Below, one piece after another: positions 1 through 40,617 of a stretch of 40,617 nt of DNA. The stretch covers positions 1 to 40,617 of the forward strand of contig DATKAO010000055.1 in NCBI GenBank assembly GCA_035498015.1, read 5' to 3'. The number at the start of each line of letters is the position of its first letter. Within the stretch, counting starts at the first letter, position 1. The notes beneath the pieces are model-generated. The model was not told where the DNA came from and did not search any database. It was given only the letters and a program-made list of their open reading frames with translations. This DNA is from Myxococcota bacterium. Its GTDB lineage: Bacteria > Myxococcota_A > UBA9160 > SZUA-336. The position numbers were made by a program, and so were the translations under genes.

Positions 1-561
1 GTGGTCGATCATGGCGTCGGTCTGGATGAAGTCGTTGAGCAGCTGCTCGGTGCGCAGGTCGCGGCCCTTGGCAGACACGATGCCCAGTGACACCGAGCCC
101 TCGAGGCCGTACGGGTTGCCGATCGCGATCACCCACTCGCCCACCTGCAGCTTGTCGGAGTCACCGATCGTGACCGCGCGGAACGGCTTCTCGCCGTCGT
201 GCGGCGAGATGCGCAGCACCGCGACGTCGGTCTGCTTGTCGGTGCCGACGATCTCGGCCTCGTAGCGGCCGTCGCGACCGGGCACGATCACGCTCACCTT
301 CTCGGCGCGGTCCACGACGTGCCAGTTGGTGAGCAGCACGCCGGCCGGGTCGATCAGGAAGCCGGAGCCCTCCTGCAGGTTGCGCCGGCCGTTCACGCGC
401 ACCGCAGCCTCGATGTGCACCACGCAGGGCGAGACCGTCCGGTTGATCTCGATGATGCGCGCCTGCAGCTCGTCGAGCGCGTCCTTGGCCAGCGCGCTCG
501 GCAGCGCGGCGCATCCGGCGGATACGAACACCAGACTCACGAGCGCGGCGCGCAGCTTCAT
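1..561 (-). CDS. HtrA/DegP-like trypsin-type serine protease, lipoprotein (3' end cut by window)
   Basis: The first 187 codons of a secreted protease run off the left edge. Residues 1-17 form a lipoprotein signal ending VSAGC, so Cys17 would be lipidated. The trypsin-like fold follows: TNWHVVD carries the catalytic His (H81) and TDVAVLRI the Asp (D112). FIQTDAMIDH at the edge sits where HtrA proteins have FIQTDAAINPGNSGG, so the catalytic Ser and any PDZ domain lie outside the window. The ATG overlaps the stop of the thiazole-tautomerase-like gene as ATGA, so it is translated with the thi genes, an unusual partner for an envelope protease. Family assignment is firm. Its role in periplasmic quality control is inferred from the family. 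Confidence 0.88.
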   Translation of the reverse strand, partial: MKLRAALVSLVFVSAGCAALPSALAKDALDELQARIIEINRTVSPCVVHIEAAVRVNGRRNLQEGSGFLIDPAGVLLTNWHVVDRAEKVSVIVPGRDGRYEAEIVGTDKQTDVAVLRISPHDGEKPFRAVTIGDSDKLQVGEWVIAIGNPYGLEGSVSLGIVSAKGRDLRTEQLLNDFIQTDAMIDH

Positions 562-1184
562 GCTCCTGCCTCATCGGCCAATGCGCGCCGGAACTCGCGC
601 GCGGCGGCCTCCGGGTCGGGGGCTGCGCCCAGGGCCGCGATCGCCACCACGCCCGCGGCGCCCGCGCGCCGCAGCTCGGGCACGCGCGCCGCCGTCACGC
701 CGCCCAGGGCGAGCACGGGCACGGCGAGCCCGGCCGCGGCCTCGCGCAGCCAGGCACAGCCGCGCGGCGCGGCACTCGGCTTGGAGCCGGTCGCGAAGAT
801 CGGCGAGAGAGTGACGTAGGTCGCACCCTGCGCGGCCGCCTGCTCGGCCTCGGCGCGCGAGTGCGCCGAGTAGCCGATCCACGCCGCCGCGCCGAGAAAC
901 GCGCGCGCCTCGGCCACCGGCACGGACTCGGCGCCCAGGTGCACGCCGTCCAGACCGAGCGCGCGAACCAGGTCGAGCCGCCGGCCGGCCAGCAGGCGCA
1001 GGCCCGCGGCGCGCGCCTTCGCCAGCCGCGCGACACACTCACTCCACTGGCCGACAGACCAGTCCCGTTCTCGCAGCACGACGAATTCGACGCCGCCGCG
1101 CGCCAGGCGTTCGATCACGTCGCACGGGTCGCGGCCCGCGCAGCCGCGCACACCGTCGGTCCAGTAGCCCAGCCGCGGGATCAA
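558..1184 (-). CDS. tenI: ThiE/TenI superfamily protein, probably thiazole tautomerase (TenI type)
   Basis: A 208-residue TIM barrel of the ThiE/TenI family. The TTG start overlaps the thiG stop (TTGA); longer in-frame starts would lie inside thiG. Visible motifs are [25 protein letters not shown] (H108), [10 protein letters not shown] and LALGGVTA. True ThiE enzymes carry an Asn-Asp pair before the GVHLG strand and an Asp shortly after it, which bind Mg and pyrophosphate. Here these positions read LAGRRLDL and AES, so the metal-binding Asp residues appear missing. B. subtilis TenI also lacks them and keeps the His of SVHS. Position directly after thiS and thiG fits aromatisation of the ThiG product. 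A noncanonical ThiE remains possible. Confidence 0.8.
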
Positions 1185-1960
1185 GACAGGTCGGCGAGTC
1201 CCGTCTCGGGGCTCGACGCCTGCGCGTGCAGGCGCCTCGGCATGCGGCCGGCCTCGTAGGCGGCGCGGCCCGCTTCTACGGCGAGCTTCATGGCGTGGGC
1301 CATCTTCACCGGGTCCTTGGCGGCGGCGATCCCGGTGCTCATGAGCACGGCGGTGCAGCCGAGCTCCATGGCGATGGCGGCGTCGGAGGCCGTGCCCACG
1401 CCGGCGTCGACGATCACCGGGCACGAGACACTCTCCAGGATGATGCGGATGTTCGCGGGATTGCGGATCCCGAGCCCCGAGCCGATCGGCGCGCCCAGCG
1501 GCATGACCGCGGCGCAGCCGATCTCCTCCAGCCGCATGCAGGCGACCGGGTCGTCGGTGATGTAGGGCAACACGGTGAAGCCCTCCGCGACCAGGATGCG
1601 CGCCGCCTCGAGCGTGGCCGGCGTGTCCGGGAACAGCGTGCGCGAGTCACCGATCACCTCGAGCTTCACCATCCGGGTGTCGAGCAGCTCGCGCGCGAGC
1701 TGCGCCGTGGTCACTGCCTCCTTCACCGTGGTACACCCGGCGGTGTTGGGCAGGATGTGGAAGCGGTCCGGCGGGATGAAGTCGAGCAGCGAGCCCGCGT
1801 CGCGCCGGGTCAGGTCGATGCGGCGCACCGCGACCGTGGTCATCTCCGCGCCGCTGGCGTCGAGCGCCTTGCGGTTCTCCTCGAAGCTCTTGTACTTGCC
1901 GCTGCCCACGATCAGCCGCGAGCGCAGCTCGAGGCCGCCGAGCTTGTAAGTCGAGGTCAC
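1181..1960 (-). CDS. thiG: Thiazole synthase ThiG
   Basis: A 259-residue enzyme that builds the thiazole phosphate of thiamine from 1-deoxy-xylulose 5-phosphate, dehydroglycine and the sulfur carried on ThiS. The GTG start at 1960 overlaps the thiS stop (GTGA), and the protein opens [16 protein letters not shown], as ThiG proteins do. The Schiff-base lysine is K99 in [25 protein letters not shown] and the phosphate-binding [11 protein letters not shown] and GIAAAKDP segments are all present, and the length is normal. The dehydroglycine-forming partner (ThiH or ThiO) and ThiF are not in this window. Confidence 0.96.
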
Positions 1961-2160
1961 GCTCCGCCTCCGACGGCCTGGATCACCTCGACCTTGTCTC
2001 CGTCGCGCACCCACACCTCGGCGAAGCGCGAGCGCGGCACCACCTCGGAGTTGATCGCGACGGCCACGCGGCGCTGGGCGAGCTCGAAGTTCCGCAGCAG
2101 CTCGAGCACCGTCAACGGCGCGGGGGTCGAGTGAGATTCGCCGTTCAACACGTAGTTCAC
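1957..2160 (-). CDS. thiS: Sulfur carrier protein ThiS with C-terminal GGGA
   Basis: A 67-residue ubiquitin-like sulfur carrier. The GTG start gives [10 protein letters not shown], matching the usual ThiS N terminus; a longer reading frame continues upstream without typical ThiS sequence. The core ([29 protein letters not shown], then [15 protein letters not shown], positions 17-67) is typical. The expected ending is a free Gly-Gly, which is adenylated and thiocarboxylated. Here one Ala follows the glycines because the GCG codon precedes the TGA shared with thiG. The Ala would have to be removed, or the gene may end differently than it appears. Only about 40 bases separate this gene from alr, so there is no room for a THI-box riboswitch. 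Confidence 0.9.
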
Positions 2161-2200
2161 TCGCGGGACGTTAGCCGAAAGCTCCCCTAGATTGAAGCGT

Positions 2201-3331
2201 GTGGGGGAGGCCAGAGACAGCCGCGCGCAGACTCGCGCGTGGGCCGAGATCGACGTGGCGGCGCTCGCGCGCAACTACCGCGCGATCCGCGCCCGCGCGC
2301 AGGACAAGCGCGTGATCGCCGTGGTGAAGGCGAACGCGTACGGGCACGGGGCGGTGCCCGCGGCGCGGGCGCTCGCGGCGGCCGGCTGCGACGCGTTCGC
2401 GGTGATCAGCCTCGACGAGGCCGCCGAGCTGCGCGACGCCGGGCTGCGCGCGGCGCTGCTGGTGCTGGGCGGCGTGCAGGACGCCGACGAGGCGGCGCGC
2501 GCGCTCGCGCTCGACGTGGAGCCGGTGCTCTCCCGCGCCGAGCCGCTGGAATGGCTCGACGCGGCGGCCGCGCGCGCGGGCCAGGAGTGCCGCGTGCACC
2601 TCGAGCTCGACACCGGCATGGGCCGGCTCGGCGCCACGCCCGGCGAGCTCGATGCGCTGCTCGCGCGCGCCGTGCGCGCGCGGCGTGTGCGCGTGGTGGG
2701 CGTGATGAGTCACCTGGCGTGCGCCGACGACGCGGCCTCGCCCGAGACGGCGCGCCAGCGCGCGCTGTTCGCGGAGCTGGTGGGGCGGGTGCGCGCCGCG
2801 GGAGTCACTCCGCAGTGGCTGCACATCGACAACTCCGCGGGCATCGTGCGGGGCGCCGCCGAGGGCTGCAACGCGGTGCGGCCGGGCATCGCCCTCTACG
2901 GCGTCGACCCCACGCTCGAGGGCGGTCACCCCTTCGAGCCGGTGATGAGTCTGTGCGCGCGCGTGGTGCACGCCAAGAACGTGGCCGCGGGCACGCCGAT
3001 CGGCTACGCGGGCGCGTTTCGCGCCGTCGAGGCGACGCGCATCCTGACGCTGGCGGTCGGCTACGCCGACGGGCTGCCGCGCGCGGCGGGCGGCCGGGCG
3101 TCGGTCGCAGTGAGTGGCCGGCGCGCGCCGATCGTGGGCCGTGTCTCCTGCGACCTGGCGACCGTGGCCGTGCCGACCGCCGACCCCGCGGGCCCGGGCG
3201 ACGTGGCGCTGGTGTTCGGACGCCGCCGCGGCTTCGAGCTGCCGGTCGCCGAGCTGGCGAGCGCCGTGGGCACGATCTCGTACGAGGTGCTGGTGCGGAT
3301 CGGGCCGCGCGTGCCGCGCATTCCGACTTGA
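2201..3331 (+). CDS. alr: Alanine racemase
   Basis: A PLP enzyme of about 376 residues that makes D-alanine for peptidoglycan. The PLP lysine sits in AVVKANAYGHG (K43 from this start). The second catalytic base is the Tyr of VGYADGLPRA (about Y288). HLELDTGMGRLG and WLHIDNSAG are also typical. The start is uncertain: GTG at 2201 and TTG at 2192 are in frame and neither has a clear Shine-Dalgarno sequence. A leaderless message is possible, given a TAGATT sequence just upstream. It diverges from thiS and is followed after 32 bases by purD. Confidence 0.94.
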   Translation: MGEARDSRAQTRAWAEIDVAALARNYRAIRARAQDKRVIAVVKANAYGHGAVPAARALAAAGCDAFAVISLDEAAELRDAGLRAALLVLGGVQDADEAARALALDVEPVLSRAEPLEWLDAAAARAGQECRVHLELDTGMGRLGATPGELDALLARAVRARRVRVVGVMSHLACADDAASPETARQRALFAELVGRVRAAGVTPQWLHIDNSAGIVRGAAEGCNAVRPGIALYGVDPTLEGGHPFEPVMSLCARVVHAKNVAAGTPIGYAGAFRAVEATRILTLAVGYADGLPRAAGGRASVAVSGRRAPIVGRVSCDLATVAVPTADPAGPGDVALVFGRRRGFELPVAELASAVGTISYEVLVRIGPRVPRIPT

Positions 3332-3363
3332 CCGGGCGCGCCCCCGCGAGTAAATCGCCGCTC

Positions 3364-4635
3364 ATGCGAGTGTTGCTGTTGGGCTCGGGCGGCCGCGAGC
3401 ACGCGCTCGCCTGGGCGATCGCGAAGAGCCCCCTGGTCGACGAGCTGCTGGCCGCGCCCGGCAGCGCGGGCATCGCCCAGGAGGCGCGGGTGCTGCCCGT
3501 CGATCCGTGCGACGCGGGCGCCGTGCTCGAGCTCGTGAAGCGCGAAGGCGTCGACTTCGTGGTGATCGGGCCCGACGACCCGCTCGCCGCCGGAGTGAGT
3601 GACCGTCTGGCCGAGGCGGGCGTGGCGGTGTTCGGACCGAGCCGCGCCGCCGCGCAGCTGGAGTGGAGCAAGCGCTTCGCCAAGGAGTTCATGGCGCGCC
3701 ACGGCATTCCCACCGCGAGTCACGCGGCGTTCAGCTCGGCGGAGGCCGCCGAGGCGCACGTGCGCGCGCTGGGCGGACCCTGCGTGGTGAAGGTCGACGG
3801 CCTGGCGCTGGGCAAGGGCGTGAGCGTGTGCGACGGGCCGGAGCAGGCGCTCGCGGCCATCCGCGAGGCCATGCGCGAGCGGCGCTTCGGGGCGTCGGGC
3901 GAGACGGTGCTGATCGAGGAGCGTCTCACCGGCACCGAGGCGAGCCTGTTCGCGCTGTGCGACGGCGAGCGCTCGTTCGTGCTGGGCCACGCGCAGGACT
4001 ACAAGCGCGCGCTCGACGGCGACCGCGGTGAGAACACGGGCGGCATGGGCGCGATCTCGCCCGCGCCGGTGCTCGACGAGTCACTCGAGCGCGAGGTCGT
4101 GGAGCGCATCGTGCGGCCCACCTTCGCCGGCATGCGCGCCGAGGGCCGGCCGTTCCGCGGCATGCTGTTCGTGGGGCTCATGATCCAGAACGGGCGGCCG
4201 TACGTGATCGAGTACAACGCGCGCTTCGGCGACCCGGAGACACAGGTGCTGCTGATGCGGCTCGACTCCGACCTCGTGCCGCTGCTGGTCGGCGCGGCGG
4301 AGGGCCGGCTGCCGGAAGCGGGTGCAGCGCCGCGCCTGGCCGACGCCGCGGTGTGCGTGGTCGTGGCGAGCGGCGGCTACCCGCGCGAGTACGCCAAGGG
4401 CCGGCGCATCGAGGGCCTCGAGTCACTGTCCGGCCTGGCGGGCGTGAAGGCGTTCCACGCCGGCACGCGCCGCAGCGCCGACGGCGGCTGGGAGACCGCC
4501 GGCGGGCGGGTCGTGGGAGTCACTGCGCGCGGGCGCGACCTCGCGGACGCGCGCGCCCGCGCCTACGACGCCGTGCGCCGGGTCCGCTTCGAGGGCGCGT
4601 TCAGCCGCAGCGACGTCGCGCAGCCGCGCGGGTGA
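3364..4635 (+). CDS. purD: Phosphoribosylamine-glycine ligase (GAR synthetase)
   Basis: A 423-residue ATP-grasp ligase for the second step of purine synthesis, joining phosphoribosylamine and glycine. It opens MRVLLLGSGGREHALAWA, the nucleotide-binding N domain. The ATP-grasp core follows: VVKVDGLALGKGV, TGTEASLFAL, GENTGGMGAISPAP and IEYNARFGDPE with its metal ligands. The C domain ends in SGGYPREYAKGRRI and FHAGTR. Length is normal and no residue looks lost. The stop overlaps the next start as GTGA, so the downstream tsaC-like gene is translationally coupled. Confidence 0.97.
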   Translation: MRVLLLGSGGREHALAWAIAKSPLVDELLAAPGSAGIAQEARVLPVDPCDAGAVLELVKREGVDFVVIGPDDPLAAGVSDRLAEAGVAVFGPSRAAAQLEWSKRFAKEFMARHGIPTASHAAFSSAEAAEAHVRALGGPCVVKVDGLALGKGVSVCDGPEQALAAIREAMRERRFGASGETVLIEERLTGTEASLFALCDGERSFVLGHAQDYKRALDGDRGENTGGMGAISPAPVLDESLEREVVERIVRPTFAGMRAEGRPFRGMLFVGLMIQNGRPYVIEYNARFGDPETQVLLMRLDSDLVPLLVGAAEGRLPEAGAAPRLADAAVCVVVASGGYPREYAKGRRIEGLESLSGLAGVKAFHAGTRRSADGGWETAGGRVVGVTARGRDLADARARAYDAVRRVRFEGAFSRSDVAQPRG

Positions 4636-5228
4636 TCGTCGCTCTGGAACAGGCCGTCGCGCGGCTCGCGCGCGGAGAGCTGGTGGCCTACCCGACCGAG
4701 ACGGTCTACGCGCTGGGCGCCGACGCCTTCGCGCCGCACGCGCTCGAGTCACTCCTGGCCGCGAAGGGGCGCGCGGCGGACCGCGGCCTGTCGGTTCTGG
4801 TGCGCGACGCGGCAGCGCTGGCCGAGCACGCCCGCCCGCTGCCGGCCGCGGCGGCGCGGCTGGCCGCGCGCTTCTGGCCCGGGCCGCTCACGATCGTGGT
4901 GGCGGTTTCCGACCCGCGTTTCGCCGCGGTCGCGACCGAGCTCGGCGTCGGCTTCCGCTGCTCACCACAGCCCAGCGCCGCCGCCCTCGCGCGCGCCGCG
5001 CCGGCGCCCGTGGTGTCGACCAGCTGCAACCGAACGGGCGAGCCCCCGTGCACGAGCGGCGCCGAGGTGGAGGCGTGCTTCGGGCCCGACCTGGCGGTGC
5101 TGGGCGGCGAGCCGGCCACCGGCCTCGCGCCGTCGACGGTGGTCGCGGTCGCGGCCGATGGCGCGCTCCGGCTGCTGCGCGCCGGGGCGCTCGACTTCGC
5201 TCGCGTGCAGGAGGCCGTCCTCCGATAG
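4632..5228 (+). CDS. tsaC: L-threonylcarbamoyladenylate synthase, Sua5/YciO/YrdC family
   Basis: A 198-residue YrdC-domain protein, predicted to form threonylcarbamoyl-AMP for the t6A modification of ANN-reading tRNAs. The family landmarks are YPTETVYALGADA (20-32), the K-x-R nucleotide site in AAKGRAADRG (K45, R47) and the STSCNRTGE loop (129-137), where STSANxSG is usual. FWPGPLTIVV is also standard. It is a TsaC-length protein without the extra Sua5 domain. The GTG start overlaps the purD stop. The YciO subfamily is an alternative, but the intact KxR and ST/N motifs favour the synthase. Confidence 0.88.
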   Translation: MIVALEQAVARLARGELVAYPTETVYALGADAFAPHALESLLAAKGRAADRGLSVLVRDAAALAEHARPLPAAAARLAARFWPGPLTIVVAVSDPRFAAVATELGVGFRCSPQPSAAALARAAPAPVVSTSCNRTGEPPCTSGAEVEACFGPDLAVLGGEPATGLAPSTVVAVAADGALRLLRAGALDFARVQEAVLR

Positions 5229-5234
5229 ACAGGC

Positions 5235-5897
5235 ATGAGGCTGCGGATCGGCGGGCGGGTCGAGCGCACGACCTGCGAGGGCCCGGGGGCGCGGTTCGCC
5301 CTGTGGGTCCAGGGCTGCCGCATCCGCTGCGCCGGCTGCTGCAACCCGCAGCTGTTCGCGGCCCGCGGCGGCCAGCGAGTCACGACCGACGCCCTGGCCG
5401 AGCGCCTGCGCGCGCTGGCAGGCGAGCTCGAGGGAGTCACCTTCCTCGGCGGCGAGCCGTTCGACCAGGCCGAGCCGCTGGCGGAGCTGGCGCGCGCGGC
5501 GCAGTCACTCGGGCTGTCGGTGATGGTCTTCAGCGGCTACGCGCTCGAGGAGCTCCGAACGCGGCCAGAAGCCCGCGCGCTGCTCGCCGCCACCGACCTG
5601 CTCGTCGACGGGCCGTACGACCGCACCCGTCCCGAGACGCAGCGGCGCTGGGTCGGGTCGACGAACCAGCGCTTTCACTTCCTGACGGCCCGATATCGGT
5701 CAGGAATCGAGTGTGTCGTCGTTCGTGAGGTAGGAGTCGAGATCGCGCCCGACGGGACGGTGCGCTTGCACGGCTGGCCGGAGCTTCTCGGCGCTTCGCG
5801 GGGCCGGGCATCTGCCCTTCCTCGCGGGTCCCTTCTCGTCGAAGACTCCTGCGAAACCCACTCGTCAGGGCAGATGCCCGGCCCCGCTCGCGAATGA
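5235..5897 (+). CDS. 4Fe-4S single-cluster / NrdG-like radical SAM activating protein
   Basis: A 220-residue protein. CX3CX2C at C28, C32 and C35 (QGCRIRCAGCCNP) would hold a SAM-binding 4Fe-4S cluster. VTFLGGEPFDQ and VMVFSGYALEEL match the activases of anaerobic ribonucleotide reductase and related glycyl-radical enzymes. No reductase gene is near, so the substrate is unknown. The start is the ATG six bases after the previous stop. The last 30 or so residues (from about 189) do not look like the family. They are encoded across a 21-bp perfect inverted repeat, so the C terminus may be an acquired tail. Confidence 0.8.
   Translation: MRLRIGGRVERTTCEGPGARFALWVQGCRIRCAGCCNPQLFAARGGQRVTTDALAERLRALAGELEGVTFLGGEPFDQAEPLAELARAAQSLGLSVMVFSGYALEELRTRPEARALLAATDLLVDGPYDRTRPETQRRWVGSTNQRFHFLTARYRSGIECVVVREVGVEIAPDGTVRLHGWPELLGASRGRASALPRGSLLVEDSCETHSSGQMPGPARE
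5798..5887. repeat. Perfect 21-bp inverted repeat with 48-base loop at the 3' end of the radical-SAM-like gene
   Basis: The arms at 5798-5818 and 5867-5887 are exact reverse complements. The core of the left arm is GGGGCCGGGCATCTGCCC. A smaller CTTC/GAAG hairpin lies in the loop. The element sits across the last codons of the upstream gene and before a 169-base convergent gap. It is followed by a pyrimidine run (CTTTCTCCCCTTTTTT, about 5903-5918). It could work as a bidirectional terminator or be a small REP/MITE-like element; the sequence alone does not decide. Confidence 0.8.
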
Positions 5898-6066
5898 GGG
5901 ACTCTTTCTCCCCTTTTTTCCGGACGCGGCGAGCATCTGGCTGACTCATTCTGGTCGCCCGCGTTCGGTGCGGCTGCTGGCTCGGGCCGCATGCTGCTCG
6001 CGCCTGATCGATCTGCCTGCGCGGACGATGAGTTGGAGTCGGATCGATCGTCGACGTGGACTGCAC

Positions 6067-6273
6067 TTAGCCCGGAGCGCGGCGCGTGGAGGCGCTCTTG
6101 ACCTCTGCCTTCCCGTAGAACTCGCTCGTCTTCTCTCTCGAGCGCACGCTGCCCAGGGCTCTTTCGAGTGACTCGGTTTCGTGGAGGCAGGTTTCGCCTT
6201 TCAGGCCCTTGGTCTCGATGTGGACGGTGCCGTCGGGGTCGATCTGGATTTCGAGCTCTACCTTGGTCGCCAC
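6067..6273 (-). CDS. DUF2997 family small protein
   Basis: A 68-residue protein. It starts at GTG one base after the stop of the Ycf35-like gene, giving VATKVELEIQIDPDGTVHIE and then TKGLKGETCLHETESLERALG. The IDPDGTV segment, the KGxxGxxC motif and the LExxLG segment are the marks of DUF2997, a short family of unknown biochemistry. Family knowledge: these genes are found beside Ycf35/DUF1257 genes, notably in cyanobacteria. The C terminus is basic and unstructured in appearance. It is the last gene of the four-gene minus-strand set. Confidence 0.78.
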   Translation of the reverse strand: MATKVELEIQIDPDGTVHIETKGLKGETCLHETESLERALGSVRSREKTSEFYGKAEVKSASTRRAPG

Positions 6274-6274
6274 G

Positions 6275-6652
6275 TCAGGCTCCCCAGCGCGTGGCCACGA
6301 GGCGCACGGTGCCGTCGGGGGCTCGGCTCTCCTGGCCGAGGTCGTAGCCCTTGCGGCGCAGCTCGTCGGTGACTCGCGCGTAGGCGTAGCGCTGGGCGAT
6401 GCGCTGCGCGAAGGCCTGGGCCTTCGAGCCGCAGCCTTCGGAGACCAGCACCGCTTGCTGGGTCCTGGGGTCGATGCGCACGCCGACCTCGGTTCCGTCC
6501 ACGTCGGTCGCCACGCGGTCGACCGTGTGGCTGCGGCCGTCCCGGGTCCTGAGCTGCCGGCACTCTCGCAAGGTCGCGCCCAGCGACGCGATCGCGTCGG
6601 CCAGAAACTCGACGCTGGCCAGCACCAGGCTGATCTCGAGTGACTGCGACAT
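6275..6652 (-). CDS. Ycf35-like / DUF1257 family protein
   Basis: A 125-residue protein, MSQSLEISLVLASVEFLADA at the N terminus. The segments RTRDGRSHTVDRVATDVDG, a VGVRID strand, FAQRIAQRYAYARVTDELRRKGYD and a terminal GTVRLVATRW agree with DUF1257, the family of plastid Ycf35. No enzymatic motif is visible. The ATG lies five bases after the stop of the zinc-ribbon gene, and its own stop is one base before DUF2997, so the genes are surely co-transcribed. Its function is unknown in any organism to my knowledge. Confidence 0.78.
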   Translation of the reverse strand: MSQSLEISLVLASVEFLADAIASLGATLRECRQLRTRDGRSHTVDRVATDVDGTEVGVRIDPRTQQAVLVSEGCGSKAQAFAQRIAQRYAYARVTDELRRKGYDLGQESRAPDGTVRLVATRWGA

Positions 6653-6656
6653 CGGC

Positions 6657-7304
6657 TCACCACCACCAGCGGCGGTAGCGGCCGTAGCGCCCGTAGCCGT
6701 AGTAGCCGCCCACATAGCTGCCGCCGCCGAGCAGGATCCCGACCAGGATCAAGAGGCCGTAGCGGCCCGGGCTGCTGATGCCGTACAGCACGAGCGCGCC
6801 GACTCCGCCGATGATCGCGAGCTGCAGCACGAGCCGGATCCACGGGTCGGAGACCTGGCCCGTGGCGCGCCACAGCCAGGCGACGGGCACGTTGCTCTGG
6901 CCCGAGTCGACGTCCGAGGTCGGCGCCGACTTCTGCTCGAGCTGTGCCTTGTGCCGGGCGAGCTCGCGCTCGGCGTAGGCTTCGGCCTCGCGGCGGCGCG
7001 CCTCGCGCTGAGCGCTGGCGCGGCGCTGCTCGGCCGCGAAGCGCGCCTTCTCCTCGACGCGGTGCGCGCGCACCTCGGGCGTGTCGAGCTCGGCGCCGCA
7101 GTTGAAGCAGGCGGCGGCGCGCACCGGGTTCTCACCGCCGCACTTGGGGCAGCGCACCGGAGCGGCGTCCGACGCGTCGGGCGGCATGTCCGGCTGGCCG
7201 AAGCGCTCGGCGACACCGTCCGGTGTCGGCTCGGGCTCGGCTTCGCCCTCGCGCTCGGGCCGGGGCCGCTCGAGGTTGCGGAAGCGGTCGAAGGGTCCGG
7301 GCAT
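6657..7304 (-). CDS. Zinc-ribbon protein with two membrane helices and an aromatic tail
   Basis: A 215-residue protein of no recognised named family. An acidic, proline-rich N terminus leads to a four-cysteine ribbon (CPKC at 52-55, CFNC at 66-69). A charged helix rich in Arg, Glu and Ala follows (about 78-125), probably a coiled coil. Two hydrophobic segments (about 158-176 and 182-202) should form a hairpin in the membrane. The protein ends in a Gly/Tyr/Arg-rich tail closing with three tryptophans (RRWWW). It lies three bases after the Ycf46-like ATPase and five before the Ycf35-like gene. By position it could anchor the ATPase to the membrane, which is inference. Confidence 0.85.
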   Translation of the reverse strand: MPGPFDRFRNLERPRPEREGEAEPEPTPDGVAERFGQPDMPPDASDAAPVRCPKCGGENPVRAAACFNCGAELDTPEVRAHRVEEKARFAAEQRRASAQREARRREAEAYAERELARHKAQLEQKSAPTSDVDSGQSNVPVAWLWRATGQVSDPWIRLVLQLAIIGGVGALVLYGISSPGRYGLLILVGILLGGGSYVGGYYGYGRYGRYRRWWW

Positions 7305-7307
7305 GAC

Positions 7308-8882
7308 TCAGCCGAAGCGCGACGCGAGCGGCGCGGGCCGCTCGCCCGGGCCGGCCGCAGAGGCGGCGCGCGTGCGCGTGCGCGCCCACTCGCGCAGGCG
7401 GTCGATGTCTTCCTTCATGGTCACGGCCAGCGGCAGGGTCTCGCCGATCGCGTCCATCAAGTGACTCTGCTGCAGGTCGACGCCGTCCGAGTAGGCGGTG
7501 AACAACGCCGCCACGATCGCCTGCTCGATCTCGGCCCCGCTGAAGCTCGCGGCGGTCTTGGCCAGCGCGGCCAGGTCGAAGGCCTTCGGGTCGCGCTTGT
7601 AGCGCGCGAGCTGGATCGCGAAGATCTGGCGCCGCTCGGAGTCACTCGGCAGGTCGATGAAGAAGATCTCGTCGAAGCGGCCCTTGCGCAGGAGCTCCGG
7701 CGGCAGCGCGTCGATCTTGTTCGCGGTCGCGACCACGAACACGGGCGCGGTCTTCTCCTGCAGCCAGGTCAGGAAGCAGCCGAACACGCGCGCGGAGACA
7801 CCGCTGTCGCCGTTCGCGGAGCCGCCCAGTCCGGCCAGCCCCTTCTCGAGCTCGTCGACCCACAGCACCGCAGGCGCGACGCCTTCGGCCACGCGCGTGG
7901 CGCGGCGCATGTTCTCTTCCGACGACCCGACCAGGCCGCTGAAGATCCGGCCCATGTCGAGGCGCAGGAGGGGCAGCTGCCAGGTCGCCGCGATCGCCTT
8001 CGCGGTCAGGCTCTTGCCGCAGCCCTGGACGCCCAAGAGCAAGAGACCCTTGGGCGCGGGCAGCCCGAAGGCGCGCGCCTTGTCGCCGAAGGCGTTCGCG
8101 CGCCGGCCGAGCCAGGTCTTCAGGTTCTCGAGCCCGCCCACGGTGGCGAGACTCTCGTCGGAGCCGCAGAACTCGAGCAGCCCGCTCTTGCGGATCACCT
8201 GGCGCTTCTCGGCCAGGATCACCGACACGTCGTCGGGCGCGAGTCTCTGGTCCTGGGCGATCGCCTTGGCGAAGGCGTTCTCGGCCTCCGACAGCGTGAG
8301 TCCCAGCGCCGCCTTGAGCAGCGGCTCGACCGTCTCCGAAGTGAGCTCGACGGTGGCGCGCTTGCCTTCGCGCACCACGCGCACGATGTCGCGCAAGAGC
8401 ACGCCCAGGTCGTGAGTCGACGGCAGCGGCACGTCGAGCACGCACACGTCCTTCTCGAGCTCGGTCGGGATGTTCACGACCGGAGACACGAGGATCAGCG
8501 TGGTGTAGGAGCTCTTGAGCTGCTGCGCGAGCTCGCGCAGCGCGCGCACGACCGTGGGGTCGTTGAGATACGGGTGAAAGTCCTTGAACACCACCAGGCT
8601 CGGGTCGGTGAGCTGGCCGACCGCGGTCAGCGCCTCGGTCGGGTCCTTCGGACCATCGGACATGCCGCCCGTGCCCGCGCGCGGGTCACGGCGGCGCAGG
8701 CCCTGGGTGATCGACCAGGTCACGAGTGTCTTGCCGTGGGTCTCGGCGAGCTTCGCCAGCACGTCGTCGAGCCGCTGCTCCTCCCAGGTCGAGAGGTAGA
8801 GCAGCGGGTAGCGGGCGCGCACGTGCAGGTCGAGCTCTTCGACGAACCCGGCGAGGGGCGAGTGACTCGGCTTCGCGCTCAT
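7308..8882 (-). CDS. Ycf46-like AAA+ ATPase
   Basis: A 524-residue ATPase. Residues 1-230 form an extra N-terminal domain ([26 protein letters not shown]) typical of Ycf46 proteins. The AAA core follows: Walker A GVQGCGKS (284-291), Walker [10 protein letters not shown] (339-347), sensor-1 VATANK (384-389) and [14 protein letters not shown] with the arginine finger region. The active site therefore looks intact. In cyanobacteria Ycf46 has been linked to photosynthesis and inorganic-carbon regulation, but this window has no photosynthesis gene. It heads a set with a zinc-ribbon membrane protein, Ycf35-like and DUF2997. The GTG/ATG choice is settled by the ATG at 8882 and the family-like N terminus. 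Confidence 0.88.
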
Positions 8883-8945
8883 CCGAGCCCGGGTCGGCGG
8901 CCGGCGCGCACGGCTTGAGCCTTGCCTGCCGGCGCCGGCCGATAA

Positions 8946-8960
8946 TAGAATCAGGTTCTA
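8946..8960. promoter_or_regulatory. Palindromic operator candidate upstream of the TetR regulator
   Basis: TAGAA-TCAGG-TTCTA is a perfect 5-bp-arm palindrome. It overlaps a GATAAT -10-like box (8941-8946) and is followed by a tandem TTCTAGT repeat (8956-8969). Placement 22 bases before the TetR start is the usual arrangement for autorepression. The arms resemble TAGAA/TTCTA half sites of KstR-type TetR operators, though the spacing differs. The -35 is unclear (TTGCCT at 8922 gives a short 15-base spacer). Confidence 0.5.
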
Positions 8961-8981
8961 GTTCTAGTTGGTGCGGTGACC

Positions 8982-9635
8982 ATGGCCAACTCATTGAAAT
9001 TGCTGAGCTCCATCTCGCCGACCAAGCAGGCGCGCAGCGAGGAGACGGCCCGGCGCATCCTCGATGCCGCCCAGGCCACGATCGAGCGCGAGGGCCTGGC
9101 GAGCCTGTCGATCCCCGAGGTGGTGCGCCGCGCGCGCTCCTCGACCGGCAGCTTCTACGCGCGCTTCAAGGACAAGAACGCGCTGCTCGCGGCGCTGGAG
9201 GAGCGCTTTTTCGCCGACATGCACCGCGTGCTCGACGAGCTGGCCGACCCCGCGCGCTGGAGCGGCCGGCCCACGCGCGAGCTGATCGAGGCCTGCAACC
9301 GCGAGATGCTGCGCCGGCTGCGCCAGCACGCCCGCCTGGTGTGCGCGTTCGTGTTCCGCTCCGCGCACCAGGCGAGCCTCGCCACGCGCGTGCAGCGCTT
9401 CCACGAGCGACTCACCGACCGCATGCGCGCGCTGTTCCTGGCGCGCCGCGCCGAGATGACCCACCCCGAGCCCGAGCTCGCGGTCGCGCTCGCGCTCGAG
9501 TTCGCGTTCGCGTTCATCCAGGCGCGCGTCCTGTTCGCCGCGCAGGAAGGCGCGGTGGCCGCGCTCGACGACGACCGGCTCGCGGCGGAGCTCACCCGCA
9601 TGTTCCTCGCCTACGCGGGCATCGCGCCCGAGTGA
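8982..9635 (+). CDS. TetR/AcrR-family transcriptional regulator
   Basis: A 217-residue repressor. The N-terminal helix-turn-helix runs about 21-67 (RRILDAAQATIEREG, LSIPEVVRRARSSTGSFYARF). The C-terminal ligand domain has no specific signature. ATG at 8982 is chosen; a GTG six bases upstream is also in frame. A palindrome just upstream suggests autoregulation. The stop lies 20 bases before the P450 start, so it probably controls that gene in one transcript. The ligand cannot be read from the sequence. Confidence 0.93.
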   Translation: MANSLKLLSSISPTKQARSEETARRILDAAQATIEREGLASLSIPEVVRRARSSTGSFYARFKDKNALLAALEERFFADMHRVLDELADPARWSGRPTRELIEACNREMLRRLRQHARLVCAFVFRSAHQASLATRVQRFHERLTDRMRALFLARRAEMTHPEPELAVALALEFAFAFIQARVLFAAQEGAVAALDDDRLAAELTRMFLAYAGIAPE

Positions 9636-9655
9636 CTCGCGAGCAGGAGAGACCG

Positions 9656-10867
9656 ATGGAGCAGCCCAAGCGCCCCGCCGTGTTCGGCATCGCCGACGAC
9701 GCGTTCCGCGCGAACCCGTACCCCGTGCTCAACATGCTGCGCGAGGCGCAGCCGCTGGTGAAGACTCCGCTGGGACTGTGGGGCCTGGCGCGCTACGACG
9801 ACGTGGGGCGGCTCCTGCGCGACGTGCGCTGCGGCATGCGCAAGCGCGACGGCACGCCCTTCGTGATTCCCGACGTCGGCCCGGGCGAGCGCTTCGACCC
9901 CAACGCGTTCATGCTCTTGCAGGACGGCGCGCCGCACACGCGGCTGCGCAAGCTCGTCGCGAAGGCGTTCACCCCGCGCATGGTCGAGCGGCTGCGGCCC
10001 GAGGTGCAGGCGGTGTGCGACGCGTGCGTCGAGCGCGTGCTCGCCAAGGGCACGCTCGACGTGGCCGAGGACGTGGCGCGCATCGTGCCCTCGACGGTGA
10101 TCTGTCTCATGCTCGGCGTGCCGCTCGCCGACCGGCCGCGCTTCACCGAGTGGACCGCGAACGCGACGCACGCGCTGGTGGTGCAGTTCGCGCCCACCGA
10201 GGCCATGGCGCGCGCGCGGCCCGCGCTGGAGAAGCTGGTCGAGTATTTCGAGGCCATGATCGAGGCGCGGCGCAAGAACCTGGGCGAGGACCTGGTCTCG
10301 GAGCTGATCCGCGCCGAGGAGGACGGCGACCGACTCACCAGCGCCGAGCTGCTCGTGCAGTCGGTCGGGCTGCTCGCCGCCGGCTTCGAGACCACGATCG
10401 GGCTGATCAGCCTGGGCATGCGCCAGCTCCTGCTCCATCCCGACCAGCTCGCGAAGCTGCGCGCCGATCCCGGCCTGATCGGGAGCGCCGTCGAGGAGTG
10501 TCTGCGCTTCGACCCGCCGATCCTCGCCACGCTGCGGGTGCTCCACGAAGACGTGGAGTGGCACGGCCAGACACTCCCGGCAGACACACCGATCCTGGCC
10601 ATGCTGGGCGCCGCGAACCGCGACCCGCGCGCCTTCGAAGACCCCGAGCGCTTCGACATCGCGCGCCGCGGCGCGCCGCACTGGGGCTTCGGCGGTGGCG
10701 CGCACTTCTGCCTGGGCGCGCACCTCGCCCGGCTCGAGACCCAGGCCGCGATCGGCACGCTGGTGCGCCGGCTGCCGAGCCTTTCGCTCGGCGACGAGCC
10801 GCTGAAGTGGAGTGACTCGCTGTTCCGCGTCCCGGCTTCTCTGCCAGTGCGCTTCGAGGCCCCCTAG
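9656..10867 (+). CDS. Cytochrome P450
   Basis: A 403-residue soluble bacterial P450. The heme loop FGGGAHFCLGAHLAR has the thiolate Cys352. The I-helix motif AGFETT (242-247) supplies the acid/Thr pair for O2 activation, although Glu replaces the more usual Asp. The ExxR pair is E281/R284 in EECLRF, and HTRLRKLVAKAFTP is the C-helix region. A Shine-Dalgarno-like CAGGAGA precedes the ATG. No ferredoxin or reductase is adjacent, so electrons must come from elsewhere. The substrate is unknown; pairing with a TetR gene suggests an inducible oxidation of a hydrophobic compound. Its stop shares CTAG with the convergent DUF721 gene. Confidence 0.95.
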   Translation: MEQPKRPAVFGIADDAFRANPYPVLNMLREAQPLVKTPLGLWGLARYDDVGRLLRDVRCGMRKRDGTPFVIPDVGPGERFDPNAFMLLQDGAPHTRLRKLVAKAFTPRMVERLRPEVQAVCDACVERVLAKGTLDVAEDVARIVPSTVICLMLGVPLADRPRFTEWTANATHALVVQFAPTEAMARARPALEKLVEYFEAMIEARRKNLGEDLVSELIRAEEDGDRLTSAELLVQSVGLLAAGFETTIGLISLGMRQLLLHPDQLAKLRADPGLIGSAVEECLRFDPPILATLRVLHEDVEWHGQTLPADTPILAMLGAANRDPRAFEDPERFDIARRGAPHWGFGGGAHFCLGAHLARLETQAAIGTLVRRLPSLSLGDEPLKWSDSLFRVPASLPVRFEAP

Positions 10868-11223
10868 AGCGGTCCGATCCGCAGCCGGAGCTGCGCGGGT
10901 GCCTGGTCGCCGAGCACGGCGCGCAGGCGCGCGAAGATGCGCGGCTTCTCGAGCTGGATGCGCTGCATCCAGGCCGAGTCGCGCACGCGCGCCTGGATCA
11001 CGCCGTTGCGCACCCCGTCGGGCCGGCAGTGCGCGCGGAGCTCGGGGCCGAGCGCCTCGTCCCAGGCCCGGATCACCGCCACCGCTCCGGCCGTCGCCCC
11101 CAGCCCGACCTCGTCGAGCAGCTTGGGCAGGAGCGACCCCAGGGACTCGGTCGAGCTGCGGCGCCGCCCCGGCGCGCTGCGCGGCGGGGTGGGATTCGCG
11201 TGGCGGGGCGGGCGCGTCTCCAC
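10864..11223 (-). CDS. DUF721 (DciA-like) domain protein
   Basis: A 119-residue protein from the GTG at 11223. A basic, proline-rich N terminus is followed by the DUF721 domain (LLPKLLDEVGLG, VIRAWDEALGPELRAHCRPD, VIQARVRDSAWMQRIQLEK). The family includes DciA, the helicase operator that loads DnaB in most bacteria, and other small members of unknown role. Longer in-frame starts would run through the divergent zinc-ribbon gene and are unlikely. The stop overlaps that of the P450 on the other strand by three bases, so there is no room for a terminator between them. Confidence 0.8.
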   Translation of the reverse strand: METRPPRHANPTPPRSAPGRRRSSTESLGSLLPKLLDEVGLGATAGAVAVIRAWDEALGPELRAHCRPDGVRNGVIQARVRDSAWMQRIQLEKPRIFARLRAVLGDQAPAQLRLRIGPL

Positions 11224-11261
11224 GGCCGCATCGTAACCGACGTGGTACGCTCCGCGCCGAA

Positions 11262-11456
11262 ATGCCGACCCGAAAACCCCAGTCCCTGCGCTGTGACTTC
11301 TGCGGCGCCGAGAGCGAGCGCGTGCGGCGGGTCGCGCTCGACCAGGGGTATGACCGGCTCGGCCAGCGCCACGTCGTCCGCTACGCGTGCGAGGACTGCT
11401 CGCGCCGTAAGGAGGAGTCGCGCACAAACGTTGACGCCAAGCGCGACCCCTTATAG
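11262..11456 (+). CDS. Small zinc-ribbon protein, unknown function
   Basis: A 64-residue basic protein, MPTRKPQSLRCDFCGAESER at the start, with a second pair CEDC about 30 residues on. CxxC-x(n)-CxxC is a zinc-ribbon layout. The C terminus is highly charged (SRRKEESRTNVDAKRD). It is not a ribosomal protein I recognise. It diverges from the DUF721 gene by 38 bases and precedes the rpsP operon, whose likely promoter overlaps its last codons. Confidence 0.7.
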   Translation: MPTRKPQSLRCDFCGAESERVRRVALDQGYDRLGQRHVVRYACEDCSRRKEESRTNVDAKRDPL

Positions 11457-11457
11457 C
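11431..11457 (+). promoter_or_regulatory. rpsP: Candidate sigma70-type promoter for the rpsP operon
   Basis: TTGACG (11431-11436) and TATAGC (11452-11457) lie 15 bases apart, slightly short of the usual spacing, and overlap the end of the small zinc-ribbon gene. They would give a leader of about 45 bases before rpsP. This is the only convincing -35/-10 pair I see before the operon. Confidence 0.4.
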
Positions 11458-11510
11458 TTCGCGCCCTCGCTCGCCGGGCCGTCAGAGCGCCCCGGCGGAA
11501 GGATCCCCAT

Positions 11511-11768
11511 ATGGTCAAAGTCCGCCTCTATCGCACCGGCGCGCGCGGCAAGCCGTCCTACCGCATCGTCGTGATGGACCAGCGCAAGAAGCGCCAGGGC
11601 CGGGTGCTCGAGCTGCTCGGCACCTACGAGCCACGCAGCTCCGGCGGCATCCAGTATTCCGAGGCGGCGCTCGCCAAGTGGATCGAGCGCGGGGCGCAGC
11701 TCTCCGACACCGTTCGCACGCTCGTCACGCGCCACAAGCGCGCGGCCGCGGCGTCGCCGAGCGCGTAG
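11511..11768 (+). CDS. rpsP: 30S ribosomal protein S16
   Basis: An 85-residue protein opening [20 protein letters not shown], followed by [18 protein letters not shown]-like sequence and a short Ala-rich tail. This is S16, which binds 16S rRNA early in 30S assembly. GGAAGGA lies upstream of the ATG. It leads the conserved rpsP-khpA-rimM-trmD-rplS cluster. Confidence 0.98.
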
Positions 11769-11775
11769 GGCCGCC

Positions 11776-12042
11776 ATGAAGGAGCTCGTCGAGTTCATCG
11801 CCAAGACGCTCGCCGACGAGCCGGGCCAGATCGAGGTCTACGCGGCCGACGACAAGGTCGTCGAGCTGCGGCTCGCTCCGGACGACGTGGGCAAGATCAT
11901 CGGCCGGCGAGGCAAGACCGCCAAGGCCATCCGCACGCTGCTCGCCGCGGCGGGCGGCGGCTGGGACGTCGACATCGCCGGTCACGGCGAAGACGAAGAA
12001 GACGAAGAGTTCGAGGACGACTACGAGGACGACCAGGAGTGA
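11776..12042 (+). CDS. khpA: KH-domain RNA-binding protein KhpA
   Basis: An 88-residue protein consisting of one KH domain. The GxxG loop is in [19 protein letters not shown]. It ends with a strongly acidic tail (about 74-88, mainly Glu and Asp), which is longer than in many KhpA proteins and would set the basic GxxG face against an acidic extension. KhpA binds RNA, in some bacteria with KhpB, and affects cell size and ribosomal processes. It starts seven bases after rpsP. Confidence 0.95.
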
Positions 12043-12045
12043 GAC

Positions 12046-12636
12046 GTGGCGTCGAGTCGAAGCGCGAACTCCACCGCAGCGCCGCAAGGCCGAGCGGTTC
12101 GAGACTGGGTCGAGCTCGGCCGGGTGCTGCGTTCCCACGGCCTCGACGGCTCGCTGCTCGTCGCGCTCCATAGCGACGACCCGACCAACCTGATCGCGGC
12201 GCGCGAGCTCCGGCTCGCGGGCGAGCCCGGCACGATCCCGTTCCGTGTGGTGCATGCGGAGTCTGCGGGCCAGGGCCCGGGGGGCCGTGCGCGCGTGCGC
12301 CTGGAGCTGGCGGGCCTCGAGAATCGCGAGCGCGCCCAGCTGTTCGCCGGCGCGGCGGTGCTGGTGGCCGAAGCCGGCCTGCAGCCGCTCCCCGAGGGCG
12401 AGTTCTACTGGCGCGACCTGCTCGGGCTGCGGGCGCTGGGCCGCGACGGCGCCGAGCTCGGTACTCTGGTCGAGATCGTGCCGACCGCGGGCGCCGACGT
12501 GTTCGTGCTCCGCCGGCCGAGCGGCCCGGACCTGCTCTTGCCCGCGACCGACGCGCTCATCCTGAAGGTCGACCGCGAGCGCAGCGAGCTCTGGCTCGAT
12601 CCGCCTGCCGAGCTCCTGGCGGAGGGCGGGCGATGA
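12046..12636 (+). CDS. rimM: Ribosome maturation factor RimM
   Basis: A 196-residue protein from the GTG three bases after khpA. The N-terminal domain contains VELGRVLRSHGLDGSLLVAL, the RimM form of GxxGxxG. The C-terminal PRC barrel contains FYWRDLLGL and DLLLPATDALILKVD. RimM assists assembly of the 30S head together with S19. About 18 N-terminal residues rich in Ser and Ala precede the conserved start. The stop overlaps trmD (ATGA). Confidence 0.96.
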   Translation: MASSRSANSTAAPQGRAVRDWVELGRVLRSHGLDGSLLVALHSDDPTNLIAARELRLAGEPGTIPFRVVHAESAGQGPGGRARVRLELAGLENRERAQLFAGAAVLVAEAGLQPLPEGEFYWRDLLGLRALGRDGAELGTLVEIVPTAGADVFVLRRPSGPDLLLPATDALILKVDRERSELWLDPPAELLAEGGR

Positions 12637-13331
12637 GCGCCGGGCCGCGCATCGACATCGTCACCATCTTCCCGGAGCTCGTGGAGCACTTCCTCTCGGG
12701 CTCGCTGCTGGGTGCGGCGCGCCAGGAGGGCCTGCTCGACGTGCGGGTCACCGACCTGCGCGACTTCACCCTGGACCGGCACCACAGCGTGGACGACACG
12801 CCCTACGGCGGCGGCGACGGCATGGTCCTGCGCCCGGAGCCCGTGGTGGCGGCGGTCGAGGCGCTGGCCGGGCCCGCTGCCCGCGTCTTCGCGCTCTGCC
12901 CGCGCGGCCGGCGCTTCGACCAGACGCTCGCGCGCGAGCTCGCCGGCGCGCCGCAGATCGTCCTCCTGGCCGGGCGCTACGCCGGCTTCGACGAGCGAAT
13001 CTTCGCCCTGACGGGTGCGGAGCCGCTCTCGATCGGAGACTATGTGCTGGCGGGGGGTGAGGCCGCGGCCTTGGTCGTGACGGAAGCCGTGACCCGTCTG
13101 GTTCCGGGGGTGTTGGGGAATCCGGTCTCGGCCGAGGCGGATTCGTTCTCGGCGTGCGCGCTGGAGCACCCGTTGTTCACCCGGCCGCGGGAGTTCCGCG
13201 GCCTGGCCGTCCCCGAAGTCTTGTTGTCGGGCAATCACGCCGAGATCGCGCGCTGGCGCGCGCGCGAAGGCGAGCGAGTCACTCGCGAGCGGCGGCCCGA
13301 TCTTCTCGTGTCGAATGGAGCCAAGCGATGA
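12633..13331 (+). CDS. trmD: tRNA (guanine-37-N1)-methyltransferase TrmD
   Basis: A 232-residue SPOUT methyltransferase making m1G37, which prevents +1 frameshifting. The landmarks are [35 protein letters not shown], the knot segments [13 protein letters not shown] and [17 protein letters not shown], and [20 protein letters not shown]. The usual RYEG is RYAG here; the Asp-Glu-Arg that follows is kept. It is coupled by ATGA overlaps to rimM before it and rplS after it. Confidence 0.97.
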
Positions 13332-13732
13332 GACAGTTCAAGGAGCTCGAGACCCCCGAACGCGACCTGCCGGACTTCCGGGCCGGTGACACCGTGCGCG
13401 TGCACGTGCGCATCGTGGAAGGCGACAAGGAACGCGTGCAGGTGTTCGAAGGCATCGTCCTGCAGCGGAGGCGCGCCGGCGCGTCGTCGAGCTTCGTGGT
13501 GCGGAAGATCTCGTACGGCGTCGGCGTCGAGCGCATCTTCCCGCTGCACTCGCCCTCGATCGCCAAGATCGAGCTGAAGTCCCGCGGCCGCGTGCGGCGC
13601 GCGCGACTCACGTATCTGCGCGACCTGTCCGGCAAGGCGGCGCGCATCAAGGAGCGCGAGACCTTCGCCGTCGAGGACGTGGCACCGGCCGGCGCGGCGG
13701 AACCCCCCAAGGAGACGCCCTCCGACGCATGA
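13328..13732 (+). CDS. rplS: 50S ribosomal protein L19
   Basis: A 134-residue L19. [49 protein letters not shown] and [24 protein letters not shown] are all standard. It sits at the 30S-50S interface. The last 20 residues are a variable Ala/Pro-rich tail. The ATG overlaps the trmD stop, and its own stop overlaps the start of the coiled-coil pseudo-ATPase gene, so that unusual gene is coupled to ribosomal-protein translation. Confidence 0.97.
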
Positions 13733-15654
13733 GGATCCACGGGATCCACCTTCGCGGCCTTTCGGCACCGGCGGGGGATCATCCGCTCGGCCTCGACCCC
13801 GGCTACACCGCCGTGCGTTTCCGAGACGCCGGCGCGGCGCGGCGCTTCATCGAGCTGCTGCAGGCGCTGTTGTATCCGGCCAGCGACGAGATCGCGCGGC
13901 GTGACTCGCGCGGCCGCGCGGTGCTGTCACTCGCGTTGCGCAGCGACGCCTACGTGATCGCCGCCGACTTCGCGCGCCAGCGCATCAGCCTCGGCCGACA
14001 GGACGCGAAGGACGGCGGCTACCAGGCGCTGTCGAGCGACCCGCGCGAGATCGAAGAGTACGCGCTCGCGGTGGGGCTGCCGCCGCCCGAGGACTTCCGC
14101 CGCCTGCACACCGCCGGCATGACGGCCGGCAGCGGCGACGAGCTCCTGCCCATGCGCCGCGCCAAGCCCCAGCCGGCGCCGCGCGCGGCGCCCAGAGTGA
14201 CTCCCGACTCCGACGCGCTGGCGCGCGCGGCGGAGCGCGCGAGGCTGTTGGCCGAGCACGAGGAGCGCACGCTCGCGCTGGCCCAGGAGCGCGCGCGGCG
14301 CGAGACCGCTCTCGAGCACGCGCTGGCCGCGGCGCGCAGCGGCCGCGTGCGCAGCGAGGAGCGCCTGCAGCAGCTGCGCTCCGCCGACGCGGAGTATGTC
14401 CGCCTGCAACGCGAGCACGAGAGCACGCTCTCGGAGCTCGAGAAGCATGCCGCGCTGGCCGAGGTGGTCGACGACTTCGACGCGCGCCTGACTCACTTCC
14501 GCGCGCTGGCCGCGAGCCGCGACACCGAGCGCAAGGCGATCGACGAGACGCGCGCCGAGGTGCTGGCCGAGCGCGCGCGCCTGCGCGGCACGCCGCGCCG
14601 ACAGCTGGTGCCGATCGGCCTGGGGCTCGCGCTCGGGGCCGCGGGCGCCGCCGCCGGCGCGGTCGGCTATCCGGTCGGCTACCTGCTCGCGGCGCTCGGG
14701 CTGGTGGCGCTGTGCGGGGCGCTGCTCATGGCGCGCGCGGCGCGTTCCCAGCTGGGCCGCACCGAGGCGCTGCTCGCGGCGCTGCGCGTGCGCGAGCGCG
14801 GCTCGGAGCGCCGCTTCGAGACCGAGGGCGCGCAGATCCGCGGCCTGTTGATCGCGCTGGGCATGGACTCGGTCGAGTCACTTGCCGCGGCCGTGACCCG
14901 CTACGGCGAGCTCGTGGGCCGCGCCGAGCGCGAGAAGCAGCGCATGGCCGAGCTCGGCGCGAAGCATCCGACCGAGGCGCGCGACGAGCTGGCCGCCCTC
15001 GAGCGCGAGCGCGGCCAGGGCGAGGCCGTGCAGGCGGTGCGCGCCGCGCGCGACGCGCTGCTCGCGCTGCCGGCCGAGATTCCGATGCCCGAGCTTCCGC
15101 CGCTGCCGGCTGCCCCGCCGAGCGCTGCCGCCGAGCCCGAAGTCCCGCACCCGCTTCCGTTCGAGGACGACCCTGGAGAAGCCACGCCGCTCGAGCCGGT
15201 CACCGTGCCGCGGCCCAGCGGACCGGGGGCGCTGGTCGAGTCGGCGGCGCGCCTGCTGGGGCGCAGCGAGGCCGAGATCCGCGCGCGCGTGGCGCCGGCG
15301 CTCACCGTGTATCTGCGCGCGCTCACGGCCGGCACGTTCACCGCGGCCCGCCGTGCCGACGACGGCAGCTGGGTGTTCCGCGGCGCCGCGCGCGACGAGC
15401 AGCCGTACCTGGCGCTGCCCGACCGCGAGCGTGCGCTGGTGTGTCTTGCGCTCCAGCTCGCGCTGCTGGAAGCACTGTCCGGCGAGCGCAGGGTGCCGCT
15501 CCTGCTCGGGCCCGAGCTGCCGATCCGCGGCGAGGTCGAGGCGCGCGCGCTGGGGCGCGCGCTGAAGCGTCTGTCGGCCGTGATCCAGGTCGTGCACGCC
15601 TCCGCGGGCGACGCGCCGTTCGCCGAGCACGCGGCGAAGTGTCTCGATCTCTGA
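13729..15654 (+). CDS. YhaN/SMC-like membrane coiled-coil protein lacking ATP-binding motifs
   Basis: A 641-residue protein. It opens [20 protein letters not shown] and then [11 protein letters not shown]...[11 protein letters not shown], the register of the N lobe of SMC/RecN/YhaN ATPases (L-x-pG-x-GxNGxGKST-x-lLYP). The P loop, however, is replaced by [13 protein letters not shown] long Glu/Arg/Ala coiled coil follows (about 155-285), then a membrane hairpin (about 295-336), a second coil, a Pro-rich linker (about 450-500) and a C lobe. The C lobe includes [19 protein letters not shown] (528-546) and [11 protein letters not shown] near 590, where Walker B would read LLLDDP. LSxG reads LPDRERAL. 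The gene is long and open with normal codon use, so it is not a pseudogene. It sits where many related operons have rnhB. Function unknown. Confidence 0.75.
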
Positions 15655-15665
15655 GCCCCGGCGAC

Positions 15666-16037
15666 TCACTGCGCCCAGAACGCGTCGCGCAGGTGCGTCA
15701 GGCGCGGCGGATCGTGCGCCGAGTCGATCGCGATCACGTCGAAGCGATAGCGCGCGGCGCGCGGCAGCTCCCCGCGCGCGAGCGCGGCGCTGGCCGCCGC
15801 CGTGAGCCGGCGGCGCTTGCGCGCGTCGACCGACTCCGCGGCGCTGCCGTAGCGGTCGCCGCGGCGCAGCCGCACCTCGACGAACACCAGCGTGGCGCCG
15901 TCGAGCGCGACCAGGTCGAGCTCGGCGTGGCGCAGGTGCAGGTTGCGCGCCACGATGCGGAAGCCCGCGCGCTCGAGATACTCCCGCGCCAGCTCCTCGC
16001 CGGCGCGTCCGGCAGCGCGCCGGTCCCGTGGCTTCAT
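15666..16037 (-). CDS. yraN: YraN / UPF0102 family nuclease-like protein
   Basis: A 123-residue protein from the ATG at 16037 (MKPRDRRAAGRAGEELAREY). Its restriction-endonuclease-like fold shows RNLHLRHAELDLVALDG and LVFVEVRLRRGDRYG. The usual ExK of VEVK is ExR here. The family is common next to rsmI and rnhB; its role is uncertain, with a DNA-processing nuclease suggested by the fold. The open frame extends upstream through the 33-bp repeat array, but that part is not conserved sequence. It converges with the coiled-coil gene with only 11 bases between stops. Confidence 0.88.
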   Translation of the reverse strand: MKPRDRRAAGRAGEELAREYLERAGFRIVARNLHLRHAELDLVALDGATLVFVEVRLRRGDRYGSAAESVDARKRRRLTAAASAALARGELPRAARYRFDVIAIDSAHDPPRLTHLRDAFWAQ

Positions 16038-16072
16038 CCCGCGGCCTCTCGTGTGCGGGGTGAGGCGCGTGA

Positions 16073-16122
16073 GCATGGGTAGGGTGCCCATGCGATCATC
16101 GGACAGCCTGGGTAGGGTGCCC

Positions 16123-16141
<19 letters not shown>
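16073..16141. repeat. 33-bp hairpin repeat array, two units (yraN/rsmI divergent gap)
   Basis: Two units start at 16076 and 16109, exactly 33 bases apart, sharing the 20-base core TGGGTAGGGTGCCCATGCGA; the remaining 13 bases differ more. In the first unit GCATGGG (16073-16079) and CCCATGC (16087-16093) form a 7-bp stem with loop TAGGGTG. The second unit has one stem mismatch. The same repeat occurs in three units at 19005-19094. The array covers the likely start codon of rsmI. It stays open in some frames on both strands and so falsely lengthens gene calls. Confidence 0.9.
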
Positions 16142-18985
<2,844 letters not shown>

Positions 18986-19004
18986 TCATGACAAATCCCG
19001 AAGA

Positions 19005-19094
19005 TGGGTAGGGTGCCCACGCGAGCAATCCCGAGCATGGGTAGGGTGCCCATGCGAGCAATCCCGAGCATGGGTAGGGTGCCCATGCGAGCAA
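19005..19094. repeat. 33-bp hairpin repeat array, three units (ligA/kinase divergent gap)
   Basis: Units begin at 19005, 19038 and 19071. The first two are full 33-base copies differing at one position (CCCACGC versus CCCATGC); the third is cut after 24 bases. The core TGGGTAGGGTGCCCATGCGA is the same as at 16076-16141. Units two and three each have a perfect GCATGGG/CCCATGC stem around TAGGGTG. The intervening bases (AGCAATCCCGAGCA) are also conserved here, so this is a true tandem repeat and not a spacer array. Confidence 0.92.
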
Positions 19095-19149
19095 AAGGAA
19101 GGGAAGAAAAGGTTCACTCTTGGGTAAGCTGGTGCCGAAGAGGATCTCG

Positions 19150-20235
19150 ATGGATGCGGCTCTGTCCGAAGGGGAATCGAGGGACCTCATCGAAGCTCTC
19201 GACCGGGGCGTGGTCCGGCTCGCCGAAGGCCGGATCGCGGCCGCGAACGGTGCCTTCGGCCGGCTCGCCGGCCTGCCCCCGAGCGAGCTGGTGGGGCGGG
19301 AGATCGCCGAGCTGTTCACCGACGCCGGCGACCGGCCCCTGATCGAGCTGGAGCCGGGTGACGGCTTCGGCCTGCGCGACTTGAACGGCCGGCTGCGCCC
19401 GATCTCGCTCGAGCGCTTCGGGTCCGACCTGTGGCTGGTGATCGATCGCGAGCGCGAGAGCCGGCTCGAGCGCGAAGTCTGGCGGCTGGCGACCGAGCTG
19501 CGCGCGCGCCCCGCGGCCGGCGGAGACGCCCCGCTCGGGGGCGAGCAGATCGGCATGATCGAGCACGAGATCCGCACCGCGGTGACCGCAGTCCGCGGCT
19601 ACCTGCGCTGGCTCGGCAGCGAGAGCGACCGGCTGCTCGAGCCCGGGCACTGGACCTGGGTGCGCGAGGCGCGGCGCGCGATCGAGCGCGTCGGACCGCT
19701 GCTCGACAACCTGCTCGAGCTGGCGCGCAGTGGTGAGCCGCTGCCCAGCGGCCGCAAGCCGGTGCGCCTGCACGACGTGATCGAGCTGGCCCTGCGCACG
19801 GCCCGGCCGCTGCTGGCCGACCGCGGCGTGAAGGTCGAGTGCGAGCTCGGCGCAAGTCCCGACACGCTGCTCGGCGACGCCGAGCGGCTCGAGCAAGTGT
19901 TCGTGAACCTGCTCGCGAACGCCGCGGGCTTCTCGCCCGAAGGCGCACGCGTGCGCATCGCCACCGACCTGGCGGAGCTCGACGGTGGGGCGGTGCTGCA
20001 AGTGGCGGTGAGCGACGAGGGCCCGGGCTTGTCGGGCGCCGATGCGGAGCGCGTGTTCCAGCCGTTCGTGCGCGGCCCGCGCGCGCCCGGCGCGGCGTCG
20101 TCGGGCGTGGGCCTGGGGCTCGCGATCTGCGTGCGCATCCTGGCCGCGCACGGCGGCCGGATCGAGGCGGTGCCCGACCTGGGCTACGGCCTGTTCCGAG
20201 TCACTCTGCCGGGTCACCGGGGAGACGCGCGATGA
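19150..20235 (+). CDS. Cytosolic sensor histidine kinase
   Basis: A 361-residue kinase with no signal peptide or membrane segment. Residues 10-100 look PAS-like (GVVRLAEGRIAAANGAFGRL, LPPSELVGREIAELF). The H box is GMIEHEIRTAVTAVRGYL with H139. The N box is FVNLLANAAGFSPEG, and the G boxes are DEGPGLSGAD and GVGLGLAICVRILAAHGG. ATG at 19150 is chosen for the GAAGAGGA upstream; a TTG at 19120 is weaker. The stop overlaps the next gene (ATGA), which encodes its obvious partner, an NtrC-type regulator. The signal is unknown, but should be intracellular. Confidence 0.92.
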   Translation: MDAALSEGESRDLIEALDRGVVRLAEGRIAAANGAFGRLAGLPPSELVGREIAELFTDAGDRPLIELEPGDGFGLRDLNGRLRPISLERFGSDLWLVIDRERESRLEREVWRLATELRARPAAGGDAPLGGEQIGMIEHEIRTAVTAVRGYLRWLGSESDRLLEPGHWTWVREARRAIERVGPLLDNLLELARSGEPLPSGRKPVRLHDVIELALRTARPLLADRGVKVECELGASPDTLLGDAERLEQVFVNLLANAAGFSPEGARVRIATDLAELDGGAVLQVAVSDEGPGLSGADAERVFQPFVRGPRAPGAASSGVGLGLAICVRILAAHGGRIEAVPDLGYGLFRVTLPGHRGDAR

Positions 20236-21689
20236 GGCGAGCCGGAGCTCCGCGCACGGTGCCGCAGCGCAAGACGATCCTGGTCGTCGACGACGCCGAG
20301 GTCATCCGCACGTATCTGAAGAGCCTGCTGCCGATGAAGGGCTACGACGTCCTCCTGGCCGAGGACGGGCTCAAAGCCATGGAGCTGCTCAACGGCGGCG
20401 CGCGCCCCGACGTGGTGGTGCTCGACGTGATGATGCCCGGCATCGACGGCATCGAGACACTGCGCAAGATCAAGCAGCTCATGCCCGAGGTGCCGGTGAT
20501 CATGCTGTCCGTCGTCGGAAAGGCGGGCACCGTGGTCGATGCCATGAACCTCGGCGCGGCCGACTACATCAACAAGCCCTTCGAGGAGGAAGAGCTCGAG
20601 ATCGCGCTCAAGAAGGTGCTCGAGATCGAGAACCTGAAGGGCGACCGCGACGAGCTGCGCGACCGGCTGCGCGAGGTCGAGGCGCGCGAGCGCACGGGCT
20701 TCCTGTGGGCGAGCGACAAGATGTCGCGCATCAAGGAGATTCTCGAGCAGGTCTCCGACGCCGACGTCACGATCCTGATCCACGGCGAGTCCGGCGTGGG
20801 CAAGGAGGTCGTGGCGCGCACGACTCACGACCTGTCGAACCGGCGCGACGCCCGCTTCGTGAAGGTGAACTGCGCGGCGCTGCCCGAGGAGCTGCTCGAG
20901 AGCGAGCTCTTCGGCTACGAGCGCGGCGCTTTCACCGGCGCTTCGTCCCGCAAAGCCGGCAAGTTCGAGGTGGCCAGCGGCGGCACCATGTTCCTGGACG
21001 AGATCGGGGAGATGAGCCCGAAGCTCCAGGCCAAGCTCCTGCAGGTCCTGCAGGACGGCGAGTTCTCCCGGCTGGGCGGCGACACCGACGTACACGTCGA
21101 CGTGCGCGTGCTCGCCGCCACCAACCGCAACCTCGAAGAGATGGTGCGAAAGGGCGGCTTCCGGGAGGACCTGTACTACCGGCTGAACGTGGTCAACGTC
21201 TGGATCCCGCCGCTGCGCGAGCGCCGCGAGGAGATCCCGGTCCTGGTCGACCACTTTCGCCAGCTGTACAGCGCCAAGTACGGCCGTCAGCTGAACGGGA
21301 TCTCGGAGCGCCTGATGCGCGGATTCCTCGACTACGGCTGGCCCGGCAACGTCCGCGAGCTGGAGAACATGGTCAAACGCATCGTCGTCCTACAGAGCGA
21401 GGATGCGATCGCAGAAGAGATCTTCGGGGCGACGGCCGCGGCCGGGCGCACGGCGGCGGCTTCGTCTCCCGCCGAGGCGGCAGAGCCGGAGTCCGAGGGG
21501 GGGCCGGCTCTGTCCGGCCCCATCTCGCTGCGCGACATCGGCCGCAAGGCGGCCCGGGACGCCGAGCGCGAAGCGCTCAAGCGGGTCCTCTACCAGACCA
21601 ATTGGAATCGCAAGAAGGCCGCCCGGATCCTGGAAGTGTCGTACAAGACGCTGCTCCAGAAGATCAAGGAATGCGGCCTGGGCGAGTGA
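20232..21689 (+). CDS. NtrC-family sigma54-dependent response regulator (first copy)
   Basis: A 485-residue regulator. The receiver domain (TILVVDDAEVIRTYL, phosphoacceptor D65 in VVVLDVMMPG) is followed by a linker. The AAA+ domain has Walker A GESGVGKE, the sigma54 loop YERGAFTGASS, FLDEIGEM and WPGNVRELENMV. The Fis-type DNA-binding helix at the end is NRKKAARILEVSYKTLLQKI. It is translationally coupled to the histidine kinase upstream. A sigma54 promoter lies 112 bases downstream of its stop, before the chain-length gene, making that operon the likely target. Confidence 0.95.
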   Translation: MRRAGAPRTVPQRKTILVVDDAEVIRTYLKSLLPMKGYDVLLAEDGLKAMELLNGGARPDVVVLDVMMPGIDGIETLRKIKQLMPEVPVIMLSVVGKAGTVVDAMNLGAADYINKPFEEEELEIALKKVLEIENLKGDRDELRDRLREVEARERTGFLWASDKMSRIKEILEQVSDADVTILIHGESGVGKEVVARTTHDLSNRRDARFVKVNCAALPEELLESELFGYERGAFTGASSRKAGKFEVASGGTMFLDEIGEMSPKLQAKLLQVLQDGEFSRLGGDTDVHVDVRVLAATNRNLEEMVRKGGFREDLYYRLNVVNVWIPPLRERREEIPVLVDHFRQLYSAKYGRQLNGISERLMRGFLDYGWPGNVRELENMVKRIVVLQSEDAIAEEIFGATAAAGRTAAASSPAEAAEPESEGGPALSGPISLRDIGRKAARDAEREALKRVLYQTNWNRKKAARILEVSYKTLLQKIKECGLGE

Positions 21690-21800
21690 GCGCCGGGCAT
21701 TCTTCGCGGAAAAGTCTCTCCGGTCACCTGCACTTCCCGTAATATGTAGTGCGCTTCCCACCGCCCCCTTGCGCCGGACGCCGAGGTCAACCGAGACCTT

Positions 21801-21816
21801 TGGCACGCTTGTGGCA
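21801..21816 (+). promoter_or_regulatory. Sigma54 promoter before the chain-length determinant operon
   Basis: TGGCACGCTTGTGGCA has GG (21802-21803) and GC (21814-21815) exactly 10 bases apart, the -24/-12 rule for RpoN. It shares the 13-base string TTGGCACGCTTGT with the second promoter at 29470. The 21690-21909 gap holds this promoter and a leader of roughly 85 bases; no gene is seen in it. GGTC-N6-GACC (21785-21798) is a possible but weak inverted repeat just upstream. Confidence 0.8.
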
Positions 21817-21909
21817 TGATGTGCGCCCCAGCCGACCCCGGCACGCGTGCCGCGGTGTATCTGCGCGTCGGCAACAGGGCGCGCGCAGCGCGACGACGAG
21901 GGTGATCCA

Positions 21910-23382
21910 ATGACCGCGAGAGACATCCGGAACGAGACCGGCGTCAGCCTGGGGGATCTGGCCGGCATCTTTCGCCGACGGATGTGGTTCTTCCTGATCC
22001 CGGCCGTCCTGGGCCTGTTGATCTCGGGCATTCTCGCCCTCAGCCTGCCGCCGGAATACGAAGGCGTCGCGACGGTCACCGTCGAGCCGCAGGTGATTCC
22101 GAAGGACCTCGCACCGTCGACGATCGAGGCCAAGACCGAGAACCGTTACGAGAACCTGAAGCTGCAGCTGCTCGCGCGCGACAGCCTCTCGTCGATCATC
22201 ACCGACTTCAAGCTGTACGAGAACTCGAAGGACTCACGCGAGGACCAGGTCGAGTCTCTGCGCAAGCAGATCTCACTCGATCCGCTGCCGCCCGCGATCG
22301 TGGACCCGCGCAAGCCGGTCGAGCTGAACTCGTTCAAGATCTCGTTCCGGCACCGCAACCCGAAGACCGCGGCCGAGGTCGCGAACCGGCTGGCGCGTGA
22401 CTTCATCTCCGCGAACTTGCGCGATCGCACCGCCCTCGCGGAGAGCACCACCGAGTTCTTCGAGCAGCAGCTGCAGAAGGCGCGCGCCGACCTGGCCGAC
22501 ATCGCGCGCCAGGTGAGTGACTACAAGGAGAACTACCAGGGCGAGCTGCCGGAGCAGCTGTCACTCAACCGCGAGAGACTCGAGCGCAACCGCATCGACC
22601 TCGCGACCACCGAGTCCAAGGCCGAGGGCGCGCGCGATCAGGTGCGCCTGCTCACCCAGCAGCTCCAGGAGTACCGCACCGCGGCCGCCAACGATCAGAC
22701 CGACCCGTCGGTGCGCAAGAGCGCGCTCGAGCTCGAGCTGAACCGCATGCTGTCGGCGGGCAAGACCGAGAAGTACCCCGACGTGGTGCGCACGCGCGCC
22801 GAGATCGCGGCGCTGGAGCAGATGATCGCCGCCCGCCAGGACCAGCCGGTCACCGCGGCGCAGTCGCGCGAAGAGATCGCCATGCGCGACAAGCTGCGCG
22901 ACTACGAGGTCGAGCAGAGCGTGCTCTCGGGCGAGATCGAGCGGCTGAAGGCCGACATCGCGGAGTACGAGCAGCGCATCGAGAACACCCCCCGGCGCGC
23001 CGCCGAGCTCGACCACCTCGAGGCCCAGTACAAGAACATCACCGAGGCGATCCGCACCCTGCAGCTCAAGAAGGTCGACGCGGACATCGGGCGCACCATG
23101 GAAACCACCAGCAAGGGCGAGCGCTTCCGCGTGGTGGAGTCCGCCGAGCTCCCGACCTCGCCGATCAGCCCGAACCGGCCGGTGTGGTTCATCGCGGGGA
23201 CGCTCATCGGCATGCTGATCGGCCTGGGGGCGCTGGTCGTGCGCGAAATGAGCGACCAGAGCTACCACAGTGTCGTCGACCTGCAGAATTCGCTCGGCCT
23301 GCCCGTGCTCGCGGCGGTGCCGGTGCTCGACAACGGGAACGGCGGCGAACGCCGCCGGCTCCTGTGGTGGTCGCGTGTATAA
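21910..23382 (+). CDS. Wzz/GumC-type polysaccharide chain-length determinant, XrtA-locus type
   Basis: A 490-residue inner-membrane protein. Helix 1 is about 26-46 (MWFFLIPAVLGLLISGILAL). A periplasmic Wzz domain (LPPEYEGVATVTVEPQ) and a long coiled coil (about 165-390, GNVR-type) follow. The Pro-rich PTSPISPNRPVW leads into helix 2 at about 424-444. No kinase domain is fused; the separate BY-kinase-like gene two places on supplies that part. These proteins set the length of the exported polymer. Its stop overlaps the next start by eight bases. Confidence 0.92.
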   Translation: MTARDIRNETGVSLGDLAGIFRRRMWFFLIPAVLGLLISGILALSLPPEYEGVATVTVEPQVIPKDLAPSTIEAKTENRYENLKLQLLARDSLSSIITDFKLYENSKDSREDQVESLRKQISLDPLPPAIVDPRKPVELNSFKISFRHRNPKTAAEVANRLARDFISANLRDRTALAESTTEFFEQQLQKARADLADIARQVSDYKENYQGELPEQLSLNRERLERNRIDLATTESKAEGARDQVRLLTQQLQEYRTAAANDQTDPSVRKSALELELNRMLSAGKTEKYPDVVRTRAEIAALEQMIAARQDQPVTAAQSREEIAMRDKLRDYEVEQSVLSGEIERLKADIAEYEQRIENTPRRAAELDHLEAQYKNITEAIRTLQLKKVDADIGRTMETTSKGERFRVVESAELPTSPISPNRPVWFIAGTLIGMLIGLGALVVREMSDQSYHSVVDLQNSLGLPVLAAVPVLDNGNGGERRRLLWWSRV

Positions 23383-24301
23383 CTCCTTCTTCGGCTTCGA
23401 TTCGGATCCGTTCCGGGTCAACCCGGATCCGCGCTTTCTGTACATGTCGGAGAGCCACGCCGAGGCGCTGGCGACGCTGATCTACGCCGTGCAGGAGCGG
23501 AAGGGCTTCATCACGCTGACCGGCGAGGTCGGCACCGGGAAGACCACGATCCTGAACGCGCTCTTGCAGAAGCTCGGCAGCACCGTGCAGACGGCCTACA
23601 TCTTCAACACCTCGCTCACCGTCGAGGACCTGTTCGCCGCTCTGTTCGAGGAGCTCGAGCTCCCGCCGGTCGAGCCGTTCCGCAAGACCGCGGCGCTCTC
23701 GCGCCTGAACCAGCATTTGATCCGGCGACTCAGCGATGGCCTGCAAACGCTCCTGATCGTCGACGAGGCGCAGAACCTCTCCGACGAGATGCTCGAGGAG
23801 ATCCGCATGCTGTCGAACCTCGAGACGCCGCAGTCGAAGCTCCTGCAGATCATGCTCGTGGGTCAGCCCGAGCTGGCCGAGAAGCTTTCGCGGCCGGCGC
23901 TCCGGCAGCTGCGCCAGCGCGTCGAGCTGCGCCACGCGATCCGCCCGCTGCGCGCCGAGGAGACCGCGCTCTACATCCGCGAGCGGCTGGTGGTGGCGGG
24001 TCACCCGCGCGGCGACGTGTTCGCGGGCCCCGCCGAGAAGGCCGTGCACCGCTATGCGCGCGGCATCCCGCGCGTGATCAACGTTCTCTGCGACAACGCG
24101 CTGATCGCGGCCTACGCCCGCGAGTCAGGGCACGTGAGCGCGCAGATGGTCGAGTCGTCCGCTTCCGATCTGGGGCTCTCGCTGAGCCCGCACGAGCCGC
24201 ACTTCGTTCGCGAGGGCGGCAGCTCCGAGCCCAGGGCTCGGACCGGTTGGCTGCGACGCCTCTGGCGAAGAGGCGGCGCCGGCGCGCGACCGGAGCTGTA
24301 G
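23375..24301 (+). CDS. XrtA-associated ExeA/GspA-like AAA ATPase
   Basis: A 308-residue ATPase from the GTG at 23375, giving VYNSFFGFDSDPFRVNPDPR, the characteristic opening of ExeA-like ATPases. Walker A is TGEVGTGKTT (about 49-58), and Walker B is LLIVDEAQNLSDE (126-138). VGQPELAEKLSRPALRQLRQRV and ARGIPRVINVLCDNALIAAYA follow in order. The family is a constant part of PEP-CTERM/XrtA exopolysaccharide loci, where its exact job is not known. The C-terminal 40 residues are basic and variable. No peptidoglycan-binding domain is attached. Confidence 0.9.
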   Translation: MYNSFFGFDSDPFRVNPDPRFLYMSESHAEALATLIYAVQERKGFITLTGEVGTGKTTILNALLQKLGSTVQTAYIFNTSLTVEDLFAALFEELELPPVEPFRKTAALSRLNQHLIRRLSDGLQTLLIVDEAQNLSDEMLEEIRMLSNLETPQSKLLQIMLVGQPELAEKLSRPALRQLRQRVELRHAIRPLRAEETALYIRERLVVAGHPRGDVFAGPAEKAVHRYARGIPRVINVLCDNALIAAYARESGHVSAQMVESSASDLGLSLSPHEPHFVREGGSSEPRARTGWLRRLWRRGGAGARPEL

Positions 24302-24319
24302 CTCAGGAGGTTCTGGGGC

Positions 24320-25159
24320 ATGGGAAAGATCCACGACGCTCTGCAGCGCGCCGAGTCGCTGCGCCCGCGCAGCGACGAGACGCTCGCGTCGCTGTCGGCG
24401 CCCGAGCTGACGCAGGTCCCTGCAGAGCGCGTCGGCTGGCGCGCGCGCTTCCGCCGCTCGGCGAAGCCCCGCGCGCCCGCGAAGGTCGACGCCGGCCCGT
24501 CTCCCGAGGTGCTGGTCGGCGGCACGGGAGCGCCGTTCTCCGAGGAATACCGCACGCTGCGCGCGCGCATCCAGTCACTGCGCCGCACGCGCGAGGTGCG
24601 CAGCATCGTGCTGTCGTCGGCCCGGCCCAGCGAGGGCAAGACCACGACGGCCGTGAACCTGGCGCTCTCGTTCGGCGCCGAGCGCGAGAACTCGGTGTGT
24701 CTGGTCGACGCCGACCTGCGCACGCCGCGCATCCACAAGGCCTTCCGCGCCGGCATCGTGGGCCTGGCCGAGGTGCTCGAGGGCGATGCGAAGCTCGAAG
24801 AGGCGCTGGTGCCGGTGCCGGACACGCGGCTCATGGTGCTGCCGGTGAAGGCGCTGCCCACCGCCCCGTCGGAGCTCTTGAGCTCGCGTGCGATGGTTCA
24901 GCTGGTGGCCGAGCTGCATACGCGCTTTGGCACCGTGATCTTCGACGCGCCGCCGGTGCTGGGCCTGCCCGACACGGTCACGCTGGTCGACCTGTGTGAC
25001 TCCGCGCTGTTCGTGGTCGGCGCCGGCCGGGCGCCGCGCGAAGAGGTCGAGTCGGCGCTCGAGAGACTCGACGCCAGCAAGGTGATCGGCGTGGTGCTGA
25101 ACCGCTGCGCCAGACACGAGCTCGGCTACATCGGCAACTACGGCTACGGGAAGTCCTGA
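24320..25159 (+). CDS. BY-kinase-like polysaccharide tyrosine autokinase (cytosolic part)
   Basis: A 279-residue CpsD/CapB-like ATPase. Residues 1-70 are a variable lead beginning MGKIHDALQRAE, as in XrtA-locus kinases. Walker A is SSARPSEGKTTT (99-110), Walker A' VCLVDADLRTPR (126-137) and Walker B TVIFDAPPVLGLPD. The C terminus carries a small tyrosine cluster (Y270, Y274, Y276 in LGYIGNYGYGKS) suited to autophosphorylation. A strong AGGAGG lies upstream of the ATG. It should work with the chain-length protein two genes earlier. Confidence 0.92.
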   Translation: MGKIHDALQRAESLRPRSDETLASLSAPELTQVPAERVGWRARFRRSAKPRAPAKVDAGPSPEVLVGGTGAPFSEEYRTLRARIQSLRRTREVRSIVLSSARPSEGKTTTAVNLALSFGAERENSVCLVDADLRTPRIHKAFRAGIVGLAEVLEGDAKLEEALVPVPDTRLMVLPVKALPTAPSELLSSRAMVQLVAELHTRFGTVIFDAPPVLGLPDTVTLVDLCDSALFVVGAGRAPREEVESALERLDASKVIGVVLNRCARHELGYIGNYGYGKS

Positions 25160-25184
25160 AGGACCGGCGAGCCCAAAGGCGGAC

Positions 25185-26351
25185 ATGGCGGTCTTCGCGG
25201 CAATCCTGATCGTCCCGTGGCTGCTGGCGATCGCGCTGACGCCTGCGACGATCGCGTTCGCGCACCGCTTCGACCTGCTCGACCGGCCCACCGCGCGCAA
25301 GGCGCACAAGCAGCCGGTGGCCATGCTGGGCGGGGTCGCCCTGTATCTGTCCATGGTGCTCGGCGTCGGGGTGCTGCTCTGGATCGGGCACCCGCTGCGC
25401 GAGCTCGCGTTCGGGCCCGGGTCACTCGGCGCGCTCGCGCTGGGCTGCGGGCTGATGGTGGCGCTCGGCCTGTGGGACGACCTGTACGACATCACCGCGT
25501 TCCAGAAGGCGGCGGGGCAGATCGCGATCGCCGCGCTGACTTACTGGATGGGCTTCAAGGCCGGTGCGGTGGAGCTGCCGTTCGGCTTCGATCTGTCGGA
25601 CGCGGGGCCGATCTCGTTCGTGGTCACCGTGGCCTGGATCGTGATCGTCGCCAACGCCTTCAACCTGATCGACGGCATGGACGGACTGGCGTCGGGCGTG
25701 GCGCTGGTCACCTCGCTCACCATCTTCCTGCTCGCGAACCAGTACGCCGCGACCGTGCCGGTGATCGGGACGCTCGCGCTGGCCGGCGCGCTCGCGGGCT
25801 TCCTGCGCTTCAACCTGCCGCCGGCGCGCATCTTCCTGGGTGACGCCGGGGCGCTCTCGATCGGCTATCTCACGGCCGTGCTCGCGCTCGCGTCGTACCA
25901 GAAGGCGCCCGCCGCCGTGGCGTTGATCGTACCGCTGCTCGTGCTCGGGCTGCCACTGCTCGACACCATCCTCTCGATCGTGCGCCGGGGTCTCTCGCAC
26001 CTGTCCGTGCACGGCACGCGCGGCCTGGGCGTGCGCGAGCTGCTCTCCGCGGTGACTCGCGCGGACCGCGGTCACCTGCACCACCTGCTGCTGCGCAACG
26101 GCCTGTCGGTGACTCAGTCGCTGCTCGTGCTGTACGCGATCTGCACCGCGCTGGCCGCGGTCGGCTTCGAGACGCGCGCGCTCGCGAGCGACCTGCGCTT
26201 CGGCATCTTCGGAGCGCTCGTGGCGGCGGGCTACGCGGCGCTGCGCGTGCTGGAGCGCCGCGCCTCGCGCCTCGAGGCCGACGCGGCCCGGGCGGCCGAG
26301 GCCGGCGCGCCGGCCAAGCTGCCCCACGCCGAGCAGCGGGTGGCCGGGTGA
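25185..26351 (+). CDS. WecA/TagO-like undecaprenyl-phosphate sugar-1-phosphate transferase
   Basis: A 388-residue polytopic membrane enzyme of the MraY/WecA family, which starts a glycan by moving HexNAc-1-phosphate onto undecaprenyl phosphate. Conserved cytosolic motifs are WDDLYDI, NAFNLIDGMDGLASG (with the catalytic Asp residues), ARIFLGDAGALSIGY and RGHLHHLLLRNG. About ten hydrophobic helices are visible. The C-terminal 40 residues are charged. It probably initiates the polymer of this locus; the sugar is not readable. Confidence 0.94.
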   Translation: MAVFAAILIVPWLLAIALTPATIAFAHRFDLLDRPTARKAHKQPVAMLGGVALYLSMVLGVGVLLWIGHPLRELAFGPGSLGALALGCGLMVALGLWDDLYDITAFQKAAGQIAIAALTYWMGFKAGAVELPFGFDLSDAGPISFVVTVAWIVIVANAFNLIDGMDGLASGVALVTSLTIFLLANQYAATVPVIGTLALAGALAGFLRFNLPPARIFLGDAGALSIGYLTAVLALASYQKAPAAVALIVPLLVLGLPLLDTILSIVRRGLSHLSVHGTRGLGVRELLSAVTRADRGHLHHLLLRNGLSVTQSLLVLYAICTALAAVGFETRALASDLRFGIFGALVAAGYAALRVLERRASRLEADAARAAEAGAPAKLPHAEQRVAG

Positions 26352-27754
26352 CCATGGCCGACGCCCTGGGCTACGCGTATCTGCCGTTCGCCGCGCTGGC
26401 GCTCGCGCTCATGTTCTGGCGCCCGGTGGTGGCGCTCGTGTTCGTGGCGGCGTTCTTCCCGCTCGACGCGGTGTCGCCGCGCCTCGGCGTTCCGGGCGTG
26501 AACACCGAGACGATCCTCCTGCTCAGCGCGCTGGCAGTCACCATCCTGCGCTTCGGCGCGCGGCTCCCGCCGCTGCGTTACTCGGCGCCGGTGATCGCGT
26601 TCATCGTGGTGATGGGCGCGGGCTTCCTGCTCTCGGTGCCCTGGGCGCGGAAGATGACCGTCATGGGTGGCGAGCCCGCCATCTGGTACACGTTCAAACA
26701 CTGGAAGAGCGCGACGTTCAGCACGCTGTTCTTCTTCGCGTCGTACTGGTGGTTCTCGCGTCCGGCGGACCGCCAGCGCATGCTCGAGGCGCTGTCGTTC
26801 GGCACGCTGCTCTCGTCGGTGATTGCGCTGGTCGACTTCGTCCACCCCTTCACGTCCAACGGCGCGCTCGGCCGCGCGACGGGCCTGCAAGGTGACCCGA
26901 ACGGCACCGCCTGCGCGATCGGCATGGCGATGTTCGCCTCGTTGTATCTGGTGTTCTGGGCGCCCGACGTCTCGTTCATGCGACGCGCGTTCCATCTGGG
27001 CACGTACGCGATCTCGTTCCTGGCCGTCGTGCTCACGCTCTCGCGCGGCAACTACGTCGCGCTGGTGGTCGCCCACCTGGTGTTCTTCGCGCTCTTGAAC
27101 CGGGGGCTGTTGATCGCGGGCGTCGCGACCGTCGCGCTGCTCTCGACGGTCGCGTTCCCGCTCTTGCCCAGCGTGGTGCGCGAACGCATCGAGTACACCG
27201 CCAGCGGCGGCGCCGGCTACCGCGTCGCGGGCGGCGAGCGGCTCGAGGGCTCGACCGCGCAGCGGCTCGTGCTCGTGCAGACCGGGCTCGACATGTTCCG
27301 CACCTCGCCCATCTGGGGCCGCGGGCTGAACTTCTTCTTCTTCCGCACGCCCGAGTTCAGCGCGAAGTACGGCAGCCTCGAGCAGCGCGACGCACACAAC
27401 CTGCTGGTCAAGATGGCCGTCGAGATGGGCATGATCGGCGTGGGCGTGCTGCTCTGGATCTGGTGGGCGGTCTACCGCTGCGGCCGCCGCTTGTGGAAGG
27501 CGAACACCGTCGACTACCGGCTCGGCGCGGTGCTGCTGGCGTCGGGCGCGCATCTCCTGGTCGCGAACTTCTCCACCAACGCCTTCATCACCACGAGTCA
27601 GATCTCGAGTTACTTCTGGATCCTCTACGGCATGTCGGCGCGCGGCGCCGTGGAATGGGTGTCCGCGGCCGAGGCCGAGCCTTCGCTGGCGGCGGCGGTT
27701 CCCAGGTGGCGCAGGTTCTCCCAGAGGGCGGCTGCCGCGGTGTCCCAGCTGTAG
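26348..27754 (+). CDS. O-antigen ligase / polymerase-like membrane protein (Wzy/WaaL superfamily)
   Basis: A 468-residue polytopic protein with about ten to twelve hydrophobic segments. A periplasmic loop contains GLQGDPNG, followed by LTLSRGNYVAL and, near the end, GRGLNFFFF and RDAHNLLVKMAVEMGMIGV, which is the WaaL/Wzy_C pattern with its conserved His. It would polymerise or ligate the lipid-linked repeat unit. GTG at 26348 overlaps the previous stop; ATG at 26354 is equally plausible. The last 130 bases overlap the convergent glycosyltransferase gene, an unusually long antisense overlap. Confidence 0.88.
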   Translation: MTMADALGYAYLPFAALALALMFWRPVVALVFVAAFFPLDAVSPRLGVPGVNTETILLLSALAVTILRFGARLPPLRYSAPVIAFIVVMGAGFLLSVPWARKMTVMGGEPAIWYTFKHWKSATFSTLFFFASYWWFSRPADRQRMLEALSFGTLLSSVIALVDFVHPFTSNGALGRATGLQGDPNGTACAIGMAMFASLYLVFWAPDVSFMRRAFHLGTYAISFLAVVLTLSRGNYVALVVAHLVFFALLNRGLLIAGVATVALLSTVAFPLLPSVVRERIEYTASGGAGYRVAGGERLEGSTAQRLVLVQTGLDMFRTSPIWGRGLNFFFFRTPEFSAKYGSLEQRDAHNLLVKMAVEMGMIGVGVLLWIWWAVYRCGRRLWKANTVDYRLGAVLLASGAHLLVANFSTNAFITTSQISSYFWILYGMSARGAVEWVSAAEAEPSLAAAVPRWRRFSQRAAAAVSQL

Positions 27755-28938
27755 TGAGTGCGGACCAGCTCGGCGCCCGCAGCGCCGAGCGCCCGGCGCC
27801 GCGCCGGATCGTTGAGGAGCGACAGCGCCGCGCGCGCGGTCTCGTCCGCGCCGTCTGCCAGCAGGGCGTGAGTGCCGGGCTCGAGCTCCGCGAAGCCCTC
27901 GCAGCTGACCCGGCTCGCGACCACGGCCTTCCTCATGGCCAGCGCGGCCTGCAGCTTGTGCTTCATGCCGGCGCCGAAGCGCAGCGGACTCACGACCACC
28001 GTGGCGCGCGCGAGGTAGGGCCGCAGGTCGGGCACGAAGCCGGTCACGAGCACGCGCCGGCCGTCCTGCAGGGTGCGCAGCGCCTCGGGCGGGTCGGGCC
28101 CGACGACGATCGCGCGCGCATCGGGCCGCGCGCGCCACACCAGCGGCATGACGTCGCGCACGAAGCGCAGCGCGGCGTCGGCGTTGGCGGGCAGCGCCAG
28201 GCTGCCGAAGAACAAGAGGTCGTAGGGCGCCTCCTGCGAGTCACTGGCGGCGTCGGGCGAGAAGTAGGCCAGGTCGACGCCCTCGATCACGCGCGCGACC
28301 TCGAGCGCCGGGAGCCGCGCGCGCACGGACGCAATGTCCACCGCCGAGCTCAGCGCGGCCCCGCCCGCGCGCGTGAGGCCCATGCGCTCCAAGCGCCGCA
28401 GCGGGCGGAGCGAGAGCCGCAGCTTCGCGCGCTCCCAGCGCGACAATGTCTCGTCGGCCGAGAGGCGACTTTCGGCCCCGCGCACCGGGTCGTCGACCAG
28501 GTCCCAGAACGTCGAGCGCCACAGCGCGCGCGGCACGTACTGCAGAGTGTCTCGCTCCCAGCAGTAGAAGACGACCGGGCCGTGCGCGCGCACCAGCGCC
28601 CGCGCGCGCGCCTGCGCGGCGCGCAGGATCGCGGGGTCGCGGAAGCGCAGGTCGAAGCTCGGCCGCACGCTGAGCGCGCTCGCCAGCTCAGCCGCCACCG
28701 ACGCCGCGCCGCGCCGGTAGAAGGCGCAGGTCGAGGCGAACACGTCGCGCAGGGCGGGGTGCTCGCGAAAGCGCTCCCACTCCTCGGGCGACTGACCGAC
28801 CACGCCGAGCAGGTGGACCGGCGTGCGCTGCGCGAGGCGCTTCAAGAGCTGGAACGGACGCGGCGTGCCGGGCTCGGGCGGGATCGGAAACACACTGCCG
28901 ACGACCGCCACGACGGCCGGATCGGGCCCGCTCCCCAC
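27625..28938 (-). CDS. GT4-type glycosyltransferase
   Basis: A 437-residue GT-B glycosyltransferase from the GTG at 28938. PIPPEPGTPRPFQLLKRLA is typical of PEP-CTERM-locus GT4 enzymes. The C-terminal Rossmann half contains YDLLFFGSLALPANADAALR, VVGPDPPEAL, VTGFVPDLRPYLARATVVV and SPLRFGAGMKHKLQAALAMRKAVVAS. It would extend the lipid-linked oligosaccharide; donor unknown. The last 25 residues are a low-complexity tail encoded opposite the end of the polymerase gene. It is the only glycosyltransferase of this type in the window, so others must be elsewhere. Confidence 0.9.
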   Translation of the reverse strand: MGSGPDPAVVAVVGSVFPIPPEPGTPRPFQLLKRLAQRTPVHLLGVVGQSPEEWERFREHPALRDVFASTCAFYRRGAASVAAELASALSVRPSFDLRFRDPAILRAAQARARALVRAHGPVVFYCWERDTLQYVPRALWRSTFWDLVDDPVRGAESRLSADETLSRWERAKLRLSLRPLRRLERMGLTRAGGAALSSAVDIASVRARLPALEVARVIEGVDLAYFSPDAASDSQEAPYDLLFFGSLALPANADAALRFVRDVMPLVWRARPDARAIVVGPDPPEALRTLQDGRRVLVTGFVPDLRPYLARATVVVSPLRFGAGMKHKLQAALAMRKAVVASRVSCEGFAELEPGTHALLADGADETARAALSLLNDPARRRALGAAGAELVRTHYSWDTAAAALWENLRHLGTAAASEGSASAADTHSTAPRADMP

Positions 28939-28944
28939 TGCGCC

Positions 28945-29301
28945 CTACGAAGCGTTGGGCGCGCGGCCGTAGTCGTCTTCGATCCGCACGACGTCGTCGA
29001 TCTCGGGGCTCGAGACCTCGCACAGCTCGCAGTCCGAGACGGCCTCGAAGCGGTGGCGCCGGCCGGGCTCGATGCGGCGGCTCGCGCCGGGCTGCAGATC
29101 AGTGACCTCGAGCGCGCCCTTGTCGTTCTCGAGCGTGAGCCGCAGCGTGCCGCGCAGCACGTAGATGGCTTCGTCCTTCTGGCGATGGAGCTGCAGCGAG
29201 AGCCGCTTGCCCGCCTTGATCGCGAGAATCTTGCCGAGATAGCGCGGGGTCTCCGCCCAGATCTCTTCGTGCCCCCAGGGCTTTTCGACACGCCGCGACA
29301 T
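28945..29301 (-). CDS. Cupin of the type II mannose-6-phosphate isomerase family
   Basis: A 118-residue single cupin from the ATG at 29301 (MSRRVEKPWGHEEIWAETPR). SLQLHRQKDEAIYVLRGTLRL carries the metal-binding His and Glu residues, and GRRHRFEA the second metal motif. PEIDDVVRIEDDYGR is nearly identical to the end of bifunctional ManC/PMI proteins. The guanylyltransferase at 35838-36908 lacks this domain, so the two halves of a ManC-like enzyme may be split across the locus. It precedes the glycosyltransferase by six bases. Confidence 0.85.
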   Translation of the reverse strand: MSRRVEKPWGHEEIWAETPRYLGKILAIKAGKRLSLQLHRQKDEAIYVLRGTLRLTLENDKGALEVTDLQPGASRRIEPGRRHRFEAVSDCELCEVSSPEIDDVVRIEDDYGRAPNAS

Positions 29302-29469
29302 CTTCGCGCGGCGGAGCGTAGCACAGAGCTTCTGCACCCGATCTGCGCATCGCCTGCGCGCGGGGGCGCGGTGAGTAGCCCGGCTCTCCTTTTTGGAGGG
29401 GCTCTACACACTTGTGCAGCTTCGGCCCCAGTGACCGCGACCCCGCGATGGAAGCGCTCGGAGTACAAT

Positions 29470-29485
29470 TGGCACGCTTGTCGCA
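29470..29485 (+). promoter_or_regulatory. Sigma54 promoter before the second NtrC-type activator
   Basis: TGGCACGCTTGTCGCA has GG (29471-29472) and GC (29483-29484) 10 bases apart and gives a leader of about 42 bases. It lies in the 29302-29537 gap between the divergent cupin and activator genes, which otherwise holds no gene. CACACTTGTG (29407-29416) is a nearly palindromic site 54 bases upstream and could be an enhancer; this is only a suggestion. Its near identity with the promoter at 21801 indicates one regulon. Confidence 0.82.
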
Positions 29486-29537
29486 AGGCCGGTCTCCGGA
29501 TCCGCCTCACCGAAATCCCCCTGACCTACGACCGAGA

Positions 29538-30974
<1,437 letters not shown>

Positions 30975-30988
30975 CCCGGAGACGAACG

Positions 30989-31627
30989 ATGCCCCCCCGA
31001 CCTTCTCCCGCGAAGACCCTTCTGTCTGCGCTTCTGGCGCTGGGCCTCGCGGGCTGCGGAACCACGATGCGCCAGCAGCCGACCGCGCAGCAGCTCGAAG
31101 AGGGCGCGGTCGCCGCGCAGAGCGACTACCTGATCGGCGCGATGGACGTGCTGCAGATCAGCGTGTGGAAGGAAGAAGCGCTGTCACTCGCCCAGGTCGA
31201 GGTGCGGCTCGACGGCAAGATCTCGGTGCCGCTGGTCGACGACATCCAGGCCGCCGGGCTCACCACCACGCAGCTCAAGGACGCGATCACCGAGCGCCTG
31301 AAGGAGTTCGTGACTGCGCCCCAGGTCACCGTGATCGTGCTCAAGGTCGGGTCCAAGAACGTGTTCGTGCTGGGCGAGGTGGCGCGCCAGGGCGTGATCC
31401 CCTTGCAGCCGGAGATGCGCGTGCTCGACGCGATCGCGATCTCGGGCGGCTTCAGCGCTTTCGCCGGCAAGCGCCGCGTGAAGATCATCCGCGGTCACGG
31501 GTCACAGCCCGCGGAGTTCCTGTTCGACTACGACTCGTTCGTGGACGGCGAGAACGTCGCGCAGAACATCCTGCTCCTGCCCGGAGATCAGATCATTGTT
31601 CCGGAAGAACGACCGTTCTGGCGCTAG
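30989..31627 (+). CDS. Wza/GumB-type polysaccharide export lipoprotein
   Basis: A 212-residue outer-membrane exporter subunit. The signal ends LGLAGC (lipobox, Cys about residue 23). The Poly_export domain begins YLIGAMDVLQISVWKEEALS with VRLDGKISVPLVDDIQAAGLTT, and an SLBB domain follows (KNVFVLGEVARQGVIPLQPE, LDAIAISGGFSAFAGKRRV). There is one SLBB and no C-terminal amphipathic helix, as in XrtA-type loci. Start is the ATG 14 bases after the regulator. The end overlaps the barrel gene by 32 bases. Confidence 0.92.
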   Translation: MPPRPSPAKTLLSALLALGLAGCGTTMRQQPTAQQLEEGAVAAQSDYLIGAMDVLQISVWKEEALSLAQVEVRLDGKISVPLVDDIQAAGLTTTQLKDAITERLKEFVTAPQVTVIVLKVGSKNVFVLGEVARQGVIPLQPEMRVLDAIAISGGFSAFAGKRRVKIIRGHGSQPAEFLFDYDSFVDGENVAQNILLLPGDQIIVPEERPFWR

Positions 31628-33140
31628 CGCGGCCCTCGCCCTGGCCGCGCTCGCGTGTCTCGCATCGGCCGCTCGCGCGGGCGAGACGGTCGAGCTCCGC
31701 CCGCAGATCATCGTCGAGCAGGACTACGACTCGAACATCTTCTCCATCCCGAACAGCGACCCGGCCGCCAAGGGCAGCCCGGTCACGATCGTGCGGCCCT
31801 CGCTGAACCTGGAGAGCACGGGCACGCTGGGCCGCTGGTACCTCGACGGCTGGCTGTCGAGTCACACCTACTGGGACGAGAGCGATCTCGACGGCGTCGA
31901 CCGCGGCATGAGCGGCGGCTTCGACCGCACGGTCCTGCCCCGGCTCTCGCTGTTCGGCGACGGCAGCTACATGCGGATCGCCCCGCACGCCGAGATCCGC
32001 GCGCCCTCCGAAGTCGGCTTCGTGACCGAGCCGGGCACGCCGACCGAGCCCGTGATCAGCCCCGGCCAGCTGATCGAAGGCGCGGTGCCCAATGCGGACC
32101 TCGCGCAGGGCCAGTTCGGCGGCCGCTATCAGCTCACGCCGCTCGACAAGCTCCAGCTCTCGGGCGGGCCGTTCTCGGTCGACTATCTCGCGCACGAGAT
32201 CGGGCGCGCCGACCTGCGCGACCGCGACGGCTGGTTCACGCGGCTGGTGCTGCAGCACGACCTCTCGTATCTCGACACGATCAGCTTCGAGCTCAGCGCG
32301 AATTCCACCAACGTCGCCGACGCGGTGCTGGCCGACGTCCCGGTGCAGGACCCGTTCGACCCGCACACCGTGGGCGTGAACACGGGCCGCGACATCAGCA
32401 ACCAGCAGAGCTTCTCGATCGGCTGGGACCGGACCTGGAGCGAGCTCTGGACCACGCACATCGAGATCGGCGTCCGGCGGCTCGAGAGTCTCACCAAGGG
32501 CGCGCAGCGCCAGGTGACTCGGGTCGGCCCGCCAGTGGGCGGCTCGAGCGACGCGTTCCCGTTCCACGACTTCCTGGCCACCGACTTCGACTCGGTCGGT
32601 CCCGGCGTGGTCGGCCAGATCCTGGTCCGCCGCGCGCTGCCGCGCGGCCGCGTGCAGTTCGCCTACCAGCGCGAGACGCGCACCACGAGCAGCCTGTTCA
32701 GCTCCGACGTCGACGTCGACACGGTCAGCCTGGCTTACATCCACAACCTGTCGCAGCGCGCGACCCTGTCGCTCACCGGACTCTACGAGCACTACGAGTC
32801 GGTAAACGACTCGCCGGTCGCAGTCGGGGCGCAGTACATCGCGAACTCCTTCAACCCGGTCACGGGGCCGTCGTTCTCCTGCCCCACGGGCGGGAGGCTC
32901 ACGCTCTTCGGCTCGGGCGCGAACAAGGCGGGACAGTGCCAGTTCAACGCGCGCTCCACGCTGCAGAGCGACGCCTACTACGCCGAGGCGCGGCTCGACT
33001 GGCAGCTGCGCAAGCGCTTGGCCACCTTCGTGACCCTCCGCTTCACGGACCGGACGGGGGATGTCCAGCTCTTCGGGCCGCCATACAACAAGTTCACCGT
33101 CGGCGTCGGGTTCTCCTGGGACTACGCGTTCGGCCACTAG
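31596..33140 (+). CDS. Outer-membrane beta-barrel protein of the EPS locus
   Basis: A 514-residue exported protein. From a TTG at 31596 it has a basic lead (FRKNDRSGAS), a hydrophobic stretch and ASAARAGE, a signal peptidase I site. The rest is alternating amphipathic strands (WYLDGWLSSHTYW, LQHDLSYLDTISFELSAN, RVQFAYQRETRTTSSLF, ATLSLTGLYEHYES) and it ends in FSWDYAFGH. This resembles the barrel proteins next to export lipoproteins in PEP-CTERM loci. No ATG or GTG gives the signal peptide, so the TTG within the previous gene is needed. A role as export pore or anchor is inferred. Confidence 0.8.
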   Translation: MFRKNDRSGASAALALAALACLASAARAGETVELRPQIIVEQDYDSNIFSIPNSDPAAKGSPVTIVRPSLNLESTGTLGRWYLDGWLSSHTYWDESDLDGVDRGMSGGFDRTVLPRLSLFGDGSYMRIAPHAEIRAPSEVGFVTEPGTPTEPVISPGQLIEGAVPNADLAQGQFGGRYQLTPLDKLQLSGGPFSVDYLAHEIGRADLRDRDGWFTRLVLQHDLSYLDTISFELSANSTNVADAVLADVPVQDPFDPHTVGVNTGRDISNQQSFSIGWDRTWSELWTTHIEIGVRRLESLTKGAQRQVTRVGPPVGGSSDAFPFHDFLATDFDSVGPGVVGQILVRRALPRGRVQFAYQRETRTTSSLFSSDVDVDTVSLAYIHNLSQRATLSLTGLYEHYESVNDSPVAVGAQYIANSFNPVTGPSFSCPTGGRLTLFGSGANKAGQCQFNARSTLQSDAYYAEARLDWQLRKRLATFVTLRFTDRTGDVQLFGPPYNKFTVGVGFSWDYAFGH

Positions 33141-33150
33141 CCGCGCGCGC

Positions 33151-34110
33151 GTGCTGGTCACCGGCGGCGCGGGCGCGATCGGCTCGGTGCTGGTCGATGC
33201 GCTGCTCGCGCGCGGGGACGAGGTCGCCGTCCTCGACTCCTTCCACGACTTCTATCCGCGCGCCCGCAAAGAGCTGAATCTCGCGCGCGCCCGCGCGCAG
33301 CCTGGCTTCGCGGGCGTGTTCGAGCTCGACGTGCGCGACGTGGACGGGGTCGCGAAGACGGTCGAGCGCTTCGCGCCGCGCGCGATCGTGCACCTGGCGG
33401 CGCGCGCGGGCGTGCGGCCCAGCCTGGCGGACCCGGTCACCTACGCCGACGTGAACCTGCTCGGCACCTCGGTGGTGCTGAACGCGGCCGCGCGCCAGGG
33501 CGTCGAACGCTTCGTGTTCGCGTCGTCGTCGAGCGTCTACGGAGAACGGCCGCGCGGCGAGTTCACCGAGGACCTCGCGGCCGACCGGCCGCTGTCGCCC
33601 TACGGCGCGACCAAGCGCGGCGGCGAGCTGTTGTGTCACGCGGCGCACGCCGCGAGCGGGCTGGCGGTGACTTGTCTGCGCTTCTTCAACGCCTACGGCC
33701 CGCGCATGCGCCCCGACCTGGCCCTACACAAATTTGCGACGCTCATGCTCGAGGGCCGGCCGATCCCGGTGTTCGGCGACGGCTCGATCGAGCGCGATTT
33801 CACGTTCGTGGCCGACACCGTGGACGGCATCGTGCGTGCGCTCGACCGCGCCGCGGGCTTCCACGTCTACAACCTGGGCCGCGGCAAGCCCGTGACCGTG
33901 AACGACATCATCGCGACGCTCGAGCGCGTGATCGGCCGGCGCGCCGAGCGCGAGAGCCTGCCGGCCGCGCCGGGCGACCTGCCGCGCACCTGGGCCTCCA
34001 CGGCGCTGGCCGCCGCCGAGCTGGGCTACGCGCCGCGCGTGGAGCTCGAGGAGGGCGTGGCGCGCACCGTGGCCTGGCTGCGCGACGAAGGCGAGTGTGT
34101 CACTGGGTGA
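33151..34110 (+). CDS. NAD-dependent epimerase/dehydratase, UDP-glucuronate 4-epimerase-like
   Basis: A 319-residue extended short-chain dehydrogenase. It has GGAGAIGS (NAD site) and FASSSSVYG, with the catalytic Tyr and Lys in SPYGATKRGGE (Y151, K155 from this start). RFFNAYGPRMRPDLA and GSIERDFTFVADTVDGIVRAL match UDP-glucuronate/UDP-glucose epimerases. GTG at 33151 starts just at the VLVTGG strand; ATG at 33061 would overlap the barrel by 80 bases with a Ser-rich lead. With the UDP-glucose dehydrogenase two genes on it would give UDP-galacturonate, an inference from context. Confidence 0.88.
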   Translation: MLVTGGAGAIGSVLVDALLARGDEVAVLDSFHDFYPRARKELNLARARAQPGFAGVFELDVRDVDGVAKTVERFAPRAIVHLAARAGVRPSLADPVTYADVNLLGTSVVLNAAARQGVERFVFASSSSVYGERPRGEFTEDLAADRPLSPYGATKRGGELLCHAAHAASGLAVTCLRFFNAYGPRMRPDLALHKFATLMLEGRPIPVFGDGSIERDFTFVADTVDGIVRALDRAAGFHVYNLGRGKPVTVNDIIATLERVIGRRAERESLPAAPGDLPRTWASTALAAAELGYAPRVELEEGVARTVAWLRDEGECVTG

Positions 34111-34114
34111 CTCG

Positions 34115-34516
34115 ATGAAGGCCGGCAGGTCCGGGGTCGGGATCGAGCCGCTGCGCGGGCTGGTGGCGCTCTTGTACATGGGCGGCGTGCTCTCGCTCTC
34201 GGCGCTGCCCGGGCGGACGGTCGCGCGCTGGGGGCTGTCGGTGCACCAGCTCGACCTGCTGCACATCCCGCTGTTCGCCGGCCTGGCAATGGTTACCCTA
34301 TGGGCGATCGTTGCCCCGCGCGTGCCGCGTGCGCTGTGTGTGCTTTTGGCAGTGACTCTGTTCGCGGCGGGCGACGAGATTCTGCAGCTCTGGGTCCCGG
34401 GACGCGTGGCGTCGTACGCGGATTTCGCGCGCGACGCGCTCGGGGCGGTGATCGGCGTGGCGCTCTCGGAGGGCATGCGGCCGGTCGCCATCGCGCTGAG
34501 GGAGTGGGGAAGATGA
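34115..34516 (+). CDS. VanZ-like membrane protein
   Basis: A 133-residue protein with three to four hydrophobic helices. VLSLSALPG, HQLDLLHIPLFAGLAMVT and the conserved GDEILQLWVPGRVASYADFARDALG segment (Asp-Glu-x-x-Gln, Gly-Arg, Asp) define the VanZ family. ATG at 34115 is chosen; GTG at 34097 overlaps the preceding gene. VanZ-like proteins recur in PEP-CTERM/EPS loci with unknown function. The stop overlaps ugd (ATGA). Confidence 0.85.
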   Translation: MKAGRSGVGIEPLRGLVALLYMGGVLSLSALPGRTVARWGLSVHQLDLLHIPLFAGLAMVTLWAIVAPRVPRALCVLLAVTLFAAGDEILQLWVPGRVASYADFARDALGAVIGVALSEGMRPVAIALREWGR

Positions 34517-35823
34517 ACATCGCGGTGATCGGTACGGGCTACGTCGGTCTGGTGACCGGCGCGTGTTTCGCAGAGTTCGGCATCCACGTGACCTGCGTGG
34601 ACAAGGACGCGGAGAAGGTCGCGCGCCTCGAGGCGGGCGAGATCCCGATCTTCGAGCCGGGGCTCGAGGAGATCGTGCGCCGCAACATGCAGGCGGGACT
34701 GCTGCAGTTCACGACCGACGCCGAGCGCGCGGTGCAGCACTCACTCGTGATCTTCATCGCGGTGCCCACGCCGCCCAGCGCGGACGGCAGCACCGATCTG
34801 TCGTACGTGGACGAGGTCGCGCGCACGATCGGCGGCCACCTCGACGGCTACAAGGTCGTGGTCACCAAGAGCACCGTGCCGGTGAAGACCGCGGAGCGCG
34901 TGCGGCGCATCATCAGTGAGTCGGCCGCCGCCGCGGGCCGCGAGGGCGTGCTGTGCTCGGTCGCGTCGAACCCCGAGTTCCTGCGCGAGGGCAGCGCGGT
35001 CGAGGACTTCATGCGCCCCGACCGCGTGGTGATCGGTGCCGAGGACCCGCAGGCGATCGCGATCCTGAAGGACCTGTACAAGCCGCTGAACCTGATCGAG
35101 GTCCCGTTCGTGATCACGAACGTCGCGACCGCGGAGCTGATCAAGTACGCGAGCAACGCGTTTCTCGCCACCAAGATCAGCTTCATCAACGAGGTGTCCG
35201 CGCTGTGCGAGGCGGTGGGCGCCGACGTGCACGACGTGTCTCGCGCGATGGGCCTCGACGGGCGCATCGGCCGCAAGTTCCTGCACCCCGGGCCGGGCTA
35301 CGGCGGCTCGTGCTTCCCGAAGGACACGCTGTCGCTGGTGCAGTTCAGCCGCGAGTTCGGCGTCGAGCAGCGCATCGTCTCGGCCACGGTCGCCGCCAAC
35401 CAGGCGCAGCGCGAGCGCATGCTCGACAAGGTCGAGCGCATGGTCGGCGGGGTGGCGGGCAAGACGCTGGGCGTGCTCGGTCTCTCGTTCAAGCCCAACA
35501 CCGACGACGTGCGCGACTCACCTTCCATCTGGGTGAGTCAGCAGCTCTTGTGGCGCGGGGCGCACCTGCGCTGCTTCGACCCGCAGGCCATGGAGAACGC
35601 CGCGCGCGAGCTCGAGGGCGCGGTGTTCTGCGAGGACCCCTACGACACCGCGAAGGGCTGCGACGCGCTGTTGTTCCTCACCGAGTGGAACCAGTTCCGC
35701 AAGCTCGATCTGGGGCTCTTGAAGGAGCGCCTGCGCCAGCCCGTGGTCGTGGACATGCGCAACATCTGCGAGCCCGCCGAGATGCGGCGCCTGGGCTTCC
35801 GTTACACCGGGGTCGGCCGATAG
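34513..35823 (+). CDS. ugd: UDP-glucose 6-dehydrogenase
   Basis: A 436-residue enzyme oxidising UDP-glucose to UDP-glucuronate. It opens MNIAVIGTGYVGLVTGACFA (NAD site). FIAVPTPPSADGSTDLSYV and SNPEFLREGSAVEDF are typical. The catalytic nucleophile is C267 in PGYGGSCFPKD, and GLSFKPNTDDVRDSPS begins the third domain. It supplies the uronic acid for the polymer and possibly substrate for the epimerase upstream. Confidence 0.97.
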   Translation: MNIAVIGTGYVGLVTGACFAEFGIHVTCVDKDAEKVARLEAGEIPIFEPGLEEIVRRNMQAGLLQFTTDAERAVQHSLVIFIAVPTPPSADGSTDLSYVDEVARTIGGHLDGYKVVVTKSTVPVKTAERVRRIISESAAAAGREGVLCSVASNPEFLREGSAVEDFMRPDRVVIGAEDPQAIAILKDLYKPLNLIEVPFVITNVATAELIKYASNAFLATKISFINEVSALCEAVGADVHDVSRAMGLDGRIGRKFLHPGPGYGGSCFPKDTLSLVQFSREFGVEQRIVSATVAANQAQRERMLDKVERMVGGVAGKTLGVLGLSFKPNTDDVRDSPSIWVSQQLLWRGAHLRCFDPQAMENAARELEGAVFCEDPYDTAKGCDALLFLTEWNQFRKLDLGLLKERLRQPVVVDMRNICEPAEMRRLGFRYTGVGR

Positions 35824-35837
35824 CGGCGCGGGCGCAG

Positions 35838-36908
35838 GTGCTGCCCGTCGTGCTGGCGGGCGGCGCGGGCACGCGCTTCTGGCCTGCCAGCCGGCGCGCG
35901 GTGCCGAAGCCGTTCGTGCCGCTGGTGGGCCGCCGTACACTGATCGGTGACACCCTGCAGCGCCTGCGGCTGCTCGCGCCCGCGGCGCGCACCCTGGTCG
36001 TGTCGGCCGAGGCGCTGGCCGGCGCCACGCGCGCGGCGCTGCGCGGGCACCCGGGCACGCGGCTCTTGCTCGAGCCGGTCGCGCGCAACACTGCGGCCGC
36101 GATCGCCTGGGCCGCGGCCGAGGCGCTGGGTCGCGGCGCTTCGGGAGTCATCGGAGTGTTTCCCGCCGATCACCACATTCCCGACGCGCGCGCCTTCGCG
36201 GCGGCGGTGCGCACGTGCGCGCGGGCGGCCGCCGACGGCGAGAAACTCGTGCTGCTGGGCATCGAGCCGTCCTGGCCCGACACCGCCTACGGCTACCTGC
36301 GCCTGGGCAAGGGCGCGCGCGGCGGCGTGGTGCCGGTGGCGCGCTTCGTCGAGAAGCCCGACGCCGCGCGCGCGCGGCGCTTCGTCGCCGACGGCGGCTA
36401 CCTGTGGAACGCGGGCATGGTTCTGGCGCGGCCCGAGCGGATCCTGGCCGAGACGCGCGCGCTCGCGCCCGAGGTCTGGGACGCCCTGGGCCCGACGCTG
36501 GAGCGCATCGCCAAGGGCGGCCGCCCGCCGCGCGCCGCGCTCGCGCGCGCCTATCGCGCGGTCCGCCCGCTCTCGTTCGACTACGCGGTCCTGGAGCGCA
36601 GCCGGCGCGTGTTCGCCTTGCGCGGGCGTTTCGCCTGGAGTGACCTCGGCAGCTGGGACGCGCTGGGTGCGCACCTGCCCGCGCTCGGCGAGAATCGGGT
36701 GCATGCGGGCACGCCACCGGTCCTGCTCGATGCGCAACACAATGTCGTGTGGACCTCGACCGATAAGACTGTCGCGCTCCTCGGCGTGAAGGATCTGCTT
36801 GTGATCCAGACCACCGATGCACTTCTGGTCTGTGCTAACCATCGGGCGCAAGACGTGCGAAAGATCGTGGACGAGCTGGCTCGCCGCGGCCGTGAGGATC
36901 TCCTGTGA
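35838..36908 (+). CDS. Mannose-1-phosphate guanylyltransferase (ManC-like, no isomerase domain)
   Basis: A 356-residue nucleotidyltransferase from the GTG at 35838 (VLPVVLAGGAGTRFWPASRR). The signature is GGAGTRFWPASRRAVPKPF, with VIGVFPADHHIPD, GIEPSWPDTAYGYLRLG, FVEKPD, LWNAGMVL and FAWSDLGSWDALG all in GDP-mannose pyrophosphorylase order. It would provide GDP-mannose. The PMI cupin of ManC is missing here, and a separate gene with that domain lies at 28945-29301. The start follows ugd by 14 bases. Confidence 0.92.
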   Translation: MLPVVLAGGAGTRFWPASRRAVPKPFVPLVGRRTLIGDTLQRLRLLAPAARTLVVSAEALAGATRAALRGHPGTRLLLEPVARNTAAAIAWAAAEALGRGASGVIGVFPADHHIPDARAFAAAVRTCARAAADGEKLVLLGIEPSWPDTAYGYLRLGKGARGGVVPVARFVEKPDAARARRFVADGGYLWNAGMVLARPERILAETRALAPEVWDALGPTLERIAKGGRPPRAALARAYRAVRPLSFDYAVLERSRRVFALRGRFAWSDLGSWDALGAHLPALGENRVHAGTPPVLLDAQHNVVWTSTDKTVALLGVKDLLVIQTTDALLVCANHRAQDVRKIVDELARRGREDLL

Positions 36909-36949
36909 GCGCCCGAGACCTCGCCGACGCAACACCCGGGGGATCAGGG

Positions 36950-37621
36950 ATGAAAGACCGCAACGAAGCTCTGCGCGCGATTCCGTTGTTCCGGGATCTC
37001 GGTGAGAAGGATCTCGCCGACATCGCGGGCCTGCTGATCGACCGCAAGTTCCCGCGCGATGCCGTCATCTACGAGGACGGCTCGATCGGCGACTACATGT
37101 ACATCATCCAGGAAGGGCAGGTGAAGGTCACCAAGATGTCCGAGGACGGGCGCGAGAAGATCCTCGAGATCCTCGGCCCGGGTGACTTCCACGGCGAGAT
37201 GGCGCTGCTCGACCGCGCGCCGCGCTCGGCCTCCGTGAAGACCACGACGCCCTGCGTGCTGCTGGCGCTGTCGCGCCAGGACTTCCTGGGCCTGCTCAAG
37301 CAGAACCACGAAGTGACTCTCGAGCTGATCCGTGTGCTCGCGCGCCGCCTGCGCGAGACCGACGAGCAGATCAAGGGGCTCCTGTTCGAGCGCGTCGAGG
37401 GCCGCACCCGGCGCCTGCTCGCCCGCCTGGCCAAGGAGCCGGTGCCCGAACGCCAGGACCGCATGGCGACGTCACCCATCACGCACCAGCAACTTGCCGA
37501 CCTCGTGGGCACCAGCCGCGAGACCATCACCCGCGTGGTGAAGGAGCTGAAGGACGAGGGCTGGCTGGAGCAGGAAGGCAAGCGCTACCTGGTCCCGGCG
37601 GCCGACGCGAATTCCGAATAG
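36950..37621 (+). CDS. Crp/Fnr-family transcriptional regulator
   Basis: A 223-residue regulator. Residues 8-125 form the cyclic-nucleotide-type sensor (IPLFRDLGEKDLADIAGLL, YIIQEGQVKV, FHGEMALLDRAPRSASV with the phosphate-binding RxxS-like segment). The C-terminal winged helix has TSPITHQQLADLVGTSRETITRVVKEL. There is no Fnr-type cysteine set, so it is Crp-like and not an oxygen-sensing Fe-S protein. ATG at 36950 is chosen for the conserved start; a GTG at 36905 overlapping the previous stop is possible. cAMP or c-di-GMP could be the ligand; the latter would suit an EPS locus, but this is unproven. Confidence 0.93.
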   Translation: MKDRNEALRAIPLFRDLGEKDLADIAGLLIDRKFPRDAVIYEDGSIGDYMYIIQEGQVKVTKMSEDGREKILEILGPGDFHGEMALLDRAPRSASVKTTTPCVLLALSRQDFLGLLKQNHEVTLELIRVLARRLRETDEQIKGLLFERVEGRTRRLLARLAKEPVPERQDRMATSPITHQQLADLVGTSRETITRVVKELKDEGWLEQEGKRYLVPAADANSE

Positions 37622-37697
37622 CCCAACCCGGGTTAGACTACCGGGCGAAAACGCACCGGTTCTCCGCCCCGTCTCACCCGAGGGAGGGTCTCCCAGC

Positions 37698-40148
37698 ATG
37701 CGCGCCGCCCTGGTCTGCTCCATCGTCCTCCTCTTGGCTTTTGCCGGCGGCTGCAAGTCCCGCGAAGCGCGCATCCTGCAGCAGCGCCAGACGGCCAAGG
37801 AGTACTACGACAAGAAGGAGTGGAGCGAGGCCAAGATCGCGCTGCTCAACCTCCTGAAGCTCGCCCCGAACGACGGCGAGGCGCACTACCAGATGGCCGA
37901 GACACTCTGGAACCTCCAGGAGTACGGCGAGTCGCTCTGGCAGTACAAGGAGGCCTCGCGGCTCCAGCCCGAGAACGAGAGCTGGAAGCTCAAGCTCGCG
38001 CAGATCCTGTTCGTCGCGCGCGACTACGACGCCTCGCTCGAGAACACGACTCAGCTGCTCGAGAAGGACCCGAAGAACATCGACGCGCTGCTCCTGCGCG
38101 GCGGGCTGAAGTCGGTGAAGGGCGACGTGGACGGCCTGCTCGAAGACGTCGACGCCGCGCTCGCGATCAACCCGCAGCACGAAGCCGCGCTCGCGTTGAA
38201 GGCCCAGGCGCTCGGCCGCAAGGGCGACGTCGCGGGCGCCGAGGACGCGCTGCGCAAGCTGGTCGAGGCCAAGGGCTCGGCTGCGAATCACGCCAGCCTC
38301 GCGCGCTTCCTTGCCATCACGGGCAAGAACGACGAAGCGCTGAAGGAGCTGCAGACCGCGGTCCAGGTCGCGGAGACACCCGAAGAGCGCACCGCCGTCC
38401 GCCTGTTCCTCACCAACTTCTACGTGAACCAGGGCAAGAACGACGAGGCCGAGAAGGTGCTGCTGCAGGCGCGCGACGACTCGCCCACCGACTCGAACGT
38501 GCTGCTCACGCTCGCGCGCTTCTACTATTCGGCCGGCAAGGCGGACAAGGCCGAGGAGATGCTCGAAGAGGGCGTGAAGGCCAAGCCCAAAGAGGTCGAC
38601 CCGCTGCTCGTGCTCGCCGACTACCACCGCCGCACGGGCGCGATGGACAAGGCGCTCGCCGACGTCGACCGCGCGATCGCGCTCGACCCGTCGAACGAGG
38701 CCGCGAAGCTGCGGAAGGCCGAGCTGATGGTCGACCAGAAGGGCGAGCTGGCCACGCCGACGACCGAGTCCTGGAAGATCGTGAACGACGTGCTGGCCAA
38801 GAACCCCAAGAGCGTGCTCGGCCTGTTCACGCAGGGGAAGTTCTATCTGCTCGACAAGAAATACGCCGAGGCGGCGACCAGCCTGCGGCGCGTGATCGAC
38901 GAGCAGCCCAACGCCTCGGCGCACGTGCTGCTCGGCACCGCCTATCTCGCGCAGCATCAGAACGAGCTCGCGCGCAGCGAGTTCCAGCAGGCGCTGCAGC
39001 TCGACGCCCAGAGCCTGCCTGCGCGCAGCCAGCTGGCTGCGCTTTATCTCGACACGAACGAGAACGAGAGTGCCGCGCGCGAGGCCAAGGCCGCGCTCGA
39101 GCAGAACCCCGGTGACCTGCGCGTGGCGCTGATCTACGTCGAGTCACTCGTGCGGCTGAAGCGCAACTTCGAGGCGCGCGAGGCGCTGCACAAGATCCAG
39201 CTCAAGGACGACGCGCCCGCCGACGTGCGGCTGAAGGTCGCGCAGCTCTACCGGCGCACCGGCGAGCGGAAGGTCGCGGCGCCGATCCTCGAGAAGATCC
39301 TCGAGCAGGACCCGAACAACTCCGCGGCGATGGCCGAGCTGGCCCAGGCCGACATCGACGATCGCCAGCCCGAAGAGGCCATGAAGAAGGTCGACGGCTG
39401 GATCGAGAAGCAGCCCGACAACCCGGCGCTCTACGAGATGCGCGCCAAGATCCGTCTGGGCAGCTCGGAGCAGAAGCCCGACACCTTCGAGCTGGCCGAA
39501 GCCGACCTGAAGAAGGCGATCGAGAAGGACCCCAAGCGCGTCGAGACCATGATGACGCTGGGCAAGCTGTACCGCGAAGCCTGGAAGAAGGAAGGCGGCG
39601 AGAAGCGGCTCGACCAGGCGATCCAGACCTTCGACCAGGCCCACGCGCTGCAGAAGGACAACCCGGCCATCTCGCTCGAGCTCGCGCAGCTGTGTGAGTC
39701 GGCGGGCCGGACCCAGCAGGCGAAGGACTACTACGAGGACGTCCTGCGCGTCGACCAGGACCAGCCCGCGGCCAAGAACAATCTCGCGTGGCTCCTCGCC
39801 AACAGCGAGAACCCGAGCCCGACCGAGCTCGACCGCGCGCTCCAGCTGGCGCAGGACGCGAAGAACGCGCTGCCCAACAACCCGAGCGTCGCCGACACGC
39901 TGGGCTGGATCATGTACAAGAAGGGCATTCCCGCCGCGGCGATCGCGCTCTTCCGCGAGGCGATCGACAAGTACCCGGAAGGTCACCCGCTGCGCGGCAC
40001 CGTGCGCTACCACCTGGCCAAGGCCTATGACCGCAATGGCGAGAGAGACCGCGCTGTCTCAGAGCTGAAGCGCGCGCTCGACGAGGTCTCGAACTTCAGC
40101 GAGCGCGCCGACGCCGAGAAGTTCCTGAAAGAGCTGCAGACGGGCTGA
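37698..40148 (+). CDS. Large TPR-repeat lipoprotein, PrsT-like
   Basis: An 816-residue protein. The signal ends FAGGC (Cys about 19), so it is a lipoprotein. Nearly the whole chain consists of TPR units, about 20, such as KEYYDKKEWSEAKIALLNLL and AKDYYEDVLRVDQDQPAAKN. It resembles the PrsT TPR proteins of PEP-CTERM/XrtA polysaccharide loci, which are thought to scaffold the export machine. GAGGGAGGG lies before the ATG. The 76-base gap after the Crp gene holds a perfect AACCCGGGTT palindrome (37625-37634) of unknown meaning. The sequence is lysine-richer than its neighbours but with the same codon habit. Confidence 0.88.
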   Translation: MRAALVCSIVLLLAFAGGCKSREARILQQRQTAKEYYDKKEWSEAKIALLNLLKLAPNDGEAHYQMAETLWNLQEYGESLWQYKEASRLQPENESWKLKLAQILFVARDYDASLENTTQLLEKDPKNIDALLLRGGLKSVKGDVDGLLEDVDAALAINPQHEAALALKAQALGRKGDVAGAEDALRKLVEAKGSAANHASLARFLAITGKNDEALKELQTAVQVAETPEERTAVRLFLTNFYVNQGKNDEAEKVLLQARDDSPTDSNVLLTLARFYYSAGKADKAEEMLEEGVKAKPKEVDPLLVLADYHRRTGAMDKALADVDRAIALDPSNEAAKLRKAELMVDQKGELATPTTESWKIVNDVLAKNPKSVLGLFTQGKFYLLDKKYAEAATSLRRVIDEQPNASAHVLLGTAYLAQHQNELARSEFQQALQLDAQSLPARSQLAALYLDTNENESAAREAKAALEQNPGDLRVALIYVESLVRLKRNFEAREALHKIQLKDDAPADVRLKVAQLYRRTGERKVAAPILEKILEQDPNNSAAMAELAQADIDDRQPEEAMKKVDGWIEKQPDNPALYEMRAKIRLGSSEQKPDTFELAEADLKKAIEKDPKRVETMMTLGKLYREAWKKEGGEKRLDQAIQTFDQAHALQKDNPAISLELAQLCESAGRTQQAKDYYEDVLRVDQDQPAAKNNLAWLLANSENPSPTELDRALQLAQDAKNALPNNPSVADTLGWIMYKKGIPAAAIALFREAIDKYPEGHPLRGTVRYHLAKAYDRNGERDRAVSELKRALDEVSNFSERADAEKFLKELQTG

Positions 40149-40149
40149 G

Positions 40150-40164
40150 CGTCCTCGAGGGACG
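40150..40164. terminator. Weak stem-loop after the TPR gene
   Basis: CGTCC-TCGAG-GGACG forms a 5-bp stem just after the stop. It is not followed by a run of T, so it is at best a weak intrinsic terminator. Confidence 0.2.
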
Positions 40165-40225
40165 TGTCTTCCCCTGTAAAGCGGCGCTCGGCCGTTGCCG
40201 ATGCGCGGCGCAGAAGGGGGAACCC

Positions 40226-40617
40226 ATGTCCTCGCTGCGCCCCGTCATTCTCGCCGTCGGACTGCTCGTCCTGCCTGCGCTCTCGTCTGCGCAGGAGCAG
40301 GGAGAGGGTGTGACTCCGGACGGCCGGAAGGGACAGATCTACAAGGTCCAGAAGGGAGACACTCTCTGGGCAATCTCCGAGAAGTATCTCGGTACGCCGT
40401 GGATCTGGCCGTCGGTGTGGAAGGAGAACGAGCCGAAGCTCGTGAATCCGCACCTGATCTATCCCGGTGACTTGATCTGGATCTCGTCCGGCTCGATGCG
40501 CAAGCTGACTCCCGAAGAGGCGGCGCGACTCGCGGCCGCGGGCGGACAGACTCCGCCCGAGACGCCCGCTGCACCGGAGGCTGCGCAGGCGCCGGAGCCC
40601 CGACAGGTGCCGCAGCA
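40226..40617 (+). CDS. LysM-domain exported protein (3' end cut by window)
   Basis: The first 130 codons are present. Residues 1-22 are a signal peptide (ending PALSSAQE). The LysM domain follows: GQIYKVQKGDTLWAISEKYL, then PWIWPSVWKENEPKLVNPHL and IYPGDLIWI. A Pro/Ala/Glu-rich segment runs to the edge. LysM binds peptidoglycan GlcNAc stretches, so this should be a periplasmic or envelope protein. AGAAGGGGGA lies before the ATG. It may or may not belong to the EPS locus. Confidence 0.9.
   Translation, partial: MSSLRPVILAVGLLVLPALSSAQEQGEGVTPDGRKGQIYKVQKGDTLWAISEKYLGTPWIWPSVWKENEPKLVNPHLIYPGDLIWISSGSMRKLTPEEAARLAAAGGQTPPETPAAPEAAQAPEPRQVPQ

Follow-up and report, generated by a model that had tools for sequence, protein, structure and literature searches.

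A Ycf46-DUF1257-DUF2997 gene set with a putative membrane ribbon protein and an NrdG-like radical-SAM gene in an inserted block of a Myxococcota genome

The locus and its inserted block

The window, that is, the whole stretch of 40,617 nucleotides analyzed here, contains on its minus strand, at positions 6067-8882, all four of the open reading frames claimed in an earlier note, encoding a Ycf46-type AAA+ ATPase, a ribbon/transmembrane (TM) protein, a DUF1257 protein, and a DUF2997 protein. Along this order, the intergenic gaps measure 3, 4, and 1 bases. The earlier note left out a conserved fifth gene (5235-5897, plus strand), encoding a radical-SAM (rSAM) protein, and did not identify the surrounding block as a recent insertion. 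The features are as follows.

5193-10866, no strand: inserted block of 5.67 kb that carries, besides the five genes, one TetR and one P450-like gene; absent at the same site in relatives
5235-5897, plus strand: NrdG-like rSAM protein (Fer4_12, CxxxCxxC, GGEPF), convergent with the four genes
5791-6099, no strand: repeat dispersed in this genome, between the rSAM and DUF2997 genes, with inverted arms at 5798-5829 and 5856-5887
6067-6273, minus strand: DUF2997 protein (PF11211), 68 aa, GTG start
6275-6652, minus strand: DUF1257 protein (PF06868, Ycf35-like), 125 aa
6657-7304, minus strand: ribbon/TM protein, 215 aa, with a four-Cys ribbon, a charged helix, two hydrophobic segments, and an R/W-rich C-terminus
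7308-8882, minus strand: Ycf46-type AAA+ ATPase, 524 aa
8976-9635, plus strand: TetR-type regulator in the block, divergent from the AAA gene; a candidate module member at most
9659-10867, plus strand: cytochrome P450-like open reading frame in the block, its family judged from sequence; a candidate module member at most

In the same-genus genome G089, 44 bp occupy the site of the block, with window positions 1-5192 and 10867-12700 matching its neighboring stretches, and short gaps at this site are also found in G139, G255, and G290. The block is therefore most simply read as a gain in this lineage. Within the class, DUF2997 and the rSAM are each found in only 1 of 91 genomes, and in both cases the genome is this one. 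A second Ycf46 homologue, common to relatives and without other module parts beside it, is also present in the genome; its similarity to the Ycf46 of the block amounts to 406 bits, compared with 743 bits for the Anaeromyxobacter copy. The GC3 values of the five genes (0.83-0.95) are similar to those of most neighbors. Both the rSAM and DUF2997 reading frames end inside the dispersed repeat, into which the last ~34 rSAM codons extend, and the P450-like frame has many DNA matches (65-82%) elsewhere in this genome and in its relatives. Assembly contamination was considered for the contig and is disfavored, with the flanks being syntenic with, and 74-76% identical to, the same-genus genome.

The encoded proteins

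Ycf46, Ycf35, and DUF2997 have long been orphan families in cyanobacteria and plastids, and to our knowledge functional data on them are scant. The Ycf46 of the block shows a full-length match to the Ycf46 type, and scores 89.8 bits against the Pfam AAA model (cut-off 21.2). Its AAA+ site had been called intact, and the AAA motifs are indeed present in the sequence: the CDC48-like C-terminal AAA domain has intact Walker A and B motifs, sensor, and arginine-finger region. The only P-loop lies in this domain, and comparison of the N- and C-terminal domains with each other gave a weak match (probability 52%); the N-terminal region is thus possibly a degenerate AAA domain. The nearest relatives are 63-67% identical, and a full-length match (E 1.8e-148) was obtained with the phage family phrog_8638, the function of which is not known.

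The layout proposed earlier for the ribbon/TM protein is borne out by two CxxC pairs, hydrophobic segments at residues 158-176 and 182-200, and an RRWWW end. Matches to the Pfam zinc-ribbon models DZR, Zn_ribbon_3, and Zn_Ribbon_1 all fall below the cut-offs (18.8-21.8 versus 25-27.3 bits; for DZR, 21.8 versus 27.3 bits); with its four Cys residues, the protein carries a putative zinc ribbon that may bind metal.

HMM searches, named in the earlier note as a possible refutation of the DUF assignments, placed both of the small proteins above the Pfam gathering cut-offs (DUF1257, 39.4 versus 22.2 bits; DUF2997, 64.4 versus 24.1 bits). The DUF1257 protein is divergent, scoring 39 bits as against 64-96 bits for most copies in the phylum. 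Its predicted model has an alpha/beta fold (pLDDT 86), for which a fold search returned no significant relative in the PDB, the sole match below E 0.001 being an unnamed viral protein of 147 aa. The DUF2997 protein carries the invariant Cys of its family within a GxKGxxC motif; in an alignment of 28 members, G15, G26, and C29 are invariant. Of 37 copies on phage contigs, 35 have the Cys, and the two Cys-less ones are second copies in loci that also hold a copy with the Cys. The predicted DUF2997 model, which is poor (pLDDT 59), shows two strands followed by a helix that begins at the Cys.

The fifth protein belongs to the radical-SAM superfamily, with the CxxxCxxC motif, PF04055 and PF13353 matches above the cut-offs, and a Fer4_12 score of 113 bits; the CxxxCxxC triad is kept in 20 of the 21 rSAM copies listed, the exception being that at locus L114. 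The nearest named family is NrdG, and the best characterized relatives are NrdG and the pyruvate formate-lyase (PFL) activase. However, the score of 105.1 bits against the NrdG equivalog model TIGR02491 is below the cut-off of 126.1. A search of the genome, whose completeness is rated at 95%, found no NrdD (PF13597), and the single glycyl-radical enzyme of the genome is directly adjoined by its own CxxxCxxC activase-like protein. For these two reasons, a housekeeping activase role is improbable for the rSAM. A likeness between the C-terminal hairpin of the rSAM and the hairpin of DUF2997 (hhalign, 79% over 26 columns) is weak and was judged not significant.

Distribution of the gene set

Of the 379 genomes surveyed in the phylum, 80 have DUF1257, mostly in the arrangement Ycf46-DUF1257-DUF2997, with Ycf46 close upstream on the same strand in all 67 of the loci examined. 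The three-gene core is therefore widespread and not tied to photosynthesis. The earlier view of these families as unusual outside a photosynthetic context is not supported, as they occur in this phylum and also on plasmids and in phages, and the phylum survey rules out a phototroph-specific reading. Conservation in more than a single genome, raised earlier as a check, is also apparent: tens of genomes share the AAA-DUF1257-DUF2997 order, and seven loci, that of the window among them, pair the ribbon protein with AAA, so that the arrangement is not a coincidence. Among the 66 Ycf46 loci of the phylum that have both DUF genes, 60 contain neither type of rSAM and 6 contain a different one; since most Ycf46-DUF1257-DUF2997 operons lack it, the NrdG-like rSAM is an optional add-on. 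Separately, Verrucomicrobia, Planctomycetes, and this phylum have a set in which the rSAM is of another kind and is accompanied by TPR, ribbon/multi-TM, and PilT-like proteins.

The window's Ycf46, placed in a tree of 144 such proteins, groups with six copies from myxobacterial and deltaproteobacterial MAGs (support 0.999), and the ribbon/TM gene comes after Ycf46 in all seven clade members, including the window. One of them, locus L126 of an uncultured Anaeromyxobacter MAG, matches the window in all five genes, in their order, and in their orientations (Ycf46, ribbon, DUF1257, and DUF2997, with a convergent rSAM). The five others (L127-L131) have Ycf46 and then the ribbon gene, with no adjoining DUF genes; in one of these genomes, a Ycf46-DUF1257-DUF2997 operon occurs separately, and in another, a single rSAM gene stands alone at a different site. 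Features kept in the ribbon family are an N-terminal RF.RF..LE-like motif, the four Cys residues, and, in most long copies, the hydrophobic segments; the C-terminus is often Arg/Trp-rich (RYRRWWW, RRFRRW, RRRYWWGSRGWW). Neither the ribbon protein nor DUF1257 gave a match when searched against plasmids, and relatives of both were found solely via profile or neighborhood.

When named genomes were scanned using an alignment of Ycf46, 80 loci were obtained. The NrdG-like rSAM family adjoins Ycf46 on plasmids of Treponema, Paenarthrobacter, Rhodococcus, and Paenibacillus, and in contigs of Gordonia, Dactylosporangium, Spirochaetales, a Treponema MAG, Paenibacillus aquistagni, and Ruminococcus. Among 80 Ycf46 loci on phage contigs from IMG/VR, which are predicted and of which a few may be prophages or plasmids, both DUF genes are present in 32 and the rSAM in 13, in every case no more than 4 kb away and on the same strand. 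A Rhizobium phage has the arrangement AAA-x-DUF1257-DUF2997. At five loci (L111, L112, L123, L188, and L201), a protein with two to three TM segments and a helix-hairpin-helix (HhH) motif is encoded between DUF2997 and the rSAM. In such sets, the DUF1257 position is occupied by a distant member of that family whose N-terminus is hydrophobic (hhalign 97%, E 1.8e-10), and a membrane and HhH protein replaces the ribbon protein in other rSAM-bearing versions. A further plasmid system combines the NrdG-like rSAM family with a Clp-type AAA protein, a PIN-domain protein, and an AAA-domain protein; in one case, the genes lie near ArdA and an integrase.

Proposed role and relation to known systems

As judged from these gene neighborhoods, the AAA protein, the DUF1257 and DUF2997 proteins, a predicted membrane-hairpin protein, and the rSAM recur together in unrelated bacteria, on plasmids, and in phage contigs. 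The explanation that we favor, tentatively and at somewhat less than an even chance, is that the genes are a horizontally acquired copy of a mobile, membrane-tethered AAA remodeling module with an adaptor pair and a protein-modifying rSAM. The AAA protein would form a ring held at the membrane through the hairpin protein, with DUF1257 and DUF2997 acting as its adaptor pair. The invariant Cys of DUF2997 would be a functional site, whether for redox, for a ligand, or as an acceptor, and the rSAM would place a radical-based modification on a polypeptide presented by the AAA ring, or on DUF2997. The membrane-tethered AAA complex with two small partners suggested earlier fits these data, with the ribbon gene after Ycf46 in all seven clade loci, and the physical complex itself is a prediction. 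Consistent with the favored explanation are the five-gene match at L126, the rSAM-Ycf46 neighborhoods, the membrane and HhH proteins and remote DUF1257 proteins of the rSAM-bearing sets, the invariant Cys, the confinement of DUF2997 and the rSAM to the same genome of 91, the insertion with its empty site, the pairing with Clp-type AAA proteins, the lack of NrdD, and the glycyl-radical enzyme with its own activase. Against it, the rSAM of the window is convergent and outside the operon, five of the seven clade members have the Ycf46-ribbon pair without adjoining DUF genes, the rSAM is absent from most Ycf46-DUF1257-DUF2997 operons, the DUF1257 fold is without a convincing solved relative, and the DUF2997 model is poor. 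A broader claim is possible but doubtful, namely that of an undescribed class of mobile protein-modification machine, in which DUF1257 and DUF2997 would help an AAA+ ring to present a polypeptide to the rSAM at the membrane, and which would serve bacteria, plasmids, and large phages alike.

The Fe-S protein could instead gate a chaperone. In such a scheme, which we regard as unlikely, the rSAM here, like Fed7 in cyanobacteria, would sense redox state or iron and switch a quality-control AAA protein via the DUF2997 Cys, with no covalent modification. The invariance of this Cys fits, as do a Pseudanabaena plasmid on which DUF1257, DUF2997, and Ycf46 adjoin GrpE and Hsp70, the occurrence of ycf46 within a stress operon that reacts to iron, to sulfur, and to oxidative stress (PMC7496141), and the low-iron, thioredoxin/glutaredoxin, and DnaJ-like links of the cyanobacterial DUF2997-ycf35-fed7 cluster (PMC4284462). 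However, retention of CxxxCxxC in 20 of the 21 listed rSAM copies suggests catalysis, and spread on plasmids and phages less obviously suits a housekeeping chaperone. That same patchy distribution over plasmids, phages, and an inserted block would suit a role in conflict or defense, with the AAA/rSAM module directed at phages or competing mobile elements, or used by phages to counter their hosts; the plasmid genes that accompany the rSAM family, which are of the PIN-domain, AAA-domain, and Clp-type AAA kinds and in one case lie near ArdA and an integrase, point the same way, and an rSAM effector is among the components of published MoxR-vWA conflict systems (PMC7159879). We nevertheless consider this role rather unlikely, given that no PADLOC system was matched (the AAA hits being generic and IetA-like), that no toxin-like effector was recognized in the block, and that resident copies across the phylum and in cyanobacteria point to a physiological function.

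Two further accounts fare worse. The four genes might be a decaying import without a present role, as their lineage-specific insertion and the ends of DUF2997 and the rSAM within a dispersed repeat could suggest; five open frames, intact catalytic motifs, tight spacing, and a GC3 like that of most neighbors make this very unlikely. Least probable, to the point of being nearly discounted, is an ordinary NrdG or PFL activase beside an unrelated operon. The best characterized relatives of the rSAM are indeed such activases, but the sub-threshold TIGR02491 score, the failure to find NrdD in the genome, the separate activase adjoining its one glycyl-radical enzyme, and the repetition of the rSAM-Ycf46 neighborhood across phyla all argue otherwise.

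The families and the cyanobacterial cluster are already known; for the mobile set coupled to an rSAM and a membrane protein, no description was found in literature text searches, which took in few subscription journals. Under the favored module explanation, a portable unit with an rSAM and a membrane protein offers concrete partners to test for Ycf46, Ycf35, and DUF2997, in non-photosynthetic hosts, and points to rSAM chemistry coupled to AAA unfolding, a description of which was not found in the literature searched.

Among known systems, NrdG, the activase of anaerobic ribonucleotide reductase, resembles the rSAM in sequence family, CxxxCxxC motif, and length; the rSAM differs in its sub-cut-off score, the lack of NrdD in the genome, an extra C-terminal tail, and its AAA ATPase neighbor. 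The MoxR-vWA ternary conflict systems comprise an AAA+ ATPase and an optional rSAM effector (PMC7159879), and thus share with the window the combination of AAA+ ATPase and rSAM; unlike in those systems, the AAA protein of the window is of the CDC48/Ycf46 type, and none of the six block proteins scanned matched vWA or MoxR. As for IetAS, the NCBIfam IteA model scored 70.8 against a cut-off of 510, with hits to the AAA domain only, and no IetAS partner was matched among the other module proteins.

The Ycf46-DUF1257-DUF2997 operon of the phylum has the AAA-DUF1257-DUF2997 order on one strand, as in the window, but often has an FHA-domain coiled-coil protein upstream and no rSAM or ribbon protein. 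The actinobacterial and Paenibacillus plasmid sets, arranged as AAA-DUF1257-DUF2997-(membrane protein)-4Fe-4S single cluster protein, share with the window AAA, DUF1257, DUF2997, the same rSAM family, and, in most, a membrane protein. The rSAM is inside the operon in these plasmid sets, whereas in the window it is convergent and outside, and the membrane protein of the actinobacterial sets is of the HhH type and that of the window of the zinc-ribbon type. In cyanobacteria, DUF2997, ycf35, and fed7 form a cluster, with Fed7 being induced by low iron, having a role in a thioredoxin/glutaredoxin pathway, and binding a DnaJ-like protein (PMC4284462), and the Synechocystis operon slr0373-slr0374(ycf46)-slr0376 is a stress operon responsive to iron, sulfur, and oxidative stress (PMC7496141). 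These share with the window the same three families and an Fe-S protein that travels with DUF1257 and DUF2997; this protein is an rSAM (Fer4_12, PF04055) in the window rather than a Fed7-type ferredoxin. Furthermore, the cyanobacterial ycf46 has an operon apart from the cluster, whose partner is a ferredoxin, whereas in the window a single inserted block unites all of the genes with those for an rSAM and a membrane ribbon protein.

Repeats and other genes of the inserted block

The inserted block carries, besides the Ycf46-DUF1257-DUF2997 module, a regulator and a P450-like ORF, and a dispersed repeat lies where the module's convergent genes end:

window 5791-6099, dispersed repeat of the genome (inverted arms of 32 nt)
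window 8976-10867, TetR regulator and P450-like ORF

Further copies of the repeat were found on contigs C93 (81% identical), C41, and C98 of the same genome, and both the radical-SAM ORF and the DUF2997 ORF terminate within the window copy. Separately, the start of contig C93 is identical to window 1-133, a repeat at contig ends.

Ycf46 homologues with and without the partners

The same genome encodes a second Ycf46 homologue, common to the family of this organism, in whose neighbourhood DUF1257, DUF2997, the ribbon protein, and the radical-SAM gene were not found:

L286:5197-6666 (contig C16), second Ycf46 homologue

A second conserved set comprises a radical-SAM protein other than that of the window, Ycf46, DUF1257 (with a hydrophobic start), DUF2997, a TPR protein, a ribbon/multi-TM signal-peptidase-like protein, and a PilT-like ATPase; it occurs at loci L136, L140, L143, L144, L149, L154, and L155, and, within the phylum, at L051 and L054-L058. 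At 48 of the phylum's loci, an FHA-domain coiled-coil protein precedes Ycf46 on the same strand, about 2.7 kb upstream of DUF1257.

Phage and plasmid arrangements

In phage contigs L223 and L234-L236, Ycf46, a RecA-like protein, DUF2997, radical SAM, and DUF1257 form a single run. The window's radical-SAM family also occurs in a plasmid system (L117-L121; Moellerella, Polaromonas, Leisingera, Acinetobacter, and Photobacterium) together with a large AAA-domain protein, a PIN-domain protein, an unknown protein, and a Clp-type AAA protein, sometimes with ArdA or an integrase close by. On a Pseudanabaena plasmid (L116:1577-7521), GrpE, Hsp70, DUF1257, an AAA_21 ATPase, a small unknown protein, DUF2997, and Ycf46 stand in a row, an arrangement suggesting a link to chaperones.
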